From: Zhongshania sp. | GTDB taxonomy: Bacteria; Pseudomonadota; Gammaproteobacteria; Pseudomonadales; Spongiibacteraceae | Length of the DNA stretch: 64,000 nucleotides | NCBI RefSeq assembly: GCF_029212375.1 | Contig: NZ_JARGNU010000002.1 | Location: 286,260 to 350,259 of the forward strand | Direction of reading: 5' to 3' | Shown here: positions 1 to 64,000 of the stretch, in pieces | How the letters are laid out: every line of letters starts with the position of its first letter | Numbering within the stretch: position 1 is the stretch's first letter | The notes under the pieces: model-generated | Database searches by the model: none | What the model was told of the DNA's origin: nothing | What the model saw: only the letters and a program-made list of their open reading frames with translations | Position numbers and translations under genes: made by a program

Positions 1-1052
1 ACAGCTTTGGCGCCGCCGAAAATACCAGTAAATCTGCGTTTGTGTCGGGTACGTTTAGCCTGACAGAAGATGTTAATGCGACACTGGGTGCGCGTATTAC
101 TGAGGATGAAAAGGCCTTTTTCTCGCAGCAATACGCGGTTCCACTTGGGGTTGCGTCAAATCCTGGCCCCTCAGCAGCGGTATGCCGGATCGACGCGGCT
201 AGTCCGCCACCAAATGCAGATTTTAATCAATGTACTTGGTCAGATAGTGAAACCTTTAAGTTTATTTCTTGGACCGCGTCGGTTGATTGGCGCCTCAATG
301 AAGATGTAATGACCTATGTTAAAACATCTAGCTCTAGTCGCTCTGGTGGCCAAAATGCTCGAGGCATAGACGCCGATAGCACCAAGCCTTTTGATGAAGA
401 AACCGCGACTGATATTGAATTGGGTATTAAATCAGAATTGTTTGAAAACTCCGTTAAGTTGAATGCTGCCTACTACCATACTTTCTATGAAGACACCCAG
501 CAGACGAATCTTGTTGCGACGCCGTCAGGGTTAATCACGCAAGTTGTGAATGCGGGTAATGCCGATATTGATGGTATCGAGGCCGAGGCGCAGTGGGTCA
601 TTACGCCAAACTGGATGCTAACAGTAACAGCGGGCTATCTAGATTGGGAATTCGAAAAACCTGATTCCGGTTCAACCCCCATTCTGCCATCGGCACCTGA
701 GTTTGAAGGTACCGCACGCCTAAATTATTTTATGCCGACGGCGGCCGGTGACTGGACCTTTGACTTGAACGCTTCATCAAGATCGAAGCTGCTGGGTAAT
801 GCCTCGGGCGGCCAGGATGCTATCGATAACTTTCCTGCGGCAACCGCAGAGAGTCTGACGCTTATTGGTGCTCGCGCTCAGTTGGAAGTGAAAGATACTA
901 ATCTTAATGTGTCATTTTGGGCGCGTAACCTTGAAAACAAAGAGTATTCCACTAGCGGTTTGAATATTTACTTCCCTGGTTCGCTAGCGATTGCTAACCG
1001 GCCAATGGGCGAGCCACGCACCTTTGGTGTTGATGTGACTTACAACTTCTAG
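1..1052 (+). CDS. TonB-dependent receptor, C-terminal part (5' end outside window)
   Basis: The frame is open from the first bases of the window and ends at 1052, giving about 350 residues of the outer-membrane beta-barrel. The last residues (DVTYNF) form the usual aromatic-terminated final strand. It is closely similar to the barrel of the complete receptor at 14578-16983: shared blocks include NTSKSAFVSGT, FISWTASVDWRLN, SSRSGGQNARG and LNAAYYHTFY. Two cysteines flank a shared SPPPNADF block in a probable extracellular loop. It should import a large or hydrophobic substrate using TonB energy. Plug and signal peptide lie upstream of the window. A strong terminator follows. Confidence 0.93.
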   Translation, partial: SFGAAENTSKSAFVSGTFSLTEDVNATLGARITEDEKAFFSQQYAVPLGVASNPGPSAAVCRIDAASPPPNADFNQCTWSDSETFKFISWTASVDWRLNEDVMTYVKTSSSSRSGGQNARGIDADSTKPFDEETATDIELGIKSELFENSVKLNAAYYHTFYEDTQQTNLVATPSGLITQVVNAGNADIDGIEAEAQWVITPNWMLTVTAGYLDWEFEKPDSGSTPILPSAPEFEGTARLNYFMPTAAGDWTFDLNASSRSKLLGNASGGQDAIDNFPAATAESLTLIGARAQLEVKDTNLNVSFWARNLENKEYSTSGLNIYFPGSLAIANRPMGEPRTFGVDVTYNF

Positions 1053-1080
1053 CGTAAATGAATACGGTCTAATTTGCTTT

Positions 1081-1106
1081 GCCAGCGCTTGCGCTGGCTT
1101 TTTTTT
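1081..1106 (+). terminator. Rho-independent terminator of the receptor gene
   Basis: Perfect 8-bp stem GCCAGCGC / GCGCTGGC with a 2-nt loop, followed at once by eight T residues. It starts 29 nt after the receptor stop codon and separates it from the acyl-CoA synthetase gene. Confidence 0.9.
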
Positions 1107-1133
1107 CTTAAAATTTTGGAGTTTAAGGCGGTA

Positions 1134-2726
1134 ATGGAATTACTAAAAATTGCTAATTTACATCAATTATCTTTGGCGAAGGTTGTTGCTACAGGGGCAG
1201 AGCAGCGGCCGCAATTACAAATTTTGCGCTTTGTTCATGTCGATACTGACGGCGCACTGTGCGGCGAAACCCGCAATTACGAGCAGCTGTGGCGCAATGC
1301 GTCGACGCTTGCCGCTGTCATCAATGAACGACAGGGCGGCAGGCCGGGCAATATTGCGCTGATGATGAATAACCACCCCGAGTTTGTTGAAACCATGGTG
1401 GCGAGTTCTATACTTGGCGCGCCTTTTGTGCCCATAGATCCCCGCGCTAAAGGTCTAAAGTTAGCGTATATGTTGTCCCATACCGATTGCGATGGCTTGG
1501 TCTGCGCCGATTACTGTCTAGATCAAGTGCTTGAGGTACTTGGTGATGAGGTGAGTTTAAAATGGATATTATGTGTTGGTACAAATTCGGGAGCTAAGAA
1601 TAGCTTTGCTAATTTAATTGAAGACTATCAGCAATGTTTAACTGATGCTGCGTCGAGTTTGCTAGGTGTCGATCACGCTCCTGATATACCCATGTTTATG
1701 ATGTTTACCTCGGGCACCACCGGTAATCCCAAAGCGGTTGTCTATAGTCAGGGGCAGTATATGGCGCAGGCCGATAGCCTCGCTAAATTAGGGGCGAATG
1801 AGCATGATGTGTTTTACACCGGCTTATCGTTAACCCACATTAATGCTCAGAATTTTTTACGCAATGGCCTAGCGCTGGGCATTCCCGTGGTGATCAGCCG
1901 CAAATTCAGTAAAAGCCGCTTGTGGGATATTTGCCGAGAGTACGGCTGCACCATATTTAGTTTATTGGGCGGCATGATTCCTGAAATTTACGCTGTTCCT
2001 GAAAATTCTGATGATGCAGATAATCCCGTTCGGCTGATTCTAAGCTCCGGTATGCCTCCGTCGATATGGAAGGACTTCGAGCGCCGCTTTGCTGTGCAAT
2101 TATTTGAAGTCTACGGCGCGACGGAGGGCGGTGGCCTAGCCAACCCACCGGGTATTGGTCCAGTTGGAAGCATTGGTAAGCCAAGTGCAGATTGGGAAGC
2201 AGAGATTTTCGATAGTCAGGGTGTTGCCTGTAAGCCGGGAGTTGAGGGCGAAATCTGCTTTCGTCGTCTAAATGGCCAAGCGACGACCGTGAGCTATTAC
2301 AAGAATGAGGACGCCTCCGCAGAAAAAGTGCAGGGCGGCTGGCTGCGCATGGGAGATTTGGGCCACAAAGACGAAAACGGCTGGTTTTATTTTCATCACC
2401 GCGTGGGTGGCGGTGTGCGGCGCAATGGCGATTTTGTTAATACCGCCTTGGTGGAAGCGAGCCTACTGCAATCCTCTTATGTGCAAGATGTGTTCGTTTA
2501 CGGCGTAACGCGTCCTAACAATATTGCTGGCGAGAAAACCTTGGTGGCCGCCATTGTGGCCTCTGACCGCGACGATTTTAGCGAGGACGTGCTGCGTGAG
2601 TTTTGCCACAAAAATTTAGAGAAAAACGATATCCCTGAAATATTTCAAGTGCTCTCGGCAATACCTAAAACTGTATCGGAAAAGCCGATAGAGAAAGAGT
2701 GTATTGCCTTGCTCGATTTAGACTAG
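1134..2726 (+). CDS. AMP-forming acyl-CoA synthetase (ANL superfamily)
   Basis: A 530-residue adenylate-forming enzyme expected to activate a carboxylic acid to its acyl-CoA thioester. The P-loop-like motif FTSGTTGNPK, the YGATEGGG motif and the GDLG motif are all visible. The usual C-terminal PxTxxGKIxK lysine motif is replaced by a weaker KTVSEKPIEK. I chose ATG 1134 because upstream in-frame TTG codons lie inside the terminator of the previous gene and AAGGCG precedes this ATG. It is convergent with the enoyl-CoA hydratase at 2742. CaiC- or cyclohexanecarboxylate-type ligases are possible; the substrate cannot be read from the sequence. Confidence 0.88.
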   Translation: MELLKIANLHQLSLAKVVATGAEQRPQLQILRFVHVDTDGALCGETRNYEQLWRNASTLAAVINERQGGRPGNIALMMNNHPEFVETMVASSILGAPFVPIDPRAKGLKLAYMLSHTDCDGLVCADYCLDQVLEVLGDEVSLKWILCVGTNSGAKNSFANLIEDYQQCLTDAASSLLGVDHAPDIPMFMMFTSGTTGNPKAVVYSQGQYMAQADSLAKLGANEHDVFYTGLSLTHINAQNFLRNGLALGIPVVISRKFSKSRLWDICREYGCTIFSLLGGMIPEIYAVPENSDDADNPVRLILSSGMPPSIWKDFERRFAVQLFEVYGATEGGGLANPPGIGPVGSIGKPSADWEAEIFDSQGVACKPGVEGEICFRRLNGQATTVSYYKNEDASAEKVQGGWLRMGDLGHKDENGWFYFHHRVGGGVRRNGDFVNTALVEASLLQSSYVQDVFVYGVTRPNNIAGEKTLVAAIVASDRDDFSEDVLREFCHKNLEKNDIPEIFQVLSAIPKTVSEKPIEKECIALLDLD

Positions 2727-2741
2727 TGAGCTGCTAAGGGA

Positions 2742-3518
2742 TTAGCTGCCCTGCCAATTTGGCGGGCGTTTTTCTAGAAAGGCGCGCATCCCTTCTTTGG
2801 AATCTGCCGAGCTAATGACGATGCCTGCGGCGCCTTGATTTCGTTGCCACAACTCCGCCTCGTCGCACTCGGGGGCTGCTTTGCAGAGCGCGAGGCTTTG
2901 GTCAACGGAGATCGGCGCATTGGCGGCAATTTCTTCGGCCAGCGTAATAGCTGCGTCGAGCACTTGGCCTGGTTCAGCCAAGCTATTAACTAGGCCAAAA
3001 TGTAAGGCGCGCTCAGCAGTTATCGCGCGGCCGGTCACCGCCAGCTCAATAGCAATCGCTCTTGGTAGTGAGCGGCCAACCCGAAATGCGCCACCTGCCG
3101 CCGCTATTAATCCACGTTTCACTTCGGGCAAGCCAAGCTGAGCCTCGGTGCTAACAACCGCTAAATCGCAGGCCAGCAATAATTCAAAGCCACCGCCCAG
3201 CGCTAGGCCATCTACTGCGGCAATCCACACTTTGCTGCGTGGTTCGTGAACAAATCCCGCAAAGCCGCCGCTCTTCGTGGTCAGGGCATGGCCGCGACCC
3301 GCGTTGACTTCCGTGAGGTCGGCGCCAGCACAGAAAACCTTGCCCTTGGCGGTGAGAATAGCAACGCGCAGCAGAGGATCGTTTTCGACGGTTTGAATTG
3401 CATCGCGCAGCCCCTGCGCAATTTCGCCGCTAATCACATTGCGTTTTTCGGGTCGATTTAAGGTAATAACCGCGATTTGCGGGCTTAAGCGTTCAAATAA
3501 TAGATGTGGCTCAGACAT
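2742..3518 (-). CDS. Enoyl-CoA hydratase/isomerase (crotonase family)
   Basis: A 258-residue crotonase. The two oxyanion-hole segments are present (FCAGADLTE and ALGGGFEL). Both positions matching the catalytic glutamates of classical hydratases keep Glu (LPEVKRGL and AIELAVTG), so a true 2-enoyl-CoA hydratase activity is plausible. ATG 3518 is preferred over the in-frame GTG at 3527 because GAGTG sits at ribosome-binding distance. It is divergent from the acyl-CoA dehydrogenase at 3750, and the shared intergenic region contains a perfect 16-bp palindrome. Specificity is unknown. Confidence 0.88.
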   Translation of the reverse strand: MSEPHLLFERLSPQIAVITLNRPEKRNVISGEIAQGLRDAIQTVENDPLLRVAILTAKGKVFCAGADLTEVNAGRGHALTTKSGGFAGFVHEPRSKVWIAAVDGLALGGGFELLLACDLAVVSTEAQLGLPEVKRGLIAAAGGAFRVGRSLPRAIAIELAVTGRAITAERALHFGLVNSLAEPGQVLDAAITLAEEIAANAPISVDQSLALCKAAPECDEAELWQRNQGAAGIVISSADSKEGMRAFLEKRPPNWQGS

Positions 3519-3574
3519 AGTATGCACTCGTTATTTTTTAAGGTGGGCGGAGTCGAGGGTATTAGGTACTTCCA

Positions 3575-3590
3575 AATCATATATATGATT
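3575..3590. promoter_or_regulatory. Perfect palindrome AATCATATATATGATT, candidate operator
   Basis: A 16-bp perfect palindrome (AATCAT, spacer ATAT, ATGATT) in the 231-bp gap between the divergent hydratase and acyl-CoA dehydrogenase genes. Closely related sites with the same half-sites lie at 28530-28545 and, with one mismatch, at 14476-14491. All three precede catabolic genes, which suggests one regulator. Which regulator is unknown. Confidence 0.5.
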
Positions 3591-3749
3591 GTTATTATAT
3601 ATACTTCAATTGCCATGGCAAGATGGCCTTTGTTTTGGTATTCGCTGGATGCCGCGCAAGCTTTCAGCCGAAGAGACTAAACTCATATAAGAATAGTCGC
3701 AGAACTCGCGATAGATCTTGGCTCGACACCCGACTCTTTGGAGAGACGT

Positions 3750-4823
3750 ATGAATTTCGATTTTTCTGAAGATCAGCGAATGCTTGCTGATCATGCCCGC
3801 AAATTTCTCTCCGAGAGCTGTGACCCAGAGCGGTTGCGCAGCCATATTGCCAGCGGTGCAGATTACGATGAGGCACTTTGGCAGCAGATGGTCGAGCTTG
3901 GCTGGCCCGCCATTAGCATTGCTGAAGAACAGGGCGGCTTGGGCATGGGTGCTTTGGAGCTGTGTGTGCTCGCCGAAGAGGTAGGTCGTGTACTGGCGCC
4001 AACGCCGTTCTTTAGCACGGTTTGCCTTGGTGCAGAGTTGCTTAAGCGCTGTAGCAATAGCGAGGCTGCTGAACTTTTGGGACAAATTGCCTGCGGCGAA
4101 GCGATTGTGGCGGTAGAGCTGGCTGCAAAGAGTCTCCAAGTCGATGCCGATTTGCTAACCGTCAGCGGATCACTGCCCGCGGTGGCCTATGCGCGCAGCG
4201 CCAATTTTCTGATTACCAGCGCGCTGCTGGATGGCAAGCTAAGTTTGGTGCTGATCGACACTACGGCGACTGGCTATCAAACCCTAGATTTACCCGAGGG
4301 TGTCGATGAGTTGGCCAGTTACCAGCGCGTCTCGCTTGAATCGGTGCCAGCTATCGTTTTGCAAAGTGAGCAGGGTGCTGAGGCGCTAATCGATGTCATT
4401 ACGAATCAAGCCGCGATACTCACCGCCTTTGAACAGCTCGGTGGCGCTGAAGTGGCCTGTTATATGGCCCGGGATTATGTGCTGGAACGCTACGCCTTTG
4501 GTCGCCAAGTGGGTGTTTACCAAGCGGTGAAGCATCGTTTGGCAGACATGATGATCAAGATCGAGCTGGCGCGTTCCAATGCCTATTACGGCGCCTGGGC
4601 AATGTCGGTAGGTGGCAGCGAACTGCCGCTGGCCGCTGCGGTGGCTAGGGTGAGTGCTACCGATGCCTATAATTTTTCTGCGGAAGAAAACCTGCACCTG
4701 CACGGCGGAATTGGTTATACCTGGGAAGCCAATTGCCATTTTTTCTACAAGCGTGCGCGCTTGCTCGCAATGAGTATCGGCAATATCGCCCACTGGTCTA
4801 AGAAGTTACTGGCCGCCGCCTGA
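3750..4823 (+). CDS. Acyl-CoA dehydrogenase, short subunit of a putative heteromeric enzyme
   Basis: A 357-residue member of the acyl-CoA dehydrogenase family. N-terminal (FDFSEDQRML) and C-terminal (HGGIGYTWE, FYKRARLL) signatures are clear. The middle domain lacks the SEPxAGSD and W-T-S motifs that bind FAD and substrate in ordinary members. Its partner 28 bp downstream has them. This split is typical of the alpha2beta2 dehydrogenases of actinobacterial steroid side-chain degradation (FadE26-FadE27 type). ATG 3750 is preceded by GGAGAGA; the in-frame TTG at 3738 is inside that site. It probably desaturates a bulky acyl-CoA together with the next gene product. Confidence 0.88.
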   Translation: MNFDFSEDQRMLADHARKFLSESCDPERLRSHIASGADYDEALWQQMVELGWPAISIAEEQGGLGMGALELCVLAEEVGRVLAPTPFFSTVCLGAELLKRCSNSEAAELLGQIACGEAIVAVELAAKSLQVDADLLTVSGSLPAVAYARSANFLITSALLDGKLSLVLIDTTATGYQTLDLPEGVDELASYQRVSLESVPAIVLQSEQGAEALIDVITNQAAILTAFEQLGGAEVACYMARDYVLERYAFGRQVGVYQAVKHRLADMMIKIELARSNAYYGAWAMSVGGSELPLAAAVARVSATDAYNFSAEENLHLHGGIGYTWEANCHFFYKRARLLAMSIGNIAHWSKKLLAAA

Positions 4824-4851
4824 GCCGCCCCGCATAGTTTAGGAGTACAGC

Positions 4852-6060
4852 ATGGATTTTAATGATACCCGCGAAGAAGCGATGTTCCGCGAGGAAGTGC
4901 GTAATTGGTTGAACGACAATGCCGGTGATTATCGCCAGCCGCTGGGCATGTCGCCAGGGGATGTCCGCTTTGCGGAGTTAGGCCGAGATTGGCAAAAGCA
5001 AAAGGCAAAGGCCGGCTACGCCGCAATCTCCCTACCCAAAGACATGGGTGGCATGGGTGGCACGGCAATGCAGGAAGTTATTTTTGCCGAAGAAGAAGGG
5101 CGCTACCACGTGCCAGTTGGTCCTTTTGTAACGATAGGATGCCAGTTGGCAGTACCCACCATCTACACCCACGGTACGCCTGAGCAAATTGAACAGTTTG
5201 CCTATAAAACCCTGATGGGTGAGTTGCTGTGGTGTCAGATGTTTTCTGAGCCGTCTGCGGGTTCAGACCTTGCCGGGCTGCGCACTAAGGCCGTGCGCGA
5301 TGGGGATGACTGGGTCGTTAACGGCCAAAAGGTATGGACCTCCTGGGCCCATACCGCCGACTGGGGGGTGCTGGTGGTGCGCACCGACGCTGATGTGCCA
5401 AAACATAAAGGCCTGACCTATTTCTTATTGGATATGAAAACGCCGGGCATCGATGTTCGACCCATCAAGCAAATTTCCGGTGAATCGGAGTTTAATGAGG
5501 TGTTTCTCACCGACGTGAGAATTCCTGACCGCTACCGCTTAGGCGATGTGAACAGTGGCTGGAAAGTGGTGATGACGACGCTAATGAACGAGCGTCTCAA
5601 TGTGGGTGGTGAGTCCAAGGGCTTGCCTAGTATTGATGAACTTCTCGATGTGGTGCGCAGCGCAGGTGATGATGCCGCACCTTACCATTTGGATGTGGCG
5701 CGTCATGTTGCAACCGACATGGGCCTTAAAAACTTTCGAGCACGATTACTAACAAGTGTCTCTCGCGGTGAAACCCCCAGCGCCATGTCGAATATGGGCA
5801 AGTTGGTGTCTGCCAATATGCTGCAGGATATCTCCGCAATCGCTGGCGACATACTGGGCATGGACTGCGCTTTTTCTGCAGAAAATAACGAGCTGGCCAA
5901 GAAGTTTCAGTACGGTTATATCTGGGCCTCAGCCTTGCGAATCGCTGGCGGCACCGATGAAATTCTGCGCAATCAAATTGCGGAGCGGGTGTTAGGCTTG
6001 CCCGGCGATATTCGCGTTGATAAAGACATTGCCTTCGCCCAATTGCCGGCGGGTAAATAG
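4852..6060 (+). CDS. Acyl-CoA dehydrogenase, long FAD-binding subunit of a putative heteromeric enzyme
   Basis: A 402-residue acyl-CoA dehydrogenase with SEPSAGSD at residues 132-139 and WTS at 162-164, the canonical FAD/substrate segment. The C-terminal stretch is AGGTDEILRN, so the Glu of the medium-chain type YEGT motif is Gly here. A Glu in NERLNVGG may act as base, as in LCAD and isovaleryl-CoA dehydrogenase. RBS-like AGGAG precedes the ATG. It is in an operon with the short subunit and convergent with the AraC gene. The pair probably catalyses alpha,beta-desaturation of an unusual acyl-CoA. Confidence 0.9.
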   Translation: MDFNDTREEAMFREEVRNWLNDNAGDYRQPLGMSPGDVRFAELGRDWQKQKAKAGYAAISLPKDMGGMGGTAMQEVIFAEEEGRYHVPVGPFVTIGCQLAVPTIYTHGTPEQIEQFAYKTLMGELLWCQMFSEPSAGSDLAGLRTKAVRDGDDWVVNGQKVWTSWAHTADWGVLVVRTDADVPKHKGLTYFLLDMKTPGIDVRPIKQISGESEFNEVFLTDVRIPDRYRLGDVNSGWKVVMTTLMNERLNVGGESKGLPSIDELLDVVRSAGDDAAPYHLDVARHVATDMGLKNFRARLLTSVSRGETPSAMSNMGKLVSANMLQDISAIAGDILGMDCAFSAENNELAKKFQYGYIWASALRIAGGTDEILRNQIAERVLGLPGDIRVDKDIAFAQLPAGK

Positions 6061-6089
6061 GCGTCGCCGTAATATCCGTAACAGAAAGT

Positions 6090-7124
6090 TTAGGACTGAT
6101 AATCGGACGGGCTGGCGCCGGTCCACTGCTTAAACGCGCGGCTAAAGGAGCGCGGCTCAGCAAAGCCCAGCTGTTCGGCGACCTCGGCAACGGACATTTT
6201 CTGAAAGCGCAGTTTGTCGATGGCGGTGTCGCAGCGCACATCGTTGAGAATACGCTGAAAGCTGGTGCCCTCGCTGTTCAAGTGACGATGCAGGGTAGCG
6301 GTGGTTAAGTGCAGGTGTTGGGCTACAGTATTAAGGCTCGGTATGGCTTCGCCTTGGCGCAGGGCGTTGAAGACCAGTGAGCGTACCTTTGACGAGACTT
6401 GGACTTGCTCGTCGGGCCAGTGGACTACGCCGCTTTGTATTGCCGTTTGGCGCAGGGCCAGCCATTCATTGCGGCTGCGCAGAATGGGTAGAGAAAGGTA
6501 TTTGCGGCTAAATACCACCGCGTTGCGTTTGCAGCCACTTTGCCAGTCGCCACGCAGTTGATATACGAGGCGCTCGGGATTTACGTTTTCGGAAAACGCG
6601 AGCTCAACGGCTTTAACAGGAATAAGCTGGTCGATCATCCAGCTGAAAACGCGATGTAAATAATTGAGCCAATAATCTACTAAGAAGTGGCCGGGATCTC
6701 GCTGGGAGTCTAAGCCGGCGAGCACCAGCGCGATATCGTCGCCCTCGTCGCTGAGGCTCATGCGCATATCGTCGCAGACCAGCCGCATAAAGCGCAGGCT
6801 TTGGGTCATGGCTGCGCCAAGGGTGTCATTACCTAGGGCGATTTCGACCATCATGCTGGTTACGCCGGGTTTTACAGGATGCTCTCTCAACCCAAAAAAC
6901 TCATCTTGCAGCGGCGGCAATAAGCTGGTCAGCAGGTTTATGTACTGGCTGCGTGAGACGTCGCCGTCGCCCTCTATGGCGGCGGGGTTCATGCCTGCGT
7001 CGCAAAGCAAGGCATTGGTGTCTAGGCCGTGATTGATTGCCCCAGCCAGCAGCCGACTCACTGCCATACGGTAGTTAAATTCGGCTTGCAGCTCGAGTGG
7101 TGGATCTTGTTCAGTCGCGTGCAT
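6090..7124 (-). CDS. AraC-family transcriptional regulator
   Basis: 344 residues. The N-terminal two thirds match the arabinose-binding-like domain of the OruR/ArgR-like AraC subgroup. The C-terminal 100 residues carry two helix-turn-helix segments, with VAEVAEQLGFAEPRSFSRAF as the highly conserved second one. Subgroup members often activate catabolic operons for lipids or amino-acid derivatives. It sits between two acyl-CoA dehydrogenase pairs and is divergent from the flavoprotein at 7223, so control of the 7223-14276 operon is likely. The effector is unknown. Confidence 0.9.
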   Translation of the reverse strand: MHATEQDPPLELQAEFNYRMAVSRLLAGAINHGLDTNALLCDAGMNPAAIEGDGDVSRSQYINLLTSLLPPLQDEFFGLREHPVKPGVTSMMVEIALGNDTLGAAMTQSLRFMRLVCDDMRMSLSDEGDDIALVLAGLDSQRDPGHFLVDYWLNYLHRVFSWMIDQLIPVKAVELAFSENVNPERLVYQLRGDWQSGCKRNAVVFSRKYLSLPILRSRNEWLALRQTAIQSGVVHWPDEQVQVSSKVRSLVFNALRQGEAIPSLNTVAQHLHLTTATLHRHLNSEGTSFQRILNDVRCDTAIDKLRFQKMSVAEVAEQLGFAEPRSFSRAFKQWTGASPSDYQS

Positions 7125-7200
7125 ATTTTTGTGAGGCGGATTGTGAATTCTTGTCCTTCCGGCAAAGCCTTAGGCGCGAGATAGTAGCTAGCGAGTATAA

Positions 7201-7211
7201 CCCACTGTGGG
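7201..7211. promoter_or_regulatory. Palindrome CCCACTGTGGG upstream of the flavoprotein gene
   Basis: An 11-bp perfect palindrome (CCCAC, T, GTGGG) in the 98-bp gap between the divergent AraC gene and the flavoprotein gene, ending 11 nt before the latter's ATG. It could be an operator or a small hairpin near the ribosome-binding site. Evidence is positional only. Confidence 0.25.
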
Positions 7212-7222
7212 AATAATAATTT

Positions 7223-8338
7223 ATGAAAACGCCAATCACCGAGATGCTCGGTATTGAATTACCCATTTTTGCCTTCTCACACTGCCGCGATGTGGTAGTG
7301 GAGGTTTCTAAAGCGGGCGGTATGGGCGTGCTCGGTGCCAGCGGTTTCTCGCCGGAGCGCCTAGAGGAAGAGTTGCGGTGGATCGACGCCCACGTTGACG
7401 GCAAACCCTATGGGGTCGATTTACTTATTCCCAATACCTATGAAAAGCGCGCCGTGGGCAAGCTGGATTTAGACGTCTTGATTCCCCGTGAAACCCGCGA
7501 GTTTCTGGCTAATAAATGTGCCGAGGCCAATATTCCGCCGCTGCCGGAATCCGAAGCAGCTGAATTGCTCAAAACCCAGCTAGACAAGATTCAAATGACG
7601 CCAGAAGAGGCTACGGGCCTGCTGGATGTCGCCCTGCGCTATCCCATTAAATTGCTGGTTAACGCTCTGGGTACACCGCCGCGGGAAACCGTGGCCATGC
7701 TGCAAGCAAAGGGGATTCGGGTGGCGAGCTTGGTGGGCAAGGCCGATCACGCCTTGGCCCAGGTCGACGCGGGGGTGGATTTTATTGTTGCCCAAGGCGG
7801 CGAAGCAGGCGGCCATACCGGCAGTATTAGCTCAATGGTGTTATGGCCGCAGGTGATAGATGCCGTAGCGCCCATGCCGGTGCTGGCCGCTGGCGGTATT
7901 GGTCGCGGCAAACAAATGGCGGCGGCAATGGCCATGGGCGCGGCAGGGGTGTGGTGCGGCTCTATTTGGTTGGGCACCAGCCAGAGCGATGTAACGCCAA
8001 AATTGAAGGAGCGCTTGTTTGCGGCAAAGGCCGAAGACGCGATTCAATCCCGGGCGATGACCGGCAAACCCTGCCGCATGTTGCGCAGTGAGTTCAGTGA
8101 CATGTGGCTTGCCCCCGGCGCGCCAGCGACTTTGCCGATGCCCCTGCAAACCATTGCCACCGCAGAAATGCGGATGCGCATCGAACGCGCGGGCGCTAAA
8201 GACTATATGAGTTACCCCGTTGGGCAGATCGTTGGCGATATGAAACACGAGTCTTCAGTCCGTCAGGTGGTCATGGCAATGCTAGAAGAATTTGTCGACG
8301 CGGCGAGCAGTCTGTCGGCCTTAGTGAGTGAAGCCTAA
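7223..8338 (+). CDS. Nitronate monooxygenase-like FMN flavoprotein
   Basis: A 371-residue TIM-barrel flavoprotein of the nitronate monooxygenase/2-nitropropane dioxygenase family. The phosphate-binding segment (AQGGEAGGHTG, then VLAAGGIGRG) is well conserved. Family members in CoA-ester pathways are often not nitronate oxidases: IpdC of the steroid C/D-ring pathway is an example acting on an acyl-CoA. Here the gene starts an operon of two acyl-CoA dehydrogenases and a CoA-transferase, so a redox step on an acyl-CoA is at least as likely as nitronate oxidation. Its TAA overlaps the next ATG by one base. Confidence 0.85.
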   Translation: MKTPITEMLGIELPIFAFSHCRDVVVEVSKAGGMGVLGASGFSPERLEEELRWIDAHVDGKPYGVDLLIPNTYEKRAVGKLDLDVLIPRETREFLANKCAEANIPPLPESEAAELLKTQLDKIQMTPEEATGLLDVALRYPIKLLVNALGTPPRETVAMLQAKGIRVASLVGKADHALAQVDAGVDFIVAQGGEAGGHTGSISSMVLWPQVIDAVAPMPVLAAGGIGRGKQMAAAMAMGAAGVWCGSIWLGTSQSDVTPKLKERLFAAKAEDAIQSRAMTGKPCRMLRSEFSDMWLAPGAPATLPMPLQTIATAEMRMRIERAGAKDYMSYPVGQIVGDMKHESSVRQVVMAMLEEFVDAASSLSALVSEA

Positions 8339-9510
8339 TGAACATTGAATTGAGTGCGGAGCAGCAGGCCTTTAGCCAAAAGATTCGTGATTATATGAGC
8401 CAGCATATGATGACCGATGACTTTAAGGCCGAGCTGGCCTGCGAGGAGTTTAGTCACGGTGGCGGGCCAATCTATTGGCAAAAAATGCGCCAGCTCGGCG
8501 CAGATGGATGGATACGTTACTCCTGGCCCGAGGAGCTGGGCGGCGCTGGCGCCGATCCGGTCGAGCAGTATTTGCTGGTCGATGAAGCCAAGCGTGCGGG
8601 CTTCCCCTGGCCAGCGCTGTCGGCTAATTCCATTGGTCCGGTATTCGCCAAACATGCCCAGCCTGAGATTCGCGACAAGATTGTGGGCGAAATTTTGGGT
8701 GGCGAAGCTTACCTCGCCATTGGCTACTCAGAACCGTCGGCTGGTAGCGACCTCGCCTCCCTGCGCACCCGCGCCGAGCGCGACGGCGATGACTGGATTA
8801 TCAATGGTCAAAAAATTTGGACCAGTTGCGCCAATTTTTCCCAATACATTTGGCTGGCGGCGCGCACCGATCCCGACCCAGCTAAACGCCACAAAGGGCT
8901 GACCATCTTCTTGGTGCCCACCAATAGCGTCGGCTATTCCTGCACCTTGATCCAGACCATGGGCGTGGTGACGACCACCACCTATTACCAAGATGTGCGG
9001 ATACCCGATTGCTACCGTGTGGGCGAGGTGAACGGCGGTTGGCCGCTAATTACCGGCCAGCTCAATGTTGAGCGCTTATCACTGGTTAGCTATGGCCACG
9101 TGGCGAAACTTTATGACGAAACCCTAAAACTGCTGTATAGCGATACTGTTTACCGCGAGCTTTTAGCTACCCCCTGGGTGCAGCGCAATTTAGCCGTGGC
9201 CAAAGCCCGCTTGTCGGCATTGAAACTCATGTGCCTGAAGAGTGCCTGGAAAATAGAACAGGGCGGCAGTGGCATGGTTGAGGCTTCAGCGACCAAGGTG
9301 TTTGGCTCGGAGCTCTATGTAGAGTTGGGCCGACTAATGGCGGAAATACTGGCGCCGCTGAGTAATTTGCGCGGCGACGATGCGGTATTGAATGGCTTGA
9401 TGGAGCGCTGGTATCGCAAAGGTACGGTGCACACCTTTGGTGGCGGCGCCAATGAATTGCAACGCAGCATTGTTGCTACGGCGGGTTTAGGTCTGCCTCG
9501 CGGCGCATAG
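8338..9510 (+). CDS. Acyl-CoA dehydrogenase, long FAD-binding subunit (second pair)
   Basis: 390 residues with SEPSAGSD at 131-138 and IWTSCANF shortly after. The C-terminal catalytic segment is unusual (FGGGANELQR), lacking the YEGT glutamate; VERLSL offers an LCAD-like alternative base. It is translationally coupled to the flavoprotein gene (one-base overlap) and followed 13 bp later by a short dehydrogenase lacking SEPxAGSD, repeating the arrangement at 3750-6060. Probably the FAD-binding subunit of a second heteromeric dehydrogenase acting on a later intermediate. Confidence 0.9.
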   Translation: MNIELSAEQQAFSQKIRDYMSQHMMTDDFKAELACEEFSHGGGPIYWQKMRQLGADGWIRYSWPEELGGAGADPVEQYLLVDEAKRAGFPWPALSANSIGPVFAKHAQPEIRDKIVGEILGGEAYLAIGYSEPSAGSDLASLRTRAERDGDDWIINGQKIWTSCANFSQYIWLAARTDPDPAKRHKGLTIFLVPTNSVGYSCTLIQTMGVVTTTTYYQDVRIPDCYRVGEVNGGWPLITGQLNVERLSLVSYGHVAKLYDETLKLLYSDTVYRELLATPWVQRNLAVAKARLSALKLMCLKSAWKIEQGGSGMVEASATKVFGSELYVELGRLMAEILAPLSNLRGDDAVLNGLMERWYRKGTVHTFGGGANELQRSIVATAGLGLPRGA

Positions 9511-9523
9511 GGAGTAGCTTGTT

Positions 9524-10636
9524 ATGGATTTTAATTTAACCGAATTTCAGCGCGAAATATTAGATCTTAGCGACAAACTGCTCAGCGACTATTGCACGCA
9601 AGCTAGGCTGCGCAAGGCCGAGGACTTAGGCTATTTCGACGCGGAGTTATGGCAGCAAATGGCCGACGCCGGGCTGCTGGGCTTGGCTCTGCCGGAGTCG
9701 GTTGGCGGTATGGCCCAAGACTTTGAAACCCTAACGGTATTGCTGGAGCAGCTGGGGCGCCATGTCGCGCCGGTGCCAGCACTGCCGGTATTGGCAACGG
9801 CAAGTTTGCCCTTGCTGCCCTATGCCAATGTGGCCTGTGTGCAGGCGGCGTTACGGGCCGTATGTTCTGGCGAGGGAATGCTAACTGCCGCGTTGGCAGA
9901 TTCCGGTTTCACCAATTCCTCGGCCTCGGACACCCTCGCTGAAAACAGAGACGGCAAGCTGTATTTATACGGTGAGAAAAGCCGTGTGCCTGCGGGTATG
10001 CAAGCCAGTGCTTGTTGGACCGTGGCGCAAGATGGCGGCGACGTTGGCATTTATCTTTTTGCCTGTGAACAAGTGGGCGTAAAGCGTCGTGCGCAAGAAA
10101 CCACCAATGGTCAGAGCCTTGCGCATTTCAGTTTAGATGGTGCCCAAGCGGAATTGCTGGTCAAAGGTGCTGATGCAGACGCTATGCTCACCGCTGCGCG
10201 CCACTACCAACAAGCGGCAACGGCGGCACTGGCGACCGGCCTCTGCGAAGGCATGCTTGCCTTAGCCAGCGAACATTGCAGCGAGCGTAAGCAGTTTGGG
10301 CGCCCACTCGGAAGTTTTCAGGCGGTCGCCCACCAATTAGCCGACTGCTACATAGATAAAGCGTGTTTGCGGGTGGCGAGTGAGCAGGCGGCGTGCCAGC
10401 TTCGCGATGGTATTGACGCTGAAGAGAGTGCATTGGTCGCCGCCTATTGGACTACTGAGGCCCTGCACCGTATTAGTCATCGCAGCCAGCAAGTGCACGG
10501 CGGCACCGGCGTAGACCGTGACTACCCGCTGTTTCGCTACTGCCTTTGGGCGCGCCAATTAGAAATGGATTTAGGTGGGCAAAATAGTGTGCTCGCCGCC
10601 CTTGGTAGCAATATTGCGGCTGCACACGCGGCTTAG
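9524..10636 (+). CDS. Acyl-CoA dehydrogenase, short subunit (second pair)
   Basis: 370 residues of the acyl-CoA dehydrogenase family. N- and C-terminal helical domains are recognisable (FNLTEFQREI; VHGGTGVDRDYPLFRY). The SEPxAGSD/WTS middle-domain motifs are absent. The ATG follows the long-subunit gene by 13 bp with GGAGTAG upstream. It likely forms an alpha2beta2 complex with that product, in which the short subunit contributes structure or part of the active site. Acting alone as a normal dehydrogenase is unlikely because the FAD-contact motifs are missing. Confidence 0.87.
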   Translation: MDFNLTEFQREILDLSDKLLSDYCTQARLRKAEDLGYFDAELWQQMADAGLLGLALPESVGGMAQDFETLTVLLEQLGRHVAPVPALPVLATASLPLLPYANVACVQAALRAVCSGEGMLTAALADSGFTNSSASDTLAENRDGKLYLYGEKSRVPAGMQASACWTVAQDGGDVGIYLFACEQVGVKRRAQETTNGQSLAHFSLDGAQAELLVKGADADAMLTAARHYQQAATAALATGLCEGMLALASEHCSERKQFGRPLGSFQAVAHQLADCYIDKACLRVASEQAACQLRDGIDAEESALVAAYWTTEALHRISHRSQQVHGGTGVDRDYPLFRYCLWARQLEMDLGGQNSVLAALGSNIAAAHAA

Positions 10637-10674
10637 GCTGCTTAGTGAATGAATACCAAAATAAGGAATGAACA

Positions 10675-13092
10675 ATGGCTGATTTAAACACACTGCCGCT
10701 GACCGGCTTGCGGGTTATTGACCTAGGCGATGGCAAGGCCGAAATGTGCGGTAGATTACTCGCCGACTTGGGCGCTGAAGTCATTTTAGTCGAGCCGCCA
10801 GAAGGTATGGCTGCCCGCCATAAAGCACCTTTGGTCGCGGGCGAAAGCCTGCATTTCGCCAGCCACAATGCCAACAAGAAAAGTGTGTGCCTCGACCTAA
10901 CATCTGCTCAGGGCAAAGCCCAGTTTTTATCGCTAATCGACAGCGCCGATATTGTTATTGAAACGGCAAAACCTGGTGACATGGCCGCGCTGGGTTTAGA
11001 TGCCGCCGCGTTGCGCGAGCGCCGTCCAGATTTGGTAGTGATGTCTATTTCTGATTTTGGTCAAACCGGCCCCTACCGCGACTACCAAGCCAGCAATGCA
11101 GTGCAGCTGGCTATGGCCGCGGTATTGGCGCGTTCGGGAATAGCGGGTAACCAGCCGTTGCTACCGCCAGGGGAATTGGCGCTAGAAACTACCGGCGTGC
11201 AAGCGGCGTGGGTGGTTTTGTTGGGCTACTGGCAGAAACTTCAGACCGGTACCGGCAATAGCATGGATTTTTCCGTTCTGGAAGCTACTGCCCAGGTAGT
11301 CGACCCCGGTCTTGGTGTAACGGGCAGTGCGGCAGCGGGTCGCAGTGCTAACGAATTGGCACCCTATGGGCGGCCGCCAGTTGGCTTTTTGTACCCAATA
11401 TTTCCTTGTGCAAACGGCCATGTACGTATTTGTGTACTCAACCCTCGGCAGTGGCAGGGCATGTGTGGCTGGTTGGGTAATGAGCATGCATTTACGGATC
11501 CTAAATACGGCAATATCGGCGAGCGCTTTAAAGTAATTAAAGACATTAATGCCTTGATCGCCGCCTTGTTTGCTGATCAAGCGGCGGATGATTTGGTGAT
11601 TGAGGGGCAACGTCGGGGCGTACCTATTGCGGCGGTTGCCACGCCTACTCAGGTGCTAGAGAACGAGCACTTCAATGCGCGCGGAGCCTTTGTTGAGTTT
11701 GCGGTTGGTGGCCAGTTGGGCAAAATGCCCAGCGGCTATATTGAAATTGATGGTCGGCGCATTGGGCCAAGGAGCGCAGCGCCCGCGGCGGGAAGGGATA
11801 ATGGCTTACTGGCTGCGATAAAGCCCAAACAAGCAGCACCGGTAACCGGGAGCGCGGGTCGCCGACCATTAAGTGGTATTCGCGTACTCGATCTCGGCGT
11901 GATTGTGGCAGGGGCAGAATCGGGACGGATTTTGGCGGACCAAGGGGCGGAGGTTATCAAGGTTGAAAACACTGCCTTTGCCGATGGCCTACGTCAAACG
12001 TCGGCGCCAGGCGTGGCAATTAGTCAGTCGTTTTGTCAGGGCTCGCGCAATAAAAAATCGTTTGGCTTAAATCTGCGCAGCCCAGAAGGTATCGCGATAT
12101 TTCATACCTTGGCTAAAGACGCCGATATTGTGTTGTCTAATTTCAAACCCGGCACCATGGAATCCCTCGGTATCGGCTACGAGCAGCTCAAGGCTATTAA
12201 CCCCAGAATTATCGCAGTAGAGAGCAGTGCCCTAGGTAATACCGGGCCCTTGGCTAAAAGCATGGGCTACGGGCCATTGGTCCGTGCCGCCTCTGGCCTC
12301 ACCGGCTTGTGGCGCTACCCTGAAATTGAGGGTAGTTACAGCGACGGCATTACCATTGTGCCGGACCACTTTGCGGCGCGGGTGTCGGGGGTGGCGATAA
12401 TGGCTGCTCTCATTCGCCGCGAAACCACAGGTATTGGTGCGCGCATCGCAATTTCCCAAGCAGAGTCGATTCTTAATTTATTAGCGACACCTTTGTTGCG
12501 TGAATCACTGCAGCCCGGCTCCTTAAAGGCAATGGGCAATAAGATTGAGTTCAGCTGTCCCGGCGGCGTATTTCCCTGCGCTGGCGATGATATGTGGTGT
12601 GTGATCGATGTGGACAATGATGCTGCATGGCAGCGCTTATGCGGGCTAATGCAAAATACGACGCTGGCCAATGATGCACGCTTGTCTGCAGCAGAAGATC
12701 GTTTACAACACCGCGACTTAGTTGAGGCGGCAGTGGCGGAGTGGACGGCCCAACTTGACGCCACCGAAGTCATGGAGCGCTTGCAAACAGTCGGCATAAA
12801 AGCGGGAAAAATGCAGCGCCTCAGTGACTTCGACGAAAACCCGCATTTACACGCGCGTAAGTTTTTCCGGCATTTCGAACAGCCTGGCTTTCCCACGGTA
12901 TTACAGACCGAAAACGGCCCCGTCAGCTTTAGTGATCTGCCTGAGCCGGAGATTCGTCCGGCGCCGTTTCAAGGGCAACACACCCGTGAACTTGCCGGGA
13001 GCTTGCTTGGACTGAACGCGGAAGAGATCGAGAAACTGGTCGCCAGCGGCGTGTTGGAAGTAATGAAAGAAAATGAATTTATAACTGGCTAA
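10675..13092 (+). CDS. Double-domain CaiB/BaiF (class III) CoA-transferase
   Basis: 805 residues, about twice the usual length: two class III CoA-transferase domains in tandem (about 10-380 and 395-795). Both begin with a GxRVxDLG motif. At the position of the catalytic Asp, the C-terminal half keeps Asp (VPDHFAARVSG), whereas the N-terminal half reads PPGELALETTG with Glu. One half may therefore be degenerate or mechanistically different. The family moves CoA between carboxylic acids via an aspartyl-CoA thioester. A paralogue with the same organisation lies at 59410-61947. In this operon it probably activates a pathway acid without ATP. Confidence 0.9.
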   Translation: MADLNTLPLTGLRVIDLGDGKAEMCGRLLADLGAEVILVEPPEGMAARHKAPLVAGESLHFASHNANKKSVCLDLTSAQGKAQFLSLIDSADIVIETAKPGDMAALGLDAAALRERRPDLVVMSISDFGQTGPYRDYQASNAVQLAMAAVLARSGIAGNQPLLPPGELALETTGVQAAWVVLLGYWQKLQTGTGNSMDFSVLEATAQVVDPGLGVTGSAAAGRSANELAPYGRPPVGFLYPIFPCANGHVRICVLNPRQWQGMCGWLGNEHAFTDPKYGNIGERFKVIKDINALIAALFADQAADDLVIEGQRRGVPIAAVATPTQVLENEHFNARGAFVEFAVGGQLGKMPSGYIEIDGRRIGPRSAAPAAGRDNGLLAAIKPKQAAPVTGSAGRRPLSGIRVLDLGVIVAGAESGRILADQGAEVIKVENTAFADGLRQTSAPGVAISQSFCQGSRNKKSFGLNLRSPEGIAIFHTLAKDADIVLSNFKPGTMESLGIGYEQLKAINPRIIAVESSALGNTGPLAKSMGYGPLVRAASGLTGLWRYPEIEGSYSDGITIVPDHFAARVSGVAIMAALIRRETTGIGARIAISQAESILNLLATPLLRESLQPGSLKAMGNKIEFSCPGGVFPCAGDDMWCVIDVDNDAAWQRLCGLMQNTTLANDARLSAAEDRLQHRDLVEAAVAEWTAQLDATEVMERLQTVGIKAGKMQRLSDFDENPHLHARKFFRHFEQPGFPTVLQTENGPVSFSDLPEPEIRPAPFQGQHTRELAGSLLGLNAEEIEKLVASGVLEVMKENEFITG

Positions 13093-13169
13093 GCATTTAG
13101 CTATAGCGATTGAAATTAGCTCAAGAAAAAATAGCTACATACTTTAATGAAATAGAGAGGAATACCATT

Positions 13170-14276
13170 ATGAAACCATTTATTTTTAGTGCCGACGCCC
13201 ACGTCACCGAGCCACTGGATATTTTTACCAGCGCCCTCCCAGAGAGCATGATGCATCGCGCGATTACGATGACACCAGTAGATGGCTTTGTGTGCAGCAA
13301 AGTCGGCGACAAGATAGTGCACCGCATTAAAATGGGTGGCGAACGGGCCGACGAGACCGGCATGCACGAGCCAGGTGAAAAGCGCAGCGGCTCCCATCAC
13401 ATAGATCGTCGTATTGCAGATATGGAGCGCGATGGTGTCGATGCCGAACTTATCTTCCCGTCTCTGGGTTTGATTATTTACTTCATCGAAGAAGCCGACG
13501 TTGAGGCCGAAAGCTGCCGTATATACAACAACTGGTGCCACAGTCACTTCAGCGAGAATTTAGATCGCTTTGTACCATCTGCAATTCTGCCGTGCCGTGA
13601 CGTAAACGAAGCAATAAAGGAAATTGATCGCGTTGCTGATATTGGCTATACCGCGGCGATGCTGCCTGTTGTAACGCCAGACGGTGTGCCCAAGTATAAC
13701 GACCCTGTTTGGGAGCCGCTGTTTGCCAAGGCTGGCGAGCGCGGTGTAGTTATTATCTTACATGCCGGAACCGGCTTGGAAGATTTTGCCCCAGAGCGCG
13801 GCGCGGGCGGTGCAATCATCAACTACACTCGCTTAATGTGCGATGCCCAAGAAGCAATTTACTACTTGGTCGGCAGTGGTATTTTAGATCGCAACCCCAA
13901 AGCAAAAGTGGCCTGTATTGAAACCGGCGCCTCATGGCTGGCTGGCTTGGCCGAGCGTATGGACGAAGTATTTGATGCTCACAGCTTCTTTGTGCGTCCT
14001 AAACTGGCACGTCGCCCATCCGAAATTGTGCGCGATCAGATTTACTGCTCCTTCCAACACGACAAAGCCTGCGTATTGTCTCGTGAAATTACCGGTGTTC
14101 AGGCACTGCTGTGGGCGTCTGACTACCCGCATATGGAAGGCACCTTCCCCCATTCTCAGAAAGTGATCAAACACATTTTTGATGGTGTGGATATTTCTGA
14201 CGAAGACAAAGCGGCGATTCTTGGCTTAAACGCAGCGAAATTGTTTCGCCTCAAAAACGATGCTTTAAATCGTTAA
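13170..14276 (+). CDS. Amidohydrolase-2 family metal-dependent hydrolase/decarboxylase
   Basis: 368 residues from ATG 13170, chosen because GAGAGGAA lies just upstream and the family N-terminus (FSADAHVTEP) starts here. The first metal motif is D-x-H-x-x-E. Later motifs include HAGTG and the C-terminal SDYPHMEGT. Relatives include ACMSD-type decarboxylases and many uncharacterised proteins of aromatic, steroid and terpenoid clusters. It ends the 7223-14276 operon and is followed by a 13-bp-stem hairpin. A second, different family member is at 49440. Ring-opening hydrolysis or decarboxylation is inferred. Confidence 0.85.
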   Translation: MKPFIFSADAHVTEPLDIFTSALPESMMHRAITMTPVDGFVCSKVGDKIVHRIKMGGERADETGMHEPGEKRSGSHHIDRRIADMERDGVDAELIFPSLGLIIYFIEEADVEAESCRIYNNWCHSHFSENLDRFVPSAILPCRDVNEAIKEIDRVADIGYTAAMLPVVTPDGVPKYNDPVWEPLFAKAGERGVVIILHAGTGLEDFAPERGAGGAIINYTRLMCDAQEAIYYLVGSGILDRNPKAKVACIETGASWLAGLAERMDEVFDAHSFFVRPKLARRPSEIVRDQIYCSFQHDKACVLSREITGVQALLWASDYPHMEGTFPHSQKVIKHIFDGVDISDEDKAAILGLNAAKLFRLKNDALNR

Positions 14277-14295
14277 AATTAAGTAGCGACTAATA

Positions 14296-14329
14296 TTTGG
14301 CGCCATAGCTCAAACGCTATGGCGCCAAA
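14296..14329 (+). terminator. Long perfect hairpin after the amidohydrolase
   Basis: A 13-bp perfect stem (arms 14296-14308 and 14317-14329, TTTGGCGCCATAG and its complement) with an 8-nt loop, 19 nt after the stop codon. There is no T-tract, so it may be an mRNA 3'-stabilising structure or a Rho-dependent end. Confidence 0.55.
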
Positions 14330-14466
14330 CGTCGGGCCGCGATACCGCAATTTATCTATCTCTTCTAAAAATCCCTCCAAAGATTCGCGCAATGTTCAAC
14401 TTAGCCCGTGTACTCACGCTTTATGCCGTAACTACGCAAAGTGGTATAAATATGCTTTAGTGTTGA

Positions 14467-14491
14467 ATACATATTAATCATATGTATAATT
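14467..14491. promoter_or_regulatory. Overlapping AT-rich palindromes upstream of the TonB receptor
   Basis: ATACATAT and ATATGTAT form a perfect inverted repeat (14467-14487, 5-nt spacer). Overlapping it, AATCAT-ATGT-ATAATT (14476-14491) differs by one base from the AATCAT-N4-ATGATT sites at 3575 and 28530. It lies 87 nt before the receptor ATG, in a 300-bp region that otherwise holds only the hairpin at 14296. Confidence 0.4.
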
Positions 14492-14577
14492 AAGCTTATT
14501 CCTGCGGCGGGCTTAATTTCCTGGTGCTGTACCTAGACCGCTAATAATAAAACATACGTACGGACCCTGGAGTCGCC

Positions 14578-16983
14578 ATGAAACTGCCACACCCGAAGCT
14601 ATTGTGTCTCACCATTGCTATATCTATTCCTTTCATTGCACAAGTGGATCATGCTTATGCCGCAGGCTTCGCGCTCGAAGAGGTCGTGGTTACCGCTCGT
14701 AAAAAGGAAGAAACGCTGCAGGATGTGCCGGTAGCGGTTACTAGCATGTCGGCGGATGATTTGGTCGCACTTAACCTGAGTCAGACCAGCGAGCTGGGCA
14801 GTTTTACCCCTGGCTTGTATATTGAACAAGCGCCAGCACAGGGGGGAAGTACCTCAAAAGTGACCCTGCGGGGTCAGGTGCAAACCGACAGCTTGATTAC
14901 CCTTGACCCCTCGGTGGGTTGGTATATTGACGATATCTACCTCGCTCGCGCCTATGGCACCACCAATAGTATGTTTGACCTTACTCAGGTCGAGGTACTG
15001 AAGGGGCCACAAGGCACGCTCTATGGTCGCAATACCACCGGCGGCACGATCAAATTAAATACCGCTAAGGCTGATCCTTTTGGTGAAGTCGATGGCTTTC
15101 TGTCCGCTACCTATGGCAATTACGATACTCGGCGCTACGGTGGGGCGATAAACCTGCCAATAATTCAAGATAAATTAGCGATACGCCTCGCAGGTTTAGT
15201 CGATCAAAAAAATGACGGCCATGGCATCGCGGTAGTTAAAAAGCGCGATGACAGTTTTCCGCTGCCACAGCCGCTAAATATACTGGCTGATTACGATCAG
15301 AGTGTATCCTCGGTGGAAGAGGTTGGTACGCGCGACAACGATCTATGGCGCTTAGGCGTTACGTTTGAACCGAGCGATGCACTGCGATTTCTATTTAGCT
15401 ACGAGACTAATAGCTCGGTGATGGTAGCTGCGTCGCGCAACGTATCTGAGGAGGCGCCATGGGCTGGCGACGTGTCTACTACGCCAGCTTTTCTGCCACT
15501 TGGACGCCGTGACGATCAGGGCTATTACGACGCAGAGCTTAACACTATCAATATTTCATTTTCAGATACCACTACCTCGGCGTTCACCATTGAGTATGAC
15601 CTAACAGACACTATTCAGACTAAGCTGGTTTACGGCTACCGTGAAACAGATACCGCATTTGACAGCGATGTCGACGGTACCAGTATCCCTCTGGTTTCAT
15701 TCGAAGATTTATTTATTCAGTATGCTGAACAGCAATCCTTAGAATTGCAGGTCGGTGGCTTATCCTTCGATGGGGCGCTGGACTGGATCGCTGGCCTGTA
15801 TTTCTTTGATGAAGAAGGTTTCGATGAAAGCAAGGCGGGCGGAATTTTAAGTAACGCGGGTGGTAATCTCTATAATCTCAATCATGGTGATGCAGTAAAC
15901 ACCAGTAAGTCGGCTTTTGTGTCTGGCACCTTGATGTTAACGGATTCCTTGAGCACCACTTTGGGTGTGCGCGCCACCGAAGATGAAAAAAGCTTATTGG
16001 CCACCAACTATTATGCTCGCTTGGCTACCGGCGATGTTGGCCCAGATCATCTCGGCCCGAATGGTCGCAGTAATAACTGCGGAATGGATAGCTTAAGTCC
16101 ACCACCCAACGCCGACTTTGAAGATTGCACCTGGTATGCCAGCGACACCTATAAATTTATTTCTTGGACGGCATCCGTCGATTGGCGTCTCAATGATGAC
16201 GCAATGGTTTACCTTAAAAACGCTAGCTCTAGTCGCTCAGGCGGACAGAACGCCCGTGGGGGTGGCGGTGAATCGGCTAAACCATTTGATCCCGAAACCG
16301 CGACTGATATTGAGCTAGGGCTAAAATCTACTTGGTTTGATAATAGTGTTCGGCTCAACGCCGCCTACTACCACACATTTTATTCCGACATTCAGCAGAG
16401 CCTGCTCGTTGTGGTGGCGTCGGGCCAAGACATTCGCTTGGCAACCCAAGTCTACAACGCGGCAAAGGCTGATATAGACGGTTTTGAAGTAGACGCAGAG
16501 TGGGTTATTAGCTCGAATTTAAAGTTTGCGGTAACCGGCGCTTATCTTACTTGGGAATTTGAGGAGGGGAAATTTATTCTTCCCTCCGCGCCAGAGTTAG
16601 AAGGCTCTGCCCGGCTTAATTATTTGGTGCCAATGGACGCAGGCGACTTGATGTTTGATCTCAACGTAAGTTCGCGCTCTAAGTCCTTTGCCAATGCGGT
16701 TAATGGTCAGGATGATGTTGATAACTTTAATGCAGCAACCGCACAAAGCGTGACCTTACTGGGCGCGCGGATCTCCTTTGATATGCCAGATAGCGGCATC
16801 AACGTGGCATTGTGGGGGCGCAATCTCGAAGACAAAGAGTATGCTACAACTCCGCAACTGGTTGTTGTAGACGCAGGTACAACGGCTGGTCTCGGGGTGA
16901 GCACCGGCAATAATGTCGCCATTGCCAACGCGCCCCTCGGTGAGCCGCGTACTTATGGTATTGATATTCGCTACGATTTCTAG
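14578..16983 (+). CDS. TonB-dependent outer-membrane receptor
   Basis: 801 residues: signal peptide (about 1-29, ending DHAYA), TonB box region LEEVVVTARK, plug domain with VEVLKGPQGTLYGRNTTGG, then a 22-strand-type barrel ending in YDF. This subtype is common in marine and sphingomonad-like degraders of hydrophobic compounds. RBS GGAG precedes the ATG. It is a close paralogue of the partial receptor at 1-1052. A secreted hydrolase follows at 17043, suggesting capture and hydrolysis of the same ligand. The ligand is unknown. Confidence 0.95.
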   Translation: MKLPHPKLLCLTIAISIPFIAQVDHAYAAGFALEEVVVTARKKEETLQDVPVAVTSMSADDLVALNLSQTSELGSFTPGLYIEQAPAQGGSTSKVTLRGQVQTDSLITLDPSVGWYIDDIYLARAYGTTNSMFDLTQVEVLKGPQGTLYGRNTTGGTIKLNTAKADPFGEVDGFLSATYGNYDTRRYGGAINLPIIQDKLAIRLAGLVDQKNDGHGIAVVKKRDDSFPLPQPLNILADYDQSVSSVEEVGTRDNDLWRLGVTFEPSDALRFLFSYETNSSVMVAASRNVSEEAPWAGDVSTTPAFLPLGRRDDQGYYDAELNTINISFSDTTTSAFTIEYDLTDTIQTKLVYGYRETDTAFDSDVDGTSIPLVSFEDLFIQYAEQQSLELQVGGLSFDGALDWIAGLYFFDEEGFDESKAGGILSNAGGNLYNLNHGDAVNTSKSAFVSGTLMLTDSLSTTLGVRATEDEKSLLATNYYARLATGDVGPDHLGPNGRSNNCGMDSLSPPPNADFEDCTWYASDTYKFISWTASVDWRLNDDAMVYLKNASSSRSGGQNARGGGGESAKPFDPETATDIELGLKSTWFDNSVRLNAAYYHTFYSDIQQSLLVVVASGQDIRLATQVYNAAKADIDGFEVDAEWVISSNLKFAVTGAYLTWEFEEGKFILPSAPELEGSARLNYLVPMDAGDLMFDLNVSSRSKSFANAVNGQDDVDNFNAATAQSVTLLGARISFDMPDSGINVALWGRNLEDKEYATTPQLVVVDAGTTAGLGVSTGNNVAIANAPLGEPRTYGIDIRYDF

Positions 16984-17042
16984 CGCCATAATTTAACGAT
17001 TACCGATTATCGGGCGCTAGCTTAAATCAGTGGAGTTGGCTT

Positions 17043-19019
17043 ATGACCATAATAATAAAATACCTGTGTTTGATATTTATTAGCGTTAGCCTTAATGCGT
17101 GTGGTGGTGGTTCGAGTAAGTCTGCTGCTGCGCCGAGCGCTAATACACCCGCAGCAGAAATCGTCGATTGGTCGCCAGGCGAGGCGCTCTACGCAGTAGC
17201 AAGCGAACAAAACGTCGAGGTTATAACCGACGACGGTATTGTGCTGCGGGTAGACGTGTACTACCCAATTGATCTCGAATCTGGCGAGCCGGCTATAGGC
17301 TCGTTTCCCTCACTATTAACCCAAACTCCGTATGGCAAAAGCACGCCTGGCCTGAGTACAGGCGATGACATTAATTATCTCGTAGAGCGTGGCTATATCG
17401 CCGTGGTTGCAGACGTACGGGGGCGCGGTGCGTCGCAGGGAAGTTTTGGCCTGTGGGATGAGCGCGAAGCGCGTGATGGGGTGTTACTGGCAGACTGGGC
17501 CTCCAAACTGCCCAATAGCAATGGCAAGGTGGGTTTGTTTGGCGCTTCTTATCTGGGTATTACCCAGATTATGACGGCGGCAGCGGCGGGTCCTAACTCA
17601 CCGATTAAAGCGATAGCACCGCAGGTGGCTATTAGCGATGTTGCCCGTGACGGTCTTTACGGTGGGCTACCTAATGGCGGATTTGGTTTACTCTATGCCG
17701 TGCTATTTCCCGGAACCGGTCTTGCAGGTTTGCCAGGGTATATGGGGCTAGAAGAGCCGCTCGACCTATCTGTTAGGACGCTGAGCACCATAGAAACCTC
17801 AAGCATGTTTTCAAATCGCTTGGTTCAAGACATGGTGCTGGATGGGCCTAGTACCTATGTGGGGGATTTTTGGGATCCGCGCAGTCCGTTTTATCGCTTA
17901 GAGGGGCTGGCGGCAAACCGTATACCGACGATGTTGATCGGCGGCTTTTACGACATTATGGGTTTTGGCCCTTATCGCAATTACGTGGCCCTGCAAAATA
18001 TTGTCACTGGTCGCTCAGCGCGGGACGGTATGGTAGAGGGGCAGCGCGTAGACCCGTTGTTCCAGCTCGTAATGGGGCCATGGACCCACGCCGGTACACT
18101 AACCCCGATGACTCAACAGATGCGCTTGCAATGGTTTGACCGCTGGTTGAAAGACGTCCGCAGCGGCATAGAACTCACCGACTCGCCGATTAAGTTTAAT
18201 ATTATGAATACCGATCGCTGGGTCGAAACCGATATATGGCCACCGAAAGAAGCAACGGTAAAAACATTCTATTTAGGCGAAGCGAGTGACAGCGGCGCGC
18301 CATCGCTTAATGACGGCAGCTTATCCCTGAACCCGCCAGCTACCGCAACTGGATTCGATCAAGTGCCTTGGAGTGGCGTGTCTAGCCCTTGTAGTGTTCG
18401 TTTGCGGATTCAATCCGCAGGCTTGGCGGAAATGACAGGCCTGCCTGCAGATGATGTTTGTGGGAGTGGTTCCGAAGCGACAACGCAGATTGTGGCGCTT
18501 ACTTACACTACCGAGCCTTTTACAGAAGACACCATCATTGCAGGGAATATGGCAATGACCCTGTATGCGGCGTCGACCACGAAAAACGCAGAATTTATTG
18601 TTGGCCTATCTCGCGTGTTGGAAGACGGCACGCCGGTCTCCATAACGAGCGGGGCGATGATTGCCTCAAAGCGCGCACTTATCGACGAGTTCGCGTGGTA
18701 TAAAGACGAAAAATTAATAATGCCAGTGCAGGTGCTCACGCCTGCCGCGAATCAAGATCTAGTGCCAAATGAAGTGACACAATTTGATATTGCCATTTGG
18801 CCAACGGTTTATCAGATTAACGCCGGTGAGCGTTTGCGTGTGACTATATCAACATCGGATATTCCCTTTGCACTGCCCTCACTGCCAATGATCGAACAGT
18901 TAGTGGGGGGTGTATATGATATTCAGCGTAATGCCTTGTACCCGTCGCATATTAATATCCCTATTGCATCTCCAGCCGATTTCAAAATTCACTGTAATGT
19001 TTGCGATATGATTGAATAA
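17043..19019 (+). CDS. CocE/NonD-family alpha/beta hydrolase, lipoprotein
   Basis: 658 residues. The N-terminus is a lipoprotein signal with lipobox LNAC (Cys20), so the enzyme should be membrane-anchored outside the cytoplasm. The catalytic serine is Ser169 in FGASYLG; a histidine in GPWTHAG fits the triad. The C-terminal part is the X-Pro dipeptidyl-peptidase C-terminal-like beta domain. The family includes cocaine esterase, acylases and glutaryl-7-ACA acylases. It starts 59 bp after the receptor and probably forms an operon with it. Likely role: hydrolysis of an ester or amide of the imported compound. Confidence 0.88.
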   Translation: MTIIIKYLCLIFISVSLNACGGGSSKSAAAPSANTPAAEIVDWSPGEALYAVASEQNVEVITDDGIVLRVDVYYPIDLESGEPAIGSFPSLLTQTPYGKSTPGLSTGDDINYLVERGYIAVVADVRGRGASQGSFGLWDEREARDGVLLADWASKLPNSNGKVGLFGASYLGITQIMTAAAAGPNSPIKAIAPQVAISDVARDGLYGGLPNGGFGLLYAVLFPGTGLAGLPGYMGLEEPLDLSVRTLSTIETSSMFSNRLVQDMVLDGPSTYVGDFWDPRSPFYRLEGLAANRIPTMLIGGFYDIMGFGPYRNYVALQNIVTGRSARDGMVEGQRVDPLFQLVMGPWTHAGTLTPMTQQMRLQWFDRWLKDVRSGIELTDSPIKFNIMNTDRWVETDIWPPKEATVKTFYLGEASDSGAPSLNDGSLSLNPPATATGFDQVPWSGVSSPCSVRLRIQSAGLAEMTGLPADDVCGSGSEATTQIVALTYTTEPFTEDTIIAGNMAMTLYAASTTKNAEFIVGLSRVLEDGTPVSITSGAMIASKRALIDEFAWYKDEKLIMPVQVLTPAANQDLVPNEVTQFDIAIWPTVYQINAGERLRVTISTSDIPFALPSLPMIEQLVGGVYDIQRNALYPSHINIPIASPADFKIHCNVCDMIE

Positions 19020-19081
19020 AGCGTCGTGATTACGTTGCGCCATCTCTGTAGTAAACTGCAATTATTGCTGCTTAGGGAAAA

Positions 19082-19954
19082 ATGGGGATGCACGTTAAGC
19101 ATACAAAAGCAGAATTACAACAAGCCAATTACACATTAGTTTTGGGTGGCGGCGGGGTAACCGGCATTGCTTGGATGACGGGTGTACTTAGAGGTTTAGA
19201 AGAGAAGGGCCTAAATCTTGAGCAATTTGATAAATTAATAGGTACATCTGCAGGCGCTACTTTAGCTGCGCAAATTACCAGTGGCGTTAAGGTTGAAGAT
19301 TTCTAGCAGCGGCAAATCGACGTAAAAAAGCAAGTTAATGAAATTGCACCGTCTATAAATATATTCAAAATTATCCTCAAATTAATACCTGCGCTATTAG
19401 TAAAAAATAATCCTGTCAGGTTTCGGCAGCGCATTGGTGCTATGGCCTTAAAGGCCAAGACCGTCGACGCGGAGATACGCCGGCAAGTTATTCAAGAGCG
19501 AATGCCAAGTCATGAGTGGCCTAGTGTTGATTTGCATATTATGGCGGTACACGCTATCTCGGGTGAGCTTATTAATTTCACCAAAAATTCCAATGTTAAT
19601 TTTGTCGATGCGGTAGCGGCGAGCTGCGCAGTACCTGGGATTTGGCCTAGCGTGAAAATAAGCGGAGAGTATTATTACGATGGCGGCATTCGTTCTGGCG
19701 AAAACGCTGACTTTGCCTTGGGCGCAAAAAAAGTATTGATTATTTCACCTGTTGGCCTAGGTTGTATGTCTATGCTGGGTAGTAGTTTAAAGGCGGAAAT
19801 TGACTTGTTACAAAAACATGGAAGTGACGTTCTTGTAGTTTCTCCGGATTCCCATTCAAAGAAAGAAATGGGTAAAAACCCATTAGATCCATCTAAAAGA
19901 GAAGCTTGTGCGAAAGCTGGGTATTTACAGGGGGTGGCATATACCAATTTGTAA
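19082..19954 (+). pseudogene. Patatin-like phospholipase interrupted by an in-frame TAG
   Basis: A single reading frame of 291 codons is broken only by one amber codon at 19304-19306. Upstream are the oxyanion-hole GGGGVTG and nucleophile motif GTSAG; downstream the frame stays open and contains the DGG motif (YYDGGIRSG) with the catalytic Asp. The residues after the stop (QRQIDVKKQ) continue the family pattern. GCTTAGGGA precedes the start. The gene probably lost function recently by one nonsense mutation. A sequencing error or amber read-through is possible. No other frameshift was seen. Confidence 0.8.
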
Positions 19955-20024
19955 ACCAAAATTGAAATGTGATCTTTCAAGGCTTCAAGTCGAGATTAAT
20001 AAAATATACGTAATTAGGGGCGGG

Positions 20025-20055
20025 AGCCGAGGACGCGCTAAGGCCGCCCTCGGCT
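20025..20055 (-). terminator. Terminator-like hairpin after the left-going receptor gene
   Basis: Perfect 8-bp stem AGCCGAGG (20025-20032) / CCTCGGCT (20048-20055) with a 15-nt loop, just beyond the stop of the left-going receptor gene at 20060. No T-run follows on that strand, so it may act with Rho or as an mRNA 3' structure. Confidence 0.5.
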
Positions 20056-20059
20056 GGTA

Positions 20060-22408
20060 TTACAGGGAAAAGAAACGGTAGGTCAGGTCAATACCATACA
20101 TACGTGGTGAGCCGGTGGTGCCAACACCGCCAACCAGTGGGTCGGTAAACACAAATGACGGTATTACGTTGCCAAAGGTTTCTTCGTCGGTAAGGTTGTT
20201 ACCAAATATACCAAGCCGCAGGCCAGTAGACTCAAAGTTAATATAGGCCGTAAAACTTAATAGCCCATAAGCTTCCTGTGATACATCTGGGTTGTTCTCA
20301 TAGGCGTTAGCATCATTGTCTAGCGGCACTTTGTCGCTATAAGCGTAAGACAGGTTGCTGCCAAACTCACCCCAGCGCAATGGCTGCTTATAGTTAATCG
20401 CAATAGAGGCTTTCTTATGCGGCGCAAAAGGGCCTTGCAGGGTTTCGTCATCGTATTCAAAGTTAATCAAGGTGCCTGTTGCAATCACGGTCAGAGTATC
20501 GCTGGCTGCAACAGTTAATTCTGCTTCAGTACCCTGGATTTGCGCATCACCCAAGTTCTGAATAAAGGTTGAGATGCCTACGATGTCCGAGAACTGAATG
20601 TCTTTATAGTCGGTGTGGTAACCCGCTAAGTTAAGGCGCACACGGCTATCAAAAAACTCGCCTTTAAAGCCGATCTCGGTGTCGGTGACAAATTCAGGGT
20701 TAAAGGGCACCAGGGTTTCTGCAGTACGGCCGCGGAAGTTTTGGCCACCAGAGCGCACGCCCCGTGATTTCTTCGCGTAGAGCATCATGTCGTCGGTGAC
20801 GTTCCAGCTACCGGAGAATGTCCAGGTGTTGTACTTGTAGTCGGTGTCTTGGCGAAAGTAGCAGCTAGACGCGTCGGTGCCGTTTGATTGACCGTTGGCT
20901 GGATCATCAGCATATACGCAGTTGTTTGTTGGGTTGGGGCCAAGGGCAAGATTGGCTAAGCCCGAGTCAAACTGAGTAATATCCAATGCCTTGTTTTCGT
21001 TAATCGCGCGGCCGCCGACAGTAAATGACACATTATCGAGGGCATCCCAGGTTATTTGCGCAAAGGCAGAGTCACTGGTGTTTAAGATACTGGCGTCGCC
21101 GGTGGCATTTAGCAGGGGTGCTGTACCGGTTGCTGGAAAGAGAATAACGGTTGGTAAGCCGGTAACGGCGGCACCGGCTACCACGTCAGATGCGAAGGTA
21201 TAGGTCTGATCACGGCCGTCTTCTTCAAAATCAAAATAGCCAATAATCCATTGAATACGATCATCCCACACGGCGCCACTGAGCTGAAGTTCGAAAGACG
21301 TTTGTTTTACATTCTGCTGGGTGTCGGTGTATACACCGCGCGCGCTGGTGCCGTCGGGGTCAATCGTAAATGCGTAATCAAGATCGCGCTGGGCAACGAC
21401 GGCTTTTAACTCCGCCCACGAGAAATTGTAGCTACCCTTTAAGTAAACACCTTCGGTGAGGGCATTTGCTTTGGTTTCTACATCGGTGAAATAGCTGTAG
21501 TGATCGTCGGATGAACGCTCGTAGCTGGTAATGACAGCGGCAGTGGTTCGCGCTCGGTCGCCAGCGCGATCATAGCTTGGCGCGCCGTTAGTTTCGGTGT
21601 CGCTGGAGTCATAACCAAATTCCAGAACGGCGCTGTCGGTGACATCCCACATAAGATTTAGGCGCAGGGTGTCGGTTGCTTTAGCACCGGGATCAAATTC
21701 GCCAATAATCGCTTCAGGGTTATTTGCGGAAACCACAGTTGCCTTGCCATAACCGTCCATCTCACGCTGAGATAAGGCGATGCGACCTGCGAAGGTGTCA
21801 GTAATAGGTATGTTCGTTGCGCCTTCTATATGCTGTTGGCCGTAGTTTCCGGTCATGACCCTTACAAAGCCATCCCAGCCGCCACCGGGCTGGGCTTTAT
21901 TGGGAATAACTTTAAGGGCACCACCGGTGGTGTTCCTGCCGTATAGCGTGCCTTGAGGGCCTTTTAATACTTCGACTCGGGCGATGTCGAACATATCGAG
22001 CAGAGAACCCGGCGAGCGACCGAGAAAAACGTCATCCAGATAAACGCCAACCGCTGGATCTACTGTTAATACCGTGGCGTCGTTTTGCACTTGGCCGCGA
22101 ATGGCAACTTGAGGGTTAACGCCAACGCCTGGGCTGGGGGCAAATACCAAGCTCGGTGTAATGTTGGCTATACCGCTAAGATCGCTAATGCCGCTGTCTT
22201 GCAGGGCTTCGCCGCCAAAGTTGGTGACTGCGGCGGGTACATCCTGCAGACTTTCTGCCGTTCTGCGGGCAGTTACCACAACTTCTTCTAGCGCTGCTGC
22301 ATACAAATGACCAGAGGGAATTATTCCGCTTAATGCAATTGCCAGAATGGTATGATGCATCCGCAGGGGCGCTGGCTTAGAGCTGGGATGGATAAGAGGT
22401 GATGTCAT
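20060..22408 (-). CDS. TonB-dependent outer-membrane receptor
   Basis: About 782 residues from ATG 22408 (an in-frame GTG at 22420 is also possible). A hydrophobic signal segment ends near YAAAL, followed by the TonB box LEEVVVTARR, the plug motif VEVLKGPQGTLYGRNTTGG and a barrel ending in TYRFFSL. It is more distant from the receptors at 1 and 14578 than they are from each other, but keeps a cysteine pair in a comparable loop. It is the last gene of the left-going run starting at 28338, just after the P450 gene, so it probably imports that operon's substrate. Confidence 0.94.
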   Translation of the reverse strand: MTSPLIHPSSKPAPLRMHHTILAIALSGIIPSGHLYAAALEEVVVTARRTAESLQDVPAAVTNFGGEALQDSGISDLSGIANITPSLVFAPSPGVGVNPQVAIRGQVQNDATVLTVDPAVGVYLDDVFLGRSPGSLLDMFDIARVEVLKGPQGTLYGRNTTGGALKVIPNKAQPGGGWDGFVRVMTGNYGQQHIEGATNIPITDTFAGRIALSQREMDGYGKATVVSANNPEAIIGEFDPGAKATDTLRLNLMWDVTDSAVLEFGYDSSDTETNGAPSYDRAGDRARTTAAVITSYERSSDDHYSYFTDVETKANALTEGVYLKGSYNFSWAELKAVVAQRDLDYAFTIDPDGTSARGVYTDTQQNVKQTSFELQLSGAVWDDRIQWIIGYFDFEEDGRDQTYTFASDVVAGAAVTGLPTVILFPATGTAPLLNATGDASILNTSDSAFAQITWDALDNVSFTVGGRAINENKALDITQFDSGLANLALGPNPTNNCVYADDPANGQSNGTDASSCYFRQDTDYKYNTWTFSGSWNVTDDMMLYAKKSRGVRSGGQNFRGRTAETLVPFNPEFVTDTEIGFKGEFFDSRVRLNLAGYHTDYKDIQFSDIVGISTFIQNLGDAQIQGTEAELTVAASDTLTVIATGTLINFEYDDETLQGPFAPHKKASIAINYKQPLRWGEFGSNLSYAYSDKVPLDNDANAYENNPDVSQEAYGLLSFTAYINFESTGLRLGIFGNNLTDEETFGNVIPSFVFTDPLVGGVGTTGSPRMYGIDLTYRFFSL

Positions 22409-22504
22409 TTTTTTATTCACTCGCTAGCAATACTGTAACGACTAGGTCGTCGGTTTATTGTCTAAAAATAGGGCGGCCGCCAAGGTGCTACCGCGTGATT
22501 GGGT

Positions 22505-23692
22505 CTACCAAGTCAGTTGTAAATTGCGCATACCCATTACTGGGCCAGCGGCTAATACCGGTGGTACGGTGGGGTCTTCACTAAATTCTGGTATGCGCTT
22601 GCACCACTCTTGGTAGGTTAGCGCGAGTTCAATTCTTGCCAAGTGCGCGCCTAGGCAGTTGTGCGGCCCGGTGTTGAAGGCAACGTGGCGATTTGGCCCT
22701 TTGCGATTGAGCTGAAATTCTAGGGCGTTTTCAAAGGCCTGTTCGTCGAGATTAGCGGGAATCTGAGGAACCAAAATCATCTCGTCGGCTTTTAACAACT
22801 GGCCATTAAGTTCATGATCTTTGCTCACAATGCGGCCAATATTCACAAAGGAATAACGGCGTAGTGATTCTTCAACAAAGGCAGGTGCAATCTCTGGATT
22901 TTCGCGCATTTGCTGTTGCAGGGTTTTGTCTTTAGCGAGGTGACGAATACCAAACGAGGTGGCATTAACAACAGTGTCTAGGCCGGCGAGGAACAGCAGC
23001 AAGCAATAGGCTTGGGCTTCTTCCATGGTGATCGGCCGCCCATCGATTTCAGCGTGGATAATGTCACTGAGTAAGTCATCTTGACGCTCGGTGTTGCGCG
23101 CTTGGAGTGACTCCGTCATAAAGCCGATAATGTTCATCATCACCGGCATCCGCGTTTTAGGATCGGTTTCGGTTAATGCCACCATTGCCCAGCCGCGGAA
23201 CTCTTCAAGCCTGTCTAGCGGTAGGCCCATCATTCTCATAAATACAGTGACGGGAAGCTGCTCGGCGAATTCGTCAACAAAGTTACACGCGCGTTTGTCA
23301 ACGATATTGTCGATCAGCTGATTTGCTAACACGCGAATATCGTCTTCCATTTTGCGCATGCGCGGCGGGCTAAACTGTTTGGCTAATACCTGGCGGTATT
23401 TGGCATGATCTGGTGGGTCGATATTGACGGGAATTAATCGGTACATACCGCCAGTACTGGGAATAGTGACTTCACGGCTGGAATACAAATCCGGACTATT
23501 GGCCACAGTTGCGTAATTTTCGTAATTGGTCATTACCCAAAAGCCACCCAAGCATGGGCTATAGAATAGCCCGCCAGGGAATTTATCTGATAATTCCTTG
23601 AAGCGTTGCTGGGGATCGCTCAACAGTCCTTCGTCCGTATTATGATTAAACTCATAAACGAGGTGCGCGGGCACATGCGCTGGAATGTTCAT
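22505..23692 (-). CDS. Cytochrome P450
   Basis: 395 residues, a typical soluble bacterial P450. The heme-ligand Cys346 lies in FNTGPHNCLGAH, the oxygen-binding I-helix motif is AGLDT, and the ExxR motif is EESLRR. GGAGAG precedes the ATG. It hydroxylates an unactivated C-H bond with electrons from a ferredoxin and reductase that are not encoded in the window. It lies between an acyl-CoA dehydrogenase gene and a TonB receptor gene on the same strand. CYP families acting on terpenoids, steroids or fatty acids all fit. Confidence 0.93.
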   Translation of the reverse strand: MNIPAHVPAHLVYEFNHNTDEGLLSDPQQRFKELSDKFPGGLFYSPCLGGFWVMTNYENYATVANSPDLYSSREVTIPSTGGMYRLIPVNIDPPDHAKYRQVLAKQFSPPRMRKMEDDIRVLANQLIDNIVDKRACNFVDEFAEQLPVTVFMRMMGLPLDRLEEFRGWAMVALTETDPKTRMPVMMNIIGFMTESLQARNTERQDDLLSDIIHAEIDGRPITMEEAQAYCLLLFLAGLDTVVNATSFGIRHLAKDKTLQQQMRENPEIAPAFVEESLRRYSFVNIGRIVSKDHELNGQLLKADEMILVPQIPANLDEQAFENALEFQLNRKGPNRHVAFNTGPHNCLGAHLARIELALTYQEWCKRIPEFSEDPTVPPVLAAGPVMGMRNLQLTW

Positions 23693-23723
23693 GATATTAC
23701 TCTCCGGTTGCCAATGTATGTGG

Positions 23724-24887
23724 TCATAAAGATCGGGCTATGAGTACTTTCATAATTTCGCTGGTGCCGCCCCACAGGCGCTGGCCCCGAGCATCGCGAT
23801 ACAGCCGCGCAATGGGGTATTCGTTGATATAGCCGTAACCACCAAATAACTGCAGGCACTCGTCAATAATTTTGCCTTGGGTTTCAGAGGCGTAGAGTTT
23901 GGCCATGGCCGACATATTATTGTCGAGCTTGCCCTGCAGAAGCAGGTCTAGGCAGTGGTATACGAACACGGCGGTAACCGTGCCCAAGGTTTTACATTCG
24001 GCTAATTTGAACTGGGTGTTTTGAAAATCCATCACGCTTTGGCCAAATACTTTGCGGTCTTTGGTGTATTCGATGGTGGTCGCCAAGGCTTCATCAATCG
24101 CAAAAATACTCTGCAGGGCAATAATGAGTCGTTCCTTGGGAAGCTCTGCCATTAATTGGCCAAAGCCCTTGCCTTCGACGCCGCCAAGAATATTGTCTAC
24201 AGGTACGCGAACATCCTGAAAAGATAACTCCGAGGTGTCGGCGGCTTCACACCCCACTTTGTCGAGAATCCGGCCGCGACTGAAGCCTTCAACTTTGTCA
24301 GTTTCAACCATCACCAAACTCACGCCTTTATTGCCGGCGCTAATGTCTGTTTTAGTTACTACGCAAATCAGGTTGGCTTGCGAGCCGTTAGAGATAAAGG
24401 TTTTTTGGCCGTTAACAATGTAGCTGTCGCCGTCTTTTTTGGCGGTGGTGCGCACCGCAGCGAGATCTGATCCAGTGCCGGGTTCGGTCATGGCGATAGC
24501 GCCGACGAGTTCGCCGCTTGCTAAACCTGGCAGCCAGCGCCGCTTCTGTTCTTCGGTGCCGTGCAGCAGAATATAGGGCGCTAAAATTGCGTTTTGCAGA
24601 GTAATGCCCATGCCGTTGGCGTCGTGACGGAATAGCTGCTCAATAATCACTACTTCATGACGGAAGTCGCCGCCACTGCCGCCGTATTCTTCTGGCATCA
24701 TGGTACACAGCAGTCCGGCTTCGCCGGCCTTATTCCAAATATCGCGATCGCAGTGGTGTTGCTTACGCCATTGTTCAGATACTTCTGGGGTCACGTGTCG
24801 TTCAAAAAAGCGGCTGGCGGCGTCAGAAAACATAGTGATCTCTTCGTCTTGCATCGCTGCGGGCGGCTGTACGTCCAAAGCTTTCAT
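23724..24887 (-). CDS. Acyl-CoA dehydrogenase, LCAD type
   Basis: 387 residues from ATG 24887, which has AGGAGA at ideal spacing; an upstream in-frame ATG at 24926 lacks this. TEPGTGSD lies at residues 134-141 and SNGSQA follows. The segment ELPKERLIIA matches the helix carrying the catalytic Glu of long-chain acyl-CoA dehydrogenase, and the C-terminus has WGGTSEIMK rather than YEGT. Unlike the paired enzymes at 3.7-10.6 kb, it stands alone with all motifs and should be a normal homotetramer. It is in an operon with FadJ-like and thiolase genes. Confidence 0.92.
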   Translation of the reverse strand: MKALDVQPPAAMQDEEITMFSDAASRFFERHVTPEVSEQWRKQHHCDRDIWNKAGEAGLLCTMMPEEYGGSGGDFRHEVVIIEQLFRHDANGMGITLQNAILAPYILLHGTEEQKRRWLPGLASGELVGAIAMTEPGTGSDLAAVRTTAKKDGDSYIVNGQKTFISNGSQANLICVVTKTDISAGNKGVSLVMVETDKVEGFSRGRILDKVGCEAADTSELSFQDVRVPVDNILGGVEGKGFGQLMAELPKERLIIALQSIFAIDEALATTIEYTKDRKVFGQSVMDFQNTQFKLAECKTLGTVTAVFVYHCLDLLLQGKLDNNMSAMAKLYASETQGKIIDECLQLFGGYGYINEYPIARLYRDARGQRLWGGTSEIMKVLIARSL

Positions 24888-24959
24888 TATCATCTCCTGT
24901 CGGTGCGCGGTGCGATGCCGCGACAATTAATTATTTAGGTTAATTCGGTTCAGTTTTTA

Positions 24960-27107
24960 TTAAGCATAAAATTGGATGCCGACTTCTGCGCGGCTTCTCA
25001 GCCAGTCGCTAGCGCGGAATCGCTCGCCAACCGTTTCGGTAAGCGCGTCGAGGGCCGCGACAAATTCACCACAGTTAAGTGTGTCGATCAGCGAGAAGAC
25101 CCCACCGGTATAGCTCGGAAACCCTATGCCCAAAATAACCCCAACATCGGCTTCGGCGGCGTCGGTAATGACGCCTTCTTCATAGCAGCGCGCGGCTTCT
25201 AATGCTTGCACGTAGAGTAGGCGCTGTTTAATTTGCTCGGCATCAACCGCGCTTGCTGAGGCGGGGTAAAGCTTGGCCACCGCCGCTGATGGGGCGCGCA
25301 CACCTTCACTATAGTCGTAAAAGCCCATGCCGCCGCGGCGGCCAATACGGCCGAGTTCGTTAAATTGCTTTTGTACTTTAAAACCGGCGGGTTCTACCCA
25401 GCGTTCCCCTAAGGCTTGTTTTTCAGCCAGCGAGGCTTTGTAGCCATTTTCTAAGCCGATATCGTCAATGAGTGCCAGTGGCCCAATGGCGAAACCGGCC
25501 TGTTTGGCAATATTGTCGATGAGCGTTGGCGAAATACCTTCGGCCACCATGGCAAAAGCTTCTTGCAAATAGGCAGAGATGACCCGCGAGGTGAAAAAGC
25601 CCCGAGAGTCATTAACAATAATCGGCGTTTTGCGCAGCAAGGCAACAAAGTCCAAGGCCTCGGCGAGGGTTTTGTCGCTGGTGAATTTACCCCGAATAAC
25701 TTCGATCAGCGGCATACGCTCTACCGGCGAGAAAAAGTGCAGACCCAAGAAACGGTCAGGGGAGGGCAGGCCTTCGCCTATTTGGCTAATCGGCAAGCTC
25801 GAGGTATTGGATGCCAGTATGGCGTCGGCAGGCATATGCTCCCGCGCCATTTTGAAAACCATCTGCTTTAGGGCGACGTCTTCAAACACCGCCTCTACAA
25901 CCAACTGGCAACTCGCGAGCTTGGAGTAATCCGCAGAAGGCGTAATTTTTGCCAACAGTGCATCGGCTTTTTCCTGCTGCATGCGGCCCTTGGCAATAAG
26001 CTTGCCGAAGGATTTGGCAATTGCGTCCTTACCTTTACTGGCTTGTTCGTCGCTGATGTCGAGCAAAACAACGTCGATGCCAGCCTTGGCGGCGCTTTGG
26101 GCAATACCGCCGCCCATTAGGCCGCTACCGATCACGCCAATGGTTTGGAAACTGGCTTTGTCTATGCCTTTAGGGCGACGGCTAAGCTTGTCTAGCTCAC
26201 CTTTGCTAACAAATAAGGTGCGCACCATATTGCGGGCGGTAGGGTCGAGAATGAGCTTGGCAAAATAGCAGGATTCGATATGTAACCCCGCATCAAAGGG
26301 AACTGCCGTGCCGCGTGCGACCGCCGTGAGTAGCGCGAGTGGCGCAGGGGTGTTGCGCTGGGTGTCGCGGCAAATTGTGCTTGTTAGGTAGTTGTAGAGA
26401 TTGCCGAGATCGGCATCAAAAAAGCCACTTCCGCCTGGAATGGTATAGCCTTTTTTATCCCACGGCTTGATGGGGTCGAGGCCATCGGTAATTTGTTGGC
26501 AAGCGGCTTCTATCAGTTTTTCAGGGGCGACAATGGCGTCGACAATACCCAGTTCCAGTGCTTTGGCGGCGTTAAAGGGCCGGCCTTGCAGCATGATTTC
26601 TAGGGCTTTTTGAATGCCGATCATGCGCGGTAAACGCTGGCTGCCACCGGCGCCGGGCATCAAGCCCAAGGTAACTTCGGGCAGGCCCATAATAACTTTG
26701 GCTGAGTCGCTCACAACTCGGCCATGACAGGCCAGTGCCAGCTCTAAACCACCGCCCATGGCGGGGCCATTGATGGCCGCCACAATTGGCTTGCTGCAGC
26801 ATTCTAATTTGCGCAGAGTGGGTTTGATGCTGTTGGCAATGTCGAGGGCAGCTTGTGGATCAGTGACATTGGCGAACATTTCAACCATGGCATTGAGGTC
26901 GCCACCGGCCATAAAATCGTTTTTCACCGAGCCGATTACCGCGCCTTTAATATTGTCATCGCTGGCGATGAGGTTAACGGCAAGATCTAGCTCGTCTCGG
27001 AAAGCGTCGCCCATGACATTGGCGTTGCTGCCGGGAATATCCATCAGAAGGATGGCGATACCCTGCTCGTTTAGCTGATATTGAATAGTCTTGAATTGGC
27101 TGCTCAT
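24960..27107 (-). CDS. Bifunctional enoyl-CoA hydratase / 3-hydroxyacyl-CoA dehydrogenase
   Basis: 715 residues in the FadJ/FadB alpha-subunit arrangement. Residues 1-190 are a crotonase domain with oxyanion segments and both catalytic Glu positions ([17 protein letters not shown]). About residue 310 onward is the NAD-binding domain ([11 protein letters not shown]) with the His-Glu dyad region [15 protein letters not shown], then two C-terminal helical domains. It performs hydration and oxidation in beta-oxidation. The partner thiolase gene is 22 bp upstream, as in fadIJ or fadAB. A dedicated rather than housekeeping role is suggested by the P450 and receptor neighbours. Confidence 0.93.
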
Positions 27108-27129
27108 CGTCTTTTATCCAGTCGTCGTT

Positions 27130-28338
27130 TTATACGCGCTCTATTATGGTTGCTACGCCCATGCCGATACCCACGCACAGCGAGATCAGTGCGGTGTGTT
27201 GACCGCGGCGTTCCAATTCGTCGAGTACTGTGCCGATCAACATACCGCCGGTGGCACCCAGTGGGTGACCCATGGCAATGGCGCCACCATTAACGTTGAT
27301 TTTGTCGTGGGGAATGTTTAGCTCGCGCATAAACTCAAGCACTACCGAAGCAAAGGCTTCGTTGAGTTCAAACAGGTCAATGTCGGCAGCGTTCATGCCT
27401 GCATTTTTCAGTGCTTTGCGCGCGGCAGCGGCAGGGCCGGTGAGCATAATGGTGGGTTCACTGCCCACCGAGGCAAAGGCACGAATACGTGCGCGCGGTG
27501 TTAAACCAGCAGTTTTACCTTGGGCGGCGCTGCCAAGTAATAGTGCCGAGGCGCCGTCGACGATACCGCTAGAATTGCCTGCGGTATGCACGTGGTTAAT
27601 GGCAAAAACCTCTGGGTATTTTTGTTGGGCAATGGCGTTGTAGCCGCCTTGCTCACCCATTGCTGCAAAGGCTGGTTTTAGCGCTGCCAAATCGCCAGCC
27701 GTGGCACTTGGGCGCATATGTTCGTCTTTACTACATAAAGGCAGGCCGAGATCGTCAACCACGGTGATCATGGATTTACTAAAATAATCGTTTTCCCATG
27801 CATTGTGCGCGCGGCGTTGGCTCTCAAGGGCATAACTGTCGACATCGCTGCGGCTGAAACCACTGCGCGTGGCGATCAAATCGGCGCCAATGCCCTGCGG
27901 GGCAAAATAGGTTTTGCTGATCACTGCGGGGTCTCTGGCCCACGCGCCGCCCTGGCTGCCCATGGGCACCCGCGACATAGACTCCACACCGCCGCTAATG
28001 ATCATGCCCGCTTGGCCAGACATGATTTGCGCTGCGCCAAGATTCACCGCATCTAATCCAGACGAACAGGCGCGATCAATTTGCATACCGGGCACCGATT
28101 CGTCGTAGTCTGCCATGAGCAGTGCGGGGCGGGCCATATTGCAGCCCTGTTCGCCAACGGGGGTAACGATGCCGAGGATGACATCATCTATAGTAGAGGT
28201 GTCTAGGTCACTGCGTGACTTAATGGCATTAAGTGTTTGGGCTGCCAATTCGATAGGGGGCACACTGTGTAAGCCGCCATCAGGCCGACCTTTGCCGCGA
28301 GGGGTGCGCACGTGATCGAAGATGAATGCATCAATCAT
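27130..28338 (-). CDS. Acetyl-CoA C-acyltransferase (3-ketoacyl-CoA thiolase)
   Basis: 402 residues with the full thiolase catalytic set: nucleophile Cys91 in DRACSSGLDA, His in GGAIAMGHPLGATGG, and the second Cys in LCVGIGMG near the C-terminus. It cleaves 3-ketoacyl-CoA to acetyl-CoA and a shortened acyl-CoA. It is the first gene of the left-going run with the FadJ-like gene and is divergent from the crotonase at 28670. The intergenic region carries the AATCAT-type palindromes. Confidence 0.94.
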   Translation of the reverse strand: MIDAFIFDHVRTPRGKGRPDGGLHSVPPIELAAQTLNAIKSRSDLDTSTIDDVILGIVTPVGEQGCNMARPALLMADYDESVPGMQIDRACSSGLDAVNLGAAQIMSGQAGMIISGGVESMSRVPMGSQGGAWARDPAVISKTYFAPQGIGADLIATRSGFSRSDVDSYALESQRRAHNAWENDYFSKSMITVVDDLGLPLCSKDEHMRPSATAGDLAALKPAFAAMGEQGGYNAIAQQKYPEVFAINHVHTAGNSSGIVDGASALLLGSAAQGKTAGLTPRARIRAFASVGSEPTIMLTGPAAAARKALKNAGMNAADIDLFELNEAFASVVLEFMRELNIPHDKINVNGGAIAMGHPLGATGGMLIGTVLDELERRGQHTALISLCVGIGMGVATIIERV

Positions 28339-28521
28339 GGTGTAGTCTCATTGAAATTGCCAAATTTTACCCAGTGACTTGTCGGTGTTTCCCTTGGAGC
28401 TGGGTTTGTTACCTACACTGGGCATTGTTATGAGTTAGCAAGTGAAGCACGGTTAAACTGCCGGTGGGCGGGCAGAAAAAGTGGTTCATGGCTATGTATA
28501 ATTTGGACTATAACACCTATA

Positions 28522-28545
28522 ATGATTTAAATCATCTATATGATA
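28522..28545. promoter_or_regulatory. Overlapping palindromes in the divergent thiolase/crotonase promoter region
   Basis: ATGATTTAAATCAT (28522-28535) is a perfect 14-bp palindrome. It overlaps AATCAT-CTAT-ATGATA (28530-28545), nearly the same site as the perfect palindrome at 3575-3590. The 331-bp region between the divergent genes is otherwise AT-rich and holds no gene, so it probably contains both promoters. The TetR genes at 38538 or 48622, the MarR at 52469 or a regulator outside the window could bind here. Confidence 0.5.
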
Positions 28546-28669
28546 GGATGTATGACATAGGCTTTTGGCCTCACCCGAAATTTAATTGAGCCGATTAGGG
28601 CGATTTGGCGAATATTTGCGCCGCGCGTCTACCTACAATAATCGTGATAGATCAATAAGGACGACCAGC

Positions 28670-29461
28670 ATGGCGAGTGAATTCAACACTATTTTGTTCG
28701 AAGTGGCAGACAAGGTAGCCACCATTACTATTAATCGCCCCGACGCGCTGAATGCTTTCACCATGGAGATGTGTGAAGAATTCGACCAGCTCTGGAAGCA
28801 AATTAATACCGACGACGGAATTAATGCGGTGGTTATTCGCGCCGCAGACGGTCGCGCGTTTTCAACAGGGGCCGATGTTAAGTCTGGCGTCAGTGCCGAC
28901 CAAACCACCAACCCCTTTTATGTAAAAGACCCCGGCGATTATTTTGGGCCGCGCTCTAATCATTGCTGGAAACCGGTGATCGTTGCAGTACACGGCCTGT
29001 GCTGCGCAGGCGGTTTCTATTTTCTTAATCAAGCCGATTTTGTAATTTGCTCTGATGATGCTCAGTTTTTTGATCCACATGTTAGCTACGGCATGGTGTG
29101 TGGGGTAGAGCCAGTGGGCATGGCATACCGAGTGCCGCTGCAGGAAGTGCTGCGTATTTCCCTGATGGGTGGCGACGAGCGCGTCTCTGCGCAAACGGCC
29201 TTACGCATTAATTTGGTTTCAGAGGTTGTGGCCAAAGCAGATCTTTGGGCGCACGCCCATAACTTGGCCAGCAAGATTGCCGCTAAGCCGCCCTCGGCAA
29301 TACAAAACACCGTTCGCGCAATTTGGGAGGGCTTAGACATGCCTCGTGCTGCTGCGCTCAATCACGCCCTGCGGTTGTGTGAAATTGGCAATCCAAAAGC
29401 CGCACAAGAGCTAGATGTAGACGCTGCGCGTAAAGCGGCAAAAGAATACGAGATTCGCTGA
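28670..29461 (+). CDS. Crotonase-family protein lacking the hydratase glutamates
   Basis: 263 residues from ATG 28670 (ATAAGGACG upstream; the in-frame TTG at 28586 is less likely). Oxyanion-hole segments are intact (FSTGADVK; HGLCCAGGFYF). At the two positions that hold the acid/base Glu of 2-enoyl-CoA hydratase, the sequence reads DPHVSYG and VLRISLMG, so both Glu appear replaced (His and Arg by eye). The fold should bind an acyl-CoA and stabilise an enolate. The reaction may be isomerisation, C-C cleavage, thioester hydrolysis or decarboxylation rather than hydration. Its stop overlaps the next start by one base. Confidence 0.85.
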   Translation: MASEFNTILFEVADKVATITINRPDALNAFTMEMCEEFDQLWKQINTDDGINAVVIRAADGRAFSTGADVKSGVSADQTTNPFYVKDPGDYFGPRSNHCWKPVIVAVHGLCCAGGFYFLNQADFVICSDDAQFFDPHVSYGMVCGVEPVGMAYRVPLQEVLRISLMGGDERVSAQTALRINLVSEVVAKADLWAHAHNLASKIAAKPPSAIQNTVRAIWEGLDMPRAAALNHALRLCEIGNPKAAQELDVDAARKAAKEYEIR

Positions 29462-30378
29462 TGGCTGCTGCAACTGCCTGCCATGACGCGCTGGCCTATA
29501 CGCCTTCGTGGTCTGAGTATCGTGAAATACGTGGCGTTCGCTACCACGTGCGCCAATGGGGCAAAGCGGGCGCGCCAAAGGTGTTTTTGTTTCACGGTTG
29601 GATGGATGTGTCGGCAACGTGGCAGTTTTTGGTGGATGAGCTTATCGCGCAATCCAGCCAAAATTGGCATTTTATTGCCCCCGACTGGAGTGGCTACGGC
29701 TTGTCGGCGCCGCGTCCGGGAGGCTCCTTGTTTATTGGTTATTTGGCCGACATGGAGCAGCTGGTTAAGGCCTATTGCGGTGACGAGCAGCAAGTAAAAA
29801 TTATCGGCCACAGCATGGGCGCTAATTTATCTTCTATGTATAGCGGCGCACGGCCAGATCGGGTCAGCCATTTCGTCAATATCGAGGGTTTGGCGCCCAT
29901 GCCTGGTGGCTTGCTCAGCAGCGGTGTGCCTAAGTCTGTGGCGCGCTGGCTTGATGGCCCCCGAGGTATAAGCAAGTCTTATCAAAGTCATAGCGAGTTT
30001 GCCGCGCGCTTAGTTGAAAGGAACCCGCGCCTTAGACCTGAATGGGCCGCCTTTTTGGCGGAGCATTTTTTAGGGGTATTGGCCGACGGCAGTTTGGCAC
30101 CGCTAGCCGATGCTGAATCCCGCCAGATTACGCCAATTTACCCCCATTACGAGCAAGTGGAAGAACTGTTGCGAAATATTCGCGCCAAGGTCTTGCTGTG
30201 CCGCGGGCTTAAATCTTTTGTCGCCGATATCTTTGCTAAAGACAGTGCGGCCTTAGCGAGCAGGCTTAAGTGTTATCAGCATCGTAGTGATCTTGTGCTT
30301 GAAGATGCCTCACACAACTTGCACCACGAATTTCCAGAACGAGTAGCTGCCGACGTGTTGGCGCTGTTTTCTCAATAA
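29461..30378 (+). CDS. Alpha/beta-fold hydrolase
   Basis: 305 residues of the alpha/beta hydrolase superfamily. An HGW oxyanion segment (FLFHGWMD), the nucleophile elbow GHSMGAN and a C-terminal histidine in EDASHNLHHEFP complete a likely Ser-Asp-His triad. There is no signal peptide, so it is cytoplasmic. The ATG overlaps the crotonase stop by one base, indicating coupling. It could hydrolyse a C-C bond (MhpC/HsaD-like), an ester or a CoA thioester of a pathway intermediate. The sequence does not discriminate between these. Confidence 0.85.
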   Translation: MAAATACHDALAYTPSWSEYREIRGVRYHVRQWGKAGAPKVFLFHGWMDVSATWQFLVDELIAQSSQNWHFIAPDWSGYGLSAPRPGGSLFIGYLADMEQLVKAYCGDEQQVKIIGHSMGANLSSMYSGARPDRVSHFVNIEGLAPMPGGLLSSGVPKSVARWLDGPRGISKSYQSHSEFAARLVERNPRLRPEWAAFLAEHFLGVLADGSLAPLADAESRQITPIYPHYEQVEELLRNIRAKVLLCRGLKSFVADIFAKDSAALASRLKCYQHRSDLVLEDASHNLHHEFPERVAADVLALFSQ

Positions 30379-30463
30379 ATAAAGTCTGAGTTTAATATCG
30401 ACTGAGGCCTAGTGTTAGCCGCGTAATATAGCTACCGAGGCTCCGCTTATAAGGAGAGCAAAA

Positions 30464-31411
30464 ATGACTAAAAATGACGTTGTAGATCCAATGGCCTTGC
30501 GTAATGCACTAGGGTGTTTTACGACCGGTGTTACGGTAGTAACAACCTGCAACGATGGCGTAGACGCCGGCGTTACCGTAAATAGTTTTAACTCAGTGTC
30601 TCTGGACCCGCCAATGGTGCTGTGGAGTCTGGCAAAATCGGCGGGTAGTTTTAATACCTACCACACCGCAGACCATTTTGCGGTGCATATTTTGGCTGCA
30701 GACCAAGAGCCAATATCCCAGCGTTTTGCAACACGGGGTATCGACAAATTCGCTGAGGTTGATTTTCATCGCGGCGTTGGCGGCGTGCCAATTTTGGACG
30801 GCTGCTCAGCGGTATTTCATTGCAAAACGGTATACCGCTACGAGGGTGGCGACCACGAAATTTATGTTGGCCACGTCGAAAAACTCGAACACTTTGACCG
30901 CAAAGCGCTGGTATTTCACGGCGGCAAATACGCTTTGGCCGTGCCCAAGAAAAAGCCAGAAGCATTAGTAGACGATGTGCGCAGCCGTGGTTTTTCGGCA
31001 AATTCGCTCACCTACTTAATGGGCTTGGTGTATTTCCAGTTAATGAAGCGCGCTTCGACAGAGCTGAAAAAGCGTGGCATTACCGAAACTGAAATGGCGG
31101 TGCTTAATATTCTTGCTATCGAAGATAAGCGCACAGCGGCCGAAATCGACAGCCTAGTGCAGGTTAGCGGCTACCGCGTGGATGACGCGGTTCTTCGCGC
31201 CATGGCAGAAAAGAAACTGCTCTCCCTTACCGACGATGACGGTGTTTTGCGGAGCACCTTGCAGGATGCTGGGCGCGAATTGCAGCTAGAGCAGCTCGCC
31301 TTTATTCAGGCCCTAGAAGATGACGCCTTGCCAGACGAAGCCTACGCCGAAACGGTTTTAGCAAAGGATTTATTAAAGGCGACTGCGCGAAAACTGCTAC
31401 AGGCAGAATAG
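30464..31411 (+). CDS. Flavin reductase with C-terminal MarR-like domain (HPAH C1 type)
   Basis: 315 residues. Residues 1-165 are a flavin reductase-like FMN-binding domain (ALGCFTTGVTVVTT; HFAVHILAADQ). Residues about 190-300 form a MarR-like winged helix (MAVLNILAIEDKRTAAEI). This architecture and length match the C1 reductase of Acinetobacter p-hydroxyphenylacetate hydroxylase, in which the C-terminal domain is an effector-controlled autoinhibitory switch. It should supply reduced flavin to a two-component monooxygenase, but no such oxygenase is in the window. RBS AAGGAGAG precedes the ATG. Confidence 0.85.
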   Translation: MTKNDVVDPMALRNALGCFTTGVTVVTTCNDGVDAGVTVNSFNSVSLDPPMVLWSLAKSAGSFNTYHTADHFAVHILAADQEPISQRFATRGIDKFAEVDFHRGVGGVPILDGCSAVFHCKTVYRYEGGDHEIYVGHVEKLEHFDRKALVFHGGKYALAVPKKKPEALVDDVRSRGFSANSLTYLMGLVYFQLMKRASTELKKRGITETEMAVLNILAIEDKRTAAEIDSLVQVSGYRVDDAVLRAMAEKKLLSLTDDDGVLRSTLQDAGRELQLEQLAFIQALEDDALPDEAYAETVLAKDLLKATARKLLQAE

Positions 31412-31450
31412 CGAGCGCAGCATCATTAAATTAAAAGAATGAGGGTTTTC

Positions 31451-32959
31451 ATGAGCACTACCATTAGCAAAAATCAACAAGCGGTTATTATCGGCGTAGG
31501 CGAGATCACCGAGAAATTAGAAAACGGTCAAATTGGCCGTGAACCCATGCGCTTGATTGTTAGTGCCTGCGAAAATGCAATGGCCGATACCGGCGCCAAC
31601 AGCGAGGCACTAAAGGCCGTGATCAGCGCTGTATATGTGATCAATCAAATGGGCTGGCCCTACGCCGATCTTGCCAGTTTGACCGCCGAAAACCTTGGCA
31701 TTAGCAATGCGCTGTGTGAAGAAAGCCCCGTTGGCGGCAATATGCCCACCCTGTATTTAACCGAGGCCGCACGTCAGGTGCAGAGCGGTGAACAGGCAAT
31801 GGTCATCGTTGCTGGTGGCGAGGCAACCGCCTCGCTGGTAGCGGCGGGTAAATTACAACAGCGACCAAACTGGACGCCACCGCAAGCGGGTAAACCACGC
31901 CCGAGCAAAGCCGACTTCTTTCACCCCGAAGCGCTTAAATACGGCCTAAATATGCCGATAGACGTCTACCCCTTATACGACAACGCAATTCGCGCAGAGT
32001 GGGGCCAAAGTTTTGCCGAGGCTCAGCGGGAGTCGGGTGATATTGGCGCGGGCATGGCGGCGGTGGCTGCGGCTAATCCAAATTCGTGGTTAGGCAAAGC
32101 TTTCTCTTCTGAAGAAATCAGCACGCCGTCAGAAAAGAACCGCTTGGTCGTTCACCCCTACACCAAGTGGATGATCGCCAATCCGGTGGTGAATCAGGCC
32201 TCGGCCTGCATTGTTACCACCTATGAAAAAGCCATTGCCCTTGGTGTGGCCGAAGACAAATTGGTCTACATTGGCAGCGGCGTGGGCGGTGCAGAACCAC
32301 GGGATATCTTGTCGCGCAGTGGCTATACCGAGGCCCACGCCATGTCATCGGTATTGAAGAAAACCTTAGAAGTAAATGACATGAGCGCAGTGCCTGAGCT
32401 GGTCGAACTCTACAGCTGCTTCCCCTGCGTACCCAAGTTAGCACGGCGCGCCTTAGGGCTAAGCGAAACCGCCGTACTGTCGGTTACTGGGGGCTTAACT
32501 TTCTTTGGCGCGGCGGTAAACAATTACATGGGCCATGCCATTGCCGCTATGGTTCACGCTATTCGCGCAGGCAAAGGCGAAAACGGTTTGCTGTATGGCA
32601 ACGGCGAGTTTGTAACCAAACACCATGCAGTAGTTTTGTATCGCCAGCCAGCTAGCAATCCAGTCGAGAATCTTAATTTACAAGACGATTTAGACGCTAA
32701 CTACGGCGACGTGCCCGAAGTACTTAGCGCCTACAGTGGCCCATCGATTCTAGAAACCTACTCGCTATGGTATTCCCGTGACGGCCAACCCGAGCGCGCG
32801 GCATTAATTTGCAGAACCCCAGAAAACAAACGCCACCTCGCAGCGGTTAATGCCCCAGCGACCTTGCAAGCCCTTATCAGCGGCGAAAAGGAAGTGATTG
32901 GCGCGAGCGGCGTGGCTAGCGCGGGGGATGATGGTCTTAACTACTGGCTTGCTGTTTAA
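31451..32959 (+). CDS. Thiolase-like (SCP2-type) protein with extra C-terminal domain
   Basis: 502 residues from ATG 31451 with GAGGG upstream. The thiolase fold is recognisable (GEITEKLENG near the start, FFGAAVNNYMGHAIAAMVHAI near residue 360), followed by the additional C-terminal domain of type-I thiolase-like proteins. The loop normally carrying the nucleophilic Cys reads EESPVGGNMP, without Cys. Classical thiolysis is therefore doubtful; an SCP2-thiolase-like lyase or aldolase role is possible. It ends the right-going run that begins at 28670 and is followed by long repeat arrays. Confidence 0.82.
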   Translation: MSTTISKNQQAVIIGVGEITEKLENGQIGREPMRLIVSACENAMADTGANSEALKAVISAVYVINQMGWPYADLASLTAENLGISNALCEESPVGGNMPTLYLTEAARQVQSGEQAMVIVAGGEATASLVAAGKLQQRPNWTPPQAGKPRPSKADFFHPEALKYGLNMPIDVYPLYDNAIRAEWGQSFAEAQRESGDIGAGMAAVAAANPNSWLGKAFSSEEISTPSEKNRLVVHPYTKWMIANPVVNQASACIVTTYEKAIALGVAEDKLVYIGSGVGGAEPRDILSRSGYTEAHAMSSVLKKTLEVNDMSAVPELVELYSCFPCVPKLARRALGLSETAVLSVTGGLTFFGAAVNNYMGHAIAAMVHAIRAGKGENGLLYGNGEFVTKHHAVVLYRQPASNPVENLNLQDDLDANYGDVPEVLSAYSGPSILETYSLWYSRDGQPERAALICRTPENKRHLAAVNAPATLQALISGEKEVIGASGVASAGDDGLNYWLAV

Positions 32960-32976
32960 GTAAAACGAATAGCGGG

Positions 32977-33549
32977 AAATGCCGTCATGCCGAACTTTGT
33001 GCGCTGTCATGCTGAACCTCCTACAGAGTTATTCTGAGCTCCCTCTATCGTCATTCTGAACTCCCTACATCGTCATTCTGAACTTGATTCAGAATCCAAT
33101 ACCACTGAACTAGTTCACAGTGCCCCCACCAGATGCCGGATCACGTCCGGCATGACGGCTTCGTTGTAAATGGCATCATGCCAAACTTTGTGCGCTGTCA
33201 TGCTGAACCTCCTACAGAGTTATTCTGAGCTCCCTCTATCGTCATTCTGAACTCCCTACATCGTCATTCTGAACTTGATTCAGAATCCAATACCACTGAA
33301 CTAGTTCACAGTGCCCCCACCAGATGCCGGATCACGTCCGGCATGACGGCTTCGTTGTAAATGGCATCATGCCAAACTTTGTGCGCTGTCATGCTGAACC
33401 TCCTACAGAGTTATTCTGAGCTCCCTCTATCGTCATTCTGAACTCCCTACATCGTCATTCTGAACTTGATTCAGAATCCAATACCACTGAACTAGTTCAC
33501 AGTGCCCCCACCAGATGCCGGATCAAGTCCGGCATGACGGCTTCGTTGT
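32977..33549. repeat. Three tandem copies of a 191-bp unit built from REP-like hairpins
   Basis: Copies start at 32977, 33168 and 33359, exactly 191 bp apart. By eye they differ by only a few bases near the start of copy 1 and in one loop base (TCACG in copies 1-2, TCAAG in copy 3). Each unit holds several CGTCATTCTGAA starts, a hairpin with arms ATTCTGAA/TTCAGAAT, a GAACTAGTTC palindrome and a hairpin with arms ATGCCGGA/TCCGGCAT ending ATGACGG. The near-identity points to recent tandem amplification. It is non-coding. Confidence 0.9.
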
Positions 33550-34030
33550 AGAGTCCGGCATGACGGTTTTGTCGTAGAGATTGTCATTCCTGAGTTCGCT
33601 ACGCCGTCATTCTGAACTTCCTATACGGTCTGTGAACTCCCTACATCGTCATTCTGAACTTGATTCAGAATCCATATACCACCGAACTAGCTCACGGTGC
33701 CTCCGCCAGATGCCGGATCAAGTCCGGCATGACGGCTTCGTTGTAGAGGCTGTCATTCCTGAATTCGCTACGCGTTCATTCCGAACTTCTTATACGGTCT
33801 TATGAACTCCCGCTATCGTCATTCTGAACTCGATTCAGAATCCATATACCACCGAACTAGTTCACAGTGGCTCCACCAGTTACCGGATCAAGTCCGGTAT
33901 GACGGCTTCGTTGTAGAGAGTGTCATTCTGAACTTTCTACATCGTCATTCTGAACTTGATTCAGAATCCATATACCACTGAACTAGTTCACGGTGCCCCT
34001 CCAGATACCCACTAAAGTTCGGCATGACGG
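33550..34030. repeat. Diverged copies of the REP-like composite element
   Basis: At least three further copies follow the tandem array, each with a CGTCATTCTGAA start, the CTTGA-loop hairpin, a central palindrome and the TCAAG-loop hairpin ending in ATGACGG. In the copy at 33881-33899 the second stem is TACCGGA/TCCGGTA, so a G-C pair became A-T on both sides, which preserves pairing. Between 34031 and 34237 I see no gene; a 57-bp stretch at 34082-34138 recurs at 46480-46538. Confidence 0.85.
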
Positions 34031-34237
34031 CATCACACTCGTGAAAGACGCGTATTCACCTGCGTCGCTACACTGGTGGCGGAATAAGCTGTATATTTTT
34101 TCGTCGCTAAGACTTTTGCTCGGCTTGCGGCTGAGTGTCGATACTATTATTTAAATTTAATGGGTTGCGCTAGTTGTTGTGGTGCTTCTTCACGGCAAGC
34201 CGTGCGTGCTTGAGATCCAATTGTTATGCATTCAGAG

Positions 34238-34293
34238 TGGGGACGACCCCATCTCTCAAAAATCACTAGGCGACGGCCCCTATAATTGAGAGG
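34238..34293 (+). promoter_or_regulatory. Guanidine-II (mini-ykkC) riboswitch
   Basis: Two small hairpins with ACGR tetraloops sit in tandem: TGGGG-ACGA-CCCCA (34238-34251) and TAGGCG-ACGG-CCCCTA (34267-34282). The second has one C-C mismatch where a G-C pair is expected. The linker CTCTCAA (34253-34259) is exactly complementary to TTGAGAG (34286-34292), which contains the ribosome-binding site 7 nt before the SMR gene start. This is the layout of guanidine-II riboswitches, in which guanidine binding stabilises the hairpins and frees the Shine-Dalgarno. The gene it controls is a Gdx/SugE homologue, the expected partner, but is now broken. Confidence 0.82.
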
Positions 34294-34298
34294 TGTTT

Positions 34299-34615
34299 AT
34301 GAACTGGTTTATTCTTTTCGTGGCAGGATAGCTTGAGATTGGCTGGGCAATTGGGCTGAAATATACCGAGAGCTTTACTAAATTTTGGCCGACGCTAGGT
34401 ACCGTGTTTGCGCTAGTTGCGAGCGCTTTTTGCTAAGTATCGCAATGAGAACCTTTCCCGTTGGTACAGCCTACGCTGTATGGGTAGGCATTGGCGCTAT
34501 TGGAACCGCAATATTGGGTATCATACTTTTCAATGAGTCCACTGACGTACTAAAAATCGTTAGCCTTGGTTTTATTTTTGTGGGAATCGTCGGCCTTAAA
34601 TTGGCGCATGCCTGA
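34299..34615 (+). pseudogene. Degenerate SMR-family guanidinium exporter (Gdx/SugE)
   Basis: The translated sequence follows E. coli SugE along its length: MNWFILFVAG, then an in-frame TAG at codon 11, then LEIGWAIGLKYT. After a frameshift near 34430 in a T5 run (one T appears lost) it continues [16 protein letters not shown] and ends IVGLKLAHA. The [13 protein letters not shown] motif is diagnostic of the Gdx subgroup, which exports guanidinium in exchange for protons. Two independent lesions mean no functional protein, and the riboswitch upstream also has a damaged stem. Between 34616 and 34729 nothing was recognised. Confidence 0.85.
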
Positions 34616-34729
34616 CAAAGCGCTGCGCACGGATAAATGACGGGTCGCGAAGTGAATGCAAGCAATTAGAAAATGAGTATTGAAATGAGTGTTGTCAGTT
34701 TCAGTAGAATGCTAAGCGGGAACTGCTTT

Positions 34730-35470
34730 TTAAAAAGAGTCCCCACTGCGCACATCCAGTCGGTTTATCGTCACGTCTTGGGGCAGTTCAATAATATGTT
34801 CGATCATCGCGGCCACTCGACTGGTAGGCATGGGTGAGCCGCCAGCGCGAAGGCTGCCCGACTCTTCTGCCAGTTTAAAAAATGTTGCTGCCATTTCTGG
34901 TGGCCAAGCTTCGCCAAAGGCGGTGTCGGCCATATAACCGGCGCGCAGTGAGGTGAGCTGAATATTGAAATCTTTGTACAGCTCCCCGCGCAGCCCGTTA
35001 AAGGTCGTCTCTACGGCGGCCTTGGTGGCAGCGTAAACCGACAGCAGCGGAAAGGGTTTGTCCACGGATTCGGTAGAGATAAAAATAGCGCGCCCGCCGC
35101 GCAGTAGCGCCAAACTGTATTGCAGGCAGAGTAGTGCCGAGGTGACGTTTACCGAAATATTCTGTTCTAGGTTGGCTATTTTCATTTGCGCAAAGGGCAT
35201 GGGCACGGTTTGGGCGGCATTCAAAATTAGTGCATCGAGCTTTGTTGTGATGGCTTTGACCTGTTCAAATGCGCCAGCAATTGAGGCGGTGTCGGCAAAA
35301 TCAGCTCTTAGCCAATGCAGCTGCTTGGGGTAGGTGGCGAGTAATTCACCCAGCTCGCCCTCACTGCGTGAGAGCACAATGACTTGAGTGCCTTTTTCGA
35401 GAAGGCGCCGAGTCGTACATAGGCCCAAGCCCTTGCTGCCGCCGGTAATCAGAATTGTTTTATTGTTCAT
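34730..35470 (-). CDS. Short-chain dehydrogenase/reductase (SDR)
   Basis: 246 residues with the classical SDR elements: cofactor motif TGGSKGLG, NAA-type motif LILNAAQ, Ser in ISTES and the catalytic YAATK. It oxidises or reduces a hydroxyl/keto group with NAD(P). It lies 14 bp downstream of the aldehyde dehydrogenase gene and in the same left-going run as a P450. That order suggests it oxidises the alcohol made by the P450 or acts on a later hydroxy intermediate. Substrate unknown. Confidence 0.88.
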   Translation of the reverse strand: MNNKTILITGGSKGLGLCTTRRLLEKGTQVIVLSRSEGELGELLATYPKQLHWLRADFADTASIAGAFEQVKAITTKLDALILNAAQTVPMPFAQMKIANLEQNISVNVTSALLCLQYSLALLRGGRAIFISTESVDKPFPLLSVYAATKAAVETTFNGLRGELYKDFNIQLTSLRAGYMADTAFGEAWPPEMAATFFKLAEESGSLRAGGSPMPTSRVAAMIEHIIELPQDVTINRLDVRSGDSF

Positions 35471-35484
35471 TGGAGTGTTCCTAC

Positions 35485-36960
35485 TTAGCCAGCGTGAAAG
35501 GAAATAACCTTGGTTTCGGTGAAATCCAACAGGCCTTGGCGACCGTACTCGCGGCCAAAGCCAGAGCGTTTGTAGCCGCCAAAGGGCGCGCTGGATAACA
35601 CAGTGCCAGCACCGCCGTTAATTGCCACACCGCCGGTTCTCATTTCTAAGGCCATTTCATAGGCGCGACCTGCATCGGCAGAAAAAATGCCGCCAGCCAA
35701 GCCAAAATCAGAATGGTTGGCCATCGCAATGGCCTCTTGGTCGTTGTCAAAACCAATCACCACGCTCACTGGCCCGAATATTTCTTGTTGGGCAATTACT
35801 GCGCTGTTGTCCACGCCATCGAATAGGGTGGGTAGATAGTAAAAGCCTTTTTCAATATCAGGCCTGCGTCCGCCAAACACGAGATTGGCGCCGCTATCTA
35901 AGGCTTGGCCAACATAGCGTTCCACTCTATCACGGGCGTTAGCGCGGATTAGTGGCCCCATACTGACGGATGGATCTATTGGGTTGCCCACTTTTACATG
36001 GCTTAGCATTACCTGCATGGCATCAATCAATGGCTTGCGAATACCTTGGTGGGCTAATACGCGGGTTGTTAAAGCGCAGCCTTGGCCAGCATGAATAGTA
36101 AAGTTGCTAACTGCTGCCATTGCGGCCTTTTGGATGTCGGCGTCTTCGCGAACAATCAGCGCCGACTTGCCGCCGAGCTCCATATGGGTCTTTTTAAGGG
36201 TGGGGGCAGATTGAGCAATGATCGCGGCTCCAACCTTGTCGGAGCCCGTAAAGGTGATCATATCAACGCGCTTGTCGGTGCTAAGGAGGGTGCCGGTATC
36301 TATGTCGCCATTAACGATGTTAAGTACGCCCTTGGGTAATCCTGCTGCTAACGCTGCCTCACCAAAAATAAATGCTTGGAAGGGCGTGAGCGGCGAGGGC
36401 TTCAAGACCACGGTATTACCCATCGTCAAAGCGTGATAGACCTTAACCACGTTAAGAAAGAAGGGGAAATTATAGGCGGTAATGGCCGACACCACGCCAA
36501 TGGGTTCGTAGATCACTTCCGCTGTTCCCAGCGTTTTTCGGCCATCCATTCCAGGGGTGATCTCAGGTCTAATCATTTCAGATTGGATTTGAAGAGCGTC
36601 TGCCATGAGTTGGCGAGCGTGCTTCATGGGTAGCTCAAATTGCAGAAAATCGGCTAGCTGCTGTGAGCAACCCGCTTCCGTGCGGATAAGCTCAACGAGC
36701 TCTGCTTTGCGGGTATATAAATAGTCGTGCATTTTTTGCATGCAGGCCACTCGCTCATTCATCGACATTTGCGGCCACGGGCCATTGTCAAAGGCTTCGC
36801 GCGCAGCGCCTATGGCTTGTTCGGTTTGCGACGCCGAGGCAACGGGAGTCATACCGATGAGGCTTTCGTCGGCGGGATTAATGACCTCCTGTGCGGGCGC
36901 TTCACCCGGACACCATTGGTTGTCGATAAAAAGCATTTTATTGGTCGTTAAGGCATTCAT
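35485..36960 (-). CDS. Aldehyde dehydrogenase (NAD(P)+)
   Basis: 491 residues, typical length for the ALDH superfamily. Catalytic Cys295 lies in HAGQGCALTTR, the general base Glu261 in MELGGKSALIV, and Asn164 in AYNFPF. The C-terminal PFGGYKRSGFGRE motif is conserved. It oxidises an aldehyde to an acid, which the synthetase at 40056 could then activate. It lies between the P450 gene (51 bp upstream) and the SDR, all on one strand, fitting a P450 - dehydrogenase - ALDH terminal oxidation route. Confidence 0.93.
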   Translation of the reverse strand: MNALTTNKMLFIDNQWCPGEAPAQEVINPADESLIGMTPVASASQTEQAIGAAREAFDNGPWPQMSMNERVACMQKMHDYLYTRKAELVELIRTEAGCSQQLADFLQFELPMKHARQLMADALQIQSEMIRPEITPGMDGRKTLGTAEVIYEPIGVVSAITAYNFPFFLNVVKVYHALTMGNTVVLKPSPLTPFQAFIFGEAALAAGLPKGVLNIVNGDIDTGTLLSTDKRVDMITFTGSDKVGAAIIAQSAPTLKKTHMELGGKSALIVREDADIQKAAMAAVSNFTIHAGQGCALTTRVLAHQGIRKPLIDAMQVMLSHVKVGNPIDPSVSMGPLIRANARDRVERYVGQALDSGANLVFGGRRPDIEKGFYYLPTLFDGVDNSAVIAQQEIFGPVSVVIGFDNDQEAIAMANHSDFGLAGGIFSADAGRAYEMALEMRTGGVAINGGAGTVLSSAPFGGYKRSGFGREYGRQGLLDFTETKVISFHAG

Positions 36961-37011
36961 AATGTTTTATCCGATTTTAGCATTTTGATTATTCGTTCTT
37001 TGTTTTAAGGT

Positions 37012-38247
37012 TTAGCTATCCCACTCTAGTTCTAAATGGGCAACGCCGAAAACCGCACCGCCATGAGTAATAACCGATGAATCTGGTTTTATTCGCAGAT
37101 TAGGTAGCTGTACGAGGATTTTTTCGAGGGCAACATTCAGTTCGCGACGACCAATATGGCTACCTAGACAAAAATGCGGGCCAAATGAGAAGGCGAGATG
37201 GCGATGGCGACGTTCAAAATCAACTTCCATCGGATTTTCATACTCTAATGGATCGATCGATGTGCTGGCCTGAACCAGCGTTATCCAGTCGCCAGCTTTC
37301 ATCGTAACGCCGTGGAAATCGATGTCTGTCGTCACTTGCCTTGCCGTCATTACCGAGGAAAAACGGCGTAAATACTCTTCAACCGCTGCGGGTATTTTTT
37401 TGGGATTTTCTATAAGATATTTTCGATGCTCGGGGTGGCTGGCCAGGTGGTGAAACTGGAAGCCCAAAGACGATGCCACCGTGTCTAAGCCACCAACAAA
37501 CATGAGATAACAAATTCCCATGCATTCATCGTCGTTAAGTCTACGGCCATCAACCTCGGTTTTACAGATATAGCTTATAAAGTCATCCTGAGGATTGCGT
37601 CGCTTTTCGGCAATACGGTCCTTTAGGTAAATATGGATTTCATTGGCAGCCTGAGCTTTAACCTCTAAGCTTTCGCCGTGGAGTAGGCGCTGCCCCCAAT
37701 CAATAAATATATCCAGCTCCTCAATCGGCAGACCGAGTAGCTGCATGATAATGGCTATAGGGAAGGGGCGTGCAAATTCTGTAATAAATTCGCAGTGGCC
37801 GCGATCTTTAAAACCATCAATTAAGTCCTGAGCTCTTTTTTGGATGCGTTCATCCATTTTTTTGACCGCGACGGGTGAAAACAGCGGGTTTAGAAAATTA
37901 CGGTAAAAACCATGGTCGGGGGGATCAATTTCAAGCGGTGTCATCAACCAGCTTTCACCAATCAATGCGGAAAAGCCAGCGCAGTTTTTGCTTGAAAATG
38001 TAGCCTGATCCGCCAGTATCTCTCTCATATAACTGGCTCTAGGCACATCCCAGGTGCCAAGCCCGTTATGACGTATATTTAATGGGTTCCAGAATATGGG
38101 CGGGCCGTCATGCAGTGGCGCTAGCGCTAAATAGGGGTCAATCTTCAATGCTGGGTCATTGTTATAGTCGACGGCTTTTACCAAGTTAGAAGGAATATGG
38201 CTAGGAAGAGTGTCTGTGATGGCGCTATCAATTACTGTCATGTGCAT
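37012..38247 (-). CDS. Cytochrome P450
   Basis: 411 residues (two possible ATGs, 38247 and 38241). Heme ligand Cys360 lies in FSFGPHFCLGSH, the I-helix motif is GGLDT and ExxR is EEYLRR. It differs clearly from the P450 at 22505, so the two probably act at different positions or on different substrates. It is the first gene of the left-going P450-ALDH-SDR run and is divergent from a TetR gene. Ferredoxin and reductase partners are not in the window. Confidence 0.93.
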   Translation of the reverse strand: MHMTVIDSAITDTLPSHIPSNLVKAVDYNNDPALKIDPYLALAPLHDGPPIFWNPLNIRHNGLGTWDVPRASYMREILADQATFSSKNCAGFSALIGESWLMTPLEIDPPDHGFYRNFLNPLFSPVAVKKMDERIQKRAQDLIDGFKDRGHCEFITEFARPFPIAIIMQLLGLPIEELDIFIDWGQRLLHGESLEVKAQAANEIHIYLKDRIAEKRRNPQDDFISYICKTEVDGRRLNDDECMGICYLMFVGGLDTVASSLGFQFHHLASHPEHRKYLIENPKKIPAAVEEYLRRFSSVMTARQVTTDIDFHGVTMKAGDWITLVQASTSIDPLEYENPMEVDFERRHRHLAFSFGPHFCLGSHIGRRELNVALEKILVQLPNLRIKPDSSVITHGGAVFGVAHLELEWDS

Positions 38248-38537
38248 GAAATCTTATTGTCGAGTGATGCAATAACAATAGGTTAATTGGAAGCCTGTCT
38301 CCACTAATTGAATGTCGCTTTTTGTGGATTTTTATTTCTTTATAAAGTGTTGATAAATATAGATATTATTTGTTTGGCTAAAGGGCTTTCGCATTTGGCG
38401 TAAATAGGTTGCCCTGCTGATTAATAGGGGGATAAAGTGATAAGCGTTGACGATGTCTAGGTATAGAGCTTTTGTCTCTATCCACTATTACGATTACATA
38501 AAATATTAAGTTATGACAATAAAAATGGGATATCACG
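38248..38537. promoter_or_regulatory. Divergent promoter region between P450 and TetR genes
   Basis: A 290-bp AT-rich region without a gene. The only dyad I could pick out is AATATAGATATT (38356-38367; arms AATAT/ATATT). TetR regulators commonly repress the divergently transcribed neighbour, so an operator here is expected. I cannot assign exact -10/-35 boxes with confidence. Confidence 0.35.
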
Positions 38538-39215
38538 ATGACCTCAGATCTGTCACTAGTCAGTCCGCCTCAGCCTAAAAAGCAGCCGCAACAGAAGCGT
38601 TCGCATATGATGGTAAATGTGATTATTGAGTCCTGTAAAAAAATTCTCCAAGAGCATGGCGAAGAAGCATTCAATGTTGTTGTTCTTGAGAAGGTGTCAG
38701 GTGTCGGTAAGGGTTCTATATATCAATATTTTCCCAATTTAGACGCCGTAGTGGCAGCCCTATTCGAAAGAGAATTCGTTGAGTTTGTTGCTCGCGGAAA
38801 AGTCACAGCAAGACTGATTGGTAAAGACGGATTAGACGCGTTAATTCATTTTATTATTGACGATGCTGTGGCATGGCACAAATCCATGCATGATCTGCAT
38901 TCTACTTTTTACGAGCAATACAAATTATTTTTCGACGTGGGTAAGCGCTTTGTTGAGCTTTCTGACAGCGAGGAATTTTGCCGCAATTATTTAGGGCCAA
39001 CCATAGCCGCTGAGTTTCCGGGGCATTCGATAAAGTTGATTAGCGAAACCGCCAATCTCGCACTAAATCAATTGAATAGCCTATTTTTTGCGGCGCTGCG
39101 TTATTACCCAGAAAAACTCGCTGACCAAGAATTTCATCAGTTGCTGTATGTGACTATGCAAAACTTTATTCGCGCTTCACTCAATGTCGATGCGACATCA
39201 GCCTTGGAGTGTTGA
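38538..39215 (+). CDS. TetR/AcrR-family transcriptional regulator
   Basis: 225 residues. After a basic N-terminal tail (QPKKQPQQKRS) comes the TetR helix-turn-helix with KGSIYQYFPNLDAVVAALFE, then an all-helical ligand-binding domain. It is the first gene of a right-going operon and divergent from the P450 gene. It is paralogous to the TetR at 48622: the tail, the YQYFPN segment and VVAAL are shared. It probably represses one or both divergent units in response to a pathway intermediate. Confidence 0.92.
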   Translation: MTSDLSLVSPPQPKKQPQQKRSHMMVNVIIESCKKILQEHGEEAFNVVVLEKVSGVGKGSIYQYFPNLDAVVAALFEREFVEFVARGKVTARLIGKDGLDALIHFIIDDAVAWHKSMHDLHSTFYEQYKLFFDVGKRFVELSDSEEFCRNYLGPTIAAEFPGHSIKLISETANLALNQLNSLFFAALRYYPEKLADQEFHQLLYVTMQNFIRASLNVDATSALEC

Positions 39216-39219
39216 GGCT

Positions 39220-40041
39220 ATGCAGGGCGTTGCGGCGTACAAGGGTATAAATATTGCCACTGAGTCATTTGGCAACCTCAGTCACCCACCGGTCATTTTG
39301 CTGCATGGCGGCGGGCAAACTCGCTACTCTTGGGGCGCTGCTGCGCAAACCCTTGCCGGTAAGGGGTTTTACGCGCAGGTGGCCGATTTACGTGGGCATG
39401 GCGACAGCGACTGGAGTGCAGACGGAGATTATGCATTAGTGCATTTTGCTCAAGATGTAGATGCACTAGTTAGGCGTATGCCCGCAAAGCCGGTGCTGGT
39501 CGGCGCCTCGCTTGGTGGGCTCGCGTCATTGGTGGCTACTAGCCGATTTTGCTCTGACTTGGTTCGGGCGTTGGTATTGGTTGATGTTGTACCCAAGGTA
39601 AATTCAGAAGGCGTAGACCAAATTACCGGATTTATGAAAGCTGCACCCGACGGCTTCGCGTCGTTAAAAGAAGCGTCTGATTTAATCGCCGAATACATAC
39701 CACACCGTAAACGCCAGACTAATTATGACGGTTTGAAAAAGAACCTACGTCTTGCTGAAAACGGCCGGTATTTTTGGCACTGGGACCCCAAATTGCTCAC
39801 AGTTGGCGAGCCCAAACATGTCCTTGAAGAGTTAGAGCGGGATGCCCGCAGCATCGTTATTCCAACACTCTTAGTTCGCGGCGGACGCAGCAATATTGTT
39901 GACGACGACGGCGTCGATCATTTTCGCAAGCTAATACCCCATGCTGAGCATATAAGCATCGACAAATCTGGGCATATGGTTGCAGGGGATGACAATACCC
40001 AATTTAACACGGCCATCTTAGATTTTTTAAACCGTATTTAA
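39220..40041 (+). CDS. Alpha/beta hydrolase
   Basis: 273 residues from ATG 39220, which has TTGAGG upstream and starts 5 bp after the TetR stop codon begins to be cleared; an in-frame ATG at 39184 would overlap the TetR gene by 32 bp. HGGGQTRYSWG gives the oxyanion region, GASLGG the nucleophile elbow and DKSGHMVAGDD the catalytic His. No signal peptide. It precedes the acyl-CoA synthetase by 14 bp. Likely an esterase, lactonase or C-C hydrolase generating the acid that the synthetase activates. Confidence 0.87.
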   Translation: MQGVAAYKGINIATESFGNLSHPPVILLHGGGQTRYSWGAAAQTLAGKGFYAQVADLRGHGDSDWSADGDYALVHFAQDVDALVRRMPAKPVLVGASLGGLASLVATSRFCSDLVRALVLVDVVPKVNSEGVDQITGFMKAAPDGFASLKEASDLIAEYIPHRKRQTNYDGLKKNLRLAENGRYFWHWDPKLLTVGEPKHVLEELERDARSIVIPTLLVRGGRSNIVDDDGVDHFRKLIPHAEHISIDKSGHMVAGDDNTQFNTAILDFLNRI

Positions 40042-40055
40042 GAAAGGAAAAGACT

Positions 40056-41675
40056 ATGTCAAAGGGCTGGGGCTCGGCGCCAAACCATACTGTAAATAGC
40101 GTGCTAGCAGACGCGGTGGCGAAGTATGCCGAGCAAATATTTGTCGATTTTAGCGGCGACCTATATACCTATCGGCAGGTAGATGAGCTGAGTAATACTC
40201 TTGCGGCAGGTTTACTGGATATGGGCGTTAAGGCGGGGGAGACCGTGGTTTCGGTGCTTGATAATAGCATTGATGCCCTAGTGCTGTGGTTTGCTATTAA
40301 TAAAATCGGCGCCGTGAGCGTACCCACTAACACCGCATACAAAGGCGAGTTTCTGCGCCACCAGATTTGCGACGCGGGCGCGGCGATCGTGATTGCCGAG
40401 GCCGACTATATTGAGCGCGTGCAGCAAGTGGCGTCGGAATTGCCCAAGGTTAAACACCTTGTTTGTCGCGGCGAACTTCCCTTGCAAGCAGCGAGTACTA
40501 TTCCGGTATCTGGTCTTTCCAAGCTGCAAGCCGTCGATGCCAGCAAGCTACAAATTGCCGATGTTAAGGGCGGCGATTTGAGTATGCTTATTTATACCTC
40601 GGGCACCACTGGGCCGTCGAAGGGTTGCATGATTAGTCATAACTACGCCTGTAACTTGGCGCGCCAAGCACTGTACTGCTGGGAGCCGACCGCGAAAGAT
40701 ACGGTCTGGACAGCACTGCCGTTATTCCACATGAATGCCCTGAGCAGCATTATGATGATGGCAATGATTGGCGCGAGAGTGGTGGTGTATCCGCGCTTTT
40801 CTTTGTCGGGCTTTTGGCCGGATATCGAACGATCCGGCGCCACCATGGCGAGCTTGCTGGGTTCTATGGCACCGCTTATTGGCACTGCGCCGGACAGCGA
40901 TGCCAGCAAGCGCTGCTTCGGCCAGTTGCGAACGGTGCAAACTGCGCCGTTTCCTGAAGAGCTTAAACAAATTTGGCGTACCCGCTTTGGTTCAAAAGTG
41001 CTTGGTTCGGTAGGCTATGGCTTTACCGAGGCGGCGATGGTGGTCTACGGCAAGCTTAGCGACGAGAATGCGCCAGCCAATACCTCTGGCCGCGTTCAAG
41101 ACGATTTTGAGGTCATGATCGTCGATGATTACGACTGCGAATTGCCCCGTGGCCAAGCTGGCGAAGTGGTGGTGCGGCCACTGCAACCCCATGTCTGTTT
41201 TGAAGGCTATTGGAATCGCCCAGCAGACACCTTAAAAATCATGCGCAATATGTGGTTGCATACCGGCGACATTGGCAAGCTCGACGAACAAGGTTACTTC
41301 TATTTTCTGGATCGTAAAAAAGATTATTTACGCCGCCGCGGAGAAAATATTTCTAGCTTTGAAATGGAAAAGACCTTTGCTTCTCATCCAGCAATAAGCG
41401 ATGTCGCAGTACACGCCGTGTTATCAGAGATGGGTGAAGACGACGTAAAAGTGACCGCCGTTTTAAAACAAGGCGAAACCCTGACTGAGCGAGAACTCTG
41501 TGAATGGTGCCTAGACAAGGTGCCTTTCTTTGCCGTACCCCGCTATATCGAATTTAGAACGGATTTACCCCGCAATCCCACTGGCAAAATAATGAAGTTT
41601 CAACTGCGTGACGACGGCTGTACCGCCAGCACCTGGGACCGAGAAAAAAGTGATTTTGAAATGCAGCGCCGCTAA
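40056..41675 (+). CDS. AMP-forming acyl-CoA synthetase
   Basis: 539 residues. The adenylate-forming motifs are complete: IYTSGTTGPSKGC, YGFTEAAM, HTGDIG and the C-terminal RNPTGKIMK with the catalytic lysine. In the FadD-like/CaiC-like group it would activate a carboxylic acid with ATP and CoA. AAAGGAAAAG precedes the ATG. It lies in an operon with an alpha/beta hydrolase upstream and two SDR genes downstream. It is more canonical than the synthetase at 1134 and probably acts on a different acid. Confidence 0.93.
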   Translation: MSKGWGSAPNHTVNSVLADAVAKYAEQIFVDFSGDLYTYRQVDELSNTLAAGLLDMGVKAGETVVSVLDNSIDALVLWFAINKIGAVSVPTNTAYKGEFLRHQICDAGAAIVIAEADYIERVQQVASELPKVKHLVCRGELPLQAASTIPVSGLSKLQAVDASKLQIADVKGGDLSMLIYTSGTTGPSKGCMISHNYACNLARQALYCWEPTAKDTVWTALPLFHMNALSSIMMMAMIGARVVVYPRFSLSGFWPDIERSGATMASLLGSMAPLIGTAPDSDASKRCFGQLRTVQTAPFPEELKQIWRTRFGSKVLGSVGYGFTEAAMVVYGKLSDENAPANTSGRVQDDFEVMIVDDYDCELPRGQAGEVVVRPLQPHVCFEGYWNRPADTLKIMRNMWLHTGDIGKLDEQGYFYFLDRKKDYLRRRGENISSFEMEKTFASHPAISDVAVHAVLSEMGEDDVKVTAVLKQGETLTERELCEWCLDKVPFFAVPRYIEFRTDLPRNPTGKIMKFQLRDDGCTASTWDREKSDFEMQRR

Positions 41676-41714
41676 AGAGCCAATCAATCTACGCGCTTAA
41701 TAGAGACCAATGTT

Positions 41715-42413
41715 ATGACAGTGAATAAAACCATCATCATTACCGGCGGCTTTGGTTCCCTTGGCCGCGCCGCCGCGCAGGCAGCGCTAGAGCAGGGCTA
41801 CGGCATTGTGTTAGTAGACAGAGCCGAGCAACTGCTTGGCGCCGATTTCAGCGACTCGCCCCAAGTACTGATTTGTGGGGGTGTGGATATTTGTGATTTT
41901 GCCCAAGCGCAAAGTGTGGTCGCCAAAGCGCAGGCCCAGTTTGGCGAAGTATCGGCCCTGCTGAATATTGCTGGCGGTTTTCACTGGGCCAACTTTGACA
42001 GCGACGAGCTAGATACCTGGGATCGCCTGTATCAAATGAATGTTAAGACTGCCGTTACCGCAAGCAAGGCGGTGTTACCGGTGTTTTTACAGCAGCAGCG
42101 GGGCAGCATTGTGTGCGTGAGCGCCGGAGCCGCCGTAAAAGGCGAGGCTGGAATAGCCGCCTATGCTGCATCAAAAGCTGGTGTGTCGCGGTTTGTCGAG
42201 TCGCTGGCCTCAGAGCTAAAAGACAAGGGCGTTCGCGTTAATGCCGTGGCGCCCAGCATTATAGATACCCAGCCCAACCGCGAGGCGATGCCAGATGAAG
42301 ACTTTTCACGCTGGGTTAGCCCAGCAGCACTAGCCAAGGTCATGCTGTTTTTAGCCTCAGATGAGGCCAGCGCGGTAAGCGGCTCGATTTTGCCGGTAAC
42401 TGGGCGAGTCTAA
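41715..42413 (+). CDS. Short-chain dehydrogenase/reductase
   Basis: 232 residues with TGGFGSLGRA cofactor motif, NIAGG, and catalytic YAASKAG. Short for an SDR but complete. It sits 39 bp after the acyl-CoA synthetase gene and before another SDR gene on the same strand. It probably oxidises or reduces a hydroxyl or keto group of the substrate or its CoA ester. A substrate cannot be assigned. Confidence 0.88.
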   Translation: MTVNKTIIITGGFGSLGRAAAQAALEQGYGIVLVDRAEQLLGADFSDSPQVLICGGVDICDFAQAQSVVAKAQAQFGEVSALLNIAGGFHWANFDSDELDTWDRLYQMNVKTAVTASKAVLPVFLQQQRGSIVCVSAGAAVKGEAGIAAYAASKAGVSRFVESLASELKDKGVRVNAVAPSIIDTQPNREAMPDEDFSRWVSPAALAKVMLFLASDEASAVSGSILPVTGRV

Positions 42414-42465
42414 TAACAAATCAGTGATTCGAAACGTGATTAATTTAAATATGAACAGGTGAGTT

Positions 42466-43287
42466 ATGAATAACAATTTTATTAATTTTGAAAACAAGTC
42501 GGTATTAGTCGTGGGCGGCGCCAGCGGCATGGGCCGAGCCTGCTCACTGTTGGTTAACAGCCTCGGCGGCGAACCCAGCGTGCTGGATGTGGCGCCGGTT
42601 GATTACCCTGTTAAGAACTACGTAAAGGTCGATTTGCGCAACCAAGCTAGCGTAGAAGAAGCGCTGGCACAGCTAGATGAACGCTTTGATGTAGTGCTGT
42701 CCTGCGCGGGTGTTGCCGATGGCACTGGTGGCATTATGCAGATCAACTTTATTAGTCAGCGCTATATTATTGAAACCCTGCTGGCGTCGGGAAAGCTTGC
42801 AGATAGTGCGTCGGTAGTGATGATCTCCTCTATTGCCGGCTTGCCTTGGCAGCAGAATTTGACCCAGCTTAAAGATTTTCTGGCAACTAGCACTTGGGAC
42901 GAGGCCGACGCTTGGCTAAAAGCCAATGAAGGCAATGACACCTATACCTTCAGCAAACAGGCCGCCAATGCCTATGTCGCGTCCTCGGCACTGCGGCTGT
43001 TAAGCAAGGGCGTTAGAATTAATAGCATCTTACCCGGCCCCACCGACACGCCCTTGGCGCGAGCAAACGCAGATGTGTGGCTCGGCTTTGGCCATGGCTA
43101 CCGCGAAGCGGCGGGTATCGAATTTTTACTACCAGAACAAATGGCCAATGCCATGATATTTCTGGCCTCGCCAGTGGCAAGCGGCGTGACGGGTGTGTTA
43201 CTGCCAGTAGATGCTGGGCATATGTCCTCGGCCATTACCGACAGCTACCCGGAGCCAGCAATAAAAATGATGCTCGGGCTTTCTTAA
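42466..43287 (+). CDS. Short-chain dehydrogenase, 3-alpha-hydroxysteroid dehydrogenase-like
   Basis: 273 residues with cofactor motif VGGASGMGRA, the serine segment MISSIAGLPW and catalytic YTFSK. A long insertion between the Ser and Tyr motifs and the short DLR-type central region resemble the Comamonas 3-alpha-HSD/carbonyl reductase subgroup of SDRs. That would suit a cyclic alcohol or ketone such as a steroid, but this is a by-eye resemblance. AGGTGA precedes the ATG. It is the last gene of the right-going TetR operon and is followed by repeats. Confidence 0.85.
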   Translation: MNNNFINFENKSVLVVGGASGMGRACSLLVNSLGGEPSVLDVAPVDYPVKNYVKVDLRNQASVEEALAQLDERFDVVLSCAGVADGTGGIMQINFISQRYIIETLLASGKLADSASVVMISSIAGLPWQQNLTQLKDFLATSTWDEADAWLKANEGNDTYTFSKQAANAYVASSALRLLSKGVRINSILPGPTDTPLARANADVWLGFGHGYREAAGIEFLLPEQMANAMIFLASPVASGVTGVLLPVDAGHMSSAITDSYPEPAIKMMLGLS

Positions 43288-43304
43288 TACAGAATATTAG
43301 CGCT

Positions 43305-43640
43305 TAGCCCACCAGATGCCGGATCAAGTCCGGCATGACGGCTACTTCCCAGCTGCCAAGCGCAACTGGCCGTCATTCCAAACGCCCACGTCGTCATTCT
43401 GAGCGTCACACGTCGTCATTCTGAACCCCGCACCTCGTCATTCTGAACTTGATTCAGAATCCATATTCCACCGAAATAGTTCGCGCCCACCCAATCATGT
43501 TCAGCATCAAGACCGACTGACGGCCCGCCACGCTATAGTCCGTGGCACCTCGTCACTCTGAACCCCACACCTCGTCATTCCGAACGCCCACCTTGTCATT
43601 CTGAACTTGATTTAGAATCCATATATAGAAACAAATTGGC
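43305..43640. repeat. REP-like element array
   Basis: The TCAAG-loop hairpin with ATGCCGGA/TCCGGCAT arms lies at 43316-43336, 29 nt after the SDR stop, and may serve as its 3' hairpin. Several CGTCATTCTGAA-type monomers follow, with two CTTGA-loop hairpins. It is the same family as at 32977-34030 but irregular and more diverged. The stretch 43640-43786 holds no gene that I can recognise. Confidence 0.8.
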
Positions 43641-43786
43641 TCACGATGCCGCAGATAGATACTTGCTAAGTTCTATAGCGGGTGCTGCGGACGAAGGCAT
43701 AGAAGGGGGAATATGGAAATTTGAGGAAAATAAATCGGGTCGCAGGTGACCTTCATGGAGAGCTGCTTGAATTACATACAAGGTTC

Positions 43787-43884
43787 AGCACGTAATACTT
43801 GTAACAAGGCGGTGTTGTCGCCTTTGGCTGGGGCCGCCATTCGGTTGGCGCTCCATGCAAGCCCCAAACCGCGGAGTACGTGCT
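43787..43884. repeat. Imperfect long palindrome next to yoeB, possibly attC-like
   Basis: AGCACGTA (43787-43794) and TACGTGCT (43877-43884) bound a 98-bp imperfect inverted structure with inner arms such as GGGGC/GCCCC. It ends 4 nt from the yoeB stop codon. Size, imperfect symmetry and a TAACAAGGCGG motif recall integron cassette recombination sites, and toxin-antitoxin cassettes are common in chromosomal integrons. A matching GTTRRRY core was not found and no integrase is present, so a transcription terminator is an alternative. Confidence 0.35.
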
Positions 43885-43888
43885 TAGC

Positions 43889-44143
43889 TCAGTAGTGATA
43901 CCGTAGTTGCGCAATAAGAATGGAGTCTTGAAGAATTTTATAAACAATTCGATGCTCGTCGTTAATTCGCCGAGACCAATACCCAGAAAGGGCGTGCTTC
44001 AAAGGTTCAGGTTTGCCAATCCCCTCAAATGCTTCTCTCTGAATATCCCTGATAAGTAGATTAATACGTTTGAGCATCTGCTTATCAGTCTTTTGCCAGT
44101 ATAGGTAATCTTCCCATGCCTTCTCTGCAAAAATTAATTTCAC
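43889..44143 (-). CDS. yoeB: Toxin YoeB (Txe/YoeB family mRNA interferase)
   Basis: 84 residues, the same length as E. coli YoeB and collinear with it. The catalytic residues known for YoeB are all in place: Glu46 (GKPEPLK), Arg65 (EHRIVY), His83 and Tyr84 at the C-terminus (RYHY). The protein cuts mRNA at the ribosomal A site. Its ATG overlaps the antitoxin gene by 4 bp, and the antitoxin is first in the operon. It is complete and probably active. Confidence 0.95.
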   Translation of the reverse strand: MKLIFAEKAWEDYLYWQKTDKQMLKRINLLIRDIQREAFEGIGKPEPLKHALSGYWSRRINDEHRIVYKILQDSILIAQLRYHY

Positions 44144-44391
44144 TCAATCAATTCCTTTGCTTGACCTTTTCCATCTTCAAGTTCGGCAATAGACTCAATC
44201 AAGCGCCGTGTATTCTTAGGGCTGCGCAACAAGTAGGCGGTTTCTTCCAAGGCTTGGTAGTCGGCCATCGAAATCATCACCACAGCGCCTTCGCCTTTGC
44301 GAGTGATAGCCACAGGGGCGTGGTCGTTACATACCTGCTCCATAGTCTTGGCAAGGTTACTTCGCGCGGCAGTATAGCTTATACTTTCCAT
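44140..44391 (-). CDS. yefM: Antitoxin YefM (Phd/YefM family)
   Basis: 83 residues. The N-terminal Phd/YefM DNA-binding domain is clear (SYTAARSNLAKTMEQV; VAITRKGEGAVVMISMADY), and the C-terminal acidic tail should wrap the toxin. It neutralises YoeB and autorepresses the operon. Candidate operator sequences with the TGTACA core lie just upstream at 44403-44426. The 4-bp overlap with yoeB indicates translational coupling. Confidence 0.95.
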   Translation of the reverse strand: MESISYTAARSNLAKTMEQVCNDHAPVAITRKGEGAVVMISMADYQALEETAYLLRSPKNTRRLIESIAELEDGKGQAKELIE

Positions 44392-44402
44392 AATGACTTA
44401 CC

Positions 44403-44426
44403 TGTACATGTACAAAAATATGTACG
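44403..44426 (-). promoter_or_regulatory. YefM-YoeB operator with TGTACA cores
   Basis: TGTACATGTACA (44403-44414) followed by TGTACG (44421-44426), 12 to 35 nt upstream of the yefM ATG. In E. coli the YefM-YoeB complex binds paired palindromes with TGTACA cores. Here the second and third hexamers have centres 12 bp apart, the spacing I recall for that operator. Confidence 0.65.
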
Positions 44427-44514
44427 CATGGTATCAGCGCATAACAATTGGGTCAATCATCCCCTCTAGCACGGTGCCTCCACTGGCCATCATTCTAAAC
44501 CCCATACCTTGTCA

Positions 44515-44573
44515 CCCCGAACCCCGAACCCCGAACCCCGAACCCCGAACCCCGAACCCCGAACCCCGAACCC
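44515..44573. repeat. Heptanucleotide tandem repeat (CCCCGAA)8
   Basis: Eight perfect head-to-tail copies of CCCCGAA from 44515 to 44570 plus a partial ninth. It lies among diverged REP-like monomers (CGTCATTCTGAACCCC types), from which it probably expanded by slippage. No coding role is apparent. Confidence 0.9.
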
Positions 44574-44619
44574 GGCGCCGTCATTCTATGCCCCAAAGGT
44601 CGTCACTCTGAGCCCCTAA

Positions 44620-44770
44620 TGCCGTTATTCAGGACGCCACACCTCGTCATTCTGAGCGCCACACCTCGTCATTCTGAACTTGATTCAGAATCCATATACC
44701 ACCGAAACAATTCGCACCCACCCAAGCAGTCGCCGCTTCAAGTTCGGTATAAGGGCTTCGTCGCAATAGC
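44620..44770. repeat. REP-like composite element copy
   Basis: Two CGTCATTCTGA-type monomers followed by the CTTGA-loop hairpin (arms ATTCTGAA/TTCAGAAT) and a decayed second half. It belongs to the same family as 32977-34030. It lies upstream of higB. Confidence 0.7.
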
Positions 44771-44841
44771 TTGTAGCCCCGGCCTTTGTGACATTCAATC
44801 TGGGTAGTTTGCTAGGGCTTATACCACCATTTTACGATGTA

Positions 44842-44870
44842 TTGACATGTGTCACGTGACGCGATACAGT
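44842..44870 (+). promoter_or_regulatory. Promoter and operator of higBA
   Basis: TTGACA (44842-44847), 17-nt spacer, TACAGT (44865-44870). The spacer contains the perfect 10-bp palindrome GTCACGTGAC (44851-44860), well placed for HigA autorepression. The -10 box ends 7 nt before the higB ATG, so the transcript would have almost no leader. Confidence 0.55.
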
Positions 44871-44877
44871 TTTGAGC

Positions 44878-45159
44878 ATGATCAAATCCTTCGCCGACAA
44901 ACAGACTCAAGAACTGTACTCCAAAGGCAAATCAAAGAAGTTTCCTGCGGATGTTGCACCGCGAGCGGCCAGAAAGCTTGAATACGTGAGTCTGGCTGAG
45001 CGGCTGGAGGACTTGAAAGTGCCGCCCGGTAATCGCCTTCACCAACTTTCCGGAAACAGGCTAGGGCAGCACTCGATTTCAATCAATGATCAGTGGCGTA
45101 TTTGTTTTCGTTTTGAAGATGGCGATACGTATGAGGTCGAAGTGTGTGACTACCACTGA
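44878..45159 (+). CDS. higB: Toxin HigB (RelE/ParE superfamily)
   Basis: 93 residues from ATG 44878, the normal HigB length. The characteristic C-terminal half is intact (GNRLHQLSGNRLGQHSISI, WRICFRFEDGD, CDYH). HigB toxins cleave translated mRNA on the ribosome. The toxin-first order followed by an XRE antitoxin after 8 bp is typical of higBA. The in-frame TTG at 44872 is less likely as start. A truncated paralogue and a decayed fragment lie downstream. Confidence 0.92.
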   Translation: MIKSFADKQTQELYSKGKSKKFPADVAPRAARKLEYVSLAERLEDLKVPPGNRLHQLSGNRLGQHSISINDQWRICFRFEDGDTYEVEVCDYH

Positions 45160-45167
45160 GTGAGGTA

Positions 45168-45488
45168 ATGACTATGGCTATTCCAAATACTGGCGGTATG
45201 CAACGCAAGCCGACCCATCCCGGTGAAATGCTGAGAGAAGATTTCCTGCCGGACTATAAGCTGACCGTAGCGGGCTTGGCTGATGCGCTGGGTGTCTCTC
45301 GCCAGTCCGTTAATGAATTACTGCGCGAACGTCGAGCGGTCAGCCCTGAAATGGCGCTCAGGCTTGCCCGTTTATTTGGTAACTCGCCGGAATTTTGGTT
45401 GAATGCGCAGCGATCTGTCGATCTTTGGACGGCGGCGCAGTCGGTTAAGGAAGAAGTGGCTCGCATAAAGCCACTGCATGCTGCATAA
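45168..45488 (+). CDS. higA: Antitoxin HigA (XRE-family HTH)
   Basis: 106 residues. The N-terminal THPGEMLREDFLPDY motif and the HTH (LADALGVSRQSVNELLRERR, then SPEMALRLARLFG) are classic HigA features. It binds HigB and represses the operon. GTGAGG precedes the start. Its reading frame continues, after the TAA, straight into the truncated HigB copy at 45489-45704, showing how the two modules were abutted. Confidence 0.94.
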   Translation: MTMAIPNTGGMQRKPTHPGEMLREDFLPDYKLTVAGLADALGVSRQSVNELLRERRAVSPEMALRLARLFGNSPEFWLNAQRSVDLWTAAQSVKEEVARIKPLHAA

Positions 45489-45704
45489 CAAAAGCAAACG
45501 ACGATAGCGCGCTGGGTCTCTTTGCAGTCGGCTGCGTTTGCGGCATCCGGTGCCCAAGATATGGACTTACCAGGCCTTCGGCTCCATGAGCTTTCCGGCA
45601 ATCGCTCGGGAATTTGGTCGGTGACGGTAAGTGGTAACTGGCGCGTGGCATTCCGTTTTGAGGATGGAGACGCCGAGATAGTGAACTACGAAGATTATCA
45701 CTGA
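45489..45704 (+). pseudogene. N-terminally truncated HigB
   Basis: The frame gives the C-terminal two thirds of a HigB toxin (DMDLPGLRLHELSGN, SGNWRVAFRFEDGD, YEDYH), but the first roughly 30 residues are missing and are replaced by unrelated sequence directly after the higA stop. TTG 45522 could start a 60-residue peptide. It is closer to the graT/higB-2 type than to the intact copy at 44878, so it is a separate module rather than a simple duplicate. Toxicity is unlikely. Confidence 0.75.
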
Positions 45705-45713
45705 GGTACTCCT

Positions 45714-46001
45714 ATGTTGATGCACAACCCACCCCATCCTGGTGAAATCATACGAGAGCTTTGCCTGGAACCACTCGGCTTGTCTGTTACAGCAGCTGCA
45801 GAAGCGCTTGGGGTCAGTCGAAAAACCTTAAGCGACATTCTGAACGGCAAGGCCGGAATTAGTCCGGAAATGGCTATTAGGCTTTCTATCGCTTTTAATA
45901 CCTCATCGGAGAGCTGGCTAACCCAGCAGTCTCAATATGAGCTGTGGCATGCCGAACAACACCGTAAAGACCTCAAGGTCAAAAAGCTTGTCGCTGCGTA
46001 A
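45714..46001 (+). CDS. Antitoxin HigA, second copy (XRE-family HTH)
   Basis: 95 residues, apparently intact: [36 protein letters not shown] and [12 protein letters not shown]. It follows the truncated toxin gene by 9 bp with GAGGTACTCCT upstream. An orphan antitoxin could still bind a related toxin or its old operator. A hairpin (GCGCGCAT/ATGCGCGC, 46004-46033) lies right after the stop codon. Confidence 0.9.
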
Positions 46002-46080
46002 TAGCGCGCATAACTAAGCCATTAAATGCGCGCCCTTCGGTCGCCGGACGCGTGTTCCTCGCGCTGTTTCAGGCAGGAAC

Positions 46081-46211
46081 AGCACTCGATTTCAAAAATG
46101 ATTAGTAGCGTATCTGTTTTCGTTTTGAAGATGGCGATGCGTATGAGGTCGAAGTGTGTGACTAGCACTGAGTGAGGTGATGACTATTCTTAATACTGGC
46201 GGTATGCAGCG
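46081..46211 (+). pseudogene. Decayed duplicate of the higB-higA junction
   Basis: About 130 bp is clearly homologous to 45071-45203, covering the end of the intact higB, the intergenic bases and the start of higA. The Tyr codon in the terminal DYH became TAG, other codons are changed, and the similarity stops inside the higA start region. A leftover of a partial duplication or of a third module. Confidence 0.75.
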
Positions 46212-46219
46212 TATTCGGA

Positions 46220-46540
46220 ACCAAAGACCTTGTCACCCTGAACCCCACGCCGTCATTCTGAACCCCAAACGCCGTCACTCTGAGCTTCTAATGCCGTCAT
46301 TCTGAGTGCCACACCTCGTCACTCTGAATCCCACACCTCGTCATTCTGAACTCGATTCAGAATCCATATACCACCAAAACAATTTGCACCCACTCAACTA
46401 GACGTCGGTTCAAGCCCAGCACAGCGGCGTCACATTTTCCAAAAGCCGGAACTTAAATACATCCACATCGCACGCAGCTGAATAAGCAGTATATTTTTCC
46501 GACGCAAAGATTTATGCTCGGTTTCTGCGAGTAGGGTGCT
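46220..46540. repeat. REP-like array plus shared 57-bp flank
   Basis: Several CGTCATTCTGA/CGTCACTCTGA monomers, a CTCGA-loop version of the first hairpin near 46345, and a decayed second half. It is followed by 46480-46538, which is similar to 34082-34138 (both start GAATAAGC and contain GTATATTTTT and TGCTCGG). The array and flank therefore occur together at two loci. Confidence 0.7.
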
Positions 46541-46607
46541 CGTTTCGCCAGCTCTACTCACAAAAAGGAATTTAGGATCAATCACATAGGATAGTGAGGT
46601 AAGACAT

Positions 46608-46718
46608 ATGACACCCCGCCAAAAACATATTTATGTAAGCGCGCTGTGTAAAAGCGCTACTCGGTATCAGATCTCGCTATTTCAATATAAATTCAATGAG
46701 TTGCGGTATTTTTTTTGA
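46608..46718 (+). CDS. Possible small protein of 36 residues
   Basis: ATG with GTGAGGT 10 nt upstream, encoding MTPRQKHIYVSALC and ending RYFF at 46718. I recognise no family. It lies in AT-rich DNA just before the 46784 gene and could be a leader peptide, a remnant or chance. Confidence 0.25.
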   Translation: MTPRQKHIYVSALCKSATRYQISLFQYKFNELRYFF

Positions 46719-46783
46719 GTAATCCCACGAAGTAAAATTTTTCGATTATGATGAAAGTATTATGTCAACTTAAGGGTCAATCC

Positions 46784-47269
46784 ATGAATGAAGAAAATCA
46801 TAGATATTGGGATACTATAATAAAAAATTTCGGGCTTGGATTATCAGTGTTGGCATTAATTTTTGGTGTGTATCAATATAAATTTAGCATCGAAAAAGAT
46901 TACAAAAAGCCTTTTTGGGAATCTCAGCTAAAATACTGCCTTAAAGTATCAAATGCAGCGTCAAATATTGCGAATGAATCATCGAATAAGAAAATATCTC
47001 AAGAATCAATCGACAAGCTATTCGTATTGTACTTTGGTGAGGCGCAGTTATTTTTAGATAATAGGACAATGCAGTATCTTGGGGAAATTGGTTCTCATGC
47101 AGTAAAGTGTAATGCTGGCGCCGAAAATAAAGATATATGTAATAGGCCTGTATACAACGGTAAATCAATGTCTGTAGCAATTTCCTGCAGGGATATGCTC
47201 ACCGAATCGTGGAGTATTTCATTAGAAGATCTTAATTCTAATGTCCTGAATCCAGAGTTGACGGAATAG
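46784..47269 (+). CDS. Hypothetical single-pass membrane protein
   Basis: 161 residues from ATG 46784 (AAGGG upstream; an in-frame ATG at 46748 is an alternative). One transmembrane helix near residues 13-33 (FGLGLSVLALIFGVYQYKF) follows a short N-terminus; the rest is a soluble domain with four Cys. No family recognised. The DNA is much more AT-rich than the catabolic genes around it. It is followed by the nuclease-like gene at 47375 and may be functionally linked to it, suggesting a horizontally acquired pair. Confidence 0.65.
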   Translation: MNEENHRYWDTIIKNFGLGLSVLALIFGVYQYKFSIEKDYKKPFWESQLKYCLKVSNAASNIANESSNKKISQESIDKLFVLYFGEAQLFLDNRTMQYLGEIGSHAVKCNAGAENKDICNRPVYNGKSMSVAISCRDMLTESWSISLEDLNSNVLNPELTE

Positions 47270-47374
47270 GTATAAAAGGTACAGAAAATCATAACGGCTT
47301 AAAGCCGCTATCGCTTTGCGCAGCAAATTTAAGTCGATTTTTACTGCGGGCGCTAATAATCATGGGAGAGTATC

Positions 47375-48304
47375 GTGCAAGGAAAAGGTACTGTAAAAAA
47401 TCCTTTAACTGTTATTGCAATATTTGCTGGCACCGCAGAGATTAGTGGTACGGCTATACTTCCGTTTTTGGAAGCTGGGGCTCAGTCAACTTACATCTGG
47501 TTCCTGATGTTGTTTCCATTTACTTTGATTGCGCAATTTTTTATTACTCTAAATTGGAATCACAAAGTTCTCTATGCGCCTAGTGATTTTAAGGATGAAG
47601 ATCATTTTATAAATATATTACAGAAAGCGTCTCTTAAGGATCAGATAGAAGATTTTGGTGAAGAGGCAAAAACTGAAAACGAGACTCTAATTGAGTTAGA
47701 GGGTGTAGACTTCAACGCTGATGACGCATGGGTTCAGAAAGTTGACGTATCGAGTGAGATCAAGAATCCAGGTGAGGATGGTCTTCTGGTAACTGCAATA
47801 CGTTTGGAGGAAGACAGCTCTGAAATTAGAAATAAAGAAACGCGTGAGCTTTATTGGAGAGTTTTTCTAGCCGCCAATAAAGCCAGTATGCGAGATTCAC
47901 AAATGGCTGAAAAACTGGCTTTAGAAAAACTGGAGAATGAACTTGGTGTAAAAATAGAAAAAGAAATGAAATTTGAGATTGGTAGAAAGCGATATGTTTT
48001 TGATGGCGTCGCTAGGTCAGGTAACCAGCTAACGACCATTGAGGTTAAGTTTATGAGGGATATGAGACGGGCTGGGGGTACCGCGTCACTGCAAACTTTA
48101 GAAAGAGTATCGAGGCTATATGACAGCTTAAGCGATGTTCAGAAGAAAGAGTTTTCATTCATATTCGCTATAGTCACGGATAATGTTGGGGAGCGGGAAC
48201 TTGAATTTATCAAGAGTAGTGCGTCAAGAATGAGTTTCCCAGCGGTTGTTAAGGTATATGATTTTGACTCCCTTGCGGGCGAGTTACTTGAAGATGCTTC
48301 TTGA
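47375..48304 (+). CDS. Membrane-anchored PD-(D/E)xK nuclease-like protein
   Basis: 309 residues from GTG 47375 with GGGAGAG upstream. Two transmembrane helices (about 10-32 and 39-59) are followed by a helical region and a C-terminal domain. Asp210 (RYVFDGVA) and Glu223-x-Lys225 (TIEVKF) form a D-x12-E-x-K pattern of the PD-(D/E)xK nuclease fold. I recognise no named family. AT-rich composition and a location next to toxin-antitoxin genes suggest an accessory, perhaps defensive, function. The nuclease reading is from motifs only. Confidence 0.6.
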   Translation: MQGKGTVKNPLTVIAIFAGTAEISGTAILPFLEAGAQSTYIWFLMLFPFTLIAQFFITLNWNHKVLYAPSDFKDEDHFINILQKASLKDQIEDFGEEAKTENETLIELEGVDFNADDAWVQKVDVSSEIKNPGEDGLLVTAIRLEEDSSEIRNKETRELYWRVFLAANKASMRDSQMAEKLALEKLENELGVKIEKEMKFEIGRKRYVFDGVARSGNQLTTIEVKFMRDMRRAGGTASLQTLERVSRLYDSLSDVQKKEFSFIFAIVTDNVGERELEFIKSSASRMSFPAVVKVYDFDSLAGELLEDAS

Positions 48305-48391
48305 AAAAGATGTGCAGTGCGAGGCAAGGATATTCGTTTCGTTCCAGAATAAATATATGCTTAGTAAAAATGAGCAATAGTGCGTTAACAA

Positions 48392-48625
48392 TTAACTCCA
48401 ATGGATAGTTTCAAACGCTAATTTTAAACTGTCGCTGATCATAGGATGAGGCTGCAGATAACCCTGCAGGCTCCCATCAAAATCTGTGCCTTCCGGCGCT
48501 CCTTTGTTGCCAAATATTGATCCTTGGTTACGCATTTCAAACTGGCTATCCAGGGCAGGGATATCAAGGGGAAATTGATAATCTCTGCAGATTTTTGCCA
48601 CTACCGTGCTGCAAGTAAGAATCAC
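48392..48625 (-). CDS. Hypothetical 77-residue ORF coupled to the TetR gene
   Basis: The GTG start overlaps the stop codon of the TetR gene (GTGA), which would allow translational coupling. The sequence has no motif I recognise; its end reads DSLKLAFETIHWS. It could be a remnant of a longer protein or not expressed. The gap 48305-48391 holds nothing recognisable. Confidence 0.3.
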   Translation of the reverse strand: MILTCSTVVAKICRDYQFPLDIPALDSQFEMRNQGSIFGNKGAPEGTDFDGSLQGYLQPHPMISDSLKLAFETIHWS

Positions 48626-49248
48626 TTCGGCGGCAATACCGCACTACAAATCGCCAACATCTCTTTGGCAAAACATTCTTCAAACAGCAGTTCAGGCTGC
48701 TCGTCCATAATTTCCATTACTAAGGCTTTGCAGCACCGCGTAGACAGCAGTGCGCAGCGCTGGGCCTCGGCTTCGCTCATATTGCGGTGTTCGCTGAGTA
48801 GGGCATTGGCAATAACACTGATCGAGAATTTGTTTACACCGGCGATTTCGTCATAGGCTTTGTCTAGGTCAAAGCAGCGGTGGTAGCGTTGGTGAAATTT
48901 AAAATTTAATTTTAATAAACTGGCGTGAAAGCCAATGGTGCCGTCGATCATGGATTGCAGGGCAGCTTCGGCGTTCATATTGCGGTATTTCATCATTACC
49001 GCATGTTTGCGCTCTTCTAAGTACTCTCGCAGTAAATCTTCGTACAGCGCAGCGACCACCGATTCAATATTGGGAAAGTACTGGTAGAGCGAGCCAACTG
49101 AGATGCCGGTGACTTCGGCTAGGTGCAGGGTGGTGAGTGCCTCGGCGCCCTCATTATTGAGTACTTCGCGGCAGGCCTGCTTTACCGACTCTACCAGTAA
49201 TCGCGAGCGTTCTTGCTTGGGTTGCTTACGGGGCTTAGGAGCTTGCAT
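48622..49248 (-). CDS. TetR/AcrR-family transcriptional regulator
   Basis: 208 residues: basic tail KPRKQPKQERS, TetR HTH with GISVGSLYQYFPNIESVVAALYE, and a helical effector domain. It is closely related in its N-terminal third to the TetR at 38538, which implies similar operators or an ancestral duplication. It is divergent from the amidohydrolase operon at 49440 and probably controls it. The 191-bp shared upstream region shows no obvious palindrome by eye. Confidence 0.92.
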   Translation of the reverse strand: MQAPKPRKQPKQERSRLLVESVKQACREVLNNEGAEALTTLHLAEVTGISVGSLYQYFPNIESVVAALYEDLLREYLEERKHAVMMKYRNMNAEAALQSMIDGTIGFHASLLKLNFKFHQRYHRCFDLDKAYDEIAGVNKFSISVIANALLSEHRNMSEAEAQRCALLSTRCCKALVMEIMDEQPELLFEECFAKEMLAICSAVLPPK

Positions 49249-49439
49249 AGGCGTAAATGCGAATAAATTATAGTTATCGCTAGTATGCGCAAAAATCCTT
49301 ATAAATCAAAGGGAAATAACGCGCCAGCAAAACCCGAATGCGAATAATACGCGCCGTATTTTAGCCCTATACTGTTGCTAAGCGATTGAGCTAGCAGGCC
49401 TATTTCTGTAGTGCTAAGGCAATAATTAGAGGTGTTGAA

Positions 49440-50768
49440 ATGAAGAAAGAAGACATGATTTTAATGAGTGTAGACGATCATGTGATCGAGCCGCCAGACA
49501 TGTTTAAACAACATCTGAGTAAAGCCGAGCTAGCCAAGGCGCCGCAATTTATTAGCGACGAGTCCGGTGTCGATTTTTGGCTGTTTGAAGGGCGTAAAGT
49601 CATTAACGTTGGTCTTAATGCGGTGGTTGGTCGGCCCAAGACCGAATACGGCTGTGAGCCGACCTCGCTGAGTCAGATCCGCGAAGCGGCTTACAATATA
49701 GATAAGCGCATTGACGATATGAATGCCGACGGCATTTTGAGCTGCATGTGTTTTGGTACGTTTATTGGCTTTGATGGTGGTTTTTTTGTTGATGCCAAAG
49801 ACAAGAAAAACGCCGTGCGCATGGTGAGTGCCTACAATGATTGGCACATTGACGAATGGGCGGCTAAGCACCCAGGCCGGATGATACCGCTGGCGATTCT
49901 TCCGCTTTGGGACAATATGGCCTGTGTGGCAGAAATTAAGCGGGTGGTGAAGAAGGGCTGTCACGCGGTGACTTTTCCCGACAACCCCACGGTGAAGGGC
50001 TTGCCGTCTATCCATAATGCTTTTTGGGACCCAGTGTGGGCGATTTGCGATGAATTGCGGGTAGTGGTGAACTGCCACATTGGCACGGGTTATCAGCCAC
50101 CGCATCCGTCTATGGAATCGCCAATTAATAGCTGGATCACCAGCATGCCGATCTCGATTGCCAATTCTGCCGCAGACTGGATGCACTTAGGCGCCTTGTT
50201 GAAATACAAGAATCTTAAAATCTCCCTCACCGAAGGCGGTATTGGTTGGATTCCCTATTTACTGGAGCGCGCTGACTTTTCTTTTGAGCAGCACGCGGGC
50301 TGGACCAATATGAGCTTTGGCGGCAAAAAGCCGAGTGAGGTGTTTAAAGAACATTTCATTACCTGCTTTATTGACGACAAATTTGGCATTAAGAATTACG
50401 CCGATATTGGTGAAGACATTATCTGTTTTGAGACCGACTACCCCCATTCCGACTGTGTGTGGCCCAATGCCGCCGATGTACTGTGGGAGAGTGTTAAAGA
50501 CCTGCCCGAGCGCGTCATTAACAAGGTCACCCATCAAAATGCGATTCGCGAATTTAGCTTTGACCCAATCACCTTGCTGGGTCGCGAGAATTGCACGGTT
50601 GCTGCACTGCAGGCCCAAGCCCGCCGCGATGGCGTAGACACCAGCGTGGTGTCGGCGGGCGGTCACAATCCGCATCTTGAGGCGGGTGGCAAAGTAGTGA
50701 CCTCTGGCGACGTGATTAAGCTGTTTGCCGATAATGTAGGTAAAGGCGGCGATGACGCGGCGGCCTAG
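49440..50768 (+). CDS. Amidohydrolase-2 family protein
   Basis: 442 residues. The N-terminal metal motif is D-x-H-x-x-E (SVDDHVIEPPDMF), CHIGTG provides a later His, and FETDYPHSD the C-terminal Asp. It is longer than, but homologous to, the protein at 13170. AGAGGTG precedes the ATG. Such proteins occur repeatedly in clusters for steroids, terpenoids and other hydrophobic substrates and are thought to hydrolyse or decarboxylate ring-derived intermediates. Here it heads an operon with a DUF35 protein and a thiolase. A stem-loop follows. Confidence 0.85.
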   Translation: MKKEDMILMSVDDHVIEPPDMFKQHLSKAELAKAPQFISDESGVDFWLFEGRKVINVGLNAVVGRPKTEYGCEPTSLSQIREAAYNIDKRIDDMNADGILSCMCFGTFIGFDGGFFVDAKDKKNAVRMVSAYNDWHIDEWAAKHPGRMIPLAILPLWDNMACVAEIKRVVKKGCHAVTFPDNPTVKGLPSIHNAFWDPVWAICDELRVVVNCHIGTGYQPPHPSMESPINSWITSMPISIANSAADWMHLGALLKYKNLKISLTEGGIGWIPYLLERADFSFEQHAGWTNMSFGGKKPSEVFKEHFITCFIDDKFGIKNYADIGEDIICFETDYPHSDCVWPNAADVLWESVKDLPERVINKVTHQNAIREFSFDPITLLGRENCTVAALQAQARRDGVDTSVVSAGGHNPHLEAGGKVVTSGDVIKLFADNVGKGGDDAAA

Positions 50769-50793
50769 GCCTCGTAAAGGACTCGCCGTATCT

Positions 50794-50822
50794 GCCCCAG
50801 TCGCTTTGCGCAGAACTGGGGC
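50794..50822 (+). terminator. Stem-loop between amidohydrolase and DUF35 genes
   Basis: Perfect 8-bp stem GCCCCAGT / ACTGGGGC with a 13-nt loop and no T-tract, 26 nt after the amidohydrolase stop and 35 nt before the DUF35 gene. It may attenuate or protect mRNA segments inside one operon. Confidence 0.45.
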
Positions 50823-50856
50823 GTGCCCATTCACAATAATACCGAGTTAAATAATT

Positions 50857-51282
50857 ATGTTAGATCTCGATCAAGGTGTGCCACGGCCCTTGCCCGCCAC
50901 CAATGCCGATACGCAGGCGTATTGGACTGGGGGTGAGCGTGGGGAGCTGCTGATATTTCGCTGCGCAGACTGCGAATACTATGTTCATCCCCCCGTGGCT
51001 TTTTGCCCTAAATGCGAAAGTCGCAAGGTTGCGCCTTCGGCAACGTCTGGCAAAGGTGTAATCACCAGTTTTACGGTTAATCACAAGCAATGGCTGCCGT
51101 CCTTGAAGGTGCCCTACGTGGTTGCGCTGGTGTCGATTGCCGAGCAAGAAGACGTGCGCTTGGTGAGCAATATTGTGCATTGCGAGGTGGATGCGGTGTA
51201 TATCGGTATGCCGGTGAAGGTATTGTTTGAGGAGAACGAAGACCTGTGGGTGCCCTTATTTGAACCGGATGTTGCGCTATGA
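50857..51282 (+). CDS. Zn-ribbon OB-fold DUF35 protein (acyl-CoA-binding partner of thiolase)
   Basis: 141 residues. An N-terminal rubredoxin-like zinc ribbon has Cys36, Cys39, Cys50 and Cys53 (CADC and CPKC), followed by an OB-fold (GVITSFTVNHKQW). DUF35 proteins pair with SCP2-type thiolases: in steroid degradation the ChsH2 DUF35 domain forms the aldolase with Ltp2. The next gene is such a thiolase and overlaps by 4 bp (ATGA), so the two products very probably form a complex. Confidence 0.9.
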   Translation: MLDLDQGVPRPLPATNADTQAYWTGGERGELLIFRCADCEYYVHPPVAFCPKCESRKVAPSATSGKGVITSFTVNHKQWLPSLKVPYVVALVSIAEQEDVRLVSNIVHCEVDAVYIGMPVKVLFEENEDLWVPLFEPDVAL

Positions 51283-52472
51283 ATTCAGCCTCTAAATACC
51301 CTGAGAAAAACACCGCCATTACCGGCATAGGTCAGTCTGAGATTTCTCGCGGCAGCAGTAAAACTGGCCTAGAGTTGACGGTCGATGCCTGTATGGAAGC
51401 GATCACTAACGCAGGTTTGAGCCGAGCCGATATCGACGGCATCGCCACCTGGCCAGGTGCAGATTACAATGCCTCGGGCTTTTCGCCGGTAGGTATTCCC
51501 CATATTCAAGACGCGCTGCGCCTAGAGTTGAACTGGTATAGCGGCGCGCCTGAGGGGCCGGGTCAATTCGCGGCAATTTTTGATGCAATCGGCGCCATTG
51601 CCGCAGGGCTGTGTAAGCACGTACTTGTGTTTAGAACCTTGACTGAAGCCACTGCCCGTAAAACCGCCTTCGCCAATGCGCTAATGACATCAGGCCAGCG
51701 CGACCACGGCCTTTTTCAGTGGTATTCGCCGTATCACACCTATGCGGCGGCGATTCAGCAGGCCATGTATTTTCAGGCTTATGTGCATAGGTCGGGTATA
51801 CGCGAAGAGCAATATGCGCAGATTGCGCTTAACGGACGTCGCAATGCCGCGCTTAATCCTAAAGCGGTGTACCGCAGCCCGATGAGCTTGGAAGACTATT
51901 TGGCATCGCCAATGATCTCGACGCCAATCCGCATGTTCGACTGCGATGTGCCCATCGACGGCTCTACCGCAATTATTATTTCGCGCTGGGACTGCGCCCA
52001 AGACCTGCCGAACAAGCCGATTAAGATCGAAGCGATTGGCAGCAGCATGGCCTACCGCAATTCCTGGACTCAGCTCGACGCACTGGATACCCAAGCCCAG
52101 CCCAAAGTCGCCGAGATGATGTGGTCGCGCACTGATTTAAAACCCAAGGATGTCGACTTTGCCGAGTTATACGACGGCTTTAGCTTCCACTCCATTAACT
52201 GGTTAGAAAACTTTGGTTTTTGTGAACGCTACGGCGCGGGTGACTTTATCGATGGTGGCCACAATATAGCGCTAGACGGCATGCTACCAATAAACACCAA
52301 CGGCGGTGCGCTTTCGGCTGGTCGTATGCACGCCTATGGTCAGGTGCACGAGGCCTGCTTGCAGTTGTGGCGCGGGGCTGGGGAGCGCCAAATAGCAAAA
52401 CCTCTAAACGTAGCCGCACTGTCGACGGCGGGCGGGCCGCTGGCGGGGGCAATGTTGTTAACCGTAGATTAG
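51279..52472 (+). CDS. SCP2-type thiolase/lipid-transfer protein, probable retro-aldolase subunit
   Basis: 397 residues with a thiolase fold (ITGIGQSEISRGSSKTGLEL at the start). The usual nucleophilic Cys is absent: the loop reads SGAPEGPGQF. The segments ELYDGFSFH and GRMHAYGQVHEA supply Tyr and His near the active site, as in Ltp2-type aldolases. With the overlapping DUF35 partner it probably cleaves a beta-hydroxy acyl-CoA side chain by retro-aldol reaction rather than thiolysis. Its stop overlaps the end of the convergent MarR gene by 4 bp. Confidence 0.87.
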   Translation: MNSASKYPEKNTAITGIGQSEISRGSSKTGLELTVDACMEAITNAGLSRADIDGIATWPGADYNASGFSPVGIPHIQDALRLELNWYSGAPEGPGQFAAIFDAIGAIAAGLCKHVLVFRTLTEATARKTAFANALMTSGQRDHGLFQWYSPYHTYAAAIQQAMYFQAYVHRSGIREEQYAQIALNGRRNAALNPKAVYRSPMSLEDYLASPMISTPIRMFDCDVPIDGSTAIIISRWDCAQDLPNKPIKIEAIGSSMAYRNSWTQLDALDTQAQPKVAEMMWSRTDLKPKDVDFAELYDGFSFHSINWLENFGFCERYGAGDFIDGGHNIALDGMLPINTNGGALSAGRMHAYGQVHEACLQLWRGAGERQIAKPLNVAALSTAGGPLAGAMLLTVD

Positions 52473-52951
52473 TAGGCGCCGTCAGTATTGCTGAGGTGGT
52501 TGATCGCCTTATTGAGCACGCTGATCGCCGCCTTAAGTTCGTCGTTACTGAGGGGTAATGGGTGATCTGCCTGCAGTTGATTGTGCGTGCGCCGCACTTT
52601 TTCAAATTCCTTGCGGCCCTCTGCGCTAACGGCGATCAGTTTTGATTTGGCGTGGTAGGGGTTGTCAGAAAGTTCAAGCAAACCTTTTTTGGCGAGTAAA
52701 TTAACCAAGCGGCCCACGCCTTGACGACTTTGGCCAATTTCTTTTGCCAACTGAGACGCTGTCATCGGCTGGTCGCTGGCGGCCAATACGCTTAAGGCCA
52801 AGCTACCCGCGCGGGTAAGCTTGGATTTATCTAGCGACACTTCGGTGTCTTTCAGTAATAAGCCGTTTAGCTTAAATACGTGCAGCCGAAACTCGGTGCT
52901 CAAGTCAGCATTGTCCGCTTTTGATACGCTTTCTAAAGCCTGCTTTGTCAA
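52469..52951 (-). CDS. MarR-family transcriptional regulator
   Basis: 160 residues with a winged helix-turn-helix (QPMTASQLAKEIGQSRQGV, then LVNLLAKKGLLEL). It is divergent from the kinase-like gene at 53162 and convergent with the thiolase gene, sharing its last 4 bp. A candidate operator/promoter is at 53065-53105. MarR proteins usually respond to small aromatic or CoA-linked ligands; the ligand here is unknown. Confidence 0.9.
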   Translation of the reverse strand: MTKQALESVSKADNADLSTEFRLHVFKLNGLLLKDTEVSLDKSKLTRAGSLALSVLAASDQPMTASQLAKEIGQSRQGVGRLVNLLAKKGLLELSDNPYHAKSKLIAVSAEGRKEFEKVRRTHNQLQADHPLPLSNDELKAAISVLNKAINHLSNTDGAY

Positions 52952-53064
52952 AAATCACCTCAAAATAACCGGTCGATGTAGCGCTATGCTAATGGCTGCA
53001 CTGCGCGGTAAGCCACCGCATTTTGGCCGATCTTGGTCGCCAATACCATACGCTTAATGGATTT

Positions 53065-53105
53065 ATGTAAACTAGTTGACACTTGGTGATATGTTTACAT
53101 ATTAT
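53065..53105 (+). promoter_or_regulatory. Promoter with inverted repeats upstream of the kinase-like gene
   Basis: TTGACA (53076-53081), 18-nt spacer, TATTAT (53100-53105). The inverted repeat ATGTAAAC (53065-53072) / GTTTACAT (53093-53100) flanks the -35 box. A second dyad, ATATGT-TT-ACATAT (53089-53102), overlaps the -10 box. A repressor such as the divergent MarR could block this promoter. Confidence 0.5.
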
Positions 53106-53161
53106 TGTTGTCAGTTGTCGGCAATCACAATAGTAATAAAACCATCGCAAGGAATAAGCCT

Positions 53162-54358
53162 ATGTCAGCGCACACAATTAATCATTTAGAAAATACTGAT
53201 GCCTACCATGAGGATGCATTGAATAGTTTGACTGCCGCTGATGTAGCGCTCGCCCATGCCCCCGCCTTGGCAATCGACGGCCCGCATTTTCTCACCGACG
53301 TTAACGAAGCCTTTGTGGAATCAATACTGTCGACTGGCGGCGCTAAACTGAGCTCCATGGCAACGGCCGACGAACATTCTGGCATGACGAGCAGACAGAA
53401 ATGGACGCTCAACTGGGACGCTGCCGGGCAAAGTGCAGGCCTTCCCAAGGCGATATTCGTGAAGTCGACACCGCCAGAGCCCGCCCACAGAGAAATGCTG
53501 TCGGTGTTGCATATGCAGGAACTTGAGGCGCGTTTTTATAACACCATTCAACCAGAAATCGCGGATATTGCGCCGCGCAGTTTTTATTCGGAATTTTACG
53601 CTGGTGGGCGTTTTCTCATTGTTTTAGAAGACCTCGAATCCTCGGCGAGTAAGCCGTATTGGATTCGTGACAAGGCCAGTATTGAGCATGTTAAGGCGGT
53701 AGCGATAAGCCTCGCCAAATTGCATGCTAAGTTTTGGCAGTCGCCGCGTCTTGAAAGCGATTTGCGCTGGGTAAGACCACGCACTTGCCGCTATGGCTGG
53801 CCGTGGCTCAATGGCTTGAATAAGAGTGTACGAGCGGCCTTTGCCGAAACCGCCAGCGAGATATTACTGCCGGAAACCTCCAGGTCTATGCTGCAAGACT
53901 GGAGCCTCGGCGCCGATGCGGTGTTCAAATATATGGATACACTGCCAAGCACTGTGTTGCACGGCGACTCCCATCTTGGCAATACCTTTTCTTACAGCGA
54001 CGGCAGCGCTGGGCTATTTGACTGGCAGGTTGTGTTCAGTGGTCACGGCTTAAGAGATTTCGCGTATTTTCTGTTATCTGCAATCGACGAAGACGACCGC
54101 AAGCTACACGAAAAGTCCATATTCAATCTTTATATCGACACCCTGCGGGATTTGGGCGTAGCTATTAAAACCGATGAGGCATGGAATCTTTACTGCCTCT
54201 TCGTGCTAGACCATTGGGATGCCAACATCACGGCGTTTGTGCATGGCAGCTACAACCACGACACCGCAGCGCTGGAGCGCGGCTTAATCGCAACTAATGG
54301 TTCCATTGTAGAGAATGACATTGCTGGGCGTTTATCGAGCTTAATGAAAAAATTATAA
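53162..54358 (+). CDS. Phosphotransferase-family protein (CHK/ecdysteroid kinase-like)
   Basis: 398 residues from ATG 53162 with AAGGAA upstream; upstream in-frame codons overlap the promoter. The Brenner-type catalytic motif HGDSHLGN (His267 onward) and the DWQ metal motif identify an aminoglycoside phosphotransferase-fold kinase; overall it resembles the ecdysteroid-kinase/CHK group. Relatives in bacterial catabolic clusters are thought to phosphorylate hydroxylated lipid or terpenoid intermediates, or to work with ACAD10-like dehydrogenases. It stands alone, divergent from the MarR gene. The substrate is not known. Confidence 0.85.
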   Translation: MSAHTINHLENTDAYHEDALNSLTAADVALAHAPALAIDGPHFLTDVNEAFVESILSTGGAKLSSMATADEHSGMTSRQKWTLNWDAAGQSAGLPKAIFVKSTPPEPAHREMLSVLHMQELEARFYNTIQPEIADIAPRSFYSEFYAGGRFLIVLEDLESSASKPYWIRDKASIEHVKAVAISLAKLHAKFWQSPRLESDLRWVRPRTCRYGWPWLNGLNKSVRAAFAETASEILLPETSRSMLQDWSLGADAVFKYMDTLPSTVLHGDSHLGNTFSYSDGSAGLFDWQVVFSGHGLRDFAYFLLSAIDEDDRKLHEKSIFNLYIDTLRDLGVAIKTDEAWNLYCLFVLDHWDANITAFVHGSYNHDTAALERGLIATNGSIVENDIAGRLSSLMKKL

Positions 54359-54526
54359 GTACTGAAACCGCCATCTTAAAGAGTAAAATTTACGATGACG
54401 GAGTGTCGTTCTAAATGAATGTTAATCGGTTTCCTGTTATGTCAAAACGCTATACAGTTGTGTTCAGATATAGTGAATTTATTTTTAAAATATTGCTAAT
54501 AATGAAATTAAAAAGTGAGGGGTGGT

Positions 54527-54862
54527 ATGAGCGTGTTTAAGGTTTTTTTAGCACTGTGTTGGTTAGCCATTGTATTTGTTACTGTGCAGGCTTTTAACCA
54601 GCAAGGCATGATTGCCGGTGAGCTGTTTGTGTCAGATATTCAGGCATTGAATTGGCGCGCCCAGTTTAATGTGGATTTTTTAGCGCATCTTCTGCTCTTG
54701 GGGAGCTGGGTAGCATGGCGCCATCGTTTTTCAGCTGCGGGGTTTGCGCTGGCTTTAGCCTGTGTGCTGGGCGGCGGACTGGTCAGTATGCTGTATATAC
54801 TGGTGGCCAGTGTTCGGGCTAAGGGCGATATGCAGGTTTTGTTGATGGGGCGCTCATCGTAG
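54527..54862 (+). CDS. Small integral membrane protein
   Basis: 111 residues from ATG 54527 (GTGAGGGG upstream). About three hydrophobic segments are visible: VFKVFLALCWLAIVFVTV, FLAHLLLLGSWVAW and AAGFALALACVLGGGLVSML. It resembles small DUF2834-like membrane proteins, but I am not certain of the family. It stands between the kinase-like and SatD genes with its own ribosome-binding site. Function unknown. Confidence 0.65.
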   Translation: MSVFKVFLALCWLAIVFVTVQAFNQQGMIAGELFVSDIQALNWRAQFNVDFLAHLLLLGSWVAWRHRFSAAGFALALACVLGGGLVSMLYILVASVRAKGDMQVLLMGRSS

Positions 54863-54877
54863 TAAGCGGCGGGTAAT

Positions 54878-54941
54878 TGGTTTAAATTTGCATATTATCT
54901 CAATATGGTTTAATTTCTGTATTTAAACTGATTTGGTTTAA
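54878..54941 (+). promoter_or_regulatory. Three TGGTTTAA octamers at exact 28-bp spacing upstream of satD
   Basis: TGGTTTAA occurs at 54878, 54906 and 54934. The last copy ends 1 nt before the satD ATG, where a Shine-Dalgarno would be expected and none is seen. The regular spacing suggests a binding array for an oligomeric regulator, possibly SatD itself through its C-terminal HTH. Confidence 0.5.
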
Positions 54942-54942
54942 T

Positions 54943-55584
54943 ATGAGCTATATAGCCCTTATTGGCGATATTGTCGCTTCAAAGTCTCTGTCAGATCGCG
55001 CTGCGGTGCAACGCCGTTTAACGCGGTGCTGTGCTGCGTTAAATAGCCGAGCCGACGGCCTAGGGATAATCTCGCCCTTTACCGTGACCTTGGGCGATGA
55101 GTTTCAGGCATTGTTTGTTGCTGCCAAGGATATTTGGCCGTGCATTGCTGAAATTGAGGCCGAGATGTATCCGGTGCAGATTCGTTTTGCCCTCGGGCTG
55201 GGAGATATTGCCACCGACATCAACCGCGAAGCAGCCTTGGCGATGGATGGCCCAGCGTTTCATCGTGCCCGCGCGGGAATTGAAACGATGAAAAAAGATA
55301 AGGTGCGCTACCGGCTGCTGGGATTGCATCGTGGCGAAGGCCTTGTTCGTCACAGTCTTGATATGCTGTCGCATAATCGTGATAAGTGGCAGCAGAATCG
55401 CCATCGAATTCTCTCTGCGCTTTTACAGCAGCAGTCGATTAACGATATTGCCACCAAGCTGGGTGTGTCTGAACAGGCGGTGTATCGGAATATTCGCGAC
55501 GGTGACTTAGAGAGCGTGATAGGGCTGATGCATGAAATTGGCGTACTGATGACTGAAAGTTTGGAACAAGCGAATGAGCACTGA
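54943..55584 (+). CDS. SatD-family protein with C-terminal HTH
   Basis: 213 residues. The N-terminal part matches the SatD family (IALIGDIVASKSLSDR; TLGDEFQALF). The C-terminal 60 residues form a helix-turn-helix (INDIATKLGVSEQAVYRNI). The biochemical function of SatD proteins is not established; the name comes from the streptococcal sat operon. It overlaps the following membrane-protein gene by 11 bp, as SatD genes often do with a membrane partner. The upstream octamers suggest autoregulation. Confidence 0.85.
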   Translation: MSYIALIGDIVASKSLSDRAAVQRRLTRCCAALNSRADGLGIISPFTVTLGDEFQALFVAAKDIWPCIAEIEAEMYPVQIRFALGLGDIATDINREAALAMDGPAFHRARAGIETMKKDKVRYRLLGLHRGEGLVRHSLDMLSHNRDKWQQNRHRILSALLQQQSINDIATKLGVSEQAVYRNIRDGDLESVIGLMHEIGVLMTESLEQANEH

Positions 55585-56326
55585 GTATTTAATTTACGCC
55601 ATTTTAATTTTGCTGAGCCGCTTGGTGTATTTGCGCAATGACGGCCCCCTAAGCCGCCGCGCAAATCTCTTGTTAAGCGCCGTGCAAGGTCTAGCGGTGT
55701 TATTGGTATTTACGTGGAATACGGCAGGAATGGCGAGCTTGTTCGCCGTGGTGCTGGTGGCCTTGGTTAATCTCGGTTTAGAGCGTCGCCTCGATCTGAG
55801 TAAGGGTTATCGCCTTATTACGCTATTCATTCTGCTGTTATTGCCAGACTACGCCGCGTCTTTTGGTGATCGCTTTGAATTACAGCCCTGGGTACTGACG
55901 GTGAGTGCGCATTTGCAGTCGCATCTGTCGATATTGCAGTGGCCGCGCTATACCGGTGCCGATCAAATTGGCTTAATCGTTTTTGGTTTATTAATACTGG
56001 CCAACGAAGTGAATATTTTGTTGCGGGCGGTATTCCATCATTGCCACTTAGAACCCAAACCCGCAGCGGCAGATCGTGTTGACGGTGCAATTGATAATGC
56101 CGAATACAATGCCGGCAGGGTGATTGGCTTTTTAGAGCGCTGGCTGATGTTTATGATTATCTTTCAGACCGGCGAGTTTAGTGCCTTAGCGTTTATTATT
56201 GCCGCGAAAGGCCTTGCGCGAATGAAGCAATTGGAAGACAAACAATTTGCCGAATATATGCTGATTGGCACTTTTGTGTCGGCGTTGGCGGCGATTATCG
56301 TCGGCAGTAGTTTGGCGGCAATCTGA
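55574..56326 (+). CDS. Polytopic membrane protein coupled to SatD
   Basis: 250 residues with about six predicted transmembrane helices (for example YLIYAILILLSRLVYL, LITLFILLLLPDYAA and a C-terminal FVSALAAIIVGSSLA). It overlaps satD by 11 bp, so translation is coupled. The partner of SatD in many genomes is a DUF3307-type membrane protein, which this may be. Function unknown. A strong bidirectional terminator follows. Confidence 0.75.
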   Translation: MSTEYLIYAILILLSRLVYLRNDGPLSRRANLLLSAVQGLAVLLVFTWNTAGMASLFAVVLVALVNLGLERRLDLSKGYRLITLFILLLLPDYAASFGDRFELQPWVLTVSAHLQSHLSILQWPRYTGADQIGLIVFGLLILANEVNILLRAVFHHCHLEPKPAAADRVDGAIDNAEYNAGRVIGFLERWLMFMIIFQTGEFSALAFIIAAKGLARMKQLEDKQFAEYMLIGTFVSALAAIIVGSSLAAI

Positions 56327-56355
56327 TTTTGTAACTGCGTAAATTTAGCATTGCT

Positions 56356-56397
56356 CCGCTCGCCCTCAGCACAATTGGGTGTGCCGAGGGCGAGTGG
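56356..56397. terminator. Bidirectional terminator hairpin
   Basis: A stem of about 18 bp with a single A-C mismatch and one wobble pair (arms around CTCGCCCTC and GAGGGCGAG, then GCACA/TGTGC) and a 6-nt loop, between the convergent membrane-protein and patatin genes. There is no long T-tract, but the stability and position support termination in both directions. Confidence 0.7.
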
Positions 56398-56404
56398 ACT
56401 CAGG

Positions 56405-57886
56405 TCAATGAATCATAAAGCGCTGTATGCCCTTTGGCTGGTCTACTTTAACCAGTAACTCATCTAACTTTTGGCTCAAACACAGCGAGTTTCTGGTTTG
56501 GGCTAGACGCGGCCACACCGAGCGCCGGCCGGCTAAAATTAGATTTTCGATATCATTTTCTTTGTACATAAACAGGGTGTTGCCGCGGCGGTAGCTGTTG
56601 CGGTTTAGCATAAAGTTAATGTCGCCGGTGTACTCCTGATCTAGCAGGTGATAACCGGTAGAAATTAAGTTACTGAGCGGCGCTGTTCGTGGTGACTTTT
56701 CCAAGGTGGTCTGACTTAGCTTTAGCACTTCTAAGCTGATGTTATGCACGAAGCGTCCCGCTGCCGCTTTTAGGCTATTACTGTGTAGCGCAGGCTCTTT
56801 GGCAAAGGGTAGGGCCAGCGGGTTGATTAAACTGACCAGCGAGTGATTCACACCGTATAAACGCGCTAGGCGCTTGGCAGGCAGGTCTTGGGTCATTGAG
56901 CCGTCTACCCAGCGACGACTGGGGAGGTAGGGTTTTAGTTTGCCTTGGGTATCTTTGCATTCTAATTGGACAGATTCGATCATACCGGGCACTGCCGATG
57001 ATGCCATGGCGGCCGAGCGCAAAGTGACGTTGGGTGCGGTTATGGCATTTAATAATCTGGCTTTTTGATGCCGCTCTACTGGCGCTACTGCGATATTGAT
57101 GTAGCGGCCAGTGTGTTCGTAGGCTTCTTGAAAAGTCATTTTTCCACAGAAGCTGTCGATGAGGTCGGCTCTTATTTGATTGGCGAGATTGCCTGATCTA
57201 TCGCGGATACTTGCCCATACTTGCTTGCCCTGAATTTCTGGATAGCGGTGTTTATCTAGATACCCAGCGGCTAGTTCCTGATCGGTGAGGGCGCCTACTT
57301 GCACGCATACCCAGGAGCCAGCGCTGGCGCCGGAGATCACATTGGGCAGACAGCCTTGCTCAGCTAGCTCGGCAACCACCCCGTGGTGAAAGTAAATTAA
57401 ACCCGCGCCGCCGCTTAGCATTAAGGCGGTTCTTCCGTAGCAGTGGCTTGCCCTGCGGATAAAGTCGACTTTTTCTACTTCGCTTAGACACCCCAGCGCA
57501 TCATTGCAAATGCAGTCTAGGGCGGCGAGCTGGAGGTCGATGTACTCTTCTATTAAATGCTTGGTGCCGACCAAACTGCGGTGATACAGGCGGGAACTGC
57601 CCATGCCCCCCATATTGCCGTGTACACCTTCATTAAGATGGAGTAACAAGGCTTTAGGGTCGCCATTTTTGAGCAGAGTGGTGAGCCGCGCGTGCCGGCG
57701 GCTAATCTCTTGGTAATCGTAGAGACGGCTGCGCTCTACCGCCCGCCACTGCTGCATGCCAGTTAACTTGTCATGCTTGGTTGCGAGCTCATGCCACTGG
57801 GAATAACTATTTGCCTCGGCAAGTGCTTCTGTCACCTTGGTGAGCTTGGCTGAATTGAATAGCGATAATACATTGCTATTTTTCAA
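56405..57886 (-). CDS. Patatin-like phospholipase with DUF3336 domain
   Basis: About 493 residues from TTG 57886, preferred because AGAGGGAG lies 7 nt upstream; an in-frame ATG at 57922 has no such site. The N-terminal DUF3336 domain (HELATKHDKLTGMQQW) precedes a patatin domain with oxyanion SGGAG, nucleophile GASAGS and the DGS Asp (RRWVDGSMTQDLP). Eukaryotic relatives (Tgl3/SDP1 type) are triacylglycerol lipases. The gene lies directly downstream of the WS/DGAT gene, so turnover of stored neutral lipid is a natural role. Confidence 0.88.
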   Translation of the reverse strand: MKNSNVLSLFNSAKLTKVTEALAEANSYSQWHELATKHDKLTGMQQWRAVERSRLYDYQEISRRHARLTTLLKNGDPKALLLHLNEGVHGNMGGMGSSRLYHRSLVGTKHLIEEYIDLQLAALDCICNDALGCLSEVEKVDFIRRASHCYGRTALMLSGGAGLIYFHHGVVAELAEQGCLPNVISGASAGSWVCVQVGALTDQELAAGYLDKHRYPEIQGKQVWASIRDRSGNLANQIRADLIDSFCGKMTFQEAYEHTGRYINIAVAPVERHQKARLLNAITAPNVTLRSAAMASSAVPGMIESVQLECKDTQGKLKPYLPSRRWVDGSMTQDLPAKRLARLYGVNHSLVSLINPLALPFAKEPALHSNSLKAAAGRFVHNISLEVLKLSQTTLEKSPRTAPLSNLISTGYHLLDQEYTGDINFMLNRNSYRRGNTLFMYKENDIENLILAGRRSVWPRLAQTRNSLCLSQKLDELLVKVDQPKGIQRFMIH

Positions 57887-57937
57887 TGGATTTCTCCCTC
57901 TAAGCTGATTTGCGAAATGCAATTATCAGCTTGGTAA

Positions 57938-59332
57938 TTAGGCATTTTTTATACCCTGTTGGGCTTCAAGCCGCTCTATTTCCTCTCGTAGATATATAGA
58001 TACTTTTTGTATGTGAGGCAGAATATCTGGGCAGGAGGTGAATGCAAAATCTAGGTTGCCGTTGTAACTGCTTACCGTAATATTGACGCCAGAGCCTTGG
58101 ATGAGAACCGATGGAATATACCAAGAGTCCATTTTCGCGCCATTAAAATACAGGGCTTCTTTTGAACCTGGTACATTGGAAATCAGCATATTACTGAAGC
58201 GCCGCGCGATGAGGTTTTCTTTTGAGGCTATGTCGAGCAGCGCTGGTAAGGTGGTTAATATCATCCACGCCTGCATGCCCTGAGTAGACATTTGCTGCAT
58301 ATGAGATTTTGCCTTAGTGCTGGCATCCATAACAAATTGCATGCGCTCGGCGGGGTCTTCAATATGGGTACCAATGGGCACGAGTAAATTGGCTAGGGCG
58401 TTGCCACCGCTCATTGACGCGTCTGCGCTCTTTAATGCCATGGGTACCGCAGAAACCAGTGATTTATCTGGCAGCTCATTAATTTCGCTTAAAAAGCGTC
58501 GAAAGGCACCGCCAATCAAGGTGAGCACGGCGTCGTTAATGGTTGCTCCTGGAATGGAGGCGGCTTTAACTCGCGCAATGGTGAGGCTTTGGGTCGCAAC
58601 GCGGCGGCGCCAAGTTAGCGGGTCGCCCATGGCTGACTTAGGCGCAGAGTAGGGGGCAATCAATTCGCTATCTTTTTGGGTGGCGGCATTGAGAGACTGC
58701 AGCGCAGCGGTGGCTAAGCTCTTTACGGAGCTGTAGTTGCTTTTTAGTTGGGTGCGCAAAACATCGGGAAGCAGGCGCGGGTTTTCTTTGATTTCTTTTT
58801 GCACGGAGCTGGGTAGGCCTACCGCCCAGAATGGCACCATATTGCGCTTTCTAGAATTGGTACTCAGCATACAGGTCTGCCAGCGCAGTGCGCGCATACC
58901 GTCGAACATGGCGTGGTGGCCTTTGGTTAAGATCGCAAAGCGACCGTCGTCAAAGCCTTCAATAAGATGGCATTCCCACAGCGGGCGTGAGAAATCCAGG
59001 GGCTGAGAGTGAATGTGAGACACCAGCTCGCCCAACTCTTTTTGGCCACCCGGTGCAGGTAGGCCCCAGCGGAAGAAATGCTGGTCGATATCAACATTAT
59101 CGAGGGTTTCCCATACCGGCGAAATTTTGCGTAGCAGTGAGTCTTGGTTGAGTTTCCAATTACACGGCGCTTCACTTATCGGCACGCTGCGCATGGAATC
59201 GTAGAGATCGCGAAGATAATTTGGCCCAGCACTTTTTGGCGGCGAAAATATCTGTAATCCGCAGCCGTGCCGAGGCGCGTCTTTGGACTCTGAGTGAACA
59301 AAAATTGCATCTAGCAGCCCTAATTTTTTCAT
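57938..59332 (-). CDS. Wax ester synthase/diacylglycerol acyltransferase (WS/DGAT)
   Basis: 464 residues from ATG 59332 with GAGGAAG upstream. The catalytic HHxxxDG motif is HHAMFDG at residues 139-145, and the PLW motif (RPLWECHLIEGF) is conserved. The enzyme transfers acyl groups from acyl-CoA to fatty alcohols or diacylglycerol, making storage wax esters or TAG at the inner membrane. It sits between a CoA-transferase gene and a patatin gene in a left-going run. The alcohol could also be a pathway intermediate such as a sterol or terpene alcohol. Confidence 0.92.
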   Translation of the reverse strand: MKKLGLLDAIFVHSESKDAPRHGCGLQIFSPPKSAGPNYLRDLYDSMRSVPISEAPCNWKLNQDSLLRKISPVWETLDNVDIDQHFFRWGLPAPGGQKELGELVSHIHSQPLDFSRPLWECHLIEGFDDGRFAILTKGHHAMFDGMRALRWQTCMLSTNSRKRNMVPFWAVGLPSSVQKEIKENPRLLPDVLRTQLKSNYSSVKSLATAALQSLNAATQKDSELIAPYSAPKSAMGDPLTWRRRVATQSLTIARVKAASIPGATINDAVLTLIGGAFRRFLSEINELPDKSLVSAVPMALKSADASMSGGNALANLLVPIGTHIEDPAERMQFVMDASTKAKSHMQQMSTQGMQAWMILTTLPALLDIASKENLIARRFSNMLISNVPGSKEALYFNGAKMDSWYIPSVLIQGSGVNITVSSYNGNLDFAFTSCPDILPHIQKVSIYLREEIERLEAQQGIKNA

Positions 59333-59409
59333 TTTCACTTCCTCTATGAAGACGCTTGAATCCGTTGCGATGAGCGGTATTTTTCTTGGATTCACTTTTG
59401 GGTTAAAAA

Positions 59410-61947
59410 TTATTTTTCAAATTTGCCACGAATGGCGGCAAGCTGGAGCACGCCGGTCATTGCTGCGGATATTGCCATTGTTTTGTATTTTTGGGTGCGC
59501 GCGCCCTTGCTTGCCGAGTGCCCCTGTTCAATGTCTTTGTTGGCCACTAAGTTTTTAAACTCCGCTTCTGAGACGCCTAAAAGCGTAGTCGCGATTTCAC
59601 GGCTGTGTTCGGCGCGAGCGGGCGCCTGCCGGATTTTGGGTTCAGGGATTAATTCGCAATGCGGCACTAGGCCATTCTCGGTTGGCAGTGGCCTGCCCGC
59701 AGTGGGCTGATGTAAGACTCGAAAGTAGCCCCGCGCACGGTAGTGGGGGTTTTGCAAAAACTCGCTAAGGCGCAGCATATCGCCAGCGGGTACGCCGTGT
59801 TCTTGAAGGAGATCCCGTATGGCTTGTGGCGAGTGTTGCTTACACCAGCTGCTCACCATTTCTTCTATTGTGTTTCTAGCGGCAAGGCGTCCGTCGCTGG
59901 TGCTGTAGCTGGGGTTTGCCAGCCAGTCATTGCGTTCCATTGCATTACACAAGCCGTGCCATTGGGCGGTGGTGCTGACCGATATGGCACACCATTGGTC
60001 GTCACCGGCGCACTGAAAAATACTGTTCGGCGCATCAAATTCGTGTTGATTACCCTTGGCGACCATGCTGCCAGGTTCTAAGGATTCGCGCAGAAACTCG
60101 GTGCCCAGTGCGGTCATAATGCATTCGGCTTGGGATAGATCGACAAAGCCGCCAAGCCCGGTGCGCTGGCGCTGAATAAGCTTGGCCAAAATAGCGGTGG
60201 AGCTCACCCGGGCAACAAAATGATCTGGGTAAATGGTAACGCCGTCGCCGTAGCCGTCGTCTTGGTCTGGGTAGCGCCACAATCCGGTAAGGGAGGTGCT
60301 GGCTCTGACGAGTGGCCCGTAACCCATAGTTTTTGCGTCGGGGCCGGTGCTGCCCATGGCGCTGCTTTCGGCGCAGATAATTCGTGGGTTTATGGCTTTT
60401 AAGGTGGCGTAGTCTATGCCGAGGGATTCTGTGGTACCCGGTTTGAAATTGGATAAGACAATGTCGGATTGCGCCACGAGCTTGTAGAACAAGGCTTTAC
60501 CCTGGTCGCTGCGCAGATTGAGCCCGAGCGAACGCTTGCCCCGAGAGGCCTGTGCAAAGCTGATCGACACCGGATTATTGTCGATACTTTGCCGCAGACC
60601 ATCGCCAAAGGATTTGTTTTCTAGCTTGATAACGTCGGCGCCCTGATCGGCAAACATCCGTCCTAATTCACCACCGGCAACGATAACGCCAAGATCCAGT
60701 ACCCGAATGCCAGTTAGCGGACGGGCGCTGGCGCCCATGTCGCTGCCCTCTGGCATGGCGTCGCTGGTGCTGGTGAAGCGCGCCTCGTTAACGTTAAGTG
60801 GGCGGGCGGCGTGGCGTATGCCGAGCCTTCTGCCGTCGACACACAAATAGCCTGCGGGCACGCGGCCTTGGCTGCCGCTGATATCGATTGCAGTGAAAAA
60901 CTCGCGCTCGGCAAAATGAGTGTTGTCGAATAACTCTGCCGGTTTGGCCAGCGGCGCAATGGGAATACCCCGCTGGCGACCTTGCTCGGCCAATTCTGCG
61001 CGGGTTTTATCGGCAAACACAGCCGCGATACGCGCATTAATCTTGTCGATATTTAAAAGCCGATTGCGAGCTTCTTTGTACTTGGGGTCGGTAAAGGGGT
61101 GGTCGTCGCCAAGCCAGTCCGACATAGCCTGCCACTGCCGTGGATTGAGTACGCAGAGGCGAATCGAGCCGTCTGCGCATTTAAATACGGGGTACATCAG
61201 GGCGACTGAGGGCAGCTTGCCAGGCTCGGCCTCGACCAGTGGCCGTGAATGCGGCGCCACTTCAACTGGGGTTCGTCCTGCGGAGGCGCTGCCAGAAGAG
61301 CCGATGCCAGGGTCGAGAATTTGCGCGAGGGCGTCGTTGATTGAATAGTCTAGTACATCGCCAACCCCAAGCCGGCGACGCTGCCAATAGGCTAATAGCG
61401 CAAGCCATGCGCCTTGTACGCCGGTTGTTTCAAGGGCCATTTCGCCGGGTGGCAGCAGTGGTTCGCGGCCAGCGCGACCAGAGCGGCTAAGCACGGTGCT
61501 CATGGCCATATGCACAGATTCACTTGCAACAAAATCTTTATAGGGGCCGCGTAAACCAAAGTCGCGGATTGACAGAATGATTAGCAGCGGGAAATCGGCA
61601 TGCAGGCTTGCTAGGCTCCAACCGGCTTCTTGTAGAGCGGCAGGGAGTTCGTCGATCAATAAAATGTCGGCGTTGGCCAATAGCGAACGAATCGTATTTT
61701 GTTGGCGTTTAACTGTAAATTTCGCCGCAATTACTTGTTTGTTGGCGCTGTGAACGGCAAAGCGCAGACTCTGGCCCTCAAAGTGTGGCGCCGCGTTTAA
61801 GGCCTCATTGTTGTCATCGACTACGGACAGTATTTCGGCGCCGAGGTCGGCGAGGAAGCGGCCCGTAATATGACCTCGGCGATGGCACAGTTCCACAACC
61901 TTAAGGCCTTGCAGCGGTAATTCCGAGCTGTCTGATGTTATATCCAT
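59410..61947 (-). CDS. Double-domain CaiB/BaiF (class III) CoA-transferase
   Basis: 845 residues with two class III CoA-transferase domains, a clear paralogue of 10675-13092. As there, the N-terminal half has Glu at the catalytic position (PPGEMALETTG) and the C-terminal half Asp (YPDHFVARVSS). Both halves carry GxxVxELxxR or GIRVLDLG starts. The extra 40 residues at the C-terminus are Lys/Ala-rich with no recognised motif. It lies between a type-B carboxylesterase and the WS/DGAT gene and probably moves CoA to or from a released acid. Confidence 0.9.
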   Translation of the reverse strand: MDITSDSSELPLQGLKVVELCHRRGHITGRFLADLGAEILSVVDDNNEALNAAPHFEGQSLRFAVHSANKQVIAAKFTVKRQQNTIRSLLANADILLIDELPAALQEAGWSLASLHADFPLLIILSIRDFGLRGPYKDFVASESVHMAMSTVLSRSGRAGREPLLPPGEMALETTGVQGAWLALLAYWQRRRLGVGDVLDYSINDALAQILDPGIGSSGSASAGRTPVEVAPHSRPLVEAEPGKLPSVALMYPVFKCADGSIRLCVLNPRQWQAMSDWLGDDHPFTDPKYKEARNRLLNIDKINARIAAVFADKTRAELAEQGRQRGIPIAPLAKPAELFDNTHFAEREFFTAIDISGSQGRVPAGYLCVDGRRLGIRHAARPLNVNEARFTSTSDAMPEGSDMGASARPLTGIRVLDLGVIVAGGELGRMFADQGADVIKLENKSFGDGLRQSIDNNPVSISFAQASRGKRSLGLNLRSDQGKALFYKLVAQSDIVLSNFKPGTTESLGIDYATLKAINPRIICAESSAMGSTGPDAKTMGYGPLVRASTSLTGLWRYPDQDDGYGDGVTIYPDHFVARVSSTAILAKLIQRQRTGLGGFVDLSQAECIMTALGTEFLRESLEPGSMVAKGNQHEFDAPNSIFQCAGDDQWCAISVSTTAQWHGLCNAMERNDWLANPSYSTSDGRLAARNTIEEMVSSWCKQHSPQAIRDLLQEHGVPAGDMLRLSEFLQNPHYRARGYFRVLHQPTAGRPLPTENGLVPHCELIPEPKIRQAPARAEHSREIATTLLGVSEAEFKNLVANKDIEQGHSASKGARTQKYKTMAISAAMTGVLQLAAIRGKFEK

Positions 61948-61980
61948 ATTTTATTTCCTAATGACTGTGAGCCTAAAGCG

Positions 61981-63852
61981 TCAGGGTTTTAGTGCCGGTC
62001 GGCAGGCTTCGGCCCAATGGCGTTCGGCGCCCCCGGCTTGGTATTGTTCAAGGCCTGGGTAGGGAATACTGTCCCAATAGCGGCCTTGAATACCGTAAAT
62101 AAATAAGCGTGCATACATGCGCCGCAATTCGTCGGGATTACTGCTAATCAGTGGGTCGGCAAGTAAGTTCTTACGAATATCGGCAATGCTGATGATGTCG
62201 CGAACCATGTGGCTGCTGGTTGCTAATGGCGTATCAAGTAATAGCAGCGTGATGTCGGTGCTGCGCTCGCTGCTTGGCCATGGCGTCCACTGTGCTAGCG
62301 AGTTGTTGTTAGCCGTGTTCGGCGTACCGGTGCTGGCGAAGGTGATCCAGTACTGGCGCATGGCTTCGCTGAGTTGCTGCATCTCTGTAAAGCGTCGCCC
62401 GCCGAGCAGGTAGCGCAGCCAAGGGCGTTCAGCGACCAGCCCAAACATAAACATAATCTCAACGCCGTGGCTGGCACCAACCAGCTCGGGCAGATTCATA
62501 AATGGCAGACGTGGCCAGTCGTCCCAGTCGAAGCGGTAGGCGTAGGTGGCTGCAGTATTGTGAACGACCAGGCGCTGGGCGATTTCATCGACGGCAGATG
62601 CGCGCCATAGATCCGAGAGGTAGCGAGCATCGCGCTGATAGCGCTCTGGATCTTTGGGCGTGGGCAATACACCAAAACGCATATCCACGTAGTCGTCGGT
62701 GTCGCCAGCCAAAAAAAGTTTAAACTCATCGCGATTGGCGCCAATCATGAGCGGCACCGAATAGTGCAGCGCCGGATCGGCAAAGGCTTCATGCCATGAG
62801 CAGGTGGGGAAGACTGCACCATCGGCAATTGGGCGCGGCGACTGGTACATGCCCATTACTACTTTGTTAAAGGGCGAGAGTAATTCGTCGGCGCGGAGAC
62901 CGCATAGAAATTGGCGTATTGCCGATTCGTCCATGCTGTCTTGAAGGCGGCGTGCGGCATCTGAGTCGACGGCTAAACCTTGCTGTTGTAGCAATAGATT
63001 AATGACTTCTTTTGAGCTGTGCTCATGTCCGGCGATAAGGTCGTCAGAGTAGTTTTGTGCTTCATCAAGGCTGTAGCAGGTGGTGATGGCACTCTGGGCA
63101 ATGGCTTTGTGGAATAAACCACGGGCCTGAGGAACCAGCAGCATACTTAAGGTGTTAATACCTCCAGCGGATTCACCAAAAACGGTAATATTGTTAGGGT
63201 CTCCACCAAATACGGCGATGTTTTCTTTTACCCAGCGCAGCGCCTGCACACAGTCTAGGGTGCCGTAATTGCCAGAGGCGTCCTCGGGATTATCGGCGCT
63301 GGCGGCCAGTGCCGAGTGGTAAAACCAGCCTAGAATCCCGAGCCGATAATTAAATGTCACCACCACCACGTCGCCAGCTGCGGCGAAGTAGGGGATATTG
63401 TAGGCGGGAATATCTGCGGCGCCGGCGGCATTGCCGCCACCGTAAATCCACACCATCACCGGCAGTTTTTTGGCGGGCTTTTCCGGCGCCCAAATATTCA
63501 GGTATAGGCAGTCTTCGCTGCCAGCGGGTTTGCCGTGGTCCGCCTTTTTAAAACCACCAGTGGCGCTGCCGACTTGCGCGGGTTTATTGCCGGGTGCTAG
63601 TGCTTCACGCACGCCTTGCCACGGAGCGGGTGGGCGTGGTGCCTTCCAGCGCAGTTCATTAATGGGTGGCGCGGCAAAGGGGATGCCCTGCCAGCACAAT
63701 AAACCGTTGCGATCTTTGAAACCGATTAACTCGCCGTAGCGCGTTTGGCGCAGGCTTTCCGCTGCCGTAACTCTGGGTGCTGGGGTCGTGCGTCGGCGAT
63801 ACCAGTAATAAACTGCAATCGCGAAAAGAGCGACAAGCAAAAAATTAGTCAT
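61981..63852 (-). CDS. Type-B carboxylesterase
   Basis: 623 residues. An N-terminal hydrophobic anchor (FLLVALFAIAVYYWYRR) suggests inner-membrane attachment with the catalytic domain outside or at the membrane. The catalytic Ser228 lies in FGESAGG; oxyanion IYGGG and the EDCLYLNI signature are conserved. It hydrolyses carboxylic esters of hydrophobic alcohols. It is followed by the CoA-transferase and preceded by an incomplete gene 12 bp upstream on the same strand, so it is part of a left-going operon. Confidence 0.92.
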   Translation of the reverse strand: MTNFLLVALFAIAVYYWYRRRTTPAPRVTAAESLRQTRYGELIGFKDRNGLLCWQGIPFAAPPINELRWKAPRPPAPWQGVREALAPGNKPAQVGSATGGFKKADHGKPAGSEDCLYLNIWAPEKPAKKLPVMVWIYGGGNAAGAADIPAYNIPYFAAAGDVVVVTFNYRLGILGWFYHSALAASADNPEDASGNYGTLDCVQALRWVKENIAVFGGDPNNITVFGESAGGINTLSMLLVPQARGLFHKAIAQSAITTCYSLDEAQNYSDDLIAGHEHSSKEVINLLLQQQGLAVDSDAARRLQDSMDESAIRQFLCGLRADELLSPFNKVVMGMYQSPRPIADGAVFPTCSWHEAFADPALHYSVPLMIGANRDEFKLFLAGDTDDYVDMRFGVLPTPKDPERYQRDARYLSDLWRASAVDEIAQRLVVHNTAATYAYRFDWDDWPRLPFMNLPELVGASHGVEIMFMFGLVAERPWLRYLLGGRRFTEMQQLSEAMRQYWITFASTGTPNTANNNSLAQWTPWPSSERSTDITLLLLDTPLATSSHMVRDIISIADIRKNLLADPLISSNPDELRRMYARLFIYGIQGRYWDSIPYPGLEQYQAGGAERHWAEACRPALKP

Positions 63853-63864
63853 GTCCTTATGGCC

Positions 63865-64000
63865 TCAGGGCTTGCTGTTTACACAGGCCAACATGGCCTC
63901 GGGGCTATCGGCATAGTCTTTGGTGGTGTCGTGCATGCGCAATGCGCTGTCACGGCGACTGGCTTGAAAGGAATAGCACAGCTCGGGTTGCTCCATCGCC
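63865..64000 (-). CDS. C-terminal end of an unidentified protein (start outside window)
   Basis: The minus-strand frame is open from the window edge to a TGA at 63865-63867, giving about 44 residues ending EAMLACVNSKP. It ends 12 bp before the carboxylesterase start, so the two are probably co-transcribed. No family can be named from this fragment. Confidence 0.55.
   Translation of the reverse strand, partial: AMEQPELCYSFQASRRDSALRMHDTTKDYADSPEAMLACVNSKP

Follow-up and report, generated by a model that had tools for sequence, protein, structure and literature searches.

A guanidine-II riboswitch and a broken gdx gene at an attI-like site in Zhongshania sp.: a probable fossil integron cassette

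The riboswitch and the interrupted gdx gene

The window, a stretch of 64,000 nucleotides of a Zhongshania sp. genome (assembly GCF_029212375.1, contig NZ_JARGNU010000002.1, forward-strand positions 286,260 to 350,259), contains a Guanidine-II riboswitch aptamer (34235-34281, plus strand) followed directly by a broken gene of the gdx/sugE type. An Rfam scan of the whole window gave only one match above any gathering score, RF01068, at 32.2 bits against a cut-off of 32. The gathering score is passed, but the match is marginal (E = 0.013 over the whole window and 3.6e-5 over a 181-base stretch). A chance match is nevertheless unlikely, given the gdx gene directly behind it and the seven related units that align with it. 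The two hairpins have the loops ACGA and ACGG, so that the guanidine-II assignment with two ACGR loops, put forward in the preliminary description, is confirmed.

Stem P1 is formed by 34237-34242/34247-34252 and stem P2 by 34269-34272/34277-34280. The six inner pairs of P1 are kept in 8/8 aligned units, and the window has a G-C pair at one P1 position where six of the eight units have A-U and one has G-U; as judged by this alignment, G-C is a compensatory change. P2 includes a non-standard C.C pair at 34271/34278, which occurs in the window alone among the eight units. The loss of a P2 pair noted earlier is therefore real, the stems next to the loops are not fully paired, and on its sequence the window copy is best described as a damaged member of the Guanidine-II class. 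The linker at 34252-34259 (plus strand) is complementary to the Shine-Dalgarno stretch TTGAGAGG at 34286-34293 of the same strand, again as first described. Over the eight units, 85.7% of the cells of this helix are paired, as compared with 39.7-60.9% when the two segments are slid against each other. The linker/Shine-Dalgarno helix is the translational platform of the guanidine-II class.

The gdx gene starts at ATG 34299. Its N-terminal frame (34299-34436, plus strand) is interrupted by an amber TAG at codon 11 (34329-34331) and finishes at TAA 34434-34436, just 3' of a T5 run (34427-34431). The C-terminal part (34427-34615, plus strand) lies in a different frame, which is open from 34385 to 34615 and gdx-like from residue 14-15 onward. 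In a profile search with each piece alone, PF00893 matched the C-terminal piece (76 aa) with 57.7 bits and 34 aa of the N-terminal piece with 21.3 bits, below the cut-off of 23.7; in the whole-genome search both pieces exceeded that cut-off. The best NCBIfam match of both pieces is SugE NF008512, with 82 bits (C-terminal) and 27.2 bits (N-terminal), scored separately against a cut-off of 126 bits that is set for the whole protein. Hence, the amber codon, the frame change at the T5 run and the Gdx/SugE identity reported previously all hold: the sequence is of the SMR family and closest to SugE, and an uninterrupted frame of ~105 codons is absent. Presumably no exporter is made from this gene.

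Base changes were assigned to branches by comparison with the intact copies of the same-genus genome G002 and of Paraglaciecola; the N-terminal and C-terminal pieces were counted separately, over 42 and 58 codons, with stop-codon changes included. The window branch has 19 synonymous and 7 non-synonymous changes, as compared with 10/8 for G002 and 14/9 for Paraglaciecola. With these small numbers, the window branch appears no looser than the two branches of intact copies, which indicates constraint over most of its length. Decay seems hardly visible besides the two lesions in the gene and one mismatch in the RNA. These counts and the compensatory change in P1 make the loss of gdx look recent.

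The attI-like site and the absent integrase

The unit formed by the riboswitch and gdx is preceded by an attI-type site on the plus strand (34147-34229). When 18 genomes of the genus were searched at the DNA level, 34147-34227 matched G003:C74:1013-1089 (78%) and G002:C1:299802-299888 (75%); for 34152-34227 the match to G003 had E 2e-10 in one search and 1.9e-8 in another. Contig C74 of G003 holds an integron integrase, IntI (383 bits; start codon at 1330), and the matched stretch lies 241-317 nt before the IntI start, where attI is expected. The window stretch was therefore read as attI. Its likeness closes with GTTATGC (34223-34229) at the left edge of the unit, which has six of the seven letters of a GTTRRRY-type core. 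The G002 counterpart (locus L206) is a second solo attI-like site, with no IntI match nearby.

A further block at 34074-34126 appears to be a remnant of the intI side of an integron platform. It is 73.6% identical to G003 1255-1307 (E 0.009), and parts of it and adjoining bases resemble G002 L206 (34091-34130, 82.5%, E 6e-5) and G007 (34091-34122, 81%, E 0.031). The two window blocks are collinear with G003, the second being nearer IntI; in G007 both are matched weakly (E 0.031 each) beside the IntI of that genome. By alignment, the window lacks most of the sequence that separates the two blocks. The expected place of the integrase gene is occupied by an array of tandem and interspersed repeats (32977-34054), with three 191-nt copies (98%) and a 126-nt family. 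The array family also occurs on several other contigs of the genome of the window and in G002 and G011.

No IntI match was found in the window, and in no locus examined does the unit adjoin an intact IntI. A promoter scan between 34030 and the unit gave no sigma-70-like promoter, nothing being above chance. The genome to which the window belongs (G000: 3,804,105 bases, 29 contigs, completeness 100) has a complete IntI on contig C24 that shares only 45% identity with the G003 type. That IntI is followed (L160/L161) by an acetyltransferase-like ORF and a minus-strand stretch that we take to resemble a reverse transcriptase of group II introns. Of 92 genomes, 50 have IntI above the TIGR02249 cut-off; within the genus 14 of 18 do, G000 included. 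The copy of G005 has an internal TGA, and G002, G009, G014 and G017 have no IntI above that cut-off.

Related units and attC-like elements

Guanidine-II matches were found in 28 of 96 genomes and SMR matches in 59 of 96. An intact riboswitch-gdx unit, which the preliminary description had proposed to look for in related genomes, is present in G002 and shares 84% DNA identity with the window. Similarity of the window to its best relatives is limited to the riboswitch and gdx: it extends over 34219-34617 in Paraglaciecola arctica (82%), 34223-34610 in Aestuariicella (74%) and 34236-34608 in G002 (84%). The flanks gave no match to these best relatives save one stretch 16 kb off. Close copies were found by DNA search only in G000 and G002 among the 18 same-genus genomes, at unrelated places, and the unit is present in 9 of the 390 genomes of the order, G000 and G002 included. 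Three of the seven loci beyond these two repeat earlier ones (L223 and L010 are the same place in G079; L221 and L225 resemble L067 and L066). A blastn search of 72,556 plasmid records gave no match to 34200-34640 at E <= 1e-5.

The likeness between the G002 and Paraglaciecola copies begins exactly at the core, G|TAGGC. According to the rule given in the available text of PMC8876359, this is where crossover takes place in a GTTRRRY core. The Nitrotoga and Nitrosomonas copies likewise start at TAGGC or TTAGGC; the Neptuniibacter, Psychromonas and G079 copies have no such core at the left edge. At the right edge, several units finish in RYYYAAC-like letters at the stop codon, which is weak evidence alone, as TAA belongs to the motif itself. 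In the copy of G194 (L224, about 1500-1890) gdx is frame-broken too, into the other of the two possible frames, and by eye the riboswitch has one substitution in each stem. This unit looks like a second decaying copy, in an apparent cassette array.

Motif scans of integron flanks for attC gave few candidates under strict settings and several under looser ones, and both were replaced by a covariance model, R1. R1 was built from seven attC-like elements of six same-genus genomes (G015, G005 with two, G004, G010, G016 and G017), and G002 was left out. The training elements of G015 and G005 share a contig with IntI and lie no more than about 3 kb from it. In every one of the 18 same-genus genomes R1 matched one or more times at E <= 0.01, and nine of the 14 IntI-bearing genomes have a match within 2 kb of IntI on the array side (those of G005 and G015 include model sequences). 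On these data R1 behaves as an attC detector.

A scan of 16 loci (214,551 bases) with R1 gave five matches, at the G002 and Nitrotoga loci and at another place of the window. The attC of G002 (L143:7327-7424) scored 71.9 bits (E 3.6e-17), and the riboswitch match starts 6 bases behind it. The ORF end that precedes this attC (L143 upstream of 7327) was also seen, by eye, before attC-like starts in G016 (L171, C29) and G003 (L170, C113), and the attC may go with a gene that several species have retained. In the Nitrotoga locus L065, R1 matched 4611-4681 (23.2 bits), 10125-10147 (12.1 bits, E 2.5) and 6184-6267 (15.6 bits); the last starts at the gdx stop codon and has E 0.26 in the 16-locus scan or 1 in a scan of 80 loci. 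The latter scan, of 80 named gdx loci, gave four matches, two in Nitrotoga near gdx and two in L133 far from gdx. Among seven further unit loci only one was matched, that of G194 (L224 531-608, 17 bits, E 0.012). At L224, moreover, a strong hairpin with attC-like ends lies just before the unit (z -2.84; one of 200 shuffles equalled it), and further small ORFs lie nearby. An attC thus accompanies the unit strongly in G002 and more weakly in Nitrotoga L065 and G194 L224. R1 was silent at the Paraglaciecola, Aestuariicella, Neptuniibacter and Psychromonas loci; since R1 is a same-genus model, its misses outside the genus weigh little.

Folding gave a mixed picture. Behind gdx, a stable attC fold is favoured in Paraglaciecola (z -2.31), less so in G002 (z -1.76) and not in Nitrotoga (z -0.89). 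The upstream attC of G002 folds only at z -1.12 despite its clear model score, and a candidate attC just before the Nitrotoga unit has no fold support (z +1.42). An anchored attC score behind gdx reached p < 0.05 in one of nine units of the clade and in one of 16 other gdx loci, and so does not separate the two sets.

Behind gdx of the window, R1 gave no match and the fold score is z +1.68. A possible left half of an attC, GCCTGACAAAGCGCTG (34610-34625, plus strand), agrees by eye in 14 of 16 letters with the start of the Nitrotoga attC, again with no R1 match; 3' of gdx a right half was not found and no stable fold is present. With no attC behind the gene and a likeness confined to a 16-base half-site, the window copy is called cassette-derived rather than a working cassette. 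The R1 match elsewhere in the window is an attC-like remnant at 43799-43882 (19.1 bits, E 0.026). Beside it lies a minus-strand ORF pair (43889-44391) that we take to resemble a YoeB/YefM toxin-antitoxin system, and the region 43799-44391 is perhaps a second stranded cassette.

Origin of the unit and guanidine handling in the genus

The riboswitch and gdx at this locus very likely constitute a fossil of one integron cassette that was placed at attI, has lost its integrase and was inactivated recently. This reading builds on the riboswitch match, the broken gene, the attI likeness, the attC before the intact G002 copy and the unrelated flanks. The cassette would have extended from a few bases before P1 to the gdx stop codon, so that riboswitch and gene moved together, and an integrase would have inserted it at G|TT of attI (34223). 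In the intact state, transcription would have come from outside, either from an integron promoter or by read-through from host sequence; translational control would have been brought by the cassette itself. By analogy with other members of the riboswitch family, the linker would cover the Shine-Dalgarno sequence without guanidinium; with guanidinium, P1 and P2 would dock by their ACGR loops, freeing the Shine-Dalgarno sequence so that the exporter is made. Later, the integrase gene would have been lost, with the downstream attC left at most half present, and gdx would have been hit by the nonsense codon and the frame change.

It is rather unlikely, though still the best of the alternatives, that the unit is mobile by homologous or illegitimate recombination or by another element, and that the attI and attC likenesses lie next to it through coincidence or a tendency of integron regions to attract insertions. 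Both the missing attC behind gdx of the window and the silence of R1 at the Paraglaciecola, Aestuariicella, Neptuniibacter and Psychromonas loci are in line with such mobility, and Slipski et al. 2020 are said, by the title of their paper, to describe riboswitch-associated gdx on proteobacterial plasmids. However, the attC of G002 ends only 6 bases before the riboswitch, the attI likeness of the window stops at the edge of the unit, an attC match in Nitrotoga begins at the gdx stop codon, and no plasmid was matched. If both are mobile units, the plasmid-borne pairs differ from that of the window in their carrier, which is here an integron site.

A gene that is intact in the organism, with one or both lesions due to sequencing error or read through by recoding, is very improbable: constraint is still visible and one lesion lies at a T5 run, but there are two separate lesions and one of them is an in-frame TAG. 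A conserved programmed frameshift was also considered and is unlikely, as the broken G194 copy shifts to the other of the two frames. Slow decay of a vertically inherited riboswitch-gdx operon, to which the broken gene, the lost P2 pair and a riboswitch score barely above the cut-off might point, is the least credible reading, since close copies occupy unrelated places in only two of 18 same-genus genomes and selection on the window branch is not relaxed. The unrelated flanks, and an attI likeness that stops at the unit edge, led to the rejection of a resident operon in decay. Thus, of the decaying riboswitch-gene pair in the preliminary description, the broken gene and the damage to P2 stand; in place of a resident operon there is what looks like an integron cassette at attI, and the loss of gdx looks recent.

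The same description took the locus as a sign that the lineage recently carried guanidine export. The exporter is indeed dead, and whole-genome searches of G000 gave no further SMR match by profile and no further Guanidine-II match at E <= 0.001 by covariance model. A second, sub-threshold Guanidine-II element (24.9 bits; L216 1448-1488, G000:C3) nevertheless lies directly 5' of an open carboxylase homologue, whose frame of 1224 aa is 79% identical to the homologue of G008. Guanidine-II elements also precede the carboxylase homologue in the same-genus genomes G008, G012 and G004 (in G004 by adjoining coordinates), and in G007 the riboswitch precedes a different gdx. The variants with a short P1, namely the element on G000:C3 and those of G008 and G012, score under the Rfam cut-off. 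From the riboswitch and knowledge of the family, the carboxylase homologues would be guanidine rather than urea carboxylases. With this gene behind the second element, a route for assimilation likely remains although the exporter is lost, and guanidine handling has probably not been lost altogether in the lineage.

With guanidine-II (mini-ykkC) RNAs before gdx/sugE, the window unit shares the two ACGR hairpins, the anti-Shine-Dalgarno linker and the gdx gene directly downstream; it differs in the lost P2 pair, the broken gdx and the attI-type site, as does the G002 unit in its position behind an attC. SMR genes such as qacE and its relatives also move as integron cassettes (available text of PMC8448097 and PMC9574504), but those are of the Qac type, and PMC8448097, in the part available, contrasts integron-borne Qac with chromosomally inherited Gdx; the cassette-derived unit of the window consists of Gdx and a riboswitch of its own. 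A riboswitch close to a frameshifted guanidine gene has precedents: guanidine riboswitches have already been noted in comammox bacteria in the neighbourhood of extensively frameshifted genes, which are likely pseudogenes of guanidine metabolism (PMC11410670). In that case, however, the genes encode a permease and guanidinase, and the word integron is absent from the available text of that paper.

The decay itself is thus ordinary, and the new part is the carriage of a riboswitch by a cassette. A literature search, with most subscription papers outside its scope, yielded no description of an integron cassette that contains a metabolite riboswitch. The aminoglycoside riboswitch once proposed for class 1 integrons would likewise be an RNA control where attI and cassette join, but it has been refuted as a riboswitch, as far as the available text of PMC9410878 and PMC8876359 goes; the RNA of the window, in contrast, belongs to a validated class. 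After the refutation of the aminoglycoside claim, an example from such a class would demonstrate that riboswitches can be carried by cassettes. Probably, a genuine metabolite riboswitch can form the 5' end of an integron cassette, and guanidine export spreads in this way among proteobacterial lineages, which suggests a route besides plasmids for the spread of guanidinium exporters. Integron cassettes are generally promoterless genes that are expressed from the promoter of the platform (available text of PMC11014356). If the cassette reading is true, a captured gene that lacks a promoter brings along a translation switch controlled by a ligand, and a riboswitch acting on translation would give the cassette its own regulation wherever it is inserted.
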